NCBI GenBank assembly: GCA_016871775.1
Contig: VHCI01000007.1
Span: 1-54,368 of the forward strand
Reading direction: 5' to 3'
Source: Verrucomicrobiota bacterium
GTDB taxonomy: Bacteria > Verrucomicrobiota > Verrucomicrobiia > Opitutales > Opitutaceae
Length of the DNA: 54,368 nt
Under the pieces are notes generated by a model, which was not told the origin of the DNA, ran no database searches, and saw only the letters and a program-made list of their open reading frames with translations. Shown here in pieces: positions 1-54,368 of the stretch (the stretch's first letter is position 1; the number at the start of each line of letters is the position of its first letter). The translations under genes were made by a program, and so were the position numbers.

Positions 1-207
1 CGGCAGGAGCTCGAAGGTTTCCGCCAACCAGAAGCGGAGCGGCTTGGGCAGGTTGGTCATCTCCTCCCAAGAGCGGACGCGATTTTTATAGAGCCAATCG
101 AGGATCTGTCGGGCCCGGAACCCAGGTTCGCCGCGCTCGCGCAACCGGGCGGAGAGTGAATCGAGCGTTTCCCCGGTCAGCGGCGGTCGTGCGGGCACGT
201 ATCTCAT
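1..207 (-). CDS. rlmN: 23S rRNA adenine-C2 methyltransferase RlmN, N-terminal part
   Basis: Only the first 69 codons are inside the window; the gene runs off the left edge. The ATG lies at 205-207. The translated start contains the pattern G-E-P-x-F-R-A-R-Q-I-L-D-W-L-Y followed by E-E-M-T-N-L-P-K-x-L-R. This is the helical N-terminal domain typical of RlmN, the radical-SAM enzyme that methylates C2 of A2503 in 23S rRNA and A37 in some tRNAs. The CxxxCxxC cluster is expected beyond the edge and cannot be checked. It sits 13 bases downstream of the ubiE/menG stop on the same strand, so the two are probably co-transcribed. The N-terminal pattern is distinctive enough for the family call. Confidence 0.82.
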   Translation of the reverse strand, partial: MRYVPARPPLTGETLDSLSARLRERGEPGFRARQILDWLYKNRVRSWEEMTNLPKPLRFWLAETFELLP

Positions 208-220
208 GCCGGCGGGGCGC

Positions 221-928
221 TCAGGTCCGGGCTTCGTGCAGGGCCACGATGCCCAGCGTCAGGCGTCGGGCGGAGATGGACTGGAAGCCGGCGGCGCGGA
301 TCTCCCGGCCGAGCGCCTCGTGGTCGGGGAAGGCGCCAATCGACGCGTTCAGGTAGTCGTAAGCGGCGCGGTCCCCGGTCACCCAACCTGCCACGCGCGG
401 CAGCAAGTACTTCAGGTAGAAATAGTAGATGGGCCGGAACCAATCGTAGGGCTGGGAAAACTCGAGGATGTACAACCGGCCGCCCGGGCGGAGGACTCGC
501 CGCAGTTCAATTAGGCCGCGGGCCCGGTCCGCCAGGTTGCGGAGCCCGAAGGAGATGGTGGCCGCTTCCTGGGTGGCGCTGGCTAGCGGCAGATTAAGGC
601 CGTCGCCGGGAGCGAATCGGACACGATCATAACGGCCGGGCGGCGCGGCTCGTTGTCTCGCCTCGGCCTGCGCTAGCATCGGGGGGCAAAAGTCGAGCCC
701 GAGCACCGGGACGGAGGGTCCGAGGGCGCGCGCCAGCGCGAAGGCGATGTCTCCGCTGCCCGTGGCAACGTCTAGCACAGAAGCGGGGGCCTGACGGCGG
801 ACGGCGGCGACGAGCCGGCGGCGCCACCAACGGTCGAGCCCGCCGGACAGGATGATGTTGGCCACGTCGTAGCCGCGGGCGATGCGCCCGAACATCGATT
901 GCACGGCCTGAGGGTCCGGCGAAGACAT
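221..928 (-). CDS. ubiE: Demethylmenaquinone/ubiquinone C-methyltransferase UbiE/MenG
   Basis: A 235-residue class I SAM-dependent methyltransferase. It performs the last C-methylation in menaquinone (or ubiquinone) synthesis at the membrane surface. The start M-S-S-P-D-P is chosen because the family begins just before V-Q-x-M-F-G-R-I-A-R-G-Y-D; the open frame continues upstream but would run over the HU promoter. SAM motif I (VLDVATGSGD) is at residues 51-60, followed by the acidic-loop region and motif F-C-P-P-M-L, all of normal family length. It is divergent from the HU-like gene, with 117 bases between start codons, and upstream of rlmN. Menaquinone is the likelier product in Verrucomicrobiota; the substrate is inferred, not seen. 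Confidence 0.9.
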   Translation of the reverse strand: MSSPDPQAVQSMFGRIARGYDVANIILSGGLDRWWRRRLVAAVRRQAPASVLDVATGSGDIAFALARALGPSVPVLGLDFCPPMLAQAEARQRAAPPGRYDRVRFAPGDGLNLPLASATQEAATISFGLRNLADRARGLIELRRVLRPGGRLYILEFSQPYDWFRPIYYFYLKYLLPRVAGWVTGDRAAYDYLNASIGAFPDHEALGREIRAAGFQSISARRLTLGIVALHEART

Positions 929-977
929 GGCGCGACAGGCGTCGAAAACCGCGCGGAAGGCAAGTCGGTCATAAGGG

Positions 978-1007
978 TTGACGTAATTCCAGACCGGCAA
1001 ATACCTT
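978..1007 (+). promoter_or_regulatory. Candidate sigma-70 type promoter for the HU/IHF-like gene
   Basis: A -35 box TTGACG (978-983) is separated by 18 bases from TACCTT (1002-1007), which keeps the T1, A2 and T6 positions of the -10 box. The next start codon on this strand is the HU-like ATG at 1046. Position and spacing fit; the -10 match is only 3 of 6, so this is a moderate call. Confidence 0.4.
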
Positions 1008-1045
1008 ATGAGGCGAAACGTTTCGAACAACAAGAGGACCCACCC

Positions 1046-1387
1046 ATGGCAAACCTGACCAAACGTGAGATCGTGCTGGAAATCTACAAACAGACGGGCT
1101 TTCCGCAGAAGCAGATCGTAGACACGGTGCAGCAGACGCTGGACATCATCCAAGCTGCGCTGGCGGACGGGCGGAATGTGGAATTGCGCAACTTCGGGGT
1201 TCTGGAGGTGCAGGTGCGCAAGCAGCGCGTCGGCCGCAACCCGAACAAGCCCGAGGCGGAGGTCATCATCCCGCAGCGGGCGGTGGTGAAATTCAAGTCG
1301 GGCAAGGTGCTTAAGCAGCAGCTCAAGAAGATCGATCTCGCGAAGATCCAGCCCCTCAGCCCGTCCGACGGGAAGGAAGAGATTTGA
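1046..1387 (+). CDS. HU/IHF-family nucleoid DNA-binding protein
   Basis: A 113-residue histone-like protein that binds and bends DNA as a dimer. The ATG at 1046 is preceded by an AGAGGA-like ribosome site about 8-10 bases upstream, one of the few clear ones in the window. The N-terminal helices (M-A-N-L-T-K-R-E-I-V) and the beta-arm signature G-R-N-P-N-K-P (residues 63-69) match the HU/IHF family. The arm sequence is closer to IHF-like members than to E. coli HU. Beyond the normal end (about residue 94) it carries a short, mixed-charge tail ending D-G-K-E-E-I. It has its own candidate promoter and is followed after 67 bases by hisS. HU versus IHF subunit cannot be decided from this sequence. 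Confidence 0.92.
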   Translation: MANLTKREIVLEIYKQTGFPQKQIVDTVQQTLDIIQAALADGRNVELRNFGVLEVQVRKQRVGRNPNKPEAEVIIPQRAVVKFKSGKVLKQQLKKIDLAKIQPLSPSDGKEEI

Positions 1388-1454
1388 TCCGGGTGGCTTT
1401 CTGCGCGGTCTTTTCGTTCGCCCTGCTGCGGCGCGCGGCTTGAAGTGGGGTCTT

Positions 1455-2771
1455 ATGGCCTCGTTTCAGACTCTTCCCGGCTTCCGGGAATGCTATCCGG
1501 AGGACCTTGCCCTCCGCAGTCACCTTTTTCGCCGTTGGCGGCAGGCGGCCGGGGTCTTCGGGTTTGCGGAGTACGATGCGCCGGTGCTCGAGCCACTCGA
1601 CCTCTACCGCGCCAAGTCGGGGTCCGAGATCGAGGCGCAACTCTTCAGTTTCACCGACAAGGGTGGTCGCGAGGTTGCGCTGCGGCCGGAGATGACCCCG
1701 ACGGTATGCCGGTTGGTGGGAGCGCGGGCAAACACCCTGCGAAGGCCCATCAAGTGGTTCAGCATCGGCGAATTCTTCCGCTACGAACGGATGCAGAAGG
1801 GGCGGGGACGCTGTTTCCACCAGTTTAATGCGGACATTTTCGGCGAGGCTGGACCGGAGGCTGAAATCGAGCTAATCGCGCTGCTGGTGCAGTGCTTTGC
1901 GGCCTTTGGGCTCACGGCCGACGATTTCTACATCCGGCTGAGCGATCGTAACCTCTGGTTTTACTACCTCGAGGCCCTAGGCCTGGACGAGCCCCGCGCG
2001 CGGACGGTCCTGACGGTGGTCGACCGGTATGAGAAGAACGGTGACGCCGCCTTCACGGCTTACACCGACGCGTTTGGTCCGCTGCCGGAAGACCTCAAGG
2101 CCCGCATCCTCGCTTTCCTAGGGGTGAAGTCCCTGCCCGCGCTGGAGGCGATGCTCGCGCCGCTCGGGGCTGAGAAGCTGGCCGCCCGCCTAGCCGAATG
2201 GCGGCAAGTGCTGACGGCGCTCGACGCGATGGGTTGGGGGAGCTTCGTCACGGTCGACCTTGGCGTGGTGCGGGGCCTGGCTTATTACACGGGATTCGTG
2301 TTCGAGGCCTTTGACCGCCGCGGCGACCTGCGCGCGTTGGCGGGCGGGGGCCGCTACGACAATCTGGTGAAGAAACTCGGCGGGCCGGACCTGCCGGCGG
2401 TCGGGTTTGCGATCGGCGATATGACCTTCTCATTGCTCCTCGAGCAACGAGGCCTGCTTCCGCCCTTGGTGAGCGCCCCGGACGTGTACTGCGTGATTGG
2501 CGGGGCCGCGGAACGCCTGATGGCGTTTCGGGAAATCCACGCGCTCCGGGCGGCAGGGGTCCGGGTCGAATACCCGTTGCGCGACCTCGCGTTCGGCAAG
2601 CAGTTCAAGGCCGCCGCGGAGTCTGGTGCCCGGCTCGCGTTGATCCTCGGGGGCGACGAGCTGGCGCGCGGGGTGGTCAAGGTCCGCAACCTCGGCCAGC
2701 GCAGTGAGGTGGAGGTCCCGCGTGACGCCGTGGTGGCGCACGTGCGCGACTTTCTGGCCGGCAACGGTTAA
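1455..2771 (+). CDS. hisS: Histidyl-tRNA synthetase
   Basis: A 438-residue class II aminoacyl-tRNA synthetase that charges tRNA-His. Motif 2 is clear (F-R-Y-E-R-M-Q-K-G-R-G-R, near residue 108), as are the histidine-binding stretch G-L-A-Y-Y-T-G-F (near 274) and A-G-G-G-R-Y-D. A C-terminal anticodon-binding domain contains a G-K-Q-F-K-A-A core. The ATG at 1455 is preferred over a TTG 15 bases upstream. The usual motif-3 segment ending G-x-E-R reads G-F-A-I-G-D-M here, so the standard arginine is not in its usual place; I recall similar versions in plant-organelle-like and verrucomicrobial HisRS. The anticodon-binding domain and family length argue against the HisZ paralogue. Its TAA shares two bases with the convergent cdd stop. 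Confidence 0.92.
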   Translation: MASFQTLPGFRECYPEDLALRSHLFRRWRQAAGVFGFAEYDAPVLEPLDLYRAKSGSEIEAQLFSFTDKGGREVALRPEMTPTVCRLVGARANTLRRPIKWFSIGEFFRYERMQKGRGRCFHQFNADIFGEAGPEAEIELIALLVQCFAAFGLTADDFYIRLSDRNLWFYYLEALGLDEPRARTVLTVVDRYEKNGDAAFTAYTDAFGPLPEDLKARILAFLGVKSLPALEAMLAPLGAEKLAARLAEWRQVLTALDAMGWGSFVTVDLGVVRGLAYYTGFVFEAFDRRGDLRALAGGGRYDNLVKKLGGPDLPAVGFAIGDMTFSLLLEQRGLLPPLVSAPDVYCVIGGAAERLMAFREIHALRAAGVRVEYPLRDLAFGKQFKAAAESGARLALILGGDELARGVVKVRNLGQRSEVEVPRDAVVAHVRDFLAGNG

Positions 2772-3178
2772 AGGTCCGCCGGACCGAAGGCGTGCGGCAG
2801 CAGGGCGGCGAGTGCGGTCTCGACGCAGCCCTCACCGGCGCAAACGCTGAGCACCGTCGCATCTGGGCCGAACTCGTGTAGCACCTGACGGCAGGCGCCG
2901 CAGGGCAGAGTAGGAGTCGGGGTCGGAGTAAAGACCGCAACCGCCCGCAATCGGCGGCTGCCGGCGGCCACTGCGCTGAAGACCGCCGTGCGTTCCGCGC
3001 AATTGGTGAGGCCGAACGAGGCGTTCTCCACGTTGCAGCCGGTGAACACGCGACCGTCCGCCATCAGCACGGCAGCCCCTACGGGAAAACGCGAGTACGG
3101 GGTGTACGCGGCGGCGGCCGCCCGGCGGGCGGCGACGACTAGGCGCCGGCGCTGGATGGCGGTCAAGGCGGCGGTCAT
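2768..3178 (-). CDS. cdd: Cytidine deaminase
   Basis: A 136-residue zinc-dependent deaminase that converts cytidine and deoxycytidine to uridine forms in pyrimidine salvage. The zinc site is intact: C60-A-E62 (C-A-E-R-T-A) and P-C-G-A-C with Cys93 and Cys96. The substrate loop G-C-N-V-E-N-A is at 47-53. Length matches the small tetrameric class. The start at 3178 gives the family N-terminus (M-T-A-A-L-T); the longer open frame upstream has no homology-like content. It is convergent with hisS, and the two stop codons overlap inside a TTAA. Confidence 0.93.
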   Translation of the reverse strand: MTAALTAIQRRRLVVAARRAAAAAYTPYSRFPVGAAVLMADGRVFTGCNVENASFGLTNCAERTAVFSAVAAGSRRLRAVAVFTPTPTPTLPCGACRQVLHEFGPDATVLSVCAGEGCVETALAALLPHAFGPADL

Positions 3179-3298
3179 CGGGCGGAGGCTGGGGTGCGCG
3201 GAAGGGGAGTCAAGGGGCGGGCCGGGAGGTCCGCGAAAAAGGTTCCGGCCGCGATGCACCCGCCTCCGCCCCGGCCGGCTTCGGGGTGACCCAGAAAT

Positions 3299-4320
3299 TC
3301 AGAAGCGATACTGCACGTGCGCGTAGAGGACGTGGGCGTCGAAGTCGTTTAGCCGCACCCCGGTCTCGTACCGGTTGCCCGCGTGCCTGTACCTGAAGGT
3401 GTAGACCAGACGCGCGGTCTGCGTCCGGATCCCGGTGCGGGAGGCCTGTTTTGCCCGCGGGCCCTCCCCGAACGGAATCAGCGCCGCCGAGCTGTCGATG
3501 AAGTTGTCTGCCCGGAATCACGAGCCTCCGAGGTACAGGTCATGCCCCTTGCCGGCCGCGTAACCGCAGGCAAGGGGGCCGTTTACGTCGCTGTTTCCCT
3601 ACCACTGGGCGAACGGGAGTGTCGGGGTGCGCAGGGCGTCGTCATTGAGGTCCGGGTCCCCCGTCACGAAGCGGTGGCCGACGGGGCTCCGGGGCGCGCC
3701 TTGGGAGAGCACGTACACGCGACGGCGGGCGCTGTTGGCCGGTTCGAGGCCGGCGTTCTGTGAGCGGGTCCGCGATTGCTGGTGGTCGTACTGGGTCACG
3801 AGGTGGAGGCCTGGCCGCGGGCACTCGGCGGGCTGCCCATTGAGGTCGCAGGTGTCGAGGTCCTGGCCTGTGTTGAACGCTCGGCAGCGGTCCAAGGGCG
3901 AGACGGGGTTGTCGCGCCGGACGTCGTAGTCGTTCACGTTGGCCTTGGAGTTGCCTTGGATCGCAAGTCTGACGCCGGAGCGGGGGAACCAAGTCGAGGT
4001 GAAGGCGCAGCGCTGGCTGGAGCGCGTGTGCTCCGTCTCGCGGTCGATCTTCAGCTGCCCGTTACGGGGGAACAGGCGCTGCTCCTCGTGTTTGCCCTCG
4101 CCGCGGCTCCAGTCCGCCTTGGCGCTGCGGATCGAGGCTGGCCGGCGGTGTAGCGCACCTTCACCGCGCCGCCGAACTCGTCCCAGGTCTTGCGGTGCTC
4201 GCCCTCGACGTCCTCGAGGATCGCGGCGAACGCGGGATCCGCGCTGATGTTGGTCTCGACAGATTCCGCGTCGGTCTTCAGTCGCGGGCGCTCGAAGCGC
4301 AGGCGGGTGCCGGCCGCTCT
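3299..4320 (-). pseudogene. Decayed TonB-dependent receptor
   Basis: Fragments of an outer-membrane receptor barrel can be read on the minus strand but no continuous gene exists. The 5'-most piece (about 4320 to 4145) reads G-T-R-L-R-F-E-R-P-R-L then K-T-W-D-E-F-G-G-A-V-K-V-R-Y. A frame change near 4140 is needed to continue into F-T-S-T-W-F-P-R-S-G-V-R-L-A-I-Q-G-N-S and N-D-Y-D-V-R-R-D-N-P. The same frame then passes through two in-frame stops (TAG at 3599-3601, TGA near 3510) and ends with V-L-Y-A-H-V-Q-Y-R-F and TGA at 3299. A terminal aromatic residue is the usual barrel end. Signal peptide, plug domain and start are missing. The pieces resemble TonB receptors of this lineage; exact substrate is unknown. 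Confidence 0.72.
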
Positions 4321-4382
4321 TTATGCCCGCGCGCCGCGCCCACGGCTGCGCGCGGGTTGCCAAACTGGCCGCACGCTTTCGC

Positions 4383-4400
4383 GGGGGCATCCCGGCCCCC
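4383..4400 (-). terminator. GC-rich hairpin downstream of the Ig-domain gene
   Basis: GGGGGC (4383-4388) and GCCCCC (4395-4400) form a perfect 6-bp stem with a 6-base loop. It lies about 70 bases past the stop of the minus-strand Ig-domain gene. There is no T-run, so it may be only a transcript-end hairpin. Confidence 0.3.
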
Positions 4401-4469
4401 CTGATTCATGGCTGCCTGGAGCAGGCGACCGGGGGCGGAACGTGTGCCACCGGCGCCCTCGTAGCGGCG

Positions 4470-6974
4470 TCAGGGCGCGACCTCGTAGATTTCGACCAGC
4501 GCGTTGCCGGTCTGGGCGTTCGGCCCCGCGTTGGGCGGGCCGCTGACCACTGCCGTGTAGGCGCCGGGCTCGAGATAAACCAGCAGGGCGGCGTCGAGGC
4601 TCTGCGCGCCGAGCGCAAAGGCGCGCACGGCGGCAGATGCCTCGCGGATCAGGTTGGCCTCCGGGTCGCGGAACCAGTCGTCGTTGGTCCGTACCAGCGC
4701 GGAGCCGCGGAAGAGGTTGAGCTGGGGGTTAGCGAGGACCCCGGGGACGTTGAAAGGGGCGTTGCCCATGGTCGGGCCGACCGCGCGGATGAGCACGCGC
4801 TGCGGGGCGGTGCCGCTGATGACGAAGCCCGCGATGAGCGCGGCCTCGGGGGCGACGATGGTGCGCGTGGAGGCGTTGGTGAACCGGCGGCTCCCCGGGG
4901 CCTCGCCGGCCGCGGGCACGCCGTAAAGCTCGGCTAGGACGATGCCCTGCCCGCCGCCCACCTGCGCGGTGTAGACGCCTGCCGGGAGGGGGGCGAGGAG
5001 GGCCGCGTCGGCGCTGCCCGGCGCTAGGGCGAAGGCGCCGGTGGCCGTCGCGGCCGCGGCGAGGGCGGCGGCCCCGGCGGGCGGCTGGCCCCAGTCGTTG
5101 TTCTGCGCGAGGGCAGTGGTCACGCGGAACAGCTGCAGGTTTGGGTCCGGCAGCGCCCCCGCGACGTTGAATGGCGGCCGGCCAATGCCCGGCCCGACCG
5201 CGCGTAGGAGCACAGACTTCGCCGCCGCCCCGCCCGTCGCAAACCCGAGGATGAGCGGCGCGCCCGGCAGACTGACCCCGCGGACGGAAAGGTTCACCAA
5301 CTGCTCTTGGCCGAGGAGCGCCTCGATCGCCCCGGCGAGGGTGCCCGTGGTGCCCGCGGCGGTGCGGACCGAGCCGCGGACCGCGCCTGCCGCGAATCCC
5401 AGATCCAGAGTGGCTCCGCCGTTGGAGGTCACTCGCAGGCGGCCGGTCGCATCCAAACGTCCCGCCGCGTTGTCCGCGGCGGCGCCGCCGGACGTGACCA
5501 CGAGGACCTGACCATCGGGGGCGACGAGCGCGTGTCCCCGGCCGCCGCCGCTCCCAACGAGGGCCAAACGGTACAGTCCCGCCGCGGCGAAGGGGGCTTC
5601 GGCGCGGATCCTCGTCCCAGTAAAGGTCTCATTGAGGGCAGCGAGGGTCAGCTGGGCCGAGCCCGTGAGCTCGTCGAGCGTCCCGGTGGCGACAAAGGCG
5701 CGCGGGGTCGCCTCGCTGGTGGAGCCGGTGCCGCGCACGTCGCCCCGGAGGTCCACGGTGGCGTCGAGCAGGACGATGGCGGTGCCGCTTGAGGGGACAG
5801 GCGCGAGCAGCGCAGCGGTGCCGTCGGCGCGCACGAGCAGGAAGCCCTCGCTGCCTCCGGAAAGCCGGCCGGCATAGGTGCCCGTGAAGTCACGTACCGT
5901 CACGGTCAGGGCGGCAGCCGCGCTGGTGGCGGTGCCGAGGGCGTTGGCGGCGAGAACGTCGTAGGCGCCGGCCGCAGCCACGGTCGCAGGCGTCAGGCGA
6001 AGGATGGTTCCGGTCTGCCCGGGAAGCGGAGTGCCGTTACGCCGCCATTGTAGCGCCGGGGCGGGAAAACCAGCCACTTCAACGGAGAGGGTGGCTCCGT
6101 CGCCGGCCGTCACGGTCAGCGCCGCAGGCTGGCGAGTGAACACAGGGGCTGACTGGACCCTTACCTGTGCCGCGCTGGAGTCGCTGCCCGCGAGGTTGGT
6201 CACCGTCACCGCGTAGCGGCCGGTGTCGGCAAGGGTGAGCGCGGCCAAGGCGAGTTCGGTGCGCGTGGCGCCAGGGATCGCGACGCCGTCGCGACTCCAT
6301 TGGAAGGCGGGAAGGGGCGTGCCCACGGCGGAAGCGCGCAGAGTGAGAGCGGTGCCCGCCAGCGGCGACTGGTCGGTCAAGCGTACGGTGAGGTAGGGGG
6401 CGAGGCTGCCGACCAGAAACCGGATGGTGCGCTCCACGGGGACCGCAGCGGCGTAGGTGGCGTTGCCCGCCTGCGTCGCCCGCACGACCACGTCTCCCCC
6501 CTCACTGGTGAGCAGGTTGCCCGCGAGCGACGCCGCCCCGGAAACCAGCGTCACCTTCACCGGTAGTCCCGACGAGGCGGTGGCGGTCAAGCGCACACCG
6601 CTGCCGGCTGCGACCACCAACGCGGGCAGGTCGAGGCTGATGGCCTGCGGGCGCGGGGACACGAAGACCCAAGCCGGCAGGCTGGTGGCGCTCCCACTTG
6701 GATTGGTTACGACGACGTCATACCGGGCGCGCGGGATCGCGAGCGAGGCCGCAAACATCAGGACCGGGGCGTTCTCGCCGGGCAGGCCGGCGCCCTCCCG
6801 GCGCCACTGGAAGGAGAGGTTCGCCCCTTCGGCCGTGACCCTCAGGATGACGATGTCGTCCGGATAGACGCTGGTGCCTTCGGGTTGGGCAGAAATTACG
6901 GGGGGTAGGGGGGCTTGGCCTCGCAAGGAGGTTACGACCACGAGGAGGCAGAAAGCGAGGAATCCGGGGCGCAT
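4470..6974 (-). CDS. Secreted Ig-domain protein with tandem C-terminal R-A-V-G-P domains
   Basis: An 834-residue exported protein; the start M-R-P-G-F-L-A-F gives a signal peptide cleaved near S-L-R-G-Q-A. The N-terminal half carries several immunoglobulin-like repeats with the usual Q-W-R-R-x-G / L-x-x-A-D-x-G-x-Y-x-V-x-V-T-N pattern. A beta-rich middle region with [11 protein letters not shown] and many glycine turns follows. The last about 245 residues are two copies of an about 120-residue domain. Each has (V/I)-L-(L/I)-R-A-V-G-P, N-(N/D)-D-W, A-F-A-L, A-A-L-L and a closing (E/V)-(L/I)-Y-(G/E)-V. The second copy ends the protein at E-I-Y-E-V-A-P. The same pair ends the 35441-38227 protein. 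It is divergent from gspD, so it may be a type II secretion substrate (inference). No catalytic motif was recognised. Confidence 0.85.
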
Positions 6975-7146
6975 CGGAGAGGTTGAAACAACCGGAAGGG
7001 GCGATGTCCACGGCGGGGTTGCGTGAAAATCAGGGGTAGTGCCCGGCGGCTGGCGTCGTTCACTGCTGACATCACCGTTTACATCCGCCTTGCTTTGCTG
7101 CACCTTCTCACCGTGGTCGCTTCTCGTGGCCTCCGCCTCCTTCCGC
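6975..7146. promoter_or_regulatory. Divergent control region between the Ig-domain gene and gspD
   Basis: 172 bases separate the two start codons and must hold both promoters. GGTTGAAACAACC (6981-6993) is an inverted repeat with 5-bp arms, only 6 bases upstream of the Ig-gene start, where a bound protein or hairpin could affect that transcript. I could not pick a convincing -35/-10 pair for either gene. Confidence 0.3.
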
Positions 7147-9171
7147 ATGCGCCTTCGTCTTCTTCGAGCCTCCTGCCTCGCCCTTGTCGGCCTCGCCGCG
7201 GGGAGCCTCCACGCCCAAGCCCCTGCGGGAACCCCCGCCCCCGCTCGGACGGAGGAGGATACCGTCAACCAAATCATGCTGCCGGACGCGGACTTGGACA
7301 CGGTACTCAATGTCTACGAGCAGCTCACTGGCCGGATGGTGATCCGCCCCCAGCAGCTGACCGCGGCGACCTATAATCTCCGAATCAAGCAGGCGGTCAC
7401 CAAGGCGGAGGCGATCATCGCGGTCGAAACGGCGCTTGCGGTGAACGGTATCGGCCTTTCCCCTCTGGGCGACAAGTTTCTTAAAGTGGTGAACATCCAG
7501 GCCGTGCGTCAGGAGGCTCCGGAGCTAATCACCGGCTCCGCCTTCGACCGGCCGGCTACGGGCAAGGCCGCCTCCAAGATGTTCACCTTGGAGTTCGCCC
7601 GTGCCCAGGAGGTGGCCCCGATGATCACCGGCCTCCTGAATGCGCTTTTTGGCGGCCCGGTCATCCTCGCCTCCGCGAACGCCCTGCTCGTTACCGACAG
7701 CGTCAGCAACCTGCAGCGGGTCGAGACTGTGCTCCAGCACATCGACCGGCCGAACACTGCGGGGATGAAACCCAAGTTTTACCAGTTGAAGGACGCCAAG
7801 GCCAGCGACCTGGTGAACAAGCTTCGTGGCATCCTCACCGGCACGCTCCAGCAGCAGATCGGCACTGCCACCTCCTACAGCGCCGACGACCGCACCAATC
7901 AAGTCATCCTCGTCACCGACCCGCGCCAGCACGCTTTCTTCGACGACCTGATCGAAAGCCTTGATCGTCGGGCCGACCCGAACACCCGCAACGAGGTTAT
8001 TTACCTCAAGCACGCCAAGGCCACGGACGTGGTTAACGTGCTGAGCCGCATCATCTCGGGGACCAACACCGCGCTCCAGCGGCAGGGGGCCGCCGGCCCG
8101 CGCCCGGCCGCGCCCGCCGCGAATCCTAGCCAGCCCGCCCCGGGCGCGGTGCCCGCCCCTACGATCGTCTCCGCCTCCAATGCCCAGAGCGACGGCAATA
8201 ACGAGTTCAGCTCGCTCATGACCGTGGTGAACGACGACCGCAGCAACGCCGTGGTCGTTTTCGGCACCTCGGACGACATCCGCCTCGTCCGCGCCCTGAT
8301 CGACAAGCTCGACATTGTGCTACCCCAGGTGCGCATCGAGGTGGTCATCGCCGAGGTCACCCTTGACAACCAGCACACCAGCGGGATCGGCGCGCTCGGG
8401 CTCAAGATTGAGGGCGATAAGCTGGTCGGTTTCACCGGCAGTACGGCCGGGCTGGCCATCTCCGGCGGCGCCATCTCGCGCAGCGCCGCGGTTTCTGGCG
8501 CCCGCGACCTTGCCGCCGAGATCGCGTTCAACACCGCGCCGCGCTCGCGCAACAACGCCATTACCACCCAGCCCGTCGTCGTCACCAGCCACGGCAAGCA
8601 GGCCAAGTTCTTCAACGGCGAGACCCGCCCCGTCGTCACCGGCACGATTCAGTCCGCTGCCGGCGTCAGCACCGGCCTCGCTTCCAGCTCTACCGTCACC
8701 CAGCAGCAGATCGGCACCACGCTCACGGTCACGCCCTTTATCGGCATCGACGGGGCGGTGCAGCTGGACTTGGTCCAGACCGTTGAGGACGTGATCGGCG
8801 AGGTGCTGGTCGACCAGAACAAGCAGTACGTGATCGGCCGGCGCGAATCGACCAACTACGTCTCCGCCAAGTCGGGTGATATCATCGTCATCAGCGGCTT
8901 CCGCAAGAACTCCTCCCTCCGTAGCTCCAGCCGCTTCGGCCCCATCCCGATCATCGGCGACCTGCTTGGCGCGCGCTCCCGCGGCCAGACGGTGTCCGAC
9001 CTCGTGTTTTTCGTCCGCCCGGTGGTTCTCACCAATACGCCCGCGATCGACAACGCTGACGCCTACCGGCGGATTGACAGCTGGCCCTCCCGCGACGAGG
9101 TCAAGAAGGAGTTGGATCCCTCCTACGTGGCCCCGCCCCGCTCGACGATCGACCGTCTCCTCGGAAAATGA
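7147..9171 (+). CDS. gspD: Type II secretion system secretin GspD
   Basis: A 674-residue outer-membrane secretin that forms the exit channel of a type II secretion (or related) machine. The ATG at 7147 gives a clean signal peptide ending near S-L-H-A-Q-A; earlier in-frame starts do not. An N0/STN-like domain spans about residues 38-110. Three ring domains begin near residues 142, 208 and 282 (x-Y-L-K-H-A-K-A in the third). The secretin core starts near 392 with [13 protein letters not shown] and includes F-R-K-N-S and [11 protein letters not shown] proline/alanine-rich insert of about 30 residues interrupts the third ring domain. The stop overlaps the gspE ATG by four bases, so translation is coupled. 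Confidence 0.93.
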
Positions 9172-10910
9172 GCGCCGTCGCGGACCTTCAGGCCCCTGCC
9201 GCGGGGCTCCTGCCCGCCGCGCTTGCCGAGAAACTCACGGACGAGCAGTGCCAGGCGCTTGCCGAGGCCCCCCGCGGGCAACGGCTTGCGATGCTGGCCG
9301 CCGCGCTCGCGCGGCCCGAGATCGAGGTGTTGCCCGCTCTCGCCGCCGCCGCCGGCCTTGAGGTCGCGAGCAACCTCGAGGCCGATGCCGAGGCCCGCGG
9401 GTTGCTCCCGGCCCGCCTTGTCCACGAGTACCAGATTATCCCCCTGCAGTTGGCGCGCGCCAGCACCACTCCTTCTCTGCCGGTGCCGGATCTCGAGCGC
9501 CCGCTCCACCTCGCCGCGGCATGGCTGCCGGACGCGGACATGGCCGCGTGGATCCGCACCTTCACCGCCCGGCCGCTGAGGTGGCACCTCGCGGTTCCCG
9601 AACGCGTGCACCAGCTGATCATCGAGAACTTCGGCGTTGGCGCCGGCTCCCTTGAGGACGGGGAGGAGGATTACATCGCGCCCGCGGCTCAGGCCGCTGC
9701 GGAGGAGGTGGTCGACGAGGAGGCGGCGGTGGTCCGCTTCGTTACCGATGTCATCTCCCAGGCGGTGGCGGACCAGGCCACGGACATTCACTTTGAACCC
9801 CAGGAGGCGCAGCTGCGCATCCGCTACCGGGTCGACGGCCTGCTGGTGCCGGTCCCGGTCCCGGAGAACCTGCTACGTTTCCAGGACGCGATCATCTCCC
9901 GCCTCAAGATTATGGCGCGGATGAACATCTCCGAGAAGCGCCTGCCGCAGGACGGCCGCATCAACTTTCGCGCCGGCGGCGTGACGCTCGACATCCGCGT
10001 TTCGACCGTCCCGACGATCTACGCGGAATCGATCTCCCTGCGCCTCCTCAACCAGAAGAAGGAGGCGTTTTCGATGGACCGCCTCGGGATGAGCTTGGAG
10101 GAGCAGGCGGCAATTGGCGAGGTCCTCGACACTCCCCACGGCATCATCCTCGTCACCGGCCCGACCGGTTCCGGCAAGAGCACCTCGCTCAACGCCTTCC
10201 TGCGGAAGATCAACTCCACCGACCTCCGCATCATCACCATCGAGGACCCGATTGAGTACGAGGTGCCCGGAGTGAACCAGATGCAGGTGCGGCCCGAGAT
10301 CGGCCTGACCTTCGCCGAAGCCCTGCGCCACGTGCTGCGGCAGGATCCGGACGTGATCATGGTGGGTGAGATCCGGGACAGGGACACGGCCGAGATCGCG
10401 ATCCGCGCCTCGCTGACGGGCCACTTGGTATTCTCAACTCTGCATACCAATGACGCCCCCGGCGCGATCACCCGCCTCGTGGACATGGGCATCGAGCCCT
10501 TCCTCGTGGCGTCGGCGATCGAGCTGGTAATCGCGCAGCGGCTGGTGCGGCGGCTCTGCCCCGAGTGCTCCCGCCCGGCGCCCATCTCGCGGGTGAAGCT
10601 GGTCGAAACTCTCGCGATCCTCGGCTGCGATCCGAAGGAGGGGGTGGGAGTGACCGAGCTGGCGGCGCCGGTGGGCTGCGACCGCTGCCGGGGCACGGGT
10701 TACCGCGGGCGCATCGGCATCTTCGAAATCTTCCGCCTCAACGAGGAAATGCACCAGCTGGTGCTCAAGCGCGAGAGCACGCGCACCCTTGCCGAGTGCG
10801 CCCGCCGTCACGGGATGCGCACGCTCGGGCAGAGCGGCTGGGAGAAGGTGCGCCGCGGCCACACCACGTTCGACGAGGTGCTTCGGGTCATCACCGTGGT
10901 GGACAAGTGA
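9168..10910 (+). CDS. gspE: Type II secretion ATPase GspE
   Basis: A 580-residue cytoplasmic hexameric ATPase that powers pseudopilus assembly. The N-terminal about 180 residues are the MshEN/T2SSE-N region. The ATPase core has Walker A G-P-T-G-S-G-K-S near residue 330, I-T-I-E-D-P-I-E-Y-E, Walker B D-V-I-M-V-G-E-I-R-D near 393 and the His box T-L-H-T-N-D-A. The zinc-binding C-P-E-C (near 463) and C-D-R-C (near 503) are both present, which favours GspE/PilB over PilT. The ATG is inside the gspD stop (ATGA) and the stop shares one base with the gspF ATG (TGATG). PilB is the main alternative; the adjacent gspD and gspF cannot by themselves separate the two. Confidence 0.93.
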   Translation: MSAVADLQAPAAGLLPAALAEKLTDEQCQALAEAPRGQRLAMLAAALARPEIEVLPALAAAAGLEVASNLEADAEARGLLPARLVHEYQIIPLQLARASTTPSLPVPDLERPLHLAAAWLPDADMAAWIRTFTARPLRWHLAVPERVHQLIIENFGVGAGSLEDGEEDYIAPAAQAAAEEVVDEEAAVVRFVTDVISQAVADQATDIHFEPQEAQLRIRYRVDGLLVPVPVPENLLRFQDAIISRLKIMARMNISEKRLPQDGRINFRAGGVTLDIRVSTVPTIYAESISLRLLNQKKEAFSMDRLGMSLEEQAAIGEVLDTPHGIILVTGPTGSGKSTSLNAFLRKINSTDLRIITIEDPIEYEVPGVNQMQVRPEIGLTFAEALRHVLRQDPDVIMVGEIRDRDTAEIAIRASLTGHLVFSTLHTNDAPGAITRLVDMGIEPFLVASAIELVIAQRLVRRLCPECSRPAPISRVKLVETLAILGCDPKEGVGVTELAAPVGCDRCRGTGYRGRIGIFEIFRLNEEMHQLVLKRESTRTLAECARRHGMRTLGQSGWEKVRRGHTTFDEVLRVITVVDK

Positions 10911-12142
10911 TGCCCCGTTTCGCCTACAGCGGACGCGATCGCGCGGGGCACCCGGTCACGGCGGAGCTCGAGTGCCCCTCGCGCCGAGACGCCCTGCGGG
11001 TGCTCGCCGCCCGGGGCGTACAGGCCCGGACGGTGGAGGAGCTGGCTGCCGGCAAGACGGTCGCCCGCCGCCCGGCCGAGCTCCGGACCGCGCGGATGCT
11101 CACCCGGCGCGAGTGCCTGCCCTTCCTCGAGGCGTTGTACGATCTTGTCCACAGCGGTCTGTCCGCTGGCGAGGCCGTGCGGCTGCTTTCGGTTCGCGTC
11201 CAGGAGCCGCGGCTCCGCCGGCTTTCCGGCCAGCTTTGGGAACGCATCAGCGAGGGCGCACCCCTGTCGCGGGCGATGGCCGCGAGCACCGCGGTCTTCG
11301 AACCGTCGGTCACCAACCTCATTCAGGCGGGGGAGGCGACGGGCTCGCTGAATGACACCCTCGCGCGGCTGATCTCGCACCTGACAGAACAGCGCGAACT
11401 GCGGCGGCAGCTGCTCGCCGCGCTGGCCTACCCGGCGTTCATGGTGGTGGTGGCGGGTGGGGTGATCGTGTTCTTTCTCGTCTTCCTGCTGCCGCGGCTA
11501 AAGACGCTCCTCACCTCGCTCGGCGGCAAGATGCCCGCTTCGACCTCGCTCCTGATCGGGCTCTCCGAATTCCTGCTCAGCCCGTGGGGCATTGGCCTCG
11601 CCGTGGCGGCGGTAGTGGGCTTTAGCTCGTTCCTCGGCTGGCGGCGCACCGCGGCCGGCCGGGCGGCGACGGACGCCTGGCTGGTGCGCCTGCCGCTGAC
11701 GGGGCCGTTCGTGGTCGCGCAGACGGTGCTTGCCTTCGCCCAGACGCTCTCGGTGCTGCTTGAGAACGGCATCACCGCGGCGGAGGCGCTGCGGATGACG
11801 GAGAAGCAGATCGGCAACACCGTGCACCGGTCCGCCTTCCAAGCGGCGATCGCACGCGTGCTCGAGGGCGAGGCGCTGTCCGCCGCGCTCGGCCGCACCG
11901 GCTGCTTCCCGGCGCTGGTGCTCGACCGCCTGGCGGTCGGCGAGAACACGGGCAACGTGGTGCCCAGCCTCAAGCAGATCGCCGCGGCCTACCAGAAGCG
12001 CATTTCCTCGCAGCTCAACGTCTTCACTAAGGTGATCGCCAGTGGCGTGCTGATGGCGGTGTTCATCTTTGTCGGCTTTATCGCCTTCGCCATCGTGAGC
12101 GCGGTCTTCCAAGTCAGCTCCAGCTTCAAGCTCGGCGGTTGA
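10910..12142 (+). CDS. gspF: Type II secretion inner-membrane platform protein GspF
   Basis: A 410-residue polytopic protein of the GspF/PilC family that couples the ATPase to pseudopilin assembly. The N-terminal segment F-A-Y-S-G-R-D-R-A-G-H is typical. It is followed by two T2SSF helical bundles: the first contains L-I-Q-A-G-E-A-T-G-S-L, the second V-G-E-N-T-G-N-V-V. Membrane segments lie near residues 168-195, 227-244 and 374-401. The ATG at 10910 overlaps the gspE stop by one base, so gspD-E-F form one unit. No gspG, C, L or M follows: the next gene is convergent, so the remaining parts must be elsewhere. Confidence 0.93.
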   Translation: MPRFAYSGRDRAGHPVTAELECPSRRDALRVLAARGVQARTVEELAAGKTVARRPAELRTARMLTRRECLPFLEALYDLVHSGLSAGEAVRLLSVRVQEPRLRRLSGQLWERISEGAPLSRAMAASTAVFEPSVTNLIQAGEATGSLNDTLARLISHLTEQRELRRQLLAALAYPAFMVVVAGGVIVFFLVFLLPRLKTLLTSLGGKMPASTSLLIGLSEFLLSPWGIGLAVAAVVGFSSFLGWRRTAAGRAATDAWLVRLPLTGPFVVAQTVLAFAQTLSVLLENGITAAEALRMTEKQIGNTVHRSAFQAAIARVLEGEALSAALGRTGCFPALVLDRLAVGENTGNVVPSLKQIAAAYQKRISSQLNVFTKVIASGVLMAVFIFVGFIAFAIVSAVFQVSSSFKLGG

Positions 12143-12187
12143 GCGCGGCCGCCGCCCCGCGCCCATCCGCCGGATCCGCGCCCCGCC

Positions 12188-13357
12188 TCAGAGATCGCGG
12201 GCGTGCAGGTTGGTGAAGACCCCGCCCGCTGTCGCCGGTACGAGGGCGAACGGACCTTTGGCCGGCAACCCGGCGGGCAGCGCCGCCTCGGTGGCGCCGC
12301 CGCCCTCGCGCGCGATGCGGACCTTGCCGGCCTCGACGGTCACGGTGAAGCGGCTGAACTTCCCCGGTTCCGCGCCCGTCAGGCGTACGGGATGCCCCCG
12401 CAACAGCACCACGGCCTCCGCGGGGCCCGCCGCGGGCGGCTGGTAATCGACAATGAACTCCGCCGCGCCCAGTTCCGGGCTGGTCACGAGGGCCGCCTCC
12501 AGGCCCGCTCCGGTGCGCGCCGTGAGCCGGCCGTTTCCGACGGTCCAAGCCGCCTCCGTCGCCGCGCTGGTGCGCCAGCCGCGAAGGTCGAGCGCGTTGA
12601 AAAGGGCCCGCCAGCCCGGATCCTCCGGCGCCGTCACCTCGGGACCCGCGCCCGAGGAGGGAAGTTCCTTGATCCGCAGGTTGCGGAACTCGACCGGCGA
12701 GCCCTCTGACTCAAGCGCGAGGTAGCCCTTGCGGTAGTTTGCGTCATCGCCGCCGCTGACCTCGCGGCCGTTCACGTGCAGGCGGAGCGAGCCGTTCCGG
12801 GCCTCGACGCGGTAATGGTTCCACTCCGGCGACGGGCGGCTCCGGTCCTCGATCGGGAAGCTGCGCTTGCCGTTGGTGCGGCCGATGTAGCGCATCGTGG
12901 CCCCGTGAATGGCGAACACATCGCCGTGGACGGTGAACCAGTCCGACGCCTTGCCGTTCTTCCGCTGGAAGTCCTCGGCGTAGCCGTGGTCGAGCGCCTG
13001 GACCTCGATCCCGCGCAGGAAGGGGACGCCGGGCGCGTTGATGGGTGAGCCCCACACGAAGACCCCGGAGTTGCCGCTGCGGCGCAGGTGGCGCCACTCA
13101 AGCTCGAGGATGAAGTTCTCATACTGGCGCTCCGTGCGCAGGCCGCCGATCGGTAGCCCGGTGCAGTGGATCACGCCGTCGCGCACGCTCCAGGTCTCCG
13201 GGGCGCAGTTGCCATTCACCCAGCCGCTGAGGTCGCGGCCGTTGAAGAGCGGCGTGAAGCCGTCGGCGTCCGGCGCCGGGGCGGCGGCGCGGGCCAGCGC
13301 GGGCAGGAGCAGAATGAGGAGAGCGCGGCGGAGCCGGGCGGGGAGGGTCGGGGGCAT
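12188..13357 (-). CDS. Secreted protein with two DUF1080 (3-keto-glycoside hydrolase-like) domains
   Basis: A 389-residue exported protein with signal peptide (start at 13357; cleavage near A-R-A-A-A-P). The first domain opens F-T-P-L-F-N-G-R-D-L-S-G-W and contains S-G-V-F-V-W-G and N-H-Y-R-V-E-A. This is the DUF1080/3-keto-disaccharide hydrolase fold, a concanavalin-like sandwich. From about residue 245 a second, weaker copy begins W-R-A-L-F-N-A-L-D-L-R-G-W and continues to the end. In PVC and Bacteroidota genomes such proteins go with glycoside catabolism. It is divergent from the DUF1501 gene (91 bases between starts), so shared control is likely. The enzymatic role is inferred from the family. 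Confidence 0.85.
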   Translation of the reverse strand: MPPTLPARLRRALLILLLPALARAAAPAPDADGFTPLFNGRDLSGWVNGNCAPETWSVRDGVIHCTGLPIGGLRTERQYENFILELEWRHLRRSGNSGVFVWGSPINAPGVPFLRGIEVQALDHGYAEDFQRKNGKASDWFTVHGDVFAIHGATMRYIGRTNGKRSFPIEDRSRPSPEWNHYRVEARNGSLRLHVNGREVSGGDDANYRKGYLALESEGSPVEFRNLRIKELPSSGAGPEVTAPEDPGWRALFNALDLRGWRTSAATEAAWTVGNGRLTARTGAGLEAALVTSPELGAAEFIVDYQPPAAGPAEAVVLLRGHPVRLTGAEPGKFSRFTVTVEAGKVRIAREGGGATEAALPAGLPAKGPFALVPATAGGVFTNLHARDL

Positions 13358-13448
13358 CTGGGCGTGATGGCCGCGCGGGTCCCGGCATGCACGCCAGAAA
13401 ATGAGGCTTCCCCGCCGCCCGTGCCCGCGCTTAGCTCGGCGCACCGCG

Positions 13449-14888
13449 ATGCGCTTGGCCCCGACCCCCACCGCCCCGCCCCTGACGCGCCGCGACTTCC
13501 TCGCCCGCTGCGGACTGGGCTTCGGCGCGCTCGGCCTCGCGGCGCTGGCGGGGACCCCGGCCGCGGCGGCTACCGCTTTCGATCCGCTGCGGCCCCTCGC
13601 GCCGCGCCCACCGCACTTCCCGGCCCGCGCCCGCCGGGTGATCCACATCTTCGCCAACGGCGGCCCGTCGCAGGTCGACACGTTCGACCCCAAGCCCGCC
13701 CTCGCGCTCTGGCACGGGAAGCCGCTCCCGCTCGAGCTCAAGACCGAGCGCCGTACCGGCGCCGCGTTCGCCTCGCCTTTCCGTTTCGCCCGCCACGGCC
13801 GCAGCGGCCTCGAGGTCAGCGAGCTCTTCCCCCACGTCGCCTCCTGCGCGGACGAGCTCGCCGTGATCCGCTCGATGCGGGCCGACGTGCCCAACCACGA
13901 GCCCTCGCTGATGCTGATGAACTGCGGCGACGCGCGCCTGCCGCGGCCCAGCCTCGGCTCCTGGGTCACCTATGGCCTCGGCTCCGAGAACCAGAATCTG
14001 CCCGGCTTCGTCGCGCTGTGTCCCGGCGGGTACCCGATCCAGGAGTCCCAGAATTGGCAGAGCGCCTTTCTGCCGGGCATCTTCCAAGGCACACACGTCG
14101 ACACGCGCCATCGGGAGGTGGAGCGGTTGATCGAGCACATCCGCAGCCCGCTCACCGGCCCCGCCGACCAGCGTGCCCAGCTCGACCTCCTCGCCCGCCT
14201 CAACGCCCGCCACGCGGCCGCGCGCGCCGCTGATCCGCGGCTCGAGGCCCGCATCCAGTCCTTCGAGCTGGCCTCGCGGATGCAGCTCGAGGCCACCGAC
14301 GCCTTCGACCTCGCCCGGGAACCCGCCGCGATGCGGGAGCGCTATGGCGACACCACCCACGGCCGGCAGCTCCTCATCGCCCGCCGTTTGCTCGAGCGCG
14401 GCGTGCGTTTCGTCCAGGCTTGGCACGGACAGGGCCAGCCGTGGGACAACCACGATGACCTCGAGGTGAACCACCGCCGCTTGGCCCGCCAGAGCGACCA
14501 GGCGATAGGCGCCCTCCTGCGCGACCTGCGCGAGCGCGGGATGCTGGACGAGACGCTGGTGGTCTGGGGCGGCGAGTTCGGCCGCACCCCGGTGGTGGAA
14601 CTGCCCACGGCCGGCGCCAACGCGGGCAAGGTCAACGGCCGCGACCACAACCACCACGGCTTCACGATGTGGCTCGCCGGCGGCGGCGTCCGTGGGGGGA
14701 TGGTCCACGGCGCGACCGACGAGTTCGGCTTCCGCGCGGTCGAGAAGCCGGTGCACGTGCACGACCTCCATGCCACCCTCCTCGCGCTGCTGGGCTTCGA
14801 CCACGAGCGGCTCACCTACCGCCATGCCGGCCGCGATTACCGCCTGACCGATGTCCACGGCCAGGTGGTGCGGGAGCTGATCGCGTGA
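13449..14888 (+). CDS. DUF1501 family protein with Tat signal
   Basis: A 479-residue protein of the DUF1501 family, which has an alkaline-phosphatase/sulfatase-like fold. A twin-arginine signal T-R-R-D-F-L is at residues 13-18, followed by a hydrophobic stretch and A-A-A-A-T, so it is exported folded. The core has H-I-F-A-N-G-G-P-S-Q-V-D-T-F-D-P-K near the start, V-V-W-G-G-E-F-G-R-T-P in the second half, and D-H-N-H-H-G-F before the end. Another in-frame ATG at 13401 would add 16 residues; 13449 is chosen because it places the RR motif close to the N-terminus. It overlaps the following PSD1 cytochrome gene by four bases (GTGA), a pair that recurs in Planctomycetes and Verrucomicrobia. The biochemical activity of the family is not established to my knowledge. 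Confidence 0.9.
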   Translation: MRLAPTPTAPPLTRRDFLARCGLGFGALGLAALAGTPAAAATAFDPLRPLAPRPPHFPARARRVIHIFANGGPSQVDTFDPKPALALWHGKPLPLELKTERRTGAAFASPFRFARHGRSGLEVSELFPHVASCADELAVIRSMRADVPNHEPSLMLMNCGDARLPRPSLGSWVTYGLGSENQNLPGFVALCPGGYPIQESQNWQSAFLPGIFQGTHVDTRHREVERLIEHIRSPLTGPADQRAQLDLLARLNARHAAARAADPRLEARIQSFELASRMQLEATDAFDLAREPAAMRERYGDTTHGRQLLIARRLLERGVRFVQAWHGQGQPWDNHDDLEVNHRRLARQSDQAIGALLRDLRERGMLDETLVVWGGEFGRTPVVELPTAGANAGKVNGRDHNHHGFTMWLAGGGVRGGMVHGATDEFGFRAVEKPVHVHDLHATLLALLGFDHERLTYRHAGRDYRLTDVHGQVVRELIA

Positions 14889-17677
14889 CCTTGCGTGGCC
14901 TCTCCCTGCTGGGGTTCGTCTTGGCCCCGGCCGCGGCCGCTGCCGGCCTGAGCCCCGAGGAGGAGGCCTTCTTCGAGTCCCGCATCCGGCCGGTGCTGGC
15001 CGAGCACTGTTACCGCTGCCACAGCGCCCGGGAGGGCAAAGCCAAGGGTGGTCTCCAGCTGGACACCCGGGAGGCCCTGCGGCGAGGCGGGGATTCCGGG
15101 CCCGCGCTCGTGCCGGGCGATGCCGAAAAGGGCCTGCTGCTCGCCGTCGTCCGCCCGGGTAATCCCGACCTGCAGATGCCCCCAGCCGACGCGGGACCGC
15201 CGCTGACCCCGGCGCAGGTCGCCGACCTTGAGGCGTGGATCCGCCGCGGGGCGCCCGACCCCCGGGAGGGCGCCGCCGCGCCGACCGCCGCCGAGCTCGC
15301 GCGCACGCACTGGGCGTTCCAACCGCCACGCGCCCCCGCGTTGCCCCCGGTCCCCGGCGCCGCCGCCGATCCGATCGAGGCCTTCCTCCGGGCCACCCCG
15401 GGCGCCCCCGCCGCCGCGGCCGCGCCTGAAGCCGACGCCCGGACGCTCCTGCGGCGCGTGAGCTACGCGCTCACCGGCCTGCCCCCGACCCCGGAGGAAA
15501 CCGACACGTTCGTCCTCGAGCACGCCGCCGACCCCGGCGCCTACGTGCGCGCGGTGGAACGGTTCCTCGCCTCCCCGGCCTACGGCGAACGCTGGGGTCG
15601 CCACTGGCTCGACGTGGCCCGCTACGCCGACACCCAGGGCTACCTCGTGGGCGAGGCCGAGCGCCGCTTCGCCTTCTCCCACACCTACCGCGACTACGTG
15701 ATCCGGGCGTTCAACGCCGACCTGCCCTACGACCGCTTCCTCACCGAGCAGCTCGCGGGCGACCTGCTCGCGTCCGGCGAGGACCGGAGCCCGCTCGCCG
15801 CCCTCGGCTTCCTCACCCTCGGCCGGCGGTTCCTCAACAATCAGAACGACATCATCGATGACCGGATCGACGTCGTCACCCGCGGCCTCCTCGGGCTGAC
15901 CGTCGCCTGCGCCCGCTGCCACGACCACAAGTCCGAGCCGGTCACGATGCGGGATTACTACGCGCTGCACGGGATCTTCGCCTCCTCGGAGGAACCGGCC
16001 GAGAAACCCCTGCTCGCGCCGGTGACGGACACCCCGGAGCACCGCGCCTACCTCGCCAAGCGCGCCGCGACCGAGGAGCGGGTGCGGGCCCGCGAGCGCG
16101 AGGAGGTGGACAAGTTCCTCGCGGGCATCCGCGCGCGGACGGGGGACTACCTCCTCGGGGTCCACGATTCCGCCCGGCTCCCGCCCGACGCGAAGCCGGA
16201 ACTCTTCGCGGGGGAACGGAAGCTCAACCCGGAGTTCCTGCGGCGCTGGCGCGAGTTCCTCGCCTCCCCGGAGGCGGCCGCGCACCCGGTCCTCGCCCCG
16301 TGGTTCGCACTGGTCGCGCTGCCGGCGGAAGGATTCGCCGCCGCGGCCGCCGATCTCGTCTGCGGCTGGTCCGACACTCGCCCACCCGGCCTCGATCCGA
16401 CGGTGGTCGCCGCGCTCGCTGGCGTGGCGCGACCGCTGGGCTCCCCCGCCGACGTCGCAGCGGTTTACAACCGCGTGTTCGCCGCCGCCGGCCCCGCCCC
16501 GGCCTCCGCGGACTCCGCCCCGCCCTCCGGTCCGCGGGCGCTGGCCGCAGCGGACGCCTTTGCCGGTACGCTCCCGTTCCCCGCGGCGGCTGCCCTGATC
16601 CGGCGCCAGCTTGACACCCGCACGGCGGCGATCCGCCGCGAGTTGGCGGCGCTCGAGTGGACCGAACCCGGCGCCCCGCTGCGCGCGATGGCGCTGGCGG
16701 ACCGCGCGCAGCCGCGCGATTCCGCCGTGCTCCTCCGAGGCAATCCCGCGAACCGGGGCCCCGTCGTGCCGCGCGGCGTGCTCACCCTCATCGCCGGCGC
16801 GGATGCCGCCCCCGTCGCGGCGGGCAGTGGCCGCCTCGAACTGGCGCGGGCGGTGGCGCGGGCGGACAATCCGCTGACCGCCCGCGTGTTCGTCAACCGC
16901 GTCTGGGCCTGGCACTTCGGGGAGGGGCTGGTGCGAACCCCGAGCGACTTCGGCGTGCGCACGGTGGAGCCGGAGTTGCGGGACCTGCTCGACTGGCTGG
17001 CGGCGGACTTCATTGCTGGGGGCTGGTCGGTGAAGCGGCTCCAGCGTCGGATTTTGCTCTCTGCGGCCTACCGCCGCGCGGGGGAGGCGCCGGCGGCCAC
17101 CCTTGCGGCCGATCCCGAGAATCGGCGGCTGACGCGCTTTCCCCGCCGCCGCCTCGATTTCGAGGGCCTGCGCGACACCTTCCTCGCGGTCTCCGGACGG
17201 TTGGAGACGCGGTTGGGCGGTCAAGCCGAGGACCTGTGGCGTGAGCCGTTCTCGACCCGCCGGACGGTGTACGGCTTCATCGACCGCCAGAACCTCCCGG
17301 GCGTCTTCCGCGCTTTCGATTTTCCCAACCCCGACGCCTCCGCGGCCCAGCGCTTCGCGACCACGGTCCCGCAGCAGGCCCTGTTCCTCCTCAACAGCCC
17401 ATTCGCGCTTGAGATGGCGCGCGCCTTGGCCGCCCGGGTCGAGGCGGCCGCGGTGCCGGGATCCGCGCGCTTCGAGGCCTTGTTCCGCTTCGTGCACCAG
17501 CGCGCCCCGGACCCCGCGGAGCGGGAGTGGGCGGATCAGTTCCTTGCTATGGAGGCCCCGGCGCCGTCGGAGCTATCGATTGCGGCGGAAGGCCAGGCGG
17601 GGCAACCCCCGCTGAGCAGGCTGGCGCAGCTCGCGCAGGTCCTGCTGTTGGCCAACGAAACGGCGTTCGTGGATTGA
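14885..17677 (+). CDS. PSD1-type cytochrome protein (PSCyt1, DUF1549, DUF1553)
   Basis: A 930-residue exported protein. The GTG at 14885 overlaps the DUF1501 stop and gives a short signal peptide (L-S-L-L-G-F-V-L-A-P). A haem motif C-Y-R-C-H sits at residues 42-46 in the planctomycete cytochrome C domain. DUF1549 follows (Y-A-D-T-Q-G, R-F-L-N-N-Q-N-D) with a second C-A-R-C-H-D-H-K near residue 341. DUF1553 occupies the C-terminal third (N-P-L-T-A-R-V-F-V-N-R-V-W, S-A-A-Y-R, F-D-F-P-N-P-D). Domain order and size are those of the standard PSD1 partner of DUF1501 proteins. The pair probably carries out an oxidation coupled to respiration in the periplasm, but the substrate is unknown. Confidence 0.92.
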   Translation: MTLRGLSLLGFVLAPAAAAAGLSPEEEAFFESRIRPVLAEHCYRCHSAREGKAKGGLQLDTREALRRGGDSGPALVPGDAEKGLLLAVVRPGNPDLQMPPADAGPPLTPAQVADLEAWIRRGAPDPREGAAAPTAAELARTHWAFQPPRAPALPPVPGAAADPIEAFLRATPGAPAAAAAPEADARTLLRRVSYALTGLPPTPEETDTFVLEHAADPGAYVRAVERFLASPAYGERWGRHWLDVARYADTQGYLVGEAERRFAFSHTYRDYVIRAFNADLPYDRFLTEQLAGDLLASGEDRSPLAALGFLTLGRRFLNNQNDIIDDRIDVVTRGLLGLTVACARCHDHKSEPVTMRDYYALHGIFASSEEPAEKPLLAPVTDTPEHRAYLAKRAATEERVRAREREEVDKFLAGIRARTGDYLLGVHDSARLPPDAKPELFAGERKLNPEFLRRWREFLASPEAAAHPVLAPWFALVALPAEGFAAAAADLVCGWSDTRPPGLDPTVVAALAGVARPLGSPADVAAVYNRVFAAAGPAPASADSAPPSGPRALAAADAFAGTLPFPAAAALIRRQLDTRTAAIRRELAALEWTEPGAPLRAMALADRAQPRDSAVLLRGNPANRGPVVPRGVLTLIAGADAAPVAAGSGRLELARAVARADNPLTARVFVNRVWAWHFGEGLVRTPSDFGVRTVEPELRDLLDWLAADFIAGGWSVKRLQRRILLSAAYRRAGEAPAATLAADPENRRLTRFPRRRLDFEGLRDTFLAVSGRLETRLGGQAEDLWREPFSTRRTVYGFIDRQNLPGVFRAFDFPNPDASAAQRFATTVPQQALFLLNSPFALEMARALAARVEAAAVPGSARFEALFRFVHQRAPDPAEREWADQFLAMEAPAPSELSIAAEGQAGQPPLSRLAQLAQVLLLANETAFVD

Positions 17678-17711
17678 CGATGCCCGCGTGGCGGCGGAAG
17701 GTGTTAATCGT

Positions 17712-20700
17712 ATGTCTGCTGCCCGCCTCGTCCTCCCGGTCCTGCTCCTCGCGCCACTGGCCTTTGCCGCCGCCCCGGCCGTTGATTCCCTCGCCCACCG
17801 CAACACCTACGCCCAAGCCTACGGTGCCACCAAGGGCGCCACCGAAGTCGATCCGGCGAAGGATCTCCCGCGTTACCCAGCGGTCGCACCGGCGGACGCG
17901 CTTGCCACCTGGCAGGTAAAGCCGGGCTTCCGCCTCGAGCTGGTCGCAAACGAGCCGCAGGTGCGCGACCCGGTCGCGGTGGCGTTCGACGAGAACGGCC
18001 GGATGTTCGTCTGCGAGATGATCGACTATTCCGAGGAACGGGACCGCAACCCGCACCTCGGCCGCATCTCGGTGCTCGAGGACCGGGACGGCGATGGGTT
18101 CTACGAGACGAGCCGGGTGTTCGCCGACAACCTCCCGTGGCCCAACGGTCTGATCTGGGCCCACGGGGGCCTCTACGTGGGCGCCACGCCGGACATCTGG
18201 CGCTTCGAGGACCGCGACGGCGATGGCCGTGCAGAGGTGCGCGAGAAGGTCTTCACCGGGTTCGGCACGGGTCTGTCCCGCCTCAACGTCCAGTCAATGT
18301 TCAACAGCTTTATCTGGGGGCCCGACAACCGCATCCACGTCCAAGGCGGCACCGGCAACCGCGGCCTGATCCGCTCACTGCGGCGCCCCGAACTTCCCGC
18401 GGAGGAACTGGGCGGCCGCAACTTCTGGTTCGATCCCCGCACCCACGCCTTCGGCTTCATGCCCGGCGGCGCGCAGTACGGCATGAGCTTCGACGATTTC
18501 GGCCGGCGCTTCGCCTGCTCCAACTCGGACCACCTCCAATTCTGGGTCTATGATGGCCGCTACGCCGAGCGGAACCCCCACTTCACCCCGCCCGTCCCGC
18601 GCCAGAGCATCGCCGCCGACGGCGGCGCCGCCGAGGTCCACCGCATCAGCCCCGACGAGCCCTGGCGCATCATCCGCACCCGCTGGCGCATCGGCGGCGT
18701 GGTCCGCGGCATGGTTGAGGGCGGCGGCCGCGTCAGCGGCTATTTCACCGGGGCCTCCGGCACGCACGTTTACCGCGGCGATGCCTACGGCCCGGACTTC
18801 GTCAACAACACCTTCAGCGGCGATTCGGGCGGCCAGCTCGTCCACCGCAAGCGGTTGCACGAGGACGGCGCGAGTCTCGTCGGCCGCCGGCCGGACGACG
18901 AGCAGGGCTTTGAATTCGCGGCGAGCCGCGACTCCTGGGTGCGGGTGGTCAACTTCGCCAACGCTCCCGACGGCACGTTGCACCTCTGCGATATGTACCG
19001 CGAGGTGATCGAGCACCCGTGGAGCATCCCGGACGAAATTAAGCGCCACCTCGACCTGAACGCGGGCAACGATCGCGGCCGCATCTACCGGCTCGTGCCC
19101 ACCGCCGCCGCGTGGCGCCGCCGCGCGAATCCGGCCCTCGGCGCGGCCGACACCGCGACCCTTGTCGCGACCCTTACGCATCCCAACGGCTGGCACCGCG
19201 ACACCGCCTCGCGCCTGCTCTACGAGCGCCAGGACCGAGCGGCCGTGCCGCTCCTCGTTCGCCTGGTCCGGGAGGCAGCCCCCCCGACCGCCCGCCTTCA
19301 CGCCCTCGGGGCGCTACAGGGCCTCGGTGCCCTCGACGGCCAGACACTTGCGGTGGCGGCCGACGACCGGGACGCGCACGTGCGCGAGCGCGCCATCGCC
19401 CTCTCGGAGCCGCTGCTGGAATCGGGCCAGGCGCCCGCGGCCCTGCTCGCCGCCCTTGATCGCCGGGCCGGGGACGCCAGCCCGCGGGTGCGGATGCAGC
19501 TCGCGTTCAGCGCCGCCTATTCCCCGGCCCTTGCTCCTGCGCTGGCCCGGATCGCCGCCCAGGACCACGCGGACCAATGGATTTCCGTCGCGCTCCTCAC
19601 CAGTCCGCCCCCGGTGATCGCGGCCACGCTCCTGCCGGCAATGACGCAGGATCCGGCGCTCGCGCGCCGGGCGGCCCCGTTCGTCGCCCGCCTGATCGAG
19701 ACCCGCGCCGCGACCGCAGCCGCCGGCGACCTCGCGCCGCTCATCGATTTCATCGCCCAGCCCGGCACGAGCCCCCTGTGGATCCGTGCCCTGGGTGAGG
19801 GCCTGCGCCGCGCCGGCTCCGGTATCGCGCAGGCGGACCGCGGGCGGAAGCTCGACGCCGTCTTCACCCGGGCGGCCGCCCGCGCCCGCGACGTTTCCGT
19901 CCCCGCCGCTGAACGGCTCGAGGCGATCGAACTGATCTCCGTGGGCGGCGCCGCGCAGGCCCGGCCTGCCCTCGCGGCCGCGCGCGCCGCGGGCCAACCT
20001 GAAGTGGTGCAGGCCGCCGCCGTGCGCGCCCTCGCCCAGCAGACCGGGTCCGAGGTGGCGACGATCCTCCTCGATCATTGGCAGTACGCCCCCAAGGCGA
20101 AGGACGCCGCTCTCGCCGCGCTGCTGGCCCGGGAGGAGCGCACCAGGGTGCTTCTTGACGCGGTCGCGGCTGGCAAAGTGCCTGCGGCAGATTTCTCGGC
20201 CTCCCAGATCGAGGCGCTCGCCCGCCACAAGCACGAACCCACCCGCGCCCGCGCCCGCGCCGTGCTGGCCACCGTCATCCCGCCCTCCCGCGAGGAGGTG
20301 GCCGCGAAGTTCCAGCCCGCCATCACCCTGACCGGAGATGCGTCGCGGGGACACGGCATCTACGCCGGCCGCTGCAGCGTCTGCCACCGCGCGGGAGGGG
20401 AGGGGCTGGAGCTTGGGCCGGACCTGCTCACGGTGAAGTCCCGCGGCCGCGATTCGCTGCTGGCCGCGATCATCAACCCGCATCAGGAAGTCGCGCCCCA
20501 GTACATCGCCTACGAGGTGAACACCAAGGATGGGAACGCCTTTCTAGGGATGATCTCCCGCGACGAGGCCTCGAGCCTCTCCCTGCGGATTATGGGCGGC
20601 GCGGAAGTCACGCTCGCGCGGTCGAACATCCGGGGCAGTTCCTCCTCCGGCAAGAGCCTGATGCCCGAGGGCCTTGAGGCGGGGCTTTCGGTCCACGAGA

Positions 20701-20738
20701 TGGCCGACCTTCTCACGTTCATCGAGCAACTCAAGTGA
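17712..20738 (+). CDS. PVC-type haem-binding CxxCH protein (membrane-bound dehydrogenase type)
   Basis: A 1008-residue exported protein; the ATG at 17712 gives a signal peptide (L-V-L-P-V-L-L-L-A-P-L-A-F-A-A-A). Residues about 60-450 are a sugar-dehydrogenase-like beta-propeller (P-V-A-V-A-F-D-E-N-G-R-M-F-V, D-R-D-G-D-G repeats). A long alanine-rich HEAT-like helical region follows, and a C-terminal cytochrome c domain has C-S-V-C-H near residue 887. This order is the common PVC architecture annotated as membrane-bound dehydrogenase or haem-binding protein. It follows the PSD1 gene by 34 bases, so the three plus-strand genes are likely one operon. Electron transfer from an oxidised sugar to the cytochrome domain is inference. 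The last codons L-K-TGA lie within an inverted repeat. Confidence 0.9.
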   Translation: MSAARLVLPVLLLAPLAFAAAPAVDSLAHRNTYAQAYGATKGATEVDPAKDLPRYPAVAPADALATWQVKPGFRLELVANEPQVRDPVAVAFDENGRMFVCEMIDYSEERDRNPHLGRISVLEDRDGDGFYETSRVFADNLPWPNGLIWAHGGLYVGATPDIWRFEDRDGDGRAEVREKVFTGFGTGLSRLNVQSMFNSFIWGPDNRIHVQGGTGNRGLIRSLRRPELPAEELGGRNFWFDPRTHAFGFMPGGAQYGMSFDDFGRRFACSNSDHLQFWVYDGRYAERNPHFTPPVPRQSIAADGGAAEVHRISPDEPWRIIRTRWRIGGVVRGMVEGGGRVSGYFTGASGTHVYRGDAYGPDFVNNTFSGDSGGQLVHRKRLHEDGASLVGRRPDDEQGFEFAASRDSWVRVVNFANAPDGTLHLCDMYREVIEHPWSIPDEIKRHLDLNAGNDRGRIYRLVPTAAAWRRRANPALGAADTATLVATLTHPNGWHRDTASRLLYERQDRAAVPLLVRLVREAAPPTARLHALGALQGLGALDGQTLAVAADDRDAHVRERAIALSEPLLESGQAPAALLAALDRRAGDASPRVRMQLAFSAAYSPALAPALARIAAQDHADQWISVALLTSPPPVIAATLLPAMTQDPALARRAAPFVARLIETRAATAAAGDLAPLIDFIAQPGTSPLWIRALGEGLRRAGSGIAQADRGRKLDAVFTRAAARARDVSVPAAERLEAIELISVGGAAQARPALAAARAAGQPEVVQAAAVRALAQQTGSEVATILLDHWQYAPKAKDAALAALLAREERTRVLLDAVAAGKVPAADFSASQIEALARHKHEPTRARARAVLATVIPPSREEVAAKFQPAITLTGDASRGHGIYAGRCSVCHRAGGEGLELGPDLLTVKSRGRDSLLAAIINPHQEVAPQYIAYEVNTKDGNAFLGMISRDEASSLSLRIMGGAEVTLARSNIRGSSSSGKSLMPEGLEAGLSVHEMADLLTFIEQLK

Positions 20739-20792
20739 GCGCGGGTCATCCGCGAGTGCGAAGGACGCTCCGGTCGCGCTGGCTCACTTGAG
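20730..20792. terminator. Inverted repeat spanning the stops of two convergent genes
   Basis: CTCAAGTGAGC (20730-20740) and GCTCACTTGAG (20782-20792) are perfect 11-bp arms around a 41-base spacer, extended inward by GCG/CGC after a two-base bulge. Each arm holds the last sense codons and TGA of one gene, so both proteins end L-K. It could act as a two-way terminator, although the loop is long and no T-run follows. Confidence 0.45.
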
Positions 20793-21407
20793 CGGAGATG
20801 TGATCTCGGTGCGGGAGCGCGCGCGATAGGTGGAAGAAAAGGGCTTACCGAGCAGAACGGTCAGGAGCCATGGCGCGACGGTCGCCGGTGCTAGGGTCGC
20901 GGCGTCAAAGAGTCCTGTCCTCGACTTGAGCAGGAAACCGAGGCCCGCGCCGATCAGCGGGAGAAGCGGAAAGAAAGCGGAGGGCAGGCCGGGACCGATG
21001 GCCAGCACGAGAGTGAGCGCCAGCGAGAACACCGCGACGGCGGGGTCTAGGCCGCCGAGCGCCAGCCCGGCGAGGTAAGCGAACGGGGCGTGAATTGTTT
21101 TTGGCTCGCGGCTCCAACATTGTAGCAGTGCGCCGACCAGCAAAACCCCGGCCCGAAGCAGCCGCGGGGGATAGGCATCGATGCCCGCGGAGATCAGATC
21201 CTCGGCGGTAGCTGCACCCAGCAGGCCGGAGCCAACCCCGGCCCGCACGAGGTCGAGCCAATGGAGCCTGAAGAAAAGGGTGCGCGGCCAGTAGCCGTGC
21301 CAGCCAATGTCGACCACCCGGTGGCGGGCTTTCCTTCCCTGCAGCAGCGCGATGGGCGTCCAAAGCAGCACCACGGCGGGCAGGAAAATGAGCCAGTTGA
21401 CCGACAT
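20784..21407 (-). CDS. Small polytopic membrane protein of unknown function
   Basis: A 207-residue hydrophobic protein with probably five membrane segments, starting with L-I-F-L-P-A-V-V-L-L-W-T-P-I-A-L-L. Others include L-L-R-A-G-V-L-L-V-G-A-L-L, V-F-S-L-A-L-T-L-V-L-A-I and L-L-P-L-I-G-A-G-L-G-F-L-L. I recognise no family motif. Its start is 61 bases downstream of the sulfatase stop on the same strand, so it may share the sulfatase transcript. It is convergent with the PVC haem protein. Coding status is supported by the membrane-protein pattern and tight packing; function is not assigned. Confidence 0.75.
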   Translation of the reverse strand: MSVNWLIFLPAVVLLWTPIALLQGRKARHRVVDIGWHGYWPRTLFFRLHWLDLVRAGVGSGLLGAATAEDLISAGIDAYPPRLLRAGVLLVGALLQCWSREPKTIHAPFAYLAGLALGGLDPAVAVFSLALTLVLAIGPGLPSAFFPLLPLIGAGLGFLLKSRTGLFDAATLAPATVAPWLLTVLLGKPFSSTYRARSRTEITSPLK

Positions 21408-21468
21408 TCGGTGAAGATGGGAGATTTACAAGGTGGAGTGGAGGAAAAACGCGGCCCGCCCGGCGGTT

Positions 21469-22836
21469 TTAGCGGGCCCCGGGGGCCTGCCACGGCACGC
21501 CGCCACCGCGTTGAATCTGCGCGCTCAGGGCGGCCTGCAGCTCCCGAACGACGCGCGGTTCCTTCGCGGCAACGTTGGTGCGTTCTCCGGGGTCCTGCGC
21601 GAGGTCATAGAGCTCGAGCGCGCCGTAGGGGGAGTTGCGCAGCAGCTTCCAGTTTCCGCGGATGAGCGCGTGGTAATCCTGGCCGCCGTACGCCGGCCCG
21701 CCCTCGCGTCGCACAAAGTACAGGTCGCGCGGGCCCGCGGGCGGCGGCCCGCCGCGCAGGTGACCGAGCAGGCTCCGCGCGTCCAGATCCGCCGGGAGCG
21801 CCACGCCGGCGGCCTCCAGGGCCGTGGGGAATAGGTCGAAGGTTTGACCCGCGTAGCCTGAGGTCGTCCCCGCCGCCACCTGCCCGGGCCACCGCACCAA
21901 GAACGGCACCCGCAGCCCGCCGTCGTAGTGGCTCTGTTTCCCGTCCCGCCACGGGTCGTTGTTCTGCGCGTGCGGCAGGGAGCCGCCGTTGTCCGAAGTG
22001 AAGACCACCAGCGTGCGCGCGGCCAGGCTGGTTTCGTCGAGGGTCGTCAGGACCTTCCCGATGGCCTCGTCGAGGTGTTCCACGAAGGCCACGTTCAGCG
22101 CGCGCTTCGGGTCGAGGCCCGGCAGGCGCCGCTGCACCCGCTCGAGGTAGGCCCCGGGGGGCTCGATGGGGAAGTGGGGCGCATTGTAGGCGAGGTAGAG
22201 GAAGAAGGGCCGGTCCGCCCGGGCCCGCTCCCGCAGGTACGCTTGGGTCCAAGTGGTGAAGACGTCCGTCGCGTGGCCCTCGGCGGTGATGACCTCTGCG
22301 TTGCGGCGCAGGTAATTCTGCCCGTGGCGGAGGTGGCCGGTGAAGCTGTCCATCATATCCCCGAGGAAGCCGTGGAAGTAATCGAAGCCGCGCTCGGTGG
22401 GCAGGTTCGGCCGGTCGAGGCCGAGGTGCCACTTGCCGACGTGGGCGGTGTGGTAGCCCGCGGCGCGCAGGACATCGGCGAGAGTCGGGAGGCCCGGCGC
22501 GAGGAAGCCGAAGGAGTTAGCCGCCTGCGTCCGGATCACGCCCGGTACGCCCACGCGGTCCGGGTGCCGCCCGGTGAGCAGCGCCGCCCGCGCGGGGGAG
22601 CAGACGGTGCAGTTGGAACGCATCGCGGTGAACCGCATCCCGCCGGCGGCGAGGGCGTCGAGGTGCGGCGTGCGCACGTCCGCGCCGGGCCGGTAGGCGG
22701 AGACGTCCCCGATGCCGTGGTCGTCGGTGACGATCACCAGCACGTTCGGCGGGCGGGCGGTCAGGGTGGCGGCGGTCAGGGCGGTGGCGGCCGCGGCGAG
22801 GGCGAGCAGCGCGCGGGGCAGGGGAGGCAGGTGCAT
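21469..22836 (-). CDS. Secreted formylglycine-dependent sulfatase
   Basis: A 455-residue type I sulfatase of the arylsulfatase family that hydrolyses sulfate esters, probably on a sulfated polysaccharide. The signal peptide ([11 protein letters not shown]) starts at the ATG at 22836. The calcium-site motif N-V-L-V-I-V-T-D-D-H is at residues 31-40. The activation motif C-S-P-A-R is at 79-83, and Cys79 is the residue converted to formylglycine. Further family motifs are G-K-W-H-L-G, T-S-D-N-G-G and G-N-W-K-L-L. The cysteine form needs a formylglycine-generating or anaerobic maturase enzyme, not present in this window. It is probably co-transcribed with the small membrane protein downstream. Exact substrate cannot be read from sequence. 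Confidence 0.93.
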   Translation of the reverse strand: MHLPPLPRALLALAAAATALTAATLTARPPNVLVIVTDDHGIGDVSAYRPGADVRTPHLDALAAGGMRFTAMRSNCTVCSPARAALLTGRHPDRVGVPGVIRTQAANSFGFLAPGLPTLADVLRAAGYHTAHVGKWHLGLDRPNLPTERGFDYFHGFLGDMMDSFTGHLRHGQNYLRRNAEVITAEGHATDVFTTWTQAYLRERARADRPFFLYLAYNAPHFPIEPPGAYLERVQRRLPGLDPKRALNVAFVEHLDEAIGKVLTTLDETSLAARTLVVFTSDNGGSLPHAQNNDPWRDGKQSHYDGGLRVPFLVRWPGQVAAGTTSGYAGQTFDLFPTALEAAGVALPADLDARSLLGHLRGGPPPAGPRDLYFVRREGGPAYGGQDYHALIRGNWKLLRNSPYGALELYDLAQDPGERTNVAAKEPRVVRELQAALSAQIQRGGGVPWQAPGAR

Positions 22837-22985
22837 CCCCGCACGGCAACCGCGTGCAGGCCGGAGGCAAGCCGCAATGCGGCCGGTTCCGGCATTGCCC
22901 CCGCGGACGGCGGCGGCCAGCTTCTCCGGGCGCGTCCGGTCCCCGGCGCCGCCATCCCCGCCCCGCGTATGACCCTGCCCCGTTC

Positions 22986-23377
22986 CCTCGTCCCCGTCCT
23001 CCTGCTCGGCGGCGGGTGACTTCGGCGGCGGCGCCGGCCTGTCCACCCGCCAGGTCGCCGGCTTAATCCCGCGAATGGGTAACGCGAGCTTTTCGTGGCG
23101 ACGCGGCGGCTTTAGCACCCGCGTCCTTTTCACCTACACCGGTGACTACATCAGTAGTTACTCGTCCGGTGCCGCGGGGCGGAACCTGTACCGTCGCGAA
23201 CGCCGCCTGTGGAATTGGAGCTGCGCCTACCAGTTCCGGTCCGCCTTTGGGGTCACGCTCGACGTCGACAACCTTACCAACGCCCCGCAGTTGCTCTACC
23301 GCGGCATCCCCGACCAGATCTAGCTCCACAGCCTGCACGGCACCACAGTCTCCGTCGGCTTCAACGGGAGGTTCTAG
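22986..23377 (+). pseudogene. C-terminal remnant of a second TonB-dependent receptor
   Basis: The readable part is V-A-G-L-I-P-R-M-G-N-A-S-F-S-W then Y-T-G-D-Y, L-D-V-D-N-L-T-N-A-P and finally S-V-G-F-N-G-R-F followed by TAG at 23375-23377. This is the last about 120 residues of a TonB receptor barrel. A TAG at 23321-23323 interrupts it 17 codons before the natural end, and nothing upstream supplies a plug domain. About 20 bases 5' of the readable barrel a short frame M-T-L-P-R-S-L-V-P-V-L-L-L-G-G-G looks like a signal-peptide start but is in another frame. It could be the surviving 5' end after an internal deletion, or chance. It lies upstream of the intact receptor gene on the same strand. 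Confidence 0.72.
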
Positions 23378-23702
23378 GCCAAATCCGCGGGACGTCCTTG
23401 AGGCGCACCGCGGCGGCTGTCGCACGAGCTTTTGGAGGGTGGATTCCGTCGGGCTAGGGATCACGCCTCACCGGCGGAGGCCATTGGGCTCGAGTGTGCG
23501 TCGGAACGCACCCGCGCTCGGGGCTCCCGCGGCGCTCACAGATGCCACACCAAGCCCGGTCGCCAGGAGAGAATTTTCCTTGTCGGCCGGCGGGTGGCGT
23601 GTTCCCTCAAGGTTCTGCGGTAAGATCGGGTCGGTTTCCGTTCGACCTCCCCGTATCCCTCGCGATGGTTGTATCGTCCGTTGTCCGCCAAGCTCTTTTG
23701 GT
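23378..23702. other. Gap upstream of the first intact TonB receptor
   Basis: These 325 bases hold no gene that I can support; open frames on either strand show only composition-driven translation. A TAAGAT box (23621-23626) resembles a -10 element but has no -35 partner at proper spacing. The receptor promoter is presumably here. Confidence 0.4.
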
Positions 23703-26585
23703 ATGCTTGCACTCCGCTGGTCTGAATGGCGCGCCCTGCTGGGCGCTTTGCTCTGCCTGTTGATGGAAGTTCCCCAACGCGTCCAGGCCGCGGGCGCGGG
23801 CGGCGTCGTCTCCGGCCGCGTGTCGGAGGGGTCTTCCGGCCGCTCGCTCCAAGGCGCGCTGGTCCGCGTCGCCGGCACCAATGCCACCGCTTTCACGGAC
23901 GCCGAGGGCCGGTTCTCCCTCGCGGGCCTCCGCGAGGGCGCGCTGACCCTCGAGGTCGAGTATCTTGGCCTCGATTCCGCCCGCGAAACCGTGCTGGTCC
24001 GCGCCGGCGGCGTGGCGGAGGTGAGCGTGGAGCTGAAGAGTGAGGTCCTGCGGATGGCCGCCTTCGAGGTGGCGGAGGCCGCCCGTGGCCAGGCGCTCGC
24101 CGTCAACCAGCAGAAGAGCGCCCGCGGGATCGTGAACATCATCTCCGAGGAGGTGTTCGGCGCGATGAATGAGGGTAACATCGGCTATGCGCTCGCCCGG
24201 CTGCCCGGGCTGACCGTCAACGAGGGCGAGGACGGGACGCCCGAGGGGGTGAACATCCGCGGCCTCTCCAGCGAGTTCAACGCCTTCCAGATTGACGGCA
24301 ACCGGATGTCGAGCCGGGGCTTCAACACCCGCGACCTCGTGGCCGACGGCATCGCCAACATCGAGGTGATCAAGGCGAACACCCCGGACCGGGACGGCGA
24401 CGCGATCGGCGGCACGATCAACCTCGTCTCGCGGTCCGCGTTCAAGCGCGACGGCGGCGAGCTTCGCCTGGTGGCCGGCGCCAACTACCTCGGCCTCGCC
24501 CGGAAATGGGGCCACAACCTCCGCGCGACCTACGGGGACACGTTCGGGATCCTCGGCCGCCGGAAGAATCTCGGGGTCAACTTCACCGTCTCCCACTACA
24601 CCACCAACCGCTACTACGAGAACAACGACACCGACTGGAACCTGATCAACCCCGCGACCAACCCGACCTACAACCTGCCCGGGTTTCCTTTCTACTATAA
24701 CCCAAACCTGACCGTGCAGTACAACCTGCGCGACACCACCTCGTACGCGGTCAACGGCTCGATCGACTTCCGGCTCGACAAGCACCACACCTTCTTCCTC
24801 CGCCCCCTGCATAGCCACCAGGACATCGTCGCCTCCCGGTACCTCAGCCGGCCTTACGTCGACACCCGGTTCCAGGACGCGATCAATGGGCGCAAGTCCT
24901 TCGAGTGGCTCCGCTTCGGCGAGGGCCGCGGCCGCGCCGGGGCCGATGGCAGCCGGGGCGAGATCCGTTACAGCGCGGAGGAGTCGAGCACGGCCGCGGA
25001 TCTCTACTCGCTGGCCGCCGGCGGGCGCCACGAGCTCGGCGCCACGACGATCAACTACGATCTCTTCTACAGCTACCGCCACACCTTCCGCGACCTCGAT
25101 TCGGACGTGATCGTTCGCAACAACCAGGCGGCGCGGGGCTATTACACTTGGCAGTACGACACGCGCAACGCGCTGAAGCCGCAGGTGTGGGTCGTCAATG
25201 GCCTCGACCCGCGCGACCTCAGCGGCGCCTACCAGGGCAACCTGAGCATCGAGACGCCGGAGGACCGGCACGAGGCGATGTACCGGGCGAAGGCGGATTG
25301 GGAACGCAAGTTCTCGACCGACCGGTTCGCAGGCGCCTTCAAGGCCGGCAGCCGTTACTCTGAGACCCGGGGCAGCTTCCAGCAGGACCAATGGGAGTAC
25401 CGGGCCTTCCTCGGCTTCCCCTATGCCTCGATCATGCGTTCCAGCACGCGGTCGATCAACGGGCGCGAGATGTGGATGGAGGTCGACCCGGCGAAAACCC
25501 GCGCCCTCTTGAAGAGCAACCCGGAACTCTTCACCCTGCTGCCCTTCGAATCGTTGCGGGGCTCGATCGAGGAGGACTTCCGCGCGGTCGAGACGACCAC
25601 CGCGGCCTACGGGATGACCACGCTCCAGCTCGGGCGCACCACCGTGATCGGCGGCCTGCGGATGGAGCGCAACACTTGGGAGAACCAGCGCAAGCGGATC
25701 GACGCCCGGACGCTGCGCGTCGTGGACGTCCAGGACCGCAACGATTACACGATGTGGCTGCCGGGCCTGCACTTCCGCCACGCGCTGCAGCCCAACCTGA
25801 TCCTGCGCGAGAGCTACAACCGGAGCTACGGCCGGCCCACCCTGAGCCGCCTCACCCTTGGCCGGACCGAGGACGCCAATGGCAACATCACCGAGGGCAA
25901 CCCGCTCCTGCAGCCCACCACCTCCGACAACTTCGACGTGCAGCTCGAGAAGTACACGGACCGGGGCGGCCTCTACTCCGTCGCCCTCTTCTACAAGAGG
26001 ATGAAGGGCTTTTATTACAACTCGGACCTCCGGTTCAACGAGGTGGATATCACCGGCGCGCCGATCGCGGTGGCGGGTGGCACCCGGCGCTGGCGCCAGT
26101 GGCGCAACGCGGATGGCGCGGATAACTGGGGCGTCGAGCTCATCCTGCAGCAGAAGCTGCACTTCCTCCCCGCGGTGCTGCGGGGGCTCACCTTCAACGT
26201 GAGCGCCACGGTGGGCGACAGCGACGCTCGCTACGGCGAGCTCCGCAAGGGGGAGAAGCTACCGACCTTCGGGTTCTCGAAGCGGATGTTCAACGCGTTC
26301 GTCGACTACGCCGCGGGCCCGTTCCGGGCCAACGTGCGGTACTCCCACCGCTCCGACTATTACACCGGGCTGGGCGACACGCGGTACGTGGACGACATTT
26401 TCGCCGCCCGGGAGCAGGTCGACGTCGAGGCGAGCTACCGGTTCAGCCGCAAGCTGCGGCTCAACGCCAACGTGATCAACCTCACCTCCCGGCCGCAGGT
26501 CTCCTACCAGTCGTTCCCGGCCTACGTGGAGGATAACAGTATGTCGGGCTGGCGCCTTACGGTCGCGGCGGACTACACCTTCTGA
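23703..26585 (+). CDS. TonB-dependent receptor with carboxypeptidase-like N-terminal domain (first)
   Basis: A 960-residue outer-membrane active transporter. The ATG at 23703 gives a signal peptide (L-L-G-A-L-L-C-L-L) ending near V-Q-A-A-G. Residues about 38-115 form a carboxypeptidase-regulatory-like domain (G-V-V-S-G-R-V-S-E, A-F-T-D-A-E-G-R-F-S-L-A-G-L). The plug domain follows (I-G-Y-A-L-A-R-L-P-G-L, V-N-I-R-G-L, I-E-V-I-K-A-N-T-P-D-R-D-G-D-A-I-G-G). The rest is the barrel, ending A-D-Y-T-F. No SusD-like partner is nearby, so it is not a classical Bacteroidetes-type PUL pair. The truncated glycosyltransferase-like frame starts directly after its stop. A polysaccharide fragment or chelate is the likely ligand; the sequence does not say which. 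Confidence 0.93.
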   Translation: MLALRWSEWRALLGALLCLLMEVPQRVQAAGAGGVVSGRVSEGSSGRSLQGALVRVAGTNATAFTDAEGRFSLAGLREGALTLEVEYLGLDSARETVLVRAGGVAEVSVELKSEVLRMAAFEVAEAARGQALAVNQQKSARGIVNIISEEVFGAMNEGNIGYALARLPGLTVNEGEDGTPEGVNIRGLSSEFNAFQIDGNRMSSRGFNTRDLVADGIANIEVIKANTPDRDGDAIGGTINLVSRSAFKRDGGELRLVAGANYLGLARKWGHNLRATYGDTFGILGRRKNLGVNFTVSHYTTNRYYENNDTDWNLINPATNPTYNLPGFPFYYNPNLTVQYNLRDTTSYAVNGSIDFRLDKHHTFFLRPLHSHQDIVASRYLSRPYVDTRFQDAINGRKSFEWLRFGEGRGRAGADGSRGEIRYSAEESSTAADLYSLAAGGRHELGATTINYDLFYSYRHTFRDLDSDVIVRNNQAARGYYTWQYDTRNALKPQVWVVNGLDPRDLSGAYQGNLSIETPEDRHEAMYRAKADWERKFSTDRFAGAFKAGSRYSETRGSFQQDQWEYRAFLGFPYASIMRSSTRSINGREMWMEVDPAKTRALLKSNPELFTLLPFESLRGSIEEDFRAVETTTAAYGMTTLQLGRTTVIGGLRMERNTWENQRKRIDARTLRVVDVQDRNDYTMWLPGLHFRHALQPNLILRESYNRSYGRPTLSRLTLGRTEDANGNITEGNPLLQPTTSDNFDVQLEKYTDRGGLYSVALFYKRMKGFYYNSDLRFNEVDITGAPIAVAGGTRRWRQWRNADGADNWGVELILQQKLHFLPAVLRGLTFNVSATVGDSDARYGELRKGEKLPTFGFSKRMFNAFVDYAAGPFRANVRYSHRSDYYTGLGDTRYVDDIFAAREQVDVEASYRFSRKLRLNANVINLTSRPQVSYQSFPAYVEDNSMSGWRLTVAADYTF

Positions 26586-27100
26586 GTGGGCTCCCCCGCC
26601 GCGCCCTCCCCGCGGCCCCCGCGGTGGCTGCTGCCGCTGGGGTGGGCGGTCGCGGCCGCGCTGGCCGGCCTGCACGCGGCGGTGGAGGGGGATTACCGCC
26701 GCCTGCTCGGTGAACTCGGCGTCCGGCCGGGGGCCGACACGCCGTTGCGGCAGGTGGTGCCGGCGCGGTATGCCGACGCGCAGATATGGGTGCGGCACGC
26801 GCTGGAGCAGCCGGAGACGGGCGTGGTCCGGCTCCGCTTCACGCCGGCGGACGATGCGCCGGCGGAGCGGGCCCTGGAACGGGCGCTGGGTTGGTTCAAC
26901 CTGCCGCTGCTCGCACTAGTGCTGGTGGGCTGGTCCGCGTGGCTAAGCCGGGGCGCCGGGCTGGCGGCCGGACTGGTGCTGGCGGCGGGGATCGTCGGCC
27001 ACAGCCGGTTTTACGAGGGCTTCGCCCCGGCCAACGTTGATCATCACGGGCTGATCAACGCCGGCCTGCTCGGGCTCGGCCGGGCTTGGCGGGAGTTACC

Positions 27101-27169
27101 CGCCTTCGCCAAGCCCACGGCGGGCAGGCTCCGCCTTCGCCAAGGCTCCCACCTTCGCCGAGGCTACGG
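27101..27169. repeat. Cluster of three C-C-T-T-C-G-C-C type repeat units
   Basis: Three imperfect units of about 19-20 bases start at 27101, 27132 and 27151, each with CCTTCGCC followed by AAG or GAG and GC. The third (27150-27169) is an exact 20-base inverted match to 30568-30587. This looks like a dispersed REP-type intergenic repeat. Confidence 0.7.
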
Positions 27170-27235
27170 AGAGCAAGACGACGGGCAGGACGGTGGTGGG
27201 GGGCTGGACAGGAGCCGACGGCGAGAGGGCGGGAT

Positions 27236-27272
27236 CGCGGCTGCGGCTTGGTGGAGCTGGGGCCTGCCCGCC
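27236..27272. repeat. Left copy of a 37-bp direct repeat flanking a TonB receptor
   Basis: This segment matches 30533-30569 in the same orientation with three mismatches in 37 bases. It lies just past the stop of the minus-strand receptor gene at 27331-30438. Confidence 0.75.
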
Positions 27273-27330
27273 CCGGTCAGTACCGACGAAAGCCAATCCG
27301 GCGTCGGGATCGTGGGTGAGTGGGCCCGCC

Positions 27331-30300
27331 TCAGAAGGTGCCCTTGAGGCCGACGGTAAACGGGCGGCCGAAGCGGCCGTGGTAGAACTCGCGCGCGTGC
27401 CGCGGCGTCTGCGGGCCGTATGCGAACTCGTTCTGGATCTCGTCCGTCACGTTGCGCACGTTCGCGTACATCGACACCCGCCGCGCCAAGCGCACGTCCA
27501 GACTCAGGTCCAGCTGCATCCGCGGCTGCGGGTAGCGGAACGCGTCCGGACCCATATCCGGGTACGACACCGCCTTCTGCTCCCCGCGGTAATTCCACTT
27601 GGCGATCACCGTCACCCGCCGCCACGCCACGGTGCCGCCCCAGTTGACCGACTCCGGCAGGAACCCGGTGAAATCAGCGAGGCCATCGCCCTCCAGCTTC
27701 AGCTTGGTCGCGTTTACGAAGACTGTGACGTGCCGTCCCCAGGACCCGAGGGGGGCAAGGGAGTGGCGCACGTTGATCTCCGCCCCGCGCACACGGGCGG
27801 CGCCGGAATTGAACTTGGTGGTCACGCGCCAGCCGAGGTAGCGGGCATCGAGCCCGAGGGCCGCGAGGTCGGCGGCGGTGGCGTCTTTGACGAAGTTGCC
27901 GAAGAAGTCCCGCACCTCCTTCAGGAAGACCCCGCCGCTGATCACGCCGCCCTGATCGGTGTAGTACTCGGCCGAGAGATCGTAGTTGTCGGCCGTCCAC
28001 GGCTTCAGGCCGAGGTTGCTGAGGGAGATGCGGCCGCGGGTCTCGTCGGGATCAGCGTTGAGGTCGTCATCCTGGTTCACGGTGGTGTTGGGGATGATGT
28101 TGCTGAAGTTGGGGCGCCCGTAGGTGCGAGCGTAGGCGGCGCGCAGGAGCAGGCGCTCGGTGGCGTTGAAGTTGAGGTGGAGGCTCGGGTAGTAGCCTTG
28201 GTAGGAGCGCTCGGCCCGGGCGGCGCGGGCGCGGAAGATCAGCGGGACCTCGGCAAGGGAGCCGGCCGCGCCGGCCTCGGGCTTGCGGATGCGCGCGCCC
28301 GCGGGGGTGCGGGCGAGGGTGCCGTTGGCGTTGCGCACGAAGACCGCGTCCGGGTCCTGCAGCGGGCCAAAGCCAAGGTCCGTCGTGCGCTCGAAGCGGA
28401 CGCCCGAGACCACGCTCAGGCGGTTGCCAAAGCCGCGGGCCTCCGCCTGCACGTAGCCGGCGGAGACGGTCTCCTCGAGGTACTTCGACTGGAGGATGTT
28501 GTTGCTAAGGGTGGTGCGCTCCTGCGCGAGCGTCTGGGAAAAGAGGGCGGGGTTGGCGACGAAGGCGGCCCAGAGCTTGTGCGGCGAGACCCAGGGCACG
28601 TGGGGCTTCTGCGGGAAGGAGGAGAACTTGCGGGTGCCGAAGTAAACGTCCGCGAGGTACGGGGTGGCGGAGCGGTCGCCGTTGATCCCGTTGTAGGTGT
28701 AGGTGCGGCCGTTGAGGCGGACGTCGTCGTTGGTCTGCACCCGGTGGAGGCCGCCGACCTGCAGCGCCGCGGGGAAGGGCAGGAAGCGCAGTTGCCGGCG
28801 CACGTCGAGGCCGCCGCCGGTGATGGTCGCGCGGACGTTGGTGTTGGGCACGCCGGCAGCCGAGGTTATGGTGTAGTTCGGGAGGTTGAAGGCGTCGACC
28901 GGGCGGTCCGCGTTGTCGAATACCTCGAAGTCCGAGAGGTTCCCGTTGCGGATGCCGCGGTAGTTGAGCCGCACGGGCGTCGCGAGGCCGACGGCCACGC
29001 TGTTGAAGAAGCCGCGCGCGGTGTCGCGGCGTGCGGCCTTCGAGTCCGAGCGGCTGGCGGAGGCCTGCACCCGCCAGGTGCCGTCGTCGTAGCGGTAGCG
29101 GAGGTCGCCGGAGAGGTTCAGCCCGGTGTTCTTGGAGAAGCTGAAGGCCTGGGCGACCGACCCGCGGCCGGTCGCGCCCAGCACCTCGGTGTCGGTGAAC
29201 GACAGCGCGCGCCCGCCCGCGACGGAGGGCGTGCCGACGTTGCCGAGAGTCGGGTTGAACTGGGAATTGTAGTTGTCGTGGTCGTAGGAGGTCACCGCGG
29301 CGCCCACTGAGAGCACGGCGTGGCGGTGTGGGCGCCAGTCGAGCTTCACGGAGAGGGACTCGCGCTCGTAGTCCCGCGAGACCTCGACGTTGCGGTGGCG
29401 CCAGAGGTAGGGGTTGGCGGGCGTCGCGCTGGTCCCGGTCGCGCTCGCCCGGTAGTCCGTGTACCAGGTGTCGGTCTCGAAGGACGTGACCGAGTGGAGG
29501 CCGGTGACGACGAGGCCGAGGTCGCGGGAGAGCGGGAGCGTGTAGTCGAAGCTGAGGTCCGGGAGCAGCTTGCGGGTGCGGCGGTTGTCGGGGGACGGGG
29601 TCCGGCCGAGCGCGAAGGACTGCTCGCTGGAGGAGAGGCCCGCGCGCCAGCGCAGCTCCGCGCGGCTGCGCTCGAAGGCGCTCTTGGTGATCAGGTTGAT
29701 CGAGCCTGACATCGTGTCGGCGGGGGTGGAGGGGAGCGGGACCTTGGTGACCTCGACGCGGGAGATGCTGTTCACGCCGACGCGGGAGGGGGAGAAATCG
29801 CGCTCGCCGGCGGCGTTGGCCCCGGCCAGCTGCAGGCCATCGGAGGAGACGATGGTCATCCCGCTGGGGAAGCCGCGGATGAGCACGCCCTCCGTCTCGA
29901 GGGCGCCGTAGGCGGCGGCGACCCCGGGGAGGAAGCGGAGGAAGTCGCCCACGCTCCCGCCGAGCGGGTCGCCGAGGGTCTCGGTGGAGACGACGCTCTT
30001 CAGGTTGGGGGCGAAGCGCTGCTCGTTGATGGCGATGGCCTCGACATCGGTCTCGCGGGCCGTGGCGACGCGGAAGGGATCCAGCCGCACGGTGCCGCCG
30101 CCCGCGCCGTAGCGGGTGGCGCTGGTGAGCGCGAAATCCCGCTCGGCCGCGCCGCCGGCGGGCAGGGTGAGCGTGACCATCTGCGGATCGAGGCCGGTGA
30201 AGAACACCTCCAGCGTCGCGGGTCCGGCGGGCAGGCCGGTGAGGCGGTAGGCGCCGGTGTCGTCGGTGAAGGCGAGGAGTTCGGTGCCGCGGACGGCGAC

Positions 30301-30438
30301 GCGGGCGCGCTGGAGGTAGGCGCCGGTGGCGGCGTTGCTCACGCGGCCGGTGACGGTGCCGGCTCCGGTTTCGGCCGCGGCGGCCGGGCGGAGCGGGACG
30401 AGCAGGACGGCGAGGCCGAGCGCGAGTCGGGGGGACAT
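27331..30438 (-). CDS. TonB-dependent receptor with carboxypeptidase-like N-terminal domain (second)
   Basis: A 1035-residue outer-membrane receptor. The ATG at 30436-30438 gives a signal peptide (L-A-L-G-L-A-V-L-L-V-P-L) ending near P-A-A-A-A. A carboxypeptidase-regulatory-like domain (T-V-T-G-R-V-S-N-A, A-F-T-D-D-T-G-A-Y-R-L-T-G-L) precedes the plug. The plug includes L-R-F-L-P-G-V and V-L-I-R-G-F-P-S-G-M, then V-T-K-V-P and the G-S-I-N-L-I-T-K-S strand. The barrel ends G-L-K-G-T-F. It is diverged from the 23703 receptor (different plug and loops), so it is not a recent duplicate. It stands alone on its strand between a 37-bp direct repeat on each side. Confidence 0.93.
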   Translation of the reverse strand: MSPRLALGLAVLLVPLRPAAAAETGAGTVTGRVSNAATGAYLQRARVAVRGTELLAFTDDTGAYRLTGLPAGPATLEVFFTGLDPQMVTLTLPAGGAAERDFALTSATRYGAGGGTVRLDPFRVATARETDVEAIAINEQRFAPNLKSVVSTETLGDPLGGSVGDFLRFLPGVAAAYGALETEGVLIRGFPSGMTIVSSDGLQLAGANAAGERDFSPSRVGVNSISRVEVTKVPLPSTPADTMSGSINLITKSAFERSRAELRWRAGLSSSEQSFALGRTPSPDNRRTRKLLPDLSFDYTLPLSRDLGLVVTGLHSVTSFETDTWYTDYRASATGTSATPANPYLWRHRNVEVSRDYERESLSVKLDWRPHRHAVLSVGAAVTSYDHDNYNSQFNPTLGNVGTPSVAGGRALSFTDTEVLGATGRGSVAQAFSFSKNTGLNLSGDLRYRYDDGTWRVQASASRSDSKAARRDTARGFFNSVAVGLATPVRLNYRGIRNGNLSDFEVFDNADRPVDAFNLPNYTITSAAGVPNTNVRATITGGGLDVRRQLRFLPFPAALQVGGLHRVQTNDDVRLNGRTYTYNGINGDRSATPYLADVYFGTRKFSSFPQKPHVPWVSPHKLWAAFVANPALFSQTLAQERTTLSNNILQSKYLEETVSAGYVQAEARGFGNRLSVVSGVRFERTTDLGFGPLQDPDAVFVRNANGTLARTPAGARIRKPEAGAAGSLAEVPLIFRARAARAERSYQGYYPSLHLNFNATERLLLRAAYARTYGRPNFSNIIPNTTVNQDDDLNADPDETRGRISLSNLGLKPWTADNYDLSAEYYTDQGGVISGGVFLKEVRDFFGNFVKDATAADLAALGLDARYLGWRVTTKFNSGAARVRGAEINVRHSLAPLGSWGRHVTVFVNATKLKLEGDGLADFTGFLPESVNWGGTVAWRRVTVIAKWNYRGEQKAVSYPDMGPDAFRYPQPRMQLDLSLDVRLARRVSMYANVRNVTDEIQNEFAYGPQTPRHAREFYHGRFGRPFTVGLKGTF

Positions 30439-30532
30439 CGGGGCGGGGTAAGGCGTGGGGATCGCCCGGCGGTACGCGGGGTGGGCGAGCGGGGCGACGA
30501 GTCAGCCGCGTCCAACCGGTTAGTCAAGGTTG

Positions 30533-30569
30533 CGCGGCTGCGGCTCGGTGTAGCTGGGGCCTTCCCGCC
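30533..30569. repeat. Right copy of the 37-bp direct repeat
   Basis: Matches 27236-27272 with three mismatches, same orientation, about 3.3 kb apart. It is 95 bases upstream of the receptor start. Confidence 0.75.
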
Positions 30570-30587
30570 GTAGCCTCGGCGAAGGTG
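30568..30587. repeat. Inverted copy of the 27150-27169 repeat unit
   Basis: These 20 bases are the exact reverse complement of 27150-27169. The unit abuts the direct repeat, so each boundary of the receptor segment has the same two elements in a different arrangement. Confidence 0.75.
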
Positions 30588-30661
30588 GGCAGCTTGCCCC
30601 AGCGGCACCAGACCGGCGCGTCTTCCCCGGCTCCTCGCTCCCCACTACTCTCTCCTGACCC

Positions 30662-31342
30662 TCAAATCTCCAGCACACCGCCGGGCGCGAGGATCTGGAC
30701 GGCGTGGCCGCCGGCGGCGGCGAGGGACGCGAAGCGCGCCGGGTCCTGCGCGATCACGGGCCACGTGTTGTAATGCATCGGCACCGCCAGCCGCGGGCGC
30801 AGCAGGTCAAGCGCCGCCGCCGCGTCCTCCGGGCCCATCGTGTAGTTGTCCCCGATCGGCAGCAGCGCAACGTCGAGGCCCGCCTTGCCGATGAGCTGCA
30901 GATCGAGGAACAGCGCCGTATCGCCCGCATGGTAGACGGTCTTGCCGTCCGCTTGGATCAGGAGGCCGCAGGGGGAGCCGAGGTAAATGGGGCGCAGGCC
31001 CGCCTCGGCGCTGGAGCTGTGGTGGGCGAGCGTGAGCTTCACCCGCCCGAACGGGAAATTGAACCCGCCGCCGGGGTTCATCCCGTGGACCTTCGCGCCC
31101 TGGGCGGCGAAGTACTCAGCCAGCTCAAAATTGGCGATAATCGGCGCCCCCAAGCGGTGGGAGAGCGCGAGGGCGTCCCCGGTATGGTCCTCGTGCCCGT
31201 GCGAGAGCAGCAGGTAGTCGCAGGCGATGTCCTCGGCGCAGGCGGCGGCGGCCGGGTTGCCGGTCAGGAACGGGTCTAGCAGGAGGCGGGCGCGGCTCGT
31301 CTCGAGGAGGAAGCAGGCGTGGCCAAGGAACGTGAGACGCAT
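30662..31342 (-). CDS. UPF0173 metal-dependent hydrolase (metallo-beta-lactamase fold)
   Basis: A 226-residue cytoplasmic metallohydrolase; start at 31342 gives M-R-L-T-F-L-G-H-A-C-F-L. The metal motif H48-G-H50-E-D52-H53 is intact, with later ligands in T-L-A-H-H-S-S, Y-H-A-G-D-T-A-L-F and V-P-M-H-Y-N-T. These segments and the length are those of UPF0173/YtkL-like proteins, whose physiological substrate is not settled. It is 43 bases downstream of rpiB on the same strand. Confidence 0.9.
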   Translation of the reverse strand: MRLTFLGHACFLLETSRARLLLDPFLTGNPAAAACAEDIACDYLLLSHGHEDHTGDALALSHRLGAPIIANFELAEYFAAQGAKVHGMNPGGGFNFPFGRVKLTLAHHSSSAEAGLRPIYLGSPCGLLIQADGKTVYHAGDTALFLDLQLIGKAGLDVALLPIGDNYTMGPEDAAAALDLLRPRLAVPMHYNTWPVIAQDPARFASLAAAGGHAVQILAPGGVLEI

Positions 31343-31385
31343 CTGGGAACTTGCTCGCTTCCAGCGCGGACGCCAGTCCAGGACG

Positions 31386-31826
31386 TCAGGCGGCGTCGAT
31401 TTTGCGGATGCGGGGCAGGTGGCGACCGCCCTCAAACTCGGTCGCCAGCCAGACCTTCACGATGGCAAGGGCCTCGGCCTCGGTGACGGTCCGCTGGCCG
31501 AGCGAGAGCACATTGCCGTCGTTGTGCGCGCGGTTCCAGGTGGCGACCTGCTCGTTCCAGCAGAGGCCGCAGCGGACGCCGCGGACGCGGTTGGCGACGA
31601 TGGCCTCGCCGTTGCCGGAGCCGCCGAGTACGATCCCGCGCTCGAACTCGCCGCGCGCCACCGCCTCAGCAACGGGTCGGATCCAGTCCGGGTAGTCGCA
31701 GGCGGCGTCCGAGTGAGTGCCGAAATCGCGGACGACGTGGCCCTCGCCGAGGAGCATCGCCTTGATGGCTTCCTTGTAGGCGAAGCCCGCGTGGTCGGAG
31801 CCAATGGCGACGGTGAAAGTCCTCAT
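31386..31826 (-). CDS. rpiB: Ribose-5-phosphate isomerase B
   Basis: A 146-residue RpiB/LacA/LacB-family isomerase linking ribose 5-phosphate and ribulose 5-phosphate in the pentose phosphate pathway. The signature G-S-D-H-A-G is at residues 9-14, the C-D-Y-P-D motif at 43-47 and G-G-S-G-N-G-E-A-I-V-A-N-R at 68-80. R-C-G-L-C-W and N-V-L-S-L-G-Q-R complete the site. The start at 31826 is the family start; upstream codons have no family pattern. It follows the transglutaminase gene after 99 bases and precedes the UPF0173 gene. Confidence 0.92.
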   Translation of the reverse strand: MRTFTVAIGSDHAGFAYKEAIKAMLLGEGHVVRDFGTHSDAACDYPDWIRPVAEAVARGEFERGIVLGGSGNGEAIVANRVRGVRCGLCWNEQVATWNRAHNDGNVLSLGQRTVTEAEALAIVKVWLATEFEGGRHLPRIRKIDAA

Positions 31827-31925
31827 CAGGCCCCGAGGTATCGCGGGCCCCGCCGGCTGGTTCCAGCCGGAAATCGTGGAGGTGTCCGGGCCGGCCGAAT
31901 CGGCGGCCACGAACCGGGGGCTACG

Positions 31926-32795
31926 TCAGGCGGCCGAGGCCGCGGCGGAGCCGTCCGCGGGGCGCACGCGAACGTCCACCATGAGTTCGCGGGTGGGCGC
32001 GCCGCGGTAGGAGCCGCTGAGCGGGCGGATGTCCGCGTAGTCGCGGCCCACCGCGACGCGCACATAGCGCTCGTCTGCCGGCCGGTCGTGGGTGGGATCG
32101 AAGCCGGCCCAGCCGTGACCTGGGATCCAGGCTTCGATCCACGCGTGGGAGGCCTCGATCTCGTCGGTCCGGCGAGTGTTATTGAGGAAGTAACCGCTCA
32201 CGTAGCGAGCGGGGATGCCGAGGCTGCGGCAGAGGCCGAGATGGACGTGCGCGAAGTCTTGGCAGACGCCCATGCGCTGGCGGAGGGCGTCGGTCGCGCG
32301 GGTGTTCACGCCGGTCGTGTTGGGCCGGTAAGCGAAGGTACGGTGCAGGTGCGCGCCGAGGCGACGGACGTCGCCCCAGAGGTCACCGCGGCCATCAGCG
32401 AGGACGTCCAACGCCTCGCGCCACAGCTCCACCTCCAGTGGGACGTAATGGGACGCGTGGTAGAATTCTGCGAGCATCTCCCGTTCGGGCGCGGCCTCGA
32501 GCTGCTCCAGCGGCACGGCAGGCACCGCGGGACGCGCGGCGGCGGGGGCGGTCTCGACGAGCGACTCGGCCGCGATCTGCAGCTCCTTGTGGGGCGGGGT
32601 GACCTCGAAGTAGTGCACTGTGTTGCCGTAGAAGTCCGCGTACGCGCGCGGCTCGGTAGCGGGCGAGAGTCGGAGGCTGAAGTCGACGCAGCGCTGGCCC
32701 GCGTCGTCCAGCGGGCGAAGCCGGGCCTCGTTGAAGCTTTCGCGCGCCTGGCCGGCGTAGTGGTAAAGGGTGTGGTGGGTGACCCGGAGGAGCAT
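31926..32795 (-). CDS. Transglutaminase-like protein of the ATP-grasp/alpha-E cluster
   Basis: A 289-residue cytoplasmic protein. The N-terminal about 85 residues are the bacterial transglutaminase N domain (L-L-R-V-T-H-H-T-L-Y-H-Y). The transglutaminase-core triad is Cys178 (G-V-C-Q-D-F-A-H), His217 (S-H-A-W-I-E-A-W) and Asp233 (G-F-D-P-T-H). No signal peptide is seen, consistent with the family. The start is 25 bases past the alpha-E stop. In many bacteria this protein is encoded with a circularly permuted ATP-grasp and an alpha-E protein; comparative genomics work has suggested peptide-bond or isopeptide formation and cleavage. Activity here is inference from the intact triad. Confidence 0.9.
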   Translation of the reverse strand: MLLRVTHHTLYHYAGQARESFNEARLRPLDDAGQRCVDFSLRLSPATEPRAYADFYGNTVHYFEVTPPHKELQIAAESLVETAPAAARPAVPAVPLEQLEAAPEREMLAEFYHASHYVPLEVELWREALDVLADGRGDLWGDVRRLGAHLHRTFAYRPNTTGVNTRATDALRQRMGVCQDFAHVHLGLCRSLGIPARYVSGYFLNNTRRTDEIEASHAWIEAWIPGHGWAGFDPTHDRPADERYVRVAVGRDYADIRPLSGSYRGAPTRELMVDVRVRPADGSAAASAA

Positions 32796-32820
32796 CGGGC
32801 GGGTAAGGCGGCGCCTGATC

Positions 32821-33816
32821 CTACTGCTGCTGTTGCTGCTGCTCGTCGAGGGCGGATTCTGCCCGGTAAAACATCGTGGTCGCGACCACCTCGTCGCTGA
32901 TCGCCACCAGCCCCGTCCGCACCTCGACCAGGAACTCGTGCATTCCGCGCTGGAGGACATCGGCGATGGTGAGGGACTGGAGCTCGCCCAAGAGGCGGCG
33001 AGACGAGCGGGCTGCGCCGCTGCGGGGGCGGGCGGCGGTTTCGCCGAGGATCCGGCGCAGGAACTCGTCGACCTGCCCGGCGCAGAAGTGGAGCGAGCGG
33101 GGGAAGGAGTCGGAGAAGATGAGGAATTCCGCCGCCTTCCACGGAAGGATCTCACGCACGTGGTAGCGCCGGTAGGCCTCGAGGGCGGAGGCGGACCGCA
33201 GCACGGCCTGCCATTGCGCGGTGTCGAGCGCGCCGCCCACATCCGTCGCGACCGGCAGTAGGATGTGGTACTTCATGTCGAGGATGCGCGTGGTCTTGTC
33301 CGCGCGCTCGAGGTATTTGCCGAACTGGATGAACTCCCAGCCTTCGCTGCGGGAGTAGGTGCAGGCGGTGAGGCCTTGGAAAAGGTGGGAGGCTCGGGTG
33401 ATGCGGGCGAAGAACTCCGCCGGGTTTGCGGCCCAGTCGCTCGAGGCGCTGCTCGCCTTGAGCAGGAGGTGGAGCTCGTTGATCGTCTCCCACATCTCGA
33501 GCGAGAGCTGGTCTCGGATCATCCGCGCGTTCTCGCGGGCGGCGTAGACGCAGGACAAAATCGAGTCGGCGTTGCGCAGGTCGAAGGCAAGAAACTCGGT
33601 GACTGCCTGGCCGCCGGGTTCGCCGTGGAGCTGGCCGAATAGCTCGCGCCCGCCGGTGCTCAGGAGTAGGGCCTCCCAGAGGTTCGGGGACGAGGCGCGG
33701 GCGTCGGGCAGGTCGGACACGAACTGGAGGTTCACTTCGAGCAGGCGGGCGATGTTCTCCGCGCGCTCGATGTAGCGGCTCATCCAGTAGAGCGAGTGGG
33801 CGACGCGGGAGAGCAT
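32821..33816 (-). CDS. Alpha-E domain-containing protein
   Basis: A 331-residue, mostly helical protein of the alpha-E family. The start at 33816 gives the usual M-L-S-R-V-A-H-S-L-Y-W-M-S-R-Y-I-E-R-A-E-N; another ATG at 33861 would add 15 residues. W-E-T-I-N-E-L-H, F-F-A-R-I and L-E-R-A-D-K-T-T-R-I-L-D-M-K are typical segments. The C-terminus is E-Q-Q-Q-Q-Q-Q, encoded by a run of CTG/TTG (read on the other strand) at 32824-32842. It sits between the ATP-grasp gene (54 bases upstream) and the transglutaminase (25 bases downstream). Its biochemical role is not known to me; it is a constant partner of the two neighbours. Confidence 0.9.
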   Translation of the reverse strand: MLSRVAHSLYWMSRYIERAENIARLLEVNLQFVSDLPDARASSPNLWEALLLSTGGRELFGQLHGEPGGQAVTEFLAFDLRNADSILSCVYAARENARMIRDQLSLEMWETINELHLLLKASSASSDWAANPAEFFARITRASHLFQGLTACTYSRSEGWEFIQFGKYLERADKTTRILDMKYHILLPVATDVGGALDTAQWQAVLRSASALEAYRRYHVREILPWKAAEFLIFSDSFPRSLHFCAGQVDEFLRRILGETAARPRSGAARSSRRLLGELQSLTIADVLQRGMHEFLVEVRTGLVAISDEVVATTMFYRAESALDEQQQQQQ

Positions 33817-33870
33817 CACCGTCGCCTGCGGCCGAAGGAAGGGCGGTTCGCTGGCGTTCATCGCGGCGAT

Positions 33871-35322
33871 TCAGTTCTCGCCCTGCAGCACCCAGGTGTC
33901 CTTGGAGCCCCCGCCCTGAGAGGAATTCACGACGAGGGAGCCGCGGCGGAGGGCCACGCGGGTGAGGCCGCCCGGGGTGACGGTGGTCTTTTCGCCGCAG
34001 ATGATGTAGGGACGGAGGTCGATGTGGCGGCCCTCGAGGCGCCCTTCGCACCAGGTGGGGGAGCGGGAGAGCTGGATGGGATCCTGGGCGATGTAATTGC
34101 GGGGCTGGGCGGCGACCTGAGCGCGGAAGCGGGCGCACTCCTCGCGGGTGGACGCAGGGCCGATGAGCATCCCGTAGCCGCCGGCCTCGTTGGCCGCCTT
34201 CACCACGAGCCGTTCGATGTTCTCGAGGATGAACTTCCGGTCCGCCGGCTCCGCCGCGAGGTAGGTGTTCACGTTGGGCAAGATCGCGTCCTGCCCGAGG
34301 TAGTATTGGATCAGGCGGGGGACGTAGGCGTAGATGACCTTGTCGTCGGCGACCCCGGTACCGATCGAGTTGGCGAGGGCCACGCGGCCCGCCCGGTAAG
34401 CCTGAATCAGCCCGGGCACGCCCAGCAGCGAATCCGGCCGGAAGACGGTTGGATCCAAGAAATCGTCGTCGATCCGGCGATAGATTACGTCAACCGGCAT
34501 CAGGCCGGCGGTCGTGCGCATGTACACCCGGGCGTCGCGCACAACGAGGTCGCGGCCCTCGACGATCGGGATGCCCATTTGGCGGGCGAGGAAGCAGTGC
34601 TCGAAGTAGGCGCTGTTGTGGACCCCCGGAGTGAGCAACACGACGGTGGGTTTCTCCGCGGCTTCTGGGGCGAGGTGGAGCAGGGCCCTCAGGAGGTCGT
34701 CCGTGTAGCCCTCCACCGGGCGCACGCCGTAGCGGGCGAAGACCTGGGGCAAGGCCCGGCGCATCGCGGAGCGGTTCTCGATCATATAACTGGCGCCCGA
34801 GGGGCAGCGGAGGTTGTCCTCCAGCACCAAGTAGTTGCCGGCGGCATCCCGGATGAGGTCCGTGCCGCAGATGTGGACGTAGATTCCCCGGGGAACCGTG
34901 AAGTGCATGAACTCCCGCCGGAAGTGCTTCGCGCCGAGAATCAGGGAGGGAGGCACGATTTTGTCCTTCAATACCTTCTGGTCGTGGTAAAGGTCGTCGA
35001 GGAAGAGGTTGAGGGCGGTGACGCGCTGGATCAGGCCGGCCTCGATGCGGCGCCATTCGGCGGCGGGGATAATCCGGGGGATCAGATCGAAGGGGAAGAT
35101 GCGTTCGGTGCCCTGGGCGTCGTTGTAGACCGTGAAGGTGACGCCGCGGCGGAGGAAGGCGGCATCGACGGCCGCCCGACGGCGGTCGAACTCGGCGGGG
35201 GCGAGGGCGGCGAGGCCCTCGGCGAGGCGCTGGTAGTGCTGCCGCACGCGGCCGTCCTCTGGCCGGGTGAACATCTCGTCGAAGAAGCCGCTGAGTTCGT
35301 AATCGGAGGGCAGCAGGGACAT
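33871..35322 (-). CDS. Circularly permuted type 2 ATP-grasp protein
   Basis: A 483-residue ATP-dependent ligase-like protein. The start at 35322 gives [17 protein letters not shown]. Family motifs include [41 protein letters not shown] (here I-Y-R-R), [14 protein letters not shown] and L-R-P-Y-I-I-C-G. They correspond to the permuted ATP-binding and metal sites. It heads the minus-strand group that continues with alpha-E, transglutaminase, rpiB and UPF0173. A role in making an amide or peptide bond, with the transglutaminase-like partner acting on the product, is plausible but untested here. Confidence 0.92.
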
Positions 35323-35440
35323 TGAGCCGGGGAGGGTTTCCCTTCCCGTGAGCAAGTCCCTTGCCAGCTGCGCGAGAAACGCGCGGGGCGCCGCCGGACG
35401 GCTTTGCGGGCTCCGTCGGGCCGGCGCGCCGCGGCGCGAG

Positions 35441-38227
35441 TCAGGGCACCTCGTACAGCTCGACCAGCACGCGGCCGGTGGCGTTGCCGGCGTTCCCGGG
35501 GGCCGGGGACGCCTGGAGGGTGTAGGGTCCGGGGGTGAGGGTCGTGAGCAGGGCGGCCTCGTTGGGACTGTTCAGCGGGAAGGCGCCGATGACCGGGAAG
35601 ACCGCGGCGAGCGTGGCCCCGTTGGCCTGGCCCCAGTTGTTGTTGTTGGCCTGGGGCTGGACGCCGCTGAAGAGGACGAGGCGCGGATCGGAGAGCACGG
35701 TGGCTGCGGGCTGGCCGAAGGGCACGAGGCCGGGGCCAATGGCGCGCAGCACGACCGTGCGCGGGGTATTGCCGGCCACGACCACCCCGGGGATGACGGC
35801 CTCGTTGCCGTCGCCGATCCGGGATAGGGAGGAGAGGTTCGTCAGGCGGGAGGCGTTGCGGCTGACGTCGTAGATTTCTGCCATCACCTCGCCGGTGGCC
35901 CCGCCGACGCCGGTCACGACGGCGCTGTAGGAGCCGGGGTCGAGGGTGAGGAGAAGGGCGGAGTCGAGGCTGCCGTTGCCGAGGGCGAAGGTGCCGACGG
36001 CATTGGTGGCGGCGACGAGCTGGGTGCGGGCGGCGGGCGTGGGCTGGTTTTCCCAGCCCACGTTGCGGCCGAGGCTGGTACCGGCGCGGAAGACCTCGAG
36101 ACCGGCCGCGGCAAGCGGTGTGTCCACCCGGAAGCGGCCGAGGCCGGGGCCGACGGCGCGGATAAGCACGTTGGCCTGGGCGCCGGCCGAGAGGGTGAAG
36201 CCGGCGGTGAGGGTGTCGCCGAGGAAGGCGATGTCGCCGCGGGTGGAGAGGTTGATCATCCGGCCCGGTTCAGGGGCAGGGTTGCCGGCGATCCGGGCCT
36301 CAAGGAAGGCGAGCACGCGCCGGTTGGCGCCGCTGAAGAACTCGCGTTCCCCGGAGGCGATGGCCAGCTCAGTGGCGACGTCGGCCGCGCGGGCCCGGTA
36401 CGGCGCCGGTAGCAAGGCGGAGAGGGCGGTGACGGAGGGCTGGGTCCGGGGATAGAGGTTCGCGTCCACGATCCCAGCGGTACGCAGGGCAGCGGCGACG
36501 GTGGTGGCATCCTCGCCGGTGAACCGGTCCGGGTTCTGCAGGCCCAGCATCCGCAGGCGGGCGGGGTAGAGCGGGGTTAGGTCGCTGATCACCACTCCGC
36601 CGGGCACGCCGCGGCCGGCGAGCGTTTGGGCGCGGGCGCGGGCCTCCATGAGGTCGGTCGGACCAGTAGCCTCCTCGTTGGCGGAGACCGCGAAGTATTG
36701 CGGCACCCGCGACAGTGCCGCGAGGGTCTCGTCGCCTCCGGAAAGGTACAGTACTGCGCCGCGGACCAGCCGTCCCGCGGCAAGAAGCAGGTCAGCGTAG
36801 CGCACGCCGGCCACGGCCCCGGCGGCCCGGCCGACAAAGAAGACGGGCGTTGCGGGATCGAGCTCCTCCCGGCGAGCGAGATAATTGAGGGCCGTCACGT
36901 GGTTGAGCGCGTCGGGATTGCCGCCGAGGGCGGCCGTGCCGGACCAAACGCCGGTGACGCGGTTCACGCTATTGAGGGCGGCTACGCCGTAGCCGGCGGC
37001 TACCAGTTCGCGCAGGAGGAGCGAGGGGTGGGCCCGGTCGAACCACTCGTTGAGATCGCCGCCCGACTGGTGTAGGAGGAACACGAGTCCGCGGGGGCGG
37101 AAGGCCGGCAGGTGGTAGGCAAGGGTGCTGGTGACCGCGGGGGCGTTGGCGGTGGCGCCGGGCAGCGCTTGCGGGTTGAAATTACGGGCGATCACCGGCT
37201 GCCACGGCGGCGCGGCCCGGTAGGTGGCCTGCAAGCGCACCGGATTGGTCGGGACGGTCAGGTTGACCTCGCTCAGCTGCGGCAGGATCGGCCCGGCGCC
37301 GAGGGCGGCGGTGTCGCCCGTCCAGCGGTCGAAGACCATCCCGGGGACCGGCGGGTGGGCGACGAGAGTAACGGGGGTGCCGGCCGGGTACGTGCCGCCG
37401 CCATCGCCGCCGTCGACCGTGACCGCGACGGGGGCTCCGGTGCCGAGGGCGAGCACCGAGGACTTCAGGTCAACCTGGACGACGTTGCGGAAATTGACCG
37501 TGCAGGTGAGGCGCTTCAGCCCGGGAGAGGTGGGGCGGAAGGTGATCGTGTTGGTGCCCTGCCCGGTGACGATCGTGGCGCCGCCGGCGACGGCCCAGCG
37601 GAACGTGCGGTCGTTGCCCTCGGCGGCGGGCACTGAGGCGGTGACGCTGGTGGCGTTGGCGGCGATGGTGGCCGGGCTGGTCACCCGGCCGGCCGTGTCG
37701 GCCGCGACGACCGTGACGTTGGCGGTGGGGGCGAACGAGGTGCCGTCCGCGCCGATGGTGGCGGCGAGGGTGACGCTGCCCGGGTTGTCGGCCACGAAGT
37801 TCACGGTGGCGCTGCGGGAATCGCCGACGATGCGCCCGCCGGAGATGCTCCACTGGTAGGAAGCGTTGGCGATGATGGCGGGATCGACGTTGTTCCCGCC
37901 GAGACGGATGGTCGCGGAGGCGTTAGTGCCGCTGAGGATGCCGGAAGGCGCGTTGATGGTCGGGAAGAGGGTGGAGTTCTGGACCCCGCCGCCGGGCGGC
38001 ACGAAGCCCGGGGGAAGGACGATCCCACCACCGCCGGCCCCGCCGCCGCCGGGCAGCACGAAGCCTGGGGGCAGCACGAAGCCTGGGGGAAGGACGATCC
38101 CGCCGCCGCCGCCGCCGGGTAAGGGCGTCGGCCGGATCTGGGCGGCGAGGGGCAGGCCGAGCGCCGCGGCGGCGATCAGCGCGGCAAGCGGTCGATGGGT
38201 ATCAGGAAAACGCGAAGGGGTCAGCAT
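35441..38227 (-). CDS. Secreted protein: Gly-rich repeats, alpha/beta-hydrolase-like domain, tandem R-A-V-G-P domains
   Basis: A 928-residue exported protein with signal peptide ([17 protein letters not shown]). Residues about 36-80 are low-complexity repeats of [12 protein letters not shown]. Two Ig-like/PKD-like segments follow (S-Y-Q-W-S-I-S-G-G and T-F-R-W-A-V-A-G-G) and a bacterial repeat segment (V-F-D-R-W-T-G-D). From near 370 an alpha/beta-hydrolase-like domain begins F-L-L-H-Q-S-G-G-D. At the expected nucleophile elbow (near 460) the sequence is G-R-A-A-G, with no Ser, so catalysis is doubtful. The last about 260 residues are two copies of the domain that also ends the 4470-6974 protein, closing with E-L-Y-E-V-P. 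It follows the helicase gene by 37 bases on the same strand. Confidence 0.85.
37995..38101. repeat. Tandem repeats coding for G-G-I-V-L-P-P-G-F
   Basis: Near-identical about 32-base units at 37995-38026 and 38070-38101, plus a partial unit at 38051-38069, encode the proline/glycine-rich linker next to the signal peptide of the secreted protein. Such units can change number by slippage or recombination. Confidence 0.75.
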
Positions 38228-38264
38228 GGCGACGTCGGGGAGGGACGCAGGGGCGGGGAGCAGG

Positions 38265-40841
38265 TTACGGAGCGGCTGGCGCGGGGCGAGGAGAACCTGC
38301 GGGCGCGGGTTTGGGCGGGCGCGCCAGCCAGGCGGCGAAGTCGGCGTCCGTGGTGAGGGTCGCCCCGCCTTGGTAGGCCGGGGCCAGGAGTTCCGCGTAG
38401 GCCGGCTCCGCGAAGCGGCGGCAGTGCAGGAGGATCCGGGCGTGCTGCCCCGGGGCGCGGACGAGGCGGCCGAGCGCCTGGTTCACCTTCGTCATCCCCG
38501 GCAACTGGTACACCCGGCGGAAGGCAGCGTCGCGATCGAGGCCGGCGCGCGTGGCCTCGTCCATCCGGGCCTTCTGCACGGGGTTAACCTCGGGGAGGGC
38601 GGGGCCCGCGACTAGCGCGTGGCGGACGCGGCCGCCCAAGGCGTCGATGCCCTCGGCGAAGCTCGAGCCGAGGATCAGGCCGAGCACCTCCCCGCGGTCG
38701 AGGGCGGCGCTGATCCAGCTCGCCTGCGCCGCAAGGTCGAGGCCTCTCGGCTGAAGAGAAAGGGGAAGAACGAGTCCCAGTTCCTCAGCGGCGGCGCGCA
38801 CGGCCTCGGCGTACAGGTAGGAGGGGAAGAAGGCCGCGACCGGGCCGCCCGCGCTCTGGTGCAGGGCGGTGGCAGTGGCGGCGGTGGTCCCGTGGTGGCG
38901 GCCGCGTTGCTGGTATCTCGTGTCCACGCGGAGGTCACGGGCGACGTCGTAGGCCCCGTCCCGCCAAGGGGCGTGGGCCGAGAGGAGCCGCGGGGTGGCG
39001 GCTTCGCGCTGCTCCTCCTCGCGCAGCAGGGCGGCGGCGCTGGTGAGTTGCCGGAACAGTCGCCGGGTGTCGCGCCTCGTCAGCTCCCCAAGGCGTTCCG
39101 GGGCGGGGCTGGGCGCGGGCGTAGGGGCGGGGGGCGAGTCGAGCCCGCAGGCGGCGGCGAAGCCCTCGAGTGGGCTGAGGGTGGCGCTGGCGAAGACCAC
39201 CCCGCCGAAGCCGCGGAGCAGGGTGCCGATCGGCTGGGCGGCGTCGAGGCAGGTGAGGACGAGGCGGCCCTTTTCCGGGCTCCACCAGAGGCGGGGGGGC
39301 GCCGCGGGGTCCCCGAGCGCCTCGACCAGCGCGGGCGCCTCCCAGAGGGCCGCGCTTGCAGTCGGGCCGAGCGCGGCGAAATCCACCCCCGTCCCGCGCA
39401 GCGCGGCGGCGATCTCCCCGAGCAGGTGGCGGGCATCGTCCTCGTCGGGGGCCGGGAGCGCGTCGCGCTTCGGCAGGCGATGCAGGAAGTGGCACCAGTG
39501 GTCCCAGGCCTGGACCAGGGCGGCGCTGGGCCGGAGGCGGTGGAGCTCCTCGCGCACCGCGAAGGCGTCCGCCGCCGCGCAGGCGTGCGAGAGGGCGTCA
39601 GCGGTGCGGGCCGGGAGGTTGTGTGCCTCGTCGATTACGAGCAGGGTGCGGGCCGGGTTGTATCCGGGCTGGCCGCCAAAGAGGCCGCGGCTGCGCGGGG
39701 CGAAGACGTAGTTGTAATCGCCGATCCACACATCGTGGAAGGCGAGGGCGGTGCGGGTAATCTCGTATGGGCAGACCCCGGCGTCGCGGCCGGCCGCGCG
39801 CAGGGCCTCCACGTCGCGCGCGTGGGCCTCGTCGAGGTGGAAGCGCGAGAGGCCGGCGCGCTCCCAGCGGAGCGCGGTATCGGTGAGGTGAGGGCAGGCG
39901 TCGCGGACGCAGTGGAAGACGGGATTGATGCAGTGCTCCGCCTTGTTGCGGACGTGCCAAGCGGCGACCGGCGGGCCCGTCCCCTCTCCGGTATCGGGCG
40001 GTCGCATCGCCGCAAGGGTTTGGATGACCTGCAATTGCCCGGTGGCCTTGCTGGTGAGGTAGAGGAGGCGGTCGAAGAGGCCGGTGCGGAGCTGGCCGAG
40101 CGCGAACTCGAGCAGCACCCCGGTCTTGCCGAAGCCGGTCGGGGCCTCGAGGCCCACCAGGGGGTGGCGGCCGAAGAGCGCGGTGAGCTCGGCGACGGTG
40201 CGTTCCTGGCCCGGCCGGGGAGTGGCGAAGGCGGACTGGAAGCGGAGCGTGCGCAGGCGGGTCCGGGCGCGCAGTCGCAACTCGAGGAAAGCGGCCACGC
40301 GGTCCAGCTGCGCGCGGAAGGCGGCCTCGTCCGCCGGATCGAGTGGCACTACCTGGAGCAGGCCGGTGCCCGCCTCGACCAAGACCAGTTCGGCGGCGGC
40401 CGCGGCCGGGAGCGGGGGCTCCTCCGGCGCGGGCGCGGCGAGACCGAGCCGCAGCAGCGTGGCGTAAGTCGCGAGCTGGATGAAGTACGCCGGGTGCTCC
40501 GCGCGAAGCTCGGCCGGGTTGGCCGGCAGGGCCCGGAGCACCGACTTGATCTCGCGCAAGGTGGCGCCCGCGGGCCCGGGCAGCAGCTGGTCCACGCGGC
40601 CCGTCAGGGTGAGGCGCCAGCCGCGGTGCACGAGGGTGCCGCTGATTCCGACCTCGAAGCGGGCGGCGGCCCCGTGCGCCGCGGCCGCCCGAGCGCGGAG
40701 CTCTTGGTGCCAGCGCGTGCCGAGCTGCGCCCGCCAGAGGCCGCCGCCGCCCTCAGCGCCGGCGTCGGCCGGGCCGGCGGTGAATCCCGAGAACTCCCCC
40801 GCGCCGAGGGCGGCGGTGCGCTGGTCGAGATCGAAGTTCAC
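38265..40841 (-). CDS. PD-(D/E)XK nuclease-helicase fusion of the XPD/DinG family
   Basis: An 858-residue cytoplasmic protein starting at a GTG (40841) that overlaps the recO-like stop by four bases. Residues about 60-110 hold a nuclease signature: D84 in G-R-V-D-Q-L and E97-I-K99 in R-E-I-K-S, as in RecB/Cas4-type domains. The helicase part has Walker A A-P-T-G-F-G-K-T near residue 232, D-E-A-H-N near 400, V-F-A-S-A-T-L-S and a C-terminal Q-A-L-G-R-L-V-R-A box. Four cysteines between motifs I and II (H-C-I-N-P-V-F-H-C, D-A-C-P, V-C-P-Y) match the iron-sulfur site of XPD/DinG helicases. It is probably a 5'-3' DNA helicase with an attached nuclease for repair. The fusion resembles proteins annotated as ATP-dependent DNA helicase; its precise pathway is not known to me. 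Confidence 0.88.
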   Translation of the reverse strand: MNFDLDQRTAALGAGEFSGFTAGPADAGAEGGGGLWRAQLGTRWHQELRARAAAAHGAAARFEVGISGTLVHRGWRLTLTGRVDQLLPGPAGATLREIKSVLRALPANPAELRAEHPAYFIQLATYATLLRLGLAAPAPEEPPLPAAAAAELVLVEAGTGLLQVVPLDPADEAAFRAQLDRVAAFLELRLRARTRLRTLRFQSAFATPRPGQERTVAELTALFGRHPLVGLEAPTGFGKTGVLLEFALGQLRTGLFDRLLYLTSKATGQLQVIQTLAAMRPPDTGEGTGPPVAAWHVRNKAEHCINPVFHCVRDACPHLTDTALRWERAGLSRFHLDEAHARDVEALRAAGRDAGVCPYEITRTALAFHDVWIGDYNYVFAPRSRGLFGGQPGYNPARTLLVIDEAHNLPARTADALSHACAAADAFAVREELHRLRPSAALVQAWDHWCHFLHRLPKRDALPAPDEDDARHLLGEIAAALRGTGVDFAALGPTASAALWEAPALVEALGDPAAPPRLWWSPEKGRLVLTCLDAAQPIGTLLRGFGGVVFASATLSPLEGFAAACGLDSPPAPTPAPSPAPERLGELTRRDTRRLFRQLTSAAALLREEEQREAATPRLLSAHAPWRDGAYDVARDLRVDTRYQQRGRHHGTTAATATALHQSAGGPVAAFFPSYLYAEAVRAAAEELGLVLPLSLQPRGLDLAAQASWISAALDRGEVLGLILGSSFAEGIDALGGRVRHALVAGPALPEVNPVQKARMDEATRAGLDRDAAFRRVYQLPGMTKVNQALGRLVRAPGQHARILLHCRRFAEPAYAELLAPAYQGGATLTTDADFAAWLARPPKPAPAGSPRPAPAAP

Positions 40842-41461
40842 GGCTCGGCGTGCGGCAGGATCTCGGTGTGCCCGCGCAGGTAGTGCTCCAGCCGCCCGAG
40901 GAGGCGCTCGACCTCCTCCGGAGCCGCGGTTTGCGCGTCCAGCGGCTGGTTGAGCAGGTGGGCGACGGTCGCGCGGTCGGCGGCCGGCAGCGTGGGGAAC
41001 CACTGCTCCCGCACGGGATGACCCTCTTCCCGCGCGAACCGGTACAGGGCCTTTAGGTACACGATGTCCGGCCGCGCCCCCGCGTCGAACGCGGCGAGGG
41101 CGGTCGCGAGCAGGGCGCCCACGGCCAGCCGGTCCTCCTCCGCCACGGGGTGGCGGTCGATGAGCGTGGCCAGGGCGGAGGCGCGCCGCAGGGTCTCGTA
41201 ACCGCGGCCGATGCCGGTGTGGCGCCGGACGATCACGGCTCCGCGCACGAACCAGGTCCGGCCACCGCGGCCGCCCTCGAGTTCCAGCGCGGCCTTGTCG
41301 AACAGGTCGAGCGGGGGCAGCGAGGCGGCGGCGCGGGGGGCCCGTTGCATCAGGTGCAGGGCACCGTGTTCTGCGGAGAAGGCCCCGTGCGCGAGGTAGC
41401 CGTCCTTCGCCGGGCGGCGGGTGAGCACGAATGCCGTGGTCTGGAGGCTCGGCCCGGGCAC
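40838..41461 (-). CDS. RecO-like DNA repair protein (probable)
   Basis: A 207-residue protein starting at a GTG (41461), 7 bases after the DUF502 stop. The N-terminus T-T-A-F-V-L-T-R-R-P-A-K-D-G-Y then F-S-A-E-H-G-A-L-H-L-M-Q-R resembles the OB-fold entry of RecO. The middle and C-terminal helices are also RecO-like in layout, but the usual zinc cysteines are absent. The four-base overlap with the nuclease-helicase gene suggests a functional pair in recombination or gap repair. The family call rests on the N-terminal pattern only. Confidence 0.6.
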   Translation of the reverse strand: MPGPSLQTTAFVLTRRPAKDGYLAHGAFSAEHGALHLMQRAPRAAASLPPLDLFDKAALELEGGRGGRTWFVRGAVIVRRHTGIGRGYETLRRASALATLIDRHPVAEEDRLAVGALLATALAAFDAGARPDIVYLKALYRFAREEGHPVREQWFPTLPAADRATVAHLLNQPLDAQTAAPEEVERLLGRLEHYLRGHTEILPHAEP

Positions 41462-41468
41462 CGGCGGA

Positions 41469-42128
41469 TCAGCGCGCCGCGGCGGGCGCGGGCCCGGGCG
41501 GCGTGACGGCGCCTCCCGAAAGGATCATCTTCATCCCGTCGCCCACGCTGAGGTCGAGTTCCACGACCTCGGCCCGCGGCAGCATCAACAGGAACCCGCT
41601 GGTCGGATTCGGGGTGGTGGGCACGAAGATGGTCCAGAGCTCGCCGGCGCCCGCCCGCCGCTGGGGCTCGGCCTGCGCGCGGTTGGTGAGGAAGCCGATC
41701 GTCCAGCAACCGGGCCGCGGATACTGCACGAGCACAACCTGGCTGAACATATTCCGGTTCTGCGACCCGAAGGTGGCCACGATCTGCCGCACCGCGTTGT
41801 ACACCGCGCCGACGCCTGGGATCCGCTTGATGGTTCGCTCGGCGAGGGACCAGAAGAACTTCCCGAGGACGTAATTGGAGAAGAAACCAAAGAGGGTCAC
41901 GAGCACCACCACCACGGCGGTCGCGAGCAGATCCCAGAGCAGCGGCGCGCCCTCCAGCGCCCGCGGGATCAGGTCCTCGTACAGTGGCCGGAAACTGCCG
42001 CCAACGAGGTCGACCACCTTGCGGAAGGCCCAGACTGTGACTACGAGGGGCGCCAGCATCAGTACGCCCGAAAGGAAGGCGTTGCGGCAGATGACCCAGC
42101 GGGGCGGAGGGGGCGGTTCGACGTTCAT
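41469..42128 (-). CDS. DUF502 family membrane protein
   Basis: A 219-residue inner-membrane protein; the start at 42128 gives M-N-V-E-P-P. Two membrane segments (F-L-S-G-V-L-M-L-A-P-L-V-V-T-V-W and L-L-A-T-A-V-V-V-V-L-V-T-L-F) are followed by the DUF502 core. The core contains R-I-P-G-V-G-A-V-Y-N-A-V-R-Q-I, V-V-L-V-Q-Y-P-R and V-P-T-T-P-N-P-T-S-G. All conserved parts are present at normal length. The function of DUF502 is not established. It lies 53 bases downstream of ybeY. Confidence 0.9.
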   Translation of the reverse strand: MNVEPPPPPRWVICRNAFLSGVLMLAPLVVTVWAFRKVVDLVGGSFRPLYEDLIPRALEGAPLLWDLLATAVVVVLVTLFGFFSNYVLGKFFWSLAERTIKRIPGVGAVYNAVRQIVATFGSQNRNMFSQVVLVQYPRPGCWTIGFLTNRAQAEPQRRAGAGELWTIFVPTTPNPTSGFLLMLPRAEVVELDLSVGDGMKMILSGGAVTPPGPAPAAAR

Positions 42129-42181
42129 CAGGGCAGGTGTCGCAGGGGCTTCTGGCGCAGGCAATGCAAAGGCGTGCCCCG

Positions 42182-42667
42182 CTAGCGCCGCCAGCCAAAC
42201 CGCGGGAGCGCCGCCGCGTCCGCCAGCAGCCGGAGCGCTCGCGCCTCCGCCCGGCGCATCGCACGCTTGCGGCGCGGCTCCCGGTCGTCGTGCCCGGCGA
42301 GGTGCAGCCAGCCGTGCACGAGATAGAGGGCCAGCTCCGCCGCAGGGTCGCCCTGCCGCTCCCGCGCGCAGCGGGCTGCGGTGTCGGCCGAGACGCAGAT
42401 CTCTCCGCCGGTGCCCAGCGCCGGGTCTGCGGCGAAGGTGATGACGTCGGTCGTGGTCGGGTCGCCGAGGAATCTGCCGTGCAGGGCGGCGAGAGCGTCG
42501 TCGGTGAGGAACGCCACCGAGAGTTCCCCCGCGGGGGGCGGTGTGCCCGGTTCCGAGTTGAAGCCGGCGTGGGCCGCGTCGAGGACCGCGATGGCGCGCC
42601 GGACGGAGGCCCGGTCAACTCGTAGGCGTGGGTGCCGGTTGGCGATGACACAGGAGCGGGGAGTCAT
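42182..42667 (-). CDS. ybeY: rRNA maturation endoribonuclease YbeY
   Basis: A 161-residue single-strand-specific RNase that matures 16S rRNA 3' ends and takes part in ribosome quality control. D-V-I-T-F-A-A and G-E-I-C-V-S are family segments. The zinc motif reads H-G-W-L-H-L-A-G-H-D-D; the usual third ligand (final His of G-x-D-H) is Asp, with a preceding His that could substitute. Start and stop overlap the PgpH-like gene by four bases, and phoH lies beyond, the common bacterial phoH-pgpH-ybeY order. Confidence 0.9.
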   Translation of the reverse strand: MTPRSCVIANRHPRLRVDRASVRRAIAVLDAAHAGFNSEPGTPPPAGELSVAFLTDDALAALHGRFLGDPTTTDVITFAADPALGTGGEICVSADTAARCARERQGDPAAELALYLVHGWLHLAGHDDREPRRKRAMRRAEARALRLLADAAALPRFGWRR

Positions 42668-44994
42668 CCGGCCGGGGTCCCGCGGCCGGCAGGCTCGGCG
42701 GCCGGCGGGTAGGCGACGCGCGCGTGGAGCATATTCTGGAGCGTGAACTGGAAGCTGCCCCGGACGCGCGCGAGCTCCTCGAACGTCAGCGGAGCCTCGT
42801 CCAGCTGACCGTCGCCCAGGCGCTCCGCCACGACCCGTTGGATGACCTGCTGGAGGTCGTCGGGCTCGGGCTGGCGGAGCGACCGTGCGGCCGCCTCGAC
42901 GCCGTCGGCGAGCATGATGATGGCCGCCTCGCGGGTCTGTGGGCGCGGCCCCTCGTAGCGAAAGTCGGCCTCCGCCGGCGGCGGCTCCCCGCGGGCGCGC
43001 GTGGCTTCGAGGGCGCGCTGGTGGAAGTAGCGGACCAAGGTGGTTCCGTGGTGCTGGCGGATGACCTCCGTCACAGCGCGCGGCAGCTGGTGGCTCCGGG
43101 CGAGCTCGATTCCGTCGGGCACGTGGCTCCGGATGAGGCGGGCGGACTCCGCGGGAGCCAGTCCGACGTGGACGTTGGCGCGGTCCCGCTGGTTCTCGCT
43201 GAAGCAGGCGGGGCGCTCGGTCTTACCCACGTCGTGGAAGAGGGCCGCCACCCGCGCCACCAAGGGGTTTGCGCCGATTGCGCCCGCGGCGTTTTCCGCC
43301 AGCTGCGCCACCACGAGCGAGTGGTGGTAGGTGCCGGGCGCCTCGAGCTGCATCCGCCGGAGCAGGGGATGGTTGAAATCGGTCAGCTCGAGCAGGGTGA
43401 TGTCGGTCGTCCGCTTGAAGAGGCTCTCGAGCACGGGCAGCAGCCCAACCGCGGCTACGCCGGTGAGGAGGCCGGCGCTGAGCCCGGCGATCATCTGGCG
43501 GCCGAGCGTCTCCAGCGGGGTCTGGTCGGCGAGCCCGATCAGCGCCGCGGCCGCCGCCATCGTGAGGCCGCCCATCCCGCCTGCCTGCACCACCGCGCCC
43601 CGGCGGCGCGCCTCGCGGCCGGCGTGGATCGCGACGAGGGAGGCGAGGAAGGTCAACACCAGCAGGTCGAGGCGGTTGCCGTAGATGACGCCAGTGAAGA
43701 TCGAGACCAGCAGCGCCATGAAAATCCCCGAGCCCGCGCCGATCAGGATGGCCACGAGCAGCGGCGCGAGGGCGGTCGGCGCGACGTAGGGCAGGGTGGA
43801 TCCCCAAGCCTCATCACGCAGGAAGAACTCCGCGCCGCCAAGGGAGTAATTAGCCCGGATCAGGGTGAGATTCGCGATCACCACCAGCGCCAGTAGCCCG
43901 ATCCGGGCGTTGCTCCGCAGGGTCTCCGCATCCTCGATCCGGAGGTAGATCAGCGAGGCAATCACCATCGCCACCACCAGCAGCACCCGCCCCAGCAGCG
44001 CCAGACCCTCCTGGGTCGCCGCGTCCGTGTGCTCCCGCAGGTAGCTGCGGTGCGCGCTCAGCAGCTCGAAGACCTCCGGCGTCACCTTGTTCCCCGGCTC
44101 CACTAAAGTCTGGCCCTGCACGATGCGGACGGTGACGGGCCGGAGGGCCTGACTGACGGCCTCCTCGCGCGCCGCGGTCGCGAGGCGGTCGAAGACGAGG
44201 TTGGGGGTGACGCCGAAGCGGAAGAGGCGGAACACGGCCTGCGCCGCCGCCCGGGGTACCTGATCCCCCGTGAGGCTGCCCCGGAGCACGGCGAGCGCGT
44301 CCTCAAGGGACTGCACCGGCTGCGAGGAGGCGGTGTCGTCCGCCCGCCGGACCTGGAAGGCCACGAGGCCGTCGGCACCGGTGCCCCCGAGGGAAGCGTC
44401 AGCCACCCCCTGAGCGTAAATGTCGCGCAGGGCCTTCAGGCCCTCGTCGAAGAGGGCCGCCCGCGTCGCGGCGTCCCCGGCCCCGAGCACCGCGGCGATG
44501 TCCTCCGGCGCGGCGTGGTAGGGGCCGGGGGCGTTGAAGGCGGCGGTGATCCGCGCCAGCTCGGGTTGGAAGCGCAGTAGCGCCGCGGACGCGTCCCCGG
44601 GGTGCGTCCGCTCGAATTCCGCCAGCTGCGGGAGCAGCAAGATCGCCGCCGCCTCGAAGCGCCGCAGCGGCTCGGGATCGAGGCGGTAGATGGGCGGCAC
44701 GCGGTTCCGGAACTGCTCGCGGGCGGCTCGAGTCTTCTCGGCGCTTTCGTAACCGAAAGAGGCCTGCGCCACCACGCGGGCTGTTGCGGGCTGGTTCAGC
44801 CGCAGGGGGGCATCCAGCGTCGTGAGTCCGGCGGAACTCACCAGGACGATGGCGGCCACGGTGAGGAGGAAGATCAGGGCCGCGACCAGCCGGCTGCGGT
44901 CGAGGAAATCGGGCCAGCCAGCGCGCGCCTCGGTGCCCGGAGCGGGGCCGCCGAGCCTGGCGAGCAGGCGCTGCCGCAGGGAAAGGGTCGGCAT
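42664..44994 (-). CDS. PgpH-like 7TM HD-domain phosphohydrolase (YqfF family)
   Basis: A 776-residue membrane protein. One N-terminal membrane helix ([14 protein letters not shown]) is followed by an extracytoplasmic 7TMR-HDED domain. Next come about seven membrane helices (residues about 330-520) and a cytoplasmic HD domain with [11 protein letters not shown] near 585, S-H-V-P-D-G, R-Q-H-H-G-T and [10 protein letters not shown]. Relatives are c-di-AMP phosphodiesterases (PgpH), so it may lower c-di-AMP. No c-di-AMP cyclase is in the window. It starts 3 bases after the phoH stop and overlaps ybeY, so the three are co-translated. Confidence 0.9.
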
Positions 44995-44997
44995 CGG

Positions 44998-45972
44998 TCA
45001 GGCGGGGCCGGCGCCGGGGCCGGGAGCTCGGTAGGCCTCGTAGGCGCCGATGATTCGCTGCACCAGCGGGTGGCGCACGACGTCCGCCCCGCTGAAAGTG
45101 TGGAAGTCGATCCCGGAGATGTCCGCCAGGATGTGGCGCACCTCGAGCAGCCCGCTCGCCTTGGCCTTGGGCAGGTCGATCTGGGTGACGTCGCCCGTGA
45201 CGACCATCCGAGACTCCTCTCCGAGGCGGGTGAGGAACATCATCATCTGCTCGGGCGTGGTGTTCTGGGCCTCGTCGAGGATGATGAAGGCGCGCGAGAG
45301 GGTGCGGCCGCGCATGTAGGCCAGCGGGGCGACCTCGATCACCCCCTTCTCGCTCAGGCGGGCCACGTCCTCGGCGTCCAGCATGTCGTGCAACGCGTCG
45401 TACAGGGGCCGGAGGTAGGGGAGGATCTTTTCGCGGAGGTCGCCGGGAAGGAACCCGAGGGCCTCCCCGGCCTCGACCGCAGGCCGGGTCAGGATAATGC
45501 GCTCGACCTGGTTCTGGAGAAGGGCGTTCACCGCCGCGGCCATCGCGAGGTAAGTCTTGCCGGTGCCGGCCGGGCCGATGCCAAAGACCACCGGGTGGGC
45601 CAGCATCGATTGCAGGTAGAGCTTTTGGCCGAGCGTCTTCGGGACGATGGTGCGCCGGTTGGTGGCGATGACGAGCGGGGTGGCCAGCAACTCTTGGAGC
45701 TGCGGGCCCTCGCCGCGCGCGAACGCGTCGGTCAGGCGGTGGAAGTCCGGCGTGCGGATGGTCATCCCCTGGCCGCGGGCCTGGTCGAGGAAGGTGAACA
45801 GCGCCTCCGCGCGGGCGAGCGGCTCGCCGTCGCCCTCGAGGCGGAGCCAGTCCTCGCGGCTGGTGAGGCGCACGCCAAGGGTCCGCTCAGCGTGGACGAG
45901 ATTCTCCTCGCGGCCGGCGTAGAGGGCGGCGGCGTGGCGCGGGCTGGGGTAGTGCAGCGTGCGGGAGGCCAT
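44998..45972 (-). CDS. phoH: PhoH family ATPase
   Basis: A 324-residue cytoplasmic P-loop protein. A short N-terminal KH-like region precedes the PhoH domain with Walker A G-P-A-G-T-G-K-T near residue 130, R-P-A-V-E-A-G-E and Walker B I-I-L-D-E-A-Q-N near 229. G-D-V-T-Q-I-D-L-P and S-G-L follow. It acts with YbeY in RNA handling in other bacteria, which fits the gene order. It begins 4 bases after the HIT stop. The odd G-P-G-P-G-A-G-P end is a poorly conserved tail. Confidence 0.92.
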
Positions 45973-45976
45973 CGAT

Positions 45977-46480
45977 TCAGGCGACCGGCGGGAGCGTGGC
46001 GACGGCGGCCCGGAGTTTCTCCCAGGTCGTCTCGAGCGCCTCAGGCAGGACGCGCGTCTGGCCGAGCACGGGCATAAAGTTGTGGTCGCCGTTCCAGCGG
46101 GGGACGATGTGGCCGTGCAGGTGCGCGATGCTGCCGCCGGCGACGCCCGCGCCGAGGTTGAAGCCGAGGTTGAACCCGTCGGGTCGCAGCGCGGCGGTCA
46201 GGATCCGCTGCCCGGCGAGGAGGGCGTCGAAGAGGTCCGCCCGCTCGTCCGCGCGAAGTTCGCCGATTTCCCGGACCTCGCGGAAGGGCACGGCCAGGAG
46301 GTGGCCAGGGTTGTAGGGGAAACGGTTCAGGATGAGGTAACTGAGGGGGGTGCGGTGGACGATCAGCGCGACCCGGTCATCGCCCAGCGCGGGTAGCTCG
46401 GTGAACGGGCGCTCCATCCGCCCCGGGTACCGCGGCGCCGAGATGTATTCCATCCTCCAGTAGGCGTGCAGCTGTTGCAT
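45977..46480 (-). CDS. HIT family nucleotide hydrolase
   Basis: A 167-residue cytoplasmic protein. The histidine triad is H120-L-H122-G-H124-I-V-P-R-W. The segment W-N-G-D-H-N-F-M-P-V after it is typical of the Ap4A phosphorylase-like or FHIT-like branch. R-M-E-Y-I-S-A-P and L-N-R-F-P-Y-N-P-G-H are conserved parts, and the start at 46480 supports M-Q-Q-L-H. It heads the phoH-pgpH-ybeY group and is divergent from purD. The substrate is inferred to be a dinucleoside polyphosphate or AMP-lysine type ester. Confidence 0.9.
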   Translation of the reverse strand: MQQLHAYWRMEYISAPRYPGRMERPFTELPALGDDRVALIVHRTPLSYLILNRFPYNPGHLLAVPFREVREIGELRADERADLFDALLAGQRILTAALRPDGFNLGFNLGAGVAGGSIAHLHGHIVPRWNGDHNFMPVLGQTRVLPEALETTWEKLRAAVATLPPVA

Positions 46481-46534
46481 GGGGTTTCGGGTGGAAAGGC
46501 GGACCGGCCGCGGGAGAGTCAGGAAAGGACGGGG

Positions 46535-46584
46535 GCGGGGGGATGTCAAAACCCGCTTCAGTCCCGCGCGGCGCGGGGATTTTT
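46535..46584 (+). promoter_or_regulatory. Possible attenuator in the purD leader
   Basis: A stem CCCGCGC (46563-46569) / GCGCGGG (46571-46577) is followed by G-A and five Ts (46580-46584), an intrinsic-terminator layout placed 57 bases before the purD ATG. An earlier hairpin can form between GCGGG (46535-46539) and CCCGC (46552-46556). The HIT gene runs the other way, so this is not its terminator. The ligand, if any, is unknown. Confidence 0.4.
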
Positions 46585-46641
46585 GCTTTCCGCCCCCCCG
46601 GCGCATCGCCCAAGGTCCGCCGCGTGGCTTCCGCTCCTCCC

Positions 46642-47922
46642 ATGCCTCCCCGTTCCGTGCTCGTCGTCGGCGCCGGCGGGCGCGAGCACGCGCTCGTGCG
46701 GGCACTGCTCGCCTCGCCCGCCGCCCCCCGGGTGGCCGCGGCGCCGGGCAACGCCGGGATCGCCGCCGAGGTCCCCTGTTTCCCGGTGCCGGTCGACGAT
46801 GTCCCCGGCCTGGTCGCCCTCGTCCGCCGGGAGGGGTTCGAGTTCGTCGTGGTCGGCCCCGAGGTGCCCTTGGCGCTCGGGCTGGCGGATGCCCTGCGCG
46901 CGGCGGGGATCCCGGTGTACGGGCCCGGCGCAGACGGCGCCCGCCTCGAGGCCTCCAAGATCTTTACCAAGGAGATTCTCCTCCGATACCGCATCCCCAC
47001 AGCGGCGGCCGCTTTCTTTGACGCCGTGGAACCGGCCTTGGTTTACCTCCGCGCCCGGCCCTTGCCGGTCGTGATCAAGGCGGACGGCCTCGCCGCCGGG
47101 AAGGGCGTGGTCGTCGCGACCACCGCGGAGGAAGCGGTCGCGGCGGTACGGGGGATGCTCGCGGACGGGCGCTTTGGCGCCGCTGGCCAGCGCATTTTGA
47201 TCGAAGACTGCCTCGTGGGGGAGGAGACCTCGATTCTGGTGGTTGTGGCGGGTCGGGATTATCTGATTTTGCCCACGTCGCAGGATCACAAGCGAGTAGG
47301 GGACGGCGACACCGGGCCCAACACCGGCGGGATGGGTACCTATTCACCCGCGGAGGTGGTTACCCCGGCCTTGCTCGCGCGGATTGACGCGGAGATCGTG
47401 CGGCCTTCCGTTGCGGCCATCGCCGCGGAGGGCATCGATTACCGGGGCACGCTGTTCATCGGGATCATGCTCACGGCGGACGGCCCGCGGGTAATCGAGT
47501 ACAACGCGCGTTTCGGCGATCCCGAGACGCAGGTCGTGATCCCGCGGGTCGGCAACGACGTGCTCGCCCTCCTGTGGACGGCCAGCCACGGCTCCCTCGC
47601 GGGCCACCGCCTCGTGGAGCGGCCGGTCCACGCGCTCTGCGTGGTGGTCGCGGCGCGGGGATATCCGGAGGCCTTTCCACGGGGCGATCCGATCACGCTG
47701 CCAGAAACCCTGCCCCCCGGGGTTGGAATCCTGCACGCCGGGACCGCGCGGGACGCGGCGGGGCGGCTCGTGACGGCGGGCGGCCGGGTGCTCGGCGTGG
47801 TGGCGGTGGCGCCCGGCCTGCGAGCGGCCGCCGATGCCGCCTACGCGACCTGCGCGCGGATCGAGTGCGCGAGCAAGTACTACCGCCGGGACATCGGGTC
47901 CCGCCAATTGCAACGCGGATGA
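46642..47922 (+). CDS. purD: Phosphoribosylamine-glycine ligase
   Basis: A 426-residue ATP-grasp enzyme for the second step of purine synthesis (PRA + glycine + ATP to GAR). The start M-P-P-R-S-V-L-V-V-G-A-G-G-R-E-H-A is canonical. Conserved parts are V-V-V-G-P-E-V-P-L, V-I-K-A-D-G-L-A-A-G-K-G-V, T-S-Q-D-H-K-R, N-T-G-G-M-G-T-Y-S-P and N-A-R-F-G-D-P-E-T-Q. Length is normal. The next gene overlaps its stop by four bases (ATGA). Confidence 0.95.
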   Translation: MPPRSVLVVGAGGREHALVRALLASPAAPRVAAAPGNAGIAAEVPCFPVPVDDVPGLVALVRREGFEFVVVGPEVPLALGLADALRAAGIPVYGPGADGARLEASKIFTKEILLRYRIPTAAAAFFDAVEPALVYLRARPLPVVIKADGLAAGKGVVVATTAEEAVAAVRGMLADGRFGAAGQRILIEDCLVGEETSILVVVAGRDYLILPTSQDHKRVGDGDTGPNTGGMGTYSPAEVVTPALLARIDAEIVRPSVAAIAAEGIDYRGTLFIGIMLTADGPRVIEYNARFGDPETQVVIPRVGNDVLALLWTASHGSLAGHRLVERPVHALCVVVAARGYPEAFPRGDPITLPETLPPGVGILHAGTARDAAGRLVTAGGRVLGVVAVAPGLRAAADAAYATCARIECASKYYRRDIGSRQLQRG

Positions 47923-48533
47923 GGACCGGGCGTTGGGGGGTGTTCGCGGCCGGTTTGCTCGCGCTGGCGATGGCCCGTGCGGCCGGGCCCGCGGACTTAG
48001 GCGAGGGGCTGTCCTACTTGCGCCTGAAGGTCCTGCCCAACGATTTGCCGTCCGCCCCGCGGACTGGCCCGCTGGTGGCGGATCTCCGCTTTTTGCCCGC
48101 CACGGCGGAGCAGGCGGCGGCCTTCGGCGCGTGGCTGGGTTTCCAGGCGCGCCCGGGCGTGCCCCTGCTGCTGGTCGCGAACCGCGAGACCGGGGAGGAG
48201 CTCCGCCGCGTCCTCGCCGGTCCGCGACCGCCCGCGGTTGTCCTGATCGGGGTGCCCGGGCCCGGCTTCACGCCGGATCTGCTGGTGACGGCTGCGCCGG
48301 AGGCGGACCGCCAGGCCTACGCCGCGCTCGAAGCCGGGTCCGCGCTGGCGGGCCTGCTCGCGGACCATCCCAGCAAGGTGCGGCAGGACGAACTCGGCCT
48401 GCGTCTCGGAGGCGAGACCGCTCGCGCGCCCGCGCCCGTCGCCGGCCCAACGCCGGCGGAGCCGGTCGTCGACGCGGCCCTGCAGCGGGCGGTTCACCTG
48501 CACCGCGCGCATCGCGCCCTGCGGCGCGGGTGA
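47919..48533 (+). CDS. Secreted protein of unknown function
   Basis: A 204-residue protein; the ATG at 47919 overlaps the purD stop (ATGA), which supports the start. It has an N-terminal signal (V-F-A-A-G-L-L-A-L-A-M-A-R-A-A). G-P-L-V-A-D-L-R and P-L-L-L-V-A-N-R-E-T-G-E-E-L suggest an alpha/beta fold. The end is A-H-R-A-L-R-R-G. I recognise no family. Coupling to purD implies co-expression only. Confidence 0.7.
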   Translation: MRTGRWGVFAAGLLALAMARAAGPADLGEGLSYLRLKVLPNDLPSAPRTGPLVADLRFLPATAEQAAAFGAWLGFQARPGVPLLLVANRETGEELRRVLAGPRPPAVVLIGVPGPGFTPDLLVTAAPEADRQAYAALEAGSALAGLLADHPSKVRQDELGLRLGGETARAPAPVAGPTPAEPVVDAALQRAVHLHRAHRALRRG

Positions 48534-48599
48534 GGCGTTCGGAGGCAGGGAGCGGATTCCGCGCTTGGCGCGGGAGGGCGTTTACGATCCCTTCGGTGC

Positions 48600-49079
48600 G
48601 TGCCCGCTCCCGGTGAGATCATCGTCGTCTGCACCGCCAACGTCTGCCGCAGCCCGATGGCGGCCGCGTTGTTGCAGCACGCGCTCGCGGCCGAGCCGGG
48701 CCCCCTGCAGGGCTGCCGCGTGGTGTCCTCCGGCGTGGCTGCGCGCGCCGGGGACCCCGTGACCCCGCACTCCGTCGCGGCCCTGCGCAAGGTGGGGCTC
48801 GACATTGCGGGGCACCGCAGCCGGCCCCTGACGCAGGCGATGATGGACGGCGCGCTGGCGGTGCTCTGTATGACCGAGGGGCACCGTGAGATGATCCGCC
48901 TGCGGGCCGATCCGGTGCCGCGGCACTTGTATTTGTTCCGGGATTTCATCGAGGCCAGCCCGAAGCGCGAAATCGGCGATCCCTTCGGCGGGTCGGCGCC
49001 GTTGTACGAGGCGGTCCGCGACGAGATGGTCGAGGCGATCCCCGGGCTGGTCCGTCGGCTGCGGGAGCTCGCGGGTTGA
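48600..49079 (+). CDS. Low-molecular-weight protein tyrosine phosphatase family protein
   Basis: A 159-residue cytoplasmic enzyme starting at GTG 48600. The phosphate loop is C11-T-A-N-V-C-R17-S-P (CX5R), followed by M-A-A-A-L-L. The general acid lies in I-G-D127-P-F-G-G-S, and [10 protein letters not shown] is a family segment. It could reverse protein tyrosine (often exopolysaccharide kinase) or arginine phosphorylation. The gmd gene nearby is consistent with polysaccharide control, but it is not adjacent. Arsenate reductase is the alternative reading; the D-P-F-G-G-S end fits LMW-PTP better. Confidence 0.9.
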
Positions 49080-49167
49080 TCAGCGCGGGCGGATTGTCCT
49101 TTCCTTTGCATTTTTGGCTGGCGGCGCGCGCGTGGGGGCCCCGCAATCTGGGTTCGAATCCATCGCC

Positions 49168-50433
49168 ATGCCGCTGTCCGCCGCTCCGCTCCGCCTCCTT
49201 GACCCTGAAGTCCACGCCGCGATCCGCGCCGAGCGGGCGCGCCAAGAAAGCCACATCGAGCTCATCGCCTCGGAGAACTTTACCCTCCCGGCGGTGATGG
49301 AGGTCCAGGGCGGCGTCCTGACCAACAAGTACGCCGAAGGTTACCCAGGCCGGCGCTGGTATGGCGGGTGCGAGCACGTCGACTTGGTCGAGACCCTCGC
49401 GATCGAGCGGGCGAAAAAGCTCTTTGGGGCGGAGCACGCCAACGTGCAGCCGCACTCGGGCTCGCAGGCCAACTTCGCGGTCTACACCTCCGTGCTCTCC
49501 CCTGGCGACAAGCTGCTTGGGATGAACCTGAGCCACGGCGGGCACCTCACCCATGGCAACCCGGCGAACTTCTCGGGCAAGCTCTACCACTTCTGCCAGT
49601 ACGGCGTGCGCGAGGACAACGGCCTGATCGATTACGACGAACTCGCCCGCACCGCCGAGCGCGAGCGGCCGAAGATGATCACGGTGGGCGCAAGCGCCTA
49701 TTCGCGGGTCATCGATTTCGCCCGCATGGGCGAGATCGCCCGTGGCGTCGGGGCGATGCTCTTCGCGGATATCGCCCATATCGCCGGGCTCGTTGCCGGC
49801 GGCGTGCACCCGTCCCCGGTGCCGCACGCGGACTTCGTCACCACCACCACCCATAAAACACTCCGCGGTCCCCGCGGCGGCCTGATCCTGTGCCGCGCGG
49901 CGCACGCCAAGGTGGTGGACTCCGCCGTGTTCCCCGGCGGCCAGGGCGGACCGCTGATGCACGTGATCGCGGCCAAGGCGGTGTGCTTCGGCGAGTGCTT
50001 GAAGCCCGAGTTCCGCGCCTACGCCGAACAGGTGGTCCGCAATTCTCGCGCCCTCGCCGCTGCGATGCTGCGCCGGGGCTACAAGATCGTGTCGGGTGGC
50101 ACGGATAACCACCTGATGCTGGTCGATCTGCGCCCGAAATTCCCCGAGCTCACGGCGAAGAAGGCGCAGGAGTCACTCGACCTGGCCCACGTCACTTGCA
50201 ACAAAAACACGGTGCCGTTCGAGTCGCGCAGCCCCTTCCAAGCCTCGGGCATCCGCCTCGGCACGCCGGCCGTCACCAGCCGCGGTTTCACCGAGGCCGA
50301 GATGGAGGAGATCGCTGGATGCATCGATACGGTGCTGGCGGCCACTGGCACCGCCGGCGAGGCCGCGGCGCTGGAGCAGGTGCGCGTGCGGGTCGCCGTG
50401 CTCACGGGCCGCTATCCGCTGCCATACGTCTGA
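49168..50433 (+). CDS. glyA: Serine hydroxymethyltransferase
   Basis: A 421-residue PLP enzyme converting serine and tetrahydrofolate to glycine and methylene-THF. The start at 49168 gives M-P-L-S-A-A-P-L. Signature parts are [31 protein letters not shown], and the PLP lysine in [14 protein letters not shown] near residue 231. The C-terminal G-T-P-A-V-T-S-R-G is intact. Glycine supply would match purD in the same plus-strand block. Confidence 0.95.
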
Positions 50434-50460
50434 CGGACCGCCGGCCCGGCCAGCGACCCC

Positions 50461-51792
50461 TTGTCGACCCCCGCCCCCCAGTCCGCCGCGGCGCCGGCCC
50501 GGCCGCTTTCCCTCGGCGTCATCTTCCTGACTCTCTACATCGATCTGGTCGGGTTCTCGGTCAGCTTCCCCCTCGGGCCGGACTTGATGGCGCATTATCT
50601 GGCCCTCGAGGGGCAGGCGGGGCTGCTGGGCTGGCTGGTGGGGCAGAGCGACGCTTGGGCGCGCGCGTTGGGCATCGCCAGTTACGCCCCGGTGCTCTTC
50701 GGCGGCCTGCTGGCCTCGGTCTTCTCCCTGCTGCAGTTCGTGTTCGCCCCTTATTGGGGCGCCCTCAGCGACCGGCGCGGCCGGCGGCCGATTTTGCTCT
50801 TCACGGTGGCGGGCACGGCCTGCAGTTACCTGCTCTGGGCGGTGAGCGGGTCGTTCTGGCTCTTCTTCCTTTCCCGCGCGCTGGCCGGCGCCTTCGGCGG
50901 CAACCTGTCGGTCGCCACCGCGGCGGTCGCGGACGTCACCTCGCGGGCGGAGCGTTCCCGCGCGATGGGGCTGGTGGGCGCGGCGTTCGGGCTCGGGCTG
51001 CTGACCGGACCGATGCTGGGCGCGGTCTCGGTGCAGCTGGATCTGGTCGAGCGCTTGCCGGGCCTGGCGGCGTGGGGGTTCAACCCGTTTTCGACGCCTG
51101 CCCTGCTGGCCCTTGCACTTTCCTTGGTGAACCTCTTCTGGATCGGGGTGCGCTTCCGCGAGACGCGGCCGGCTGGTGGAGGTGCGGCCGCCCCGGAACC
51201 GCGCCTGCGCAACCCGGTGGCCGCGATTCTCGGGCTGGAAGACCCGGCGCTGCGGCGGACCAATCTGGTCGCGTTCGTCTTCGCGGTGGCGTTCGTCGCG
51301 ATGGAGGCGACGGTGACCTTCCTCGCCGCCCAGCGCTTCGGCTACACGGCCCGCGACAACGGCTGGCTGCTCGCCTTCCTCGGTCTGTGCGCGATCGTCA
51401 CGCAGGGGTATGTCGTGCGGAAGATGCTGCGGGTGATCGATGAGCGGGGGGTCTTGCGGCTGGGGCTGGGCAGTGCGGCTATCGGGTTGTTTGGTATCGG
51501 CCTGGCCGCCCAGCCTTGGCACCTCTACGCCGGCGTGGGTGTGCTGGTCTTCGGTTCAAGCCTGGTGAACCCCGCGACGACCGGCCTGATTTCGCTCTAC
51601 GCGGGGGCTGGCGACCAGGGGCGGGTGCTGGGGATTTTCCGCTCCCTCGGCGCGCTGGCGCGGGCCTTCACACCCCTTTTGGCGGGCGTGGCCTTCTGGG
51701 TGAGCGGCGCGTTGTCGGTTTACGTCGCCGGGGCGCTGCTCGTAGGGTTGGCGCTGGTGCTCAGCCGCCGGCTCCCCGCGCCGGTGCAATGA
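50461..51792 (+). CDS. MFS transporter, TCR/Tet-like
   Basis: A 443-residue, 12-helix major facilitator. The start is a TTG at 50461, the only start codon before the first helix (S-L-G-V-I-F-L-T-L-Y-I-D-L-V-G-F). The MFS loop motif between helices 2 and 3 is clear: G-A-L-S-D-R-R-G-R-R-P-I-L. An A-G-A-F-G-G-N-L and L-L-T-G-P-M-L-G stretch (motif C area) supports an efflux-type member. Its stop overlaps the protease gene (ATGA). The substrate cannot be inferred. Confidence 0.88.
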   Translation: MSTPAPQSAAAPARPLSLGVIFLTLYIDLVGFSVSFPLGPDLMAHYLALEGQAGLLGWLVGQSDAWARALGIASYAPVLFGGLLASVFSLLQFVFAPYWGALSDRRGRRPILLFTVAGTACSYLLWAVSGSFWLFFLSRALAGAFGGNLSVATAAVADVTSRAERSRAMGLVGAAFGLGLLTGPMLGAVSVQLDLVERLPGLAAWGFNPFSTPALLALALSLVNLFWIGVRFRETRPAGGGAAAPEPRLRNPVAAILGLEDPALRRTNLVAFVFAVAFVAMEATVTFLAAQRFGYTARDNGWLLAFLGLCAIVTQGYVVRKMLRVIDERGVLRLGLGSAAIGLFGIGLAAQPWHLYAGVGVLVFGSSLVNPATTGLISLYAGAGDQGRVLGIFRSLGALARAFTPLLAGVAFWVSGALSVYVAGALLVGLALVLSRRLPAPVQ

Positions 51793-52991
51793 CCCGCCGC
51801 CGCCCCCGTCGACTTGCGCGCGGGCTAACGTTCGCGCTGGGGCTCCTGCTGGGGGGCTGCGCGCTCCCCCCTTTCCTGCGTAAGCCCGCTCCGCCGGGTC
51901 GTGTCACTCTTGCAGGGACCGAGGTGGTGGTGCCCGCCCGCCTCGTCGGCAACCTGCTGTGGGTCGAGGCCTCCTGGGAGGGCGCCGGGCCATTCCGTTT
52001 TCTGGTCGATACGGGCTCCTCGGTGACTTTGGTGACCCCCGCGCTCGCCAAACGTTTCCCCGGCCGGGTCCCGCCCGCCGGGCCGAACCCGCGCCTCCGG
52101 GTGCGGGGCGCGGAGGGTGGGGCGATCGACCTCCCGCGGGCCTCACTCCGGCGCCTAGAATTGGGCGGCGCCGCGTTCGAGGAGGTCGAGGTGCTCCTCT
52201 ACGACTGCGCCCCCCTCTCGGCCCACCTCGGCCTGCCGGTGGACGGCGTGCTCGGCTTCCCGCTCTTCCGGGAACTCCTCCTTACGCTCGATTATCCCGG
52301 CAGCCGGCTCCTCTTGCGCCCGCGGACGCTCGCCGACCTGATTCCCGGCCAGCCGGTGCCGGCGGATGCTGCCCGGCGCACGCCGCTGGTCAGCGTCGGG
52401 TTGGGAGAGCGTTCGCTGCTGGTGCTCGTCGATTCCGGCAGCGCGGCCGGCTTCAGCCTGAACCCCGCCGGGATCAGCCCTCTCTACGCGGTCCCGCCGC
52501 GGGAGGGGGCCCTGCTCGGGACCTTGGCGGGAGAACGCGCGCAACGCGTCGCCCGGCTCGCGTCGCCGCTCCGGCTGGGGGGGCACGTCATCCGGGAACC
52601 GGTGGTGGACCTCACCGACGAGTTGTCGGCGCTGGGCGGGGGGCTGCTGCGGCAGTTCGTGGTGACCTTTGATCCGGGGCGGGACCGGGTCTTCTTTCAT
52701 CGCCCCGGGGAGGCGGCGCCGGCCCGGATGGAGGTGCGCAGCAGCGGGCTCAGTTTCACCCGCTCTCCGGCCTATTGGCGGGTGGCGGCAGTCATCCCGG
52801 GTTCGCCTGCGGCGGCGGCCGGCATCGTTCTCGGGGAACTCGTGGTCCGCATCAACGGCGAGCCGGTGGGGCGCTGGGACTTGGCCCGCTTCGAACGGCT
52901 GCTGGAGGGTTCGGACCCTCTCACGCTTACCTTCTTGGAAGGTACGACCGAGGTGGAGGCGCGAATCGCCCCGTTCAATCTTTTACCCTGA
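51789..52991 (+). CDS. Lipoprotein with retropepsin-like aspartyl protease fold and PDZ domain
   Basis: A 400-residue exported lipoprotein. The ATG at 51789 overlaps the MFS stop. A lipobox L-G-G-C (Cys24) follows a hydrophobic signal, so the mature protein is lipid-anchored. A first protease motif F-L-V-D-T-G-S-S (D74) is followed by V-D-G-V-L-G-F-P-L-F. A second half begins near 214 with L-V-D-S-G-S-A-A-G. The C-terminal about 75 residues are a PDZ domain (S-P-A-A-A-A-G-I-V-L-G-E-L-V-V-R-I-N-G). Both lobes thus sit in one chain, as in clan AA aspartic peptidases with PDZ. Activity is inferred; the second motif is D-S-G, an accepted variant. Confidence 0.85.
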   Translation: MTRRRPRRLARGLTFALGLLLGGCALPPFLRKPAPPGRVTLAGTEVVVPARLVGNLLWVEASWEGAGPFRFLVDTGSSVTLVTPALAKRFPGRVPPAGPNPRLRVRGAEGGAIDLPRASLRRLELGGAAFEEVEVLLYDCAPLSAHLGLPVDGVLGFPLFRELLLTLDYPGSRLLLRPRTLADLIPGQPVPADAARRTPLVSVGLGERSLLVLVDSGSAAGFSLNPAGISPLYAVPPREGALLGTLAGERAQRVARLASPLRLGGHVIREPVVDLTDELSALGGGLLRQFVVTFDPGRDRVFFHRPGEAAPARMEVRSSGLSFTRSPAYWRVAAVIPGSPAAAAGIVLGELVVRINGEPVGRWDLARFERLLEGSDPLTLTFLEGTTEVEARIAPFNLLP

Positions 52992-53013
52992 CCTCGCAGA
53001 GCGCGGGTCGCGA

Positions 53014-53388
53014 TCAGGCCGTCGCGGCCAGCGGGGCTTCCGCTCGGAGGAACCGACCGGTGGCGGCGTCGAGGTAAAGCGTTTGCCCGCTTGCACTTTG
53101 TACGACGAGCGTCTCGCCGTCCTCTCTAACTATCCGGGCGCAGGGATCCGCGGGATCTGGCCACTCCGCAAGCCACAACAATCCCAAGTTGGGGCGCAGG
53201 CAGTACAGGTTGGGGATGCCGGGAAGGAGGCCGAAAGGGTGCTCGCGCACGTAGCAGCGGAAGGCGCTCCGGTGGAACTCGACGATCGCCGTCGCCAAGG
53301 GAGCCTGGCCGGCGGCGCGGCGGCCGTCGCGGCTGAGAGGAATGAGGGCGCCGTCGAGCACGGCGAGGGCGGGGGCGGGTAAGTTCAC
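53014..53388 (-). CDS. Small protein of unknown function
   Basis: A 124-residue frame from a GTG at 53388 (an upstream GTG at 53433 is also possible but would start in the palindrome at 53432). It has no signal peptide. Segments such as F-R-C-Y-V-R-E-H-P-F-G-L-L-P-G-I-P-N-L-Y-C-L and L-L-W-L-A-E-W-P-D-P read like protein, and codon composition is as in the neighbours. It ends convergently 22 bases from the protease stop. No family recognised. Confidence 0.65.
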   Translation of the reverse strand: MNLPAPALAVLDGALIPLSRDGRRAAGQAPLATAIVEFHRSAFRCYVREHPFGLLPGIPNLYCLRPNLGLLWLAEWPDPADPCARIVREDGETLVVQSASGQTLYLDAATGRFLRAEAPLAATA

Positions 53389-53431
53389 GGACGGGGAGGG
53401 GTTAGAAAGGCAGGCTCTCGCCCCGCCGACC

Positions 53432-53449
53432 ACCCTAAATTTTTAGGGT
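53432..53449. promoter_or_regulatory. Palindrome ACCCTAAATTTTTAGGGT, candidate operator
   Basis: Two perfect 8-base arms (ACCCTAAA and TTTAGGGT) flank TT. It stands out as AT-rich in a GC-rich setting, between the divergent small unknown gene and gmd, about 106 bases before the gmd start. It has no T-run and is better placed as a protein-binding site than a terminator. Confidence 0.45.
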
Positions 53450-53555
53450 AGCCCCCGCTGGCCCGGGTCAGGTTTTTACGGGTGAGGGGTGGTTTGTGCG
53501 CTTGCGCCTGCGGCCCAAGCTCAGGTTTCTTTCAACAAACGCCTCCCGCCCCTCG

Positions 53556-54368
53556 ATGAAAAAAGCGCTGATCACCGGCATTACCGGCCAAGACGGTTCC
53601 TACCTCGCTGAACTCCTGCTTGCCAAAGGCTACGAGGTTCACGGGGTGATCCGCCGCTCCTCCACCTTCAATACCAGCCGGATCGACCACCTCTACCGGG
53701 ATCCGCATGTCAATGGGGTGAGGCTGTTTCTGCACTACGGGGACCTCGCGGACTCGGTGCAGATGGTGAAGCTGCTCTACCAGCTCCAGCCGGATGAGAT
53801 CTACAATTTGGGGGCGCAGTCGCACGTGCGTGTCTCGTTCGACATCCCGGAATACACCGGCGACGTCGATGGTCTCGGCGCGCAGCGCATCCTCGAGGCC
53901 ATCCGCGAGGCGGGCCTGGTGAAGAAGGTCCGTTTCTACCAGGCCTCCTCCTCCGAGATGTTCGGCAAGGTGCAGCAGGTGCCCCAGACCGAGACGACCC
54001 CGTTCTGGCCGCGCTCGCCCTACGGCTGCGCCAAGGTCTACGCCTACTGGCTCACGGTGAACTACCGGGAGAGCTACGACCTGCACGCCTCCAACGGCAT
54101 CCTCTTCAACCACGAAAGCCCCCGCCGCGGCGAGACCTTCGTCACCCGCAAAATCACCCGCGCCGCCACCCGCATCAAGCTGGGCCTCCAGGACTCCCTT
54201 TACCTCGGCAACCTCGACGCGCAGCGCGACTGGGGCTACGCCAAGGAGTACGTTGAGATGATGTGGCTGATGCTGCAGCAGGACAACCCGGACGACTACG
54301 TCTTGGCCACCAACGAGACCCACAGCGTGAAGGAGTTCTGCCAGGAGACCTTCGGGCTGCTCGGGCTC
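53556..54368 (+). CDS. gmd: GDP-mannose 4,6-dehydratase, N-terminal part
   Basis: The first 271 residues of an extended SDR enzyme converting GDP-mannose to GDP-4-keto-6-deoxymannose, precursor of GDP-fucose or GDP-rhamnose. The gene runs off the right edge. The ATG at 53556 starts [17 protein letters not shown]. The SDR S/Y/K site is visible as Q-A-S-S-S-E-M-F-G and [16 protein letters not shown] and R-D-W-G-Y-A-K-E-Y are typical of Gmd. The protein is likely the first of a nucleotide-sugar or cell-surface glycan cluster to the right. Confidence 0.95.

Follow-up and report, generated by a model that had tools for sequence, protein, structure and literature searches.

Two proteins with signal-peptide-like starts, encoded in the stretch of DNA analysed here (54,368 nucleotides, hereafter the window), each close with two copies of one domain, which we read, with a probability of about 0.5, as a portable PPC-like pair with a putative binding or tethering function at the chain end of exported proteins. 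The window belongs to a 3.78 Mb assembly of 274 contigs (G000). Gene 1 (4470-6974, minus strand) encodes 834 aa comprising the signal-peptide-like start, Ig domains and the terminal pair, of which copy 1 spans 4911-5303 and copy 2 spans 4473-4883 (both minus strand). Gene 2 (35441-38227, minus strand; 928 aa) combines its signal-peptide-like start with PKD-like and InlB-B-repeat-like domains, a middle region and the pair (copy 1, 35858-36262; copy 2, 35444-35848; both minus strand). Copy 2 of gene 1 was delimited by a profile and the other copies by single-copy search and profile. The first protein ends in EIYEVAP directly before its stop codon, with the translated codon of the last residue, proline, at 4473-4475 (minus strand), and the second protein ends in ELYEVP.

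The preliminary description of this DNA had reported the four copies at a length of about 120 residues; we find about 130. One window copy used as a single-sequence query retrieved the other three at E values of 1.7e-22, 2.0e-19 and 4.0e-12, and the similarity among the four copies, as judged from their sequences, is far above chance. The copies are real, but four is too low a count. The single-copy search gave 51 matches in G000, mostly as tandem pairs inside long open frames, and a profile started from the four window copies, after two rounds of refinement, likewise located 51 copies, distributed over 27 ORFs in the loci retrieved. The R-A-V-G-P motif and the N..W patch picked out earlier hold across 50 of the G000 copies, in which N4, G20, R34, F91, G120 and E125 are invariant, G37, A90, D99, G109 and Y127 are kept in 49, P38, L40 and W71 in 48 and the N..W patch in 46, with identities to the first copy of 38-53%. 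Duplication is the rule, as described, but 10 of 90 C-terminal ORFs (including a 93-aa fragment in L131 that was dropped from the position tally below) contain one copy.

AlphaFold predicted a beta-sandwich for copy 2 of gene 1 (pLDDT 94.7, 34 alignment rows) and modelled the pair with a pLDDT of 90.5 and a pTM of 0.87 (17 alignment rows). In comparisons by VIA-align, the single copy resembled residues 421-517 of the Tk-SP protease (Z 10.2, rmsd 2.2, 92 aligned residues), the collagen-binding domain s3b of ColG (Z 9.1, rmsd 2.3, 90 aligned, 16% identity) and the collagenase PPC domain 5sv5 (Z 8.7, rmsd 2.2, 89 aligned), with the DeCLIC N-terminal domain and PliG (both Z 9.2) also near; because best Z values of 7-8 are common without a clear match, the margin of Z 8-10 is modest. 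Foldseek returned Tk-SP, ColG s3b and 5sv5 at E values of 3.1e-4, 5.8e-4 and 1.6e-3, respectively. For the pair, its top match was the tandem s3a-s3b of ColG (E 1.2e-5), with a low TM-score of 0.27-0.31 which suggests a different arrangement of the two domains. By its predicted fold, the domain is a relative of the bacterial PPC and collagen-binding beta-sandwiches, a resemblance that does not by itself indicate a function.

A match to a known catalytic or binding family had been named beforehand as evidence against a sorting tag; the predicted fold is indeed of the PPC/collagen-binding kind, but the sequence has no such match. None of the 50 G000 copies matched PPC (PF04151) at E ≤ 1, and at that threshold Pfam gave ten families with one copy each (best E 0.0089). 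The motif D-x-D-x-[Y/F], reported in excerpts of a study of protease E495 as important for binding by its PPC domains (PMC3327674), occurs in none of the 50 copies. The NCBIfam model NF038127 (FDP_fam, DVUA0089 family) matched 24 of the 50 copies at E ≤ 1 and exceeded its cut-off at one of 13 G000 places; it scored 30.5 bits on gene 1 against a cut-off of 29 and left gene 2 unmatched at E ≤ 1. Its weak match covers the second half of the domain, while the first half does not align. A search of PDB sequences with the profile found only flagellar M-ring proteins (E 0.26 and 0.77), which were judged to be chance matches. The literature searched on C-terminal domains, DVUA0089, PPC and secretion, and DUF1800/DUF1501, which covered few subscription papers, yielded no description of the domain. 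Like PPC, the domain is a beta-sandwich (predicted here), lies C-terminally on exported enzymes and can be tandem; it differs from PPC in R-A-V-G-P and N..W, in its mostly non-peptidase cargo, in its N-terminal use and in the terminal proline. With ColG s3a-s3b it shares the tandem pair and the predicted fold, but the ColG domains bind collagen and the partner of the present pair is only putative.

Among 97 ORFs with the stop codon in view, the domain is C-terminal in 89, in which the domain model stops 1-7 residues ahead of the stop codon, N-terminal in seven, in which it lies close behind the signal-peptide-like start, and internal in one (L073), so the position is not always C-terminal as first stated. 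The sample consisted of all G000 matches, 14 named loci and 60 of the 82 clusters of relatives among the matches listed, drawn from G018 (38 of 38), G013 (19 of 19) and G223 (3 of 13), with none of the 11 clusters of G099 or the single one of G169. The C-terminal share was 22 of 25 in G000, 35 of 38 in G018, 15 of 16 in G013, 3 of 3 in G223 and 14 of 15 at the named loci, the last of which were found with a second copy as query and therefore lean to C-terminal cases. Besides the fragment in L131, the tally leaves out L024 (degenerate, with a 282-aa frame) and the ORFs truncated at the edge of a contig or of the fetched region (L010, L102, L123, L126, L127 and L130). By a home-made rule, a signal-peptide-like start was present in 68 of the 77 carriers whose 5' end is closed, compared with 9 of 24 other ORFs of the window. 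L026, one of the nine carriers missed by this rule, has a long hydrophobic start with no preceding basic residue.

The proteins bearing the terminal pair are as diverse as the preliminary description had supposed, including proteases, glycosidase-like proteins, an amidase, a cyclophilin, beta-propellers and Ig proteins. Pfam matches ahead of the C-terminal pair comprise Ig, PKD-like, subtilase S8, prolyl-oligopeptidase-like, matrixin, GHL10, cyclophilin, Amidase_3, NAGPA and CotH with a lamin-tail domain, as well as the propellers PQQ, NHL, RCC1 and DUF5122; an M11-like cargo scored below the Pfam cut-off. The middle of gene 2, first read as alpha/beta-hydrolase-like, had no Pfam match at E ≤ 1. 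By eye, it apparently contains G-R-A-A-G in place of G-x-S-x-G, which we take to be the motif expected of such a region. In the sole internal case (L073:1366-2715), an Ig-like stretch comes after the pair, together with a repeated tail that appears EF-hand/dockerin-like by eye, with no dockerin match in Pfam at E ≤ 0.01; it looks as though a further terminal module had been appended to the pair.

Five of the seven N-terminal carriers are DUF1800 proteins (L012, L026 and L027 in G000, L097 in G018 and L122 in G013), organized as signal peptide, pair, Calx-beta (in some), CHRD and DUF1800; of the other two, L092 contains Calx-beta and L111 no family above the cut-off. A fetch directed at DUF1800, outside the position tally, revealed two further DUF1800 proteins with an N-terminal pair in G160 (L182 and L183). 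In G122 (L173), DUF1800 and CHRD occur without the pair, which therefore resembles an add-on module. A DUF1501 gene adjoins the DUF1800 gene in the three loci examined (L026, L027 and L097), and in G223 (L131) DUF1800, DUF1501 and then a separate protein with a C-terminal pair are encoded on one strand. Excerpts of an earlier report describe DUF1800 and DUF1501 as predicted members of one operon, with a twin-arginine motif on DUF1501 (PMC5122149). DUF1800 was rejected as a required partner of the domain: it occurs in 60 of 240 genomes, many of which are domain-free, and G099 holds 18 domain copies with no DUF1800 match.

The finding that is new here is a preference for proline as the last residue of the protein. 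Proline is last in 60 of the 89 C-terminal carriers, compared with 32 of 284 other ORFs of the same loci (the window, L001-L029, L074-L133 and L164-L183), this control consisting of longest non-overlapping open frames rather than verified genes. Counted after E-x-[YF], the tail has three residues in 65 carriers, with proline last in 44, and four residues in 17, with proline last in 11 and at the third place in two; tails of five, seven and nine residues (four, two and one carriers) end in proline in two, two and one cases, respectively. First copies have proline at the third place in 2 of 87 and at the fourth in 9 of 87. The preference was also predicted for a check set before it was fetched; this set comprised 60 additional places from 23 other genomes, chosen among the top-scoring rows before their ends were seen. 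At 51 of these places the protein ends after the domain, eight enter a second copy (by eye) and one (G279:C14) is unclassified. Proline was last in 39 of the 51 (22 genomes), and in eight of the ten with tails of at least four residues. Against the control, the p values were 3e-24 for the first set and 4e-21 for the check set, although paralogs are not independent in either. The terminal proline codons were 40 CCG, 15 CCC, 3 CCA and 2 CCT, and all three stop codons are in use. In five DUF1800 pairs, the second copy has a proline four places past the tyrosine though the chain continues, so part of the pattern may serve to cap the final strand instead of the end of the chain. These two readings are best separated by tails of at least five residues, of which 9 of 11 end in proline, a small number. 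Proline tends to stay at the chain end whatever the length of the tail.

According to the tether reading that we favour, a ready-made, mostly tandem module would be fused to one end of exported proteins and, after export, would fold as a fixed two-domain unit, as suggested by the pTM of the modelled pair. The pair would bind a common extracellular partner, such as the cell surface, an exopolysaccharide or an insoluble substrate, and many enzymes, Ig proteins and propeller proteins would thereby be held at one place. The proline closing the exposed tail would be there because some factor reads the free end or acts on it; in the plainest form, it would protect the tail from carboxypeptidases or tail-specific proteases. 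A tether would explain the fold, the diversity of the cargo and the use of either end, and a pair at the start of the mature chain, as in the DUF1800 proteins, is allowed for a tether but not for a C-terminal processing signal. Excerpts of one report state that the tandem PPC domains at the C-terminus of E495 bind protein in both pull-down and SPR assays, and that the tandem PPC domains of MCP-03 are unneeded for secretion (PMC3327674). Against the tether stand the missing PPC match at the sequence level and the absence of D-x-D-x-[Y/F] from all 50 copies. What a mere binding domain leaves unexplained is the last-residue preference together with the near-total avoidance of internal positions. 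The last-residue preference could reflect protection of the free end, slow termination or an end-reading receptor. The sorting or anchoring tag of the preliminary description therefore survives in part: the module is portable, mostly paired, terminal, sporadic and attached to diverse signal-peptide-like cargo, with a preferred last residue, but the link to type II secretion and a strictly C-terminal position are not supported. Anchoring suits the data no less well than export does.

An export or sorting tag read at its end, in which a dedicated apparatus, either a T2SS component or another receptor, would recognise the folded terminal pair together with the closing E-[VI]-Y-x-[VL]-P-COOH and export or place the cargo, is possible but clearly less probable. 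It would accord with a suffix shared by unrelated proteins, most of which have a signal-peptide-like start (68 of 77), with the closing proline in both sets (60 of 89 and 39 of 51) and with a sporadic presence in 50 of 80 genomes of the family, at 2 to at least 53 copies each. However, seven of the 97 carriers are N-terminal and one is internal, the proline preference is weaker outside the family (5 of 15 in G013), and no co-distributed machine emerged among the few candidates tested. One of these candidates was type II secretion, to which the preliminary description had linked the domain through the neighbours of gene 1. Gene 1 is indeed divergent from a gspD-like secretin gene (7039-9171, plus strand; PF00263 and PF03958), which is followed by genes for a T2SSE ATPase (9168-10910, plus strand; PF00437) and T2SSF (10910-12142, plus strand; PF00482), cited here as context only. 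T2SSG occurs in 201 of the 240 genomes, comprising all 11 domain carriers and also 190 of 229 non-carriers (Fisher p 0.22); with T2SS so widespread in the phylum, the gspD link is uninformative. The Pfam model of GspC gave no match above the cut-off and one weak match in the 80 family genomes, compared with matches in 3 of 14 control genomes. Close behind the T2SS genes of the window lies a DUF1501 gene (13401-14888, plus strand), followed by a gene for a planctomycete-type cytochrome protein with PSD1, PSCyt2 and PSCyt1 (14669-17677, plus strand).

Exosortase was likewise rejected as a partner, since it occurs both with and without the domain (75 of the 80 family genomes; 45 of 50 with the domain and 30 of 30 without, p 0.15). 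The five family genomes without a detected exosortase (G252, G255, G268, G279 and G286) are all domain-bearing. PEP-CTERM had no match in G000 at E ≤ 0.01. Across the family, the median number of PEP-CTERM matches was 2.5 in the 34 genomes with at least 25 domain copies versus 17 in the 30 genomes with none (Mann-Whitney p 0.0066), and the two counts correlated weakly and negatively over the 80 genomes (Spearman -0.26, p 0.02). By genus, the relation was not significant (Mann-Whitney p 0.09; Spearman -0.21, p 0.15), and in six genomes the count of each reaches 20 or more, so a replacement of PEP-CTERM by the domain was not accepted. A swap of tags on one cargo was rejected as well: 11 subtilase relatives from six domain-free genomes have Calx-beta-like or other tails and show no clear swap, and these other ends on ORFs whose export is only presumed also tell against an end-read tag. 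SprA of the T9SS was found in none of the 80 family genomes, and the controls were equally silent. In its working, the proposed end-read tag would resemble the T9SS C-terminal domain, although it would not be one.

We took the defining features of sorting signals from excerpts of PMC3237569 and PMC1569441. As in the PEP-CTERM/exosortase and GlyGly-CTERM/rhombosortase systems, the domain is a C-terminal suffix on proteins with a signal-peptide-like start, is present many times per genome and is sporadic in distribution. It differs from both in that its tails (e.g. LVEVYELP) have no visible transmembrane or hydrophobic helix and no basic cluster at the end, by eye, and in that it is folded (predicted) to within 1-7 residues of the stop codon and is sometimes N-terminal; from PEP-CTERM it differs further in that exosortase is not co-distributed with it. 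VesB (PMC12369372) and Pel3 (PMC7949064), T2SS substrates with Ig or Fn3 domains, indicate, according to parts of these two reports, that a beta-sandwich can carry secretion information, but a reading of the present pair by T2SS has no support here.

A specific form of the end-read reading, a new class of folded sorting tag composed of the tandem beta-sandwich and the closing proline, with a putative periplasmic or surface receptor in this bacterial family, seems doubtful; the DUF1800/DUF1501 pair, whose DUF1800 member bears the same module on its other end, would be a candidate part of the receiving scaffold. Equally doubtful is a C-terminal pro-domain or stability cap, which would aid folding or keep enzymes inactive and be removed once export is complete, the usual fate of PPC domains. 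The PPC-like predicted fold would suit this role, but most of the cargo is not peptidase (Ig, propellers, cyclophilin, amidase and DUF1800), and a discarded piece would hardly be expected to conserve its last residue. That the closing proline acts at translation, with slow termination at proline-stop delaying release of the last domain, is very improbable and would explain the last residue only: proline tends to hold the last place across tail lengths and, in excerpts of PMC7246954, C-terminal proline can induce termination stalling in E. coli with a bias that varies between clades, but proline closes only 32 of the 284 control ORFs from these loci and the same excerpts report no significant expression change for terminal proline in a library.

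Pfam and NCBIfam, as scanned, hold no model covering this domain, which is used 51 times in G000 and 72 times in one relative, the single-contig genome G018. Judging from the copy numbers across the genomes of the family, naming it would annotate probably hundreds of exported proteins in the family and provide a handle on the destination of that extracellular proteome. If the domain were read at its end, bacteria whose T2SS fits the standard models poorly would possess a new principle of protein sorting, and if the reader were a receptor, the preliminary description would be right in a new form.

The domain was found in 11 of 240 genomes of the phylum (9 of 131 genera), ten of them among 21 genomes of its own family and the eleventh, G013, from another family of the same class. 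Within its own family, 50 of 80 genomes carry it, with 2 to at least 53 copies each and dozens in many, and the other 30 lack it; the copies scored per genome are lower bounds where they reach 17 in the 240-genome search or 53 in the 80-genome search. A contig scan with one protein gave 14 loci, whose titles are all of the Opitutaceae, Opitutae/Opitutia, Opitutus or Verrucomicrobia type, and a search of plasmids with one pair as query gave no match. In a tree of 144 copies from four genomes, built without L010 and restricted to proteins with exactly two copies scoring above 60 bits, the position within the pair switches 23 times, compared with at least 40 in 200 shuffles, and the genome switches 24 times, compared with at least 55. 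First and second copies thus tend to be different lineages, yet no single split separates more than 77% of them. According to this tree, the two copies of a pair have probably travelled together for the most part, with some mixing, and the copies have probably multiplied within lineages. Degenerate copies without a proper gene lie at L024:2390-2704 and G000:C124:9508-9756, one of them with an internal stop, and are perhaps decaying carriers. The starts of G000 contigs C14 (L010) and C68 (L012) share 95.6% identity across 1592 bases of a DUF1800-type gene; they may represent one gene present in strain variants, or a repeat at which the assembly broke.
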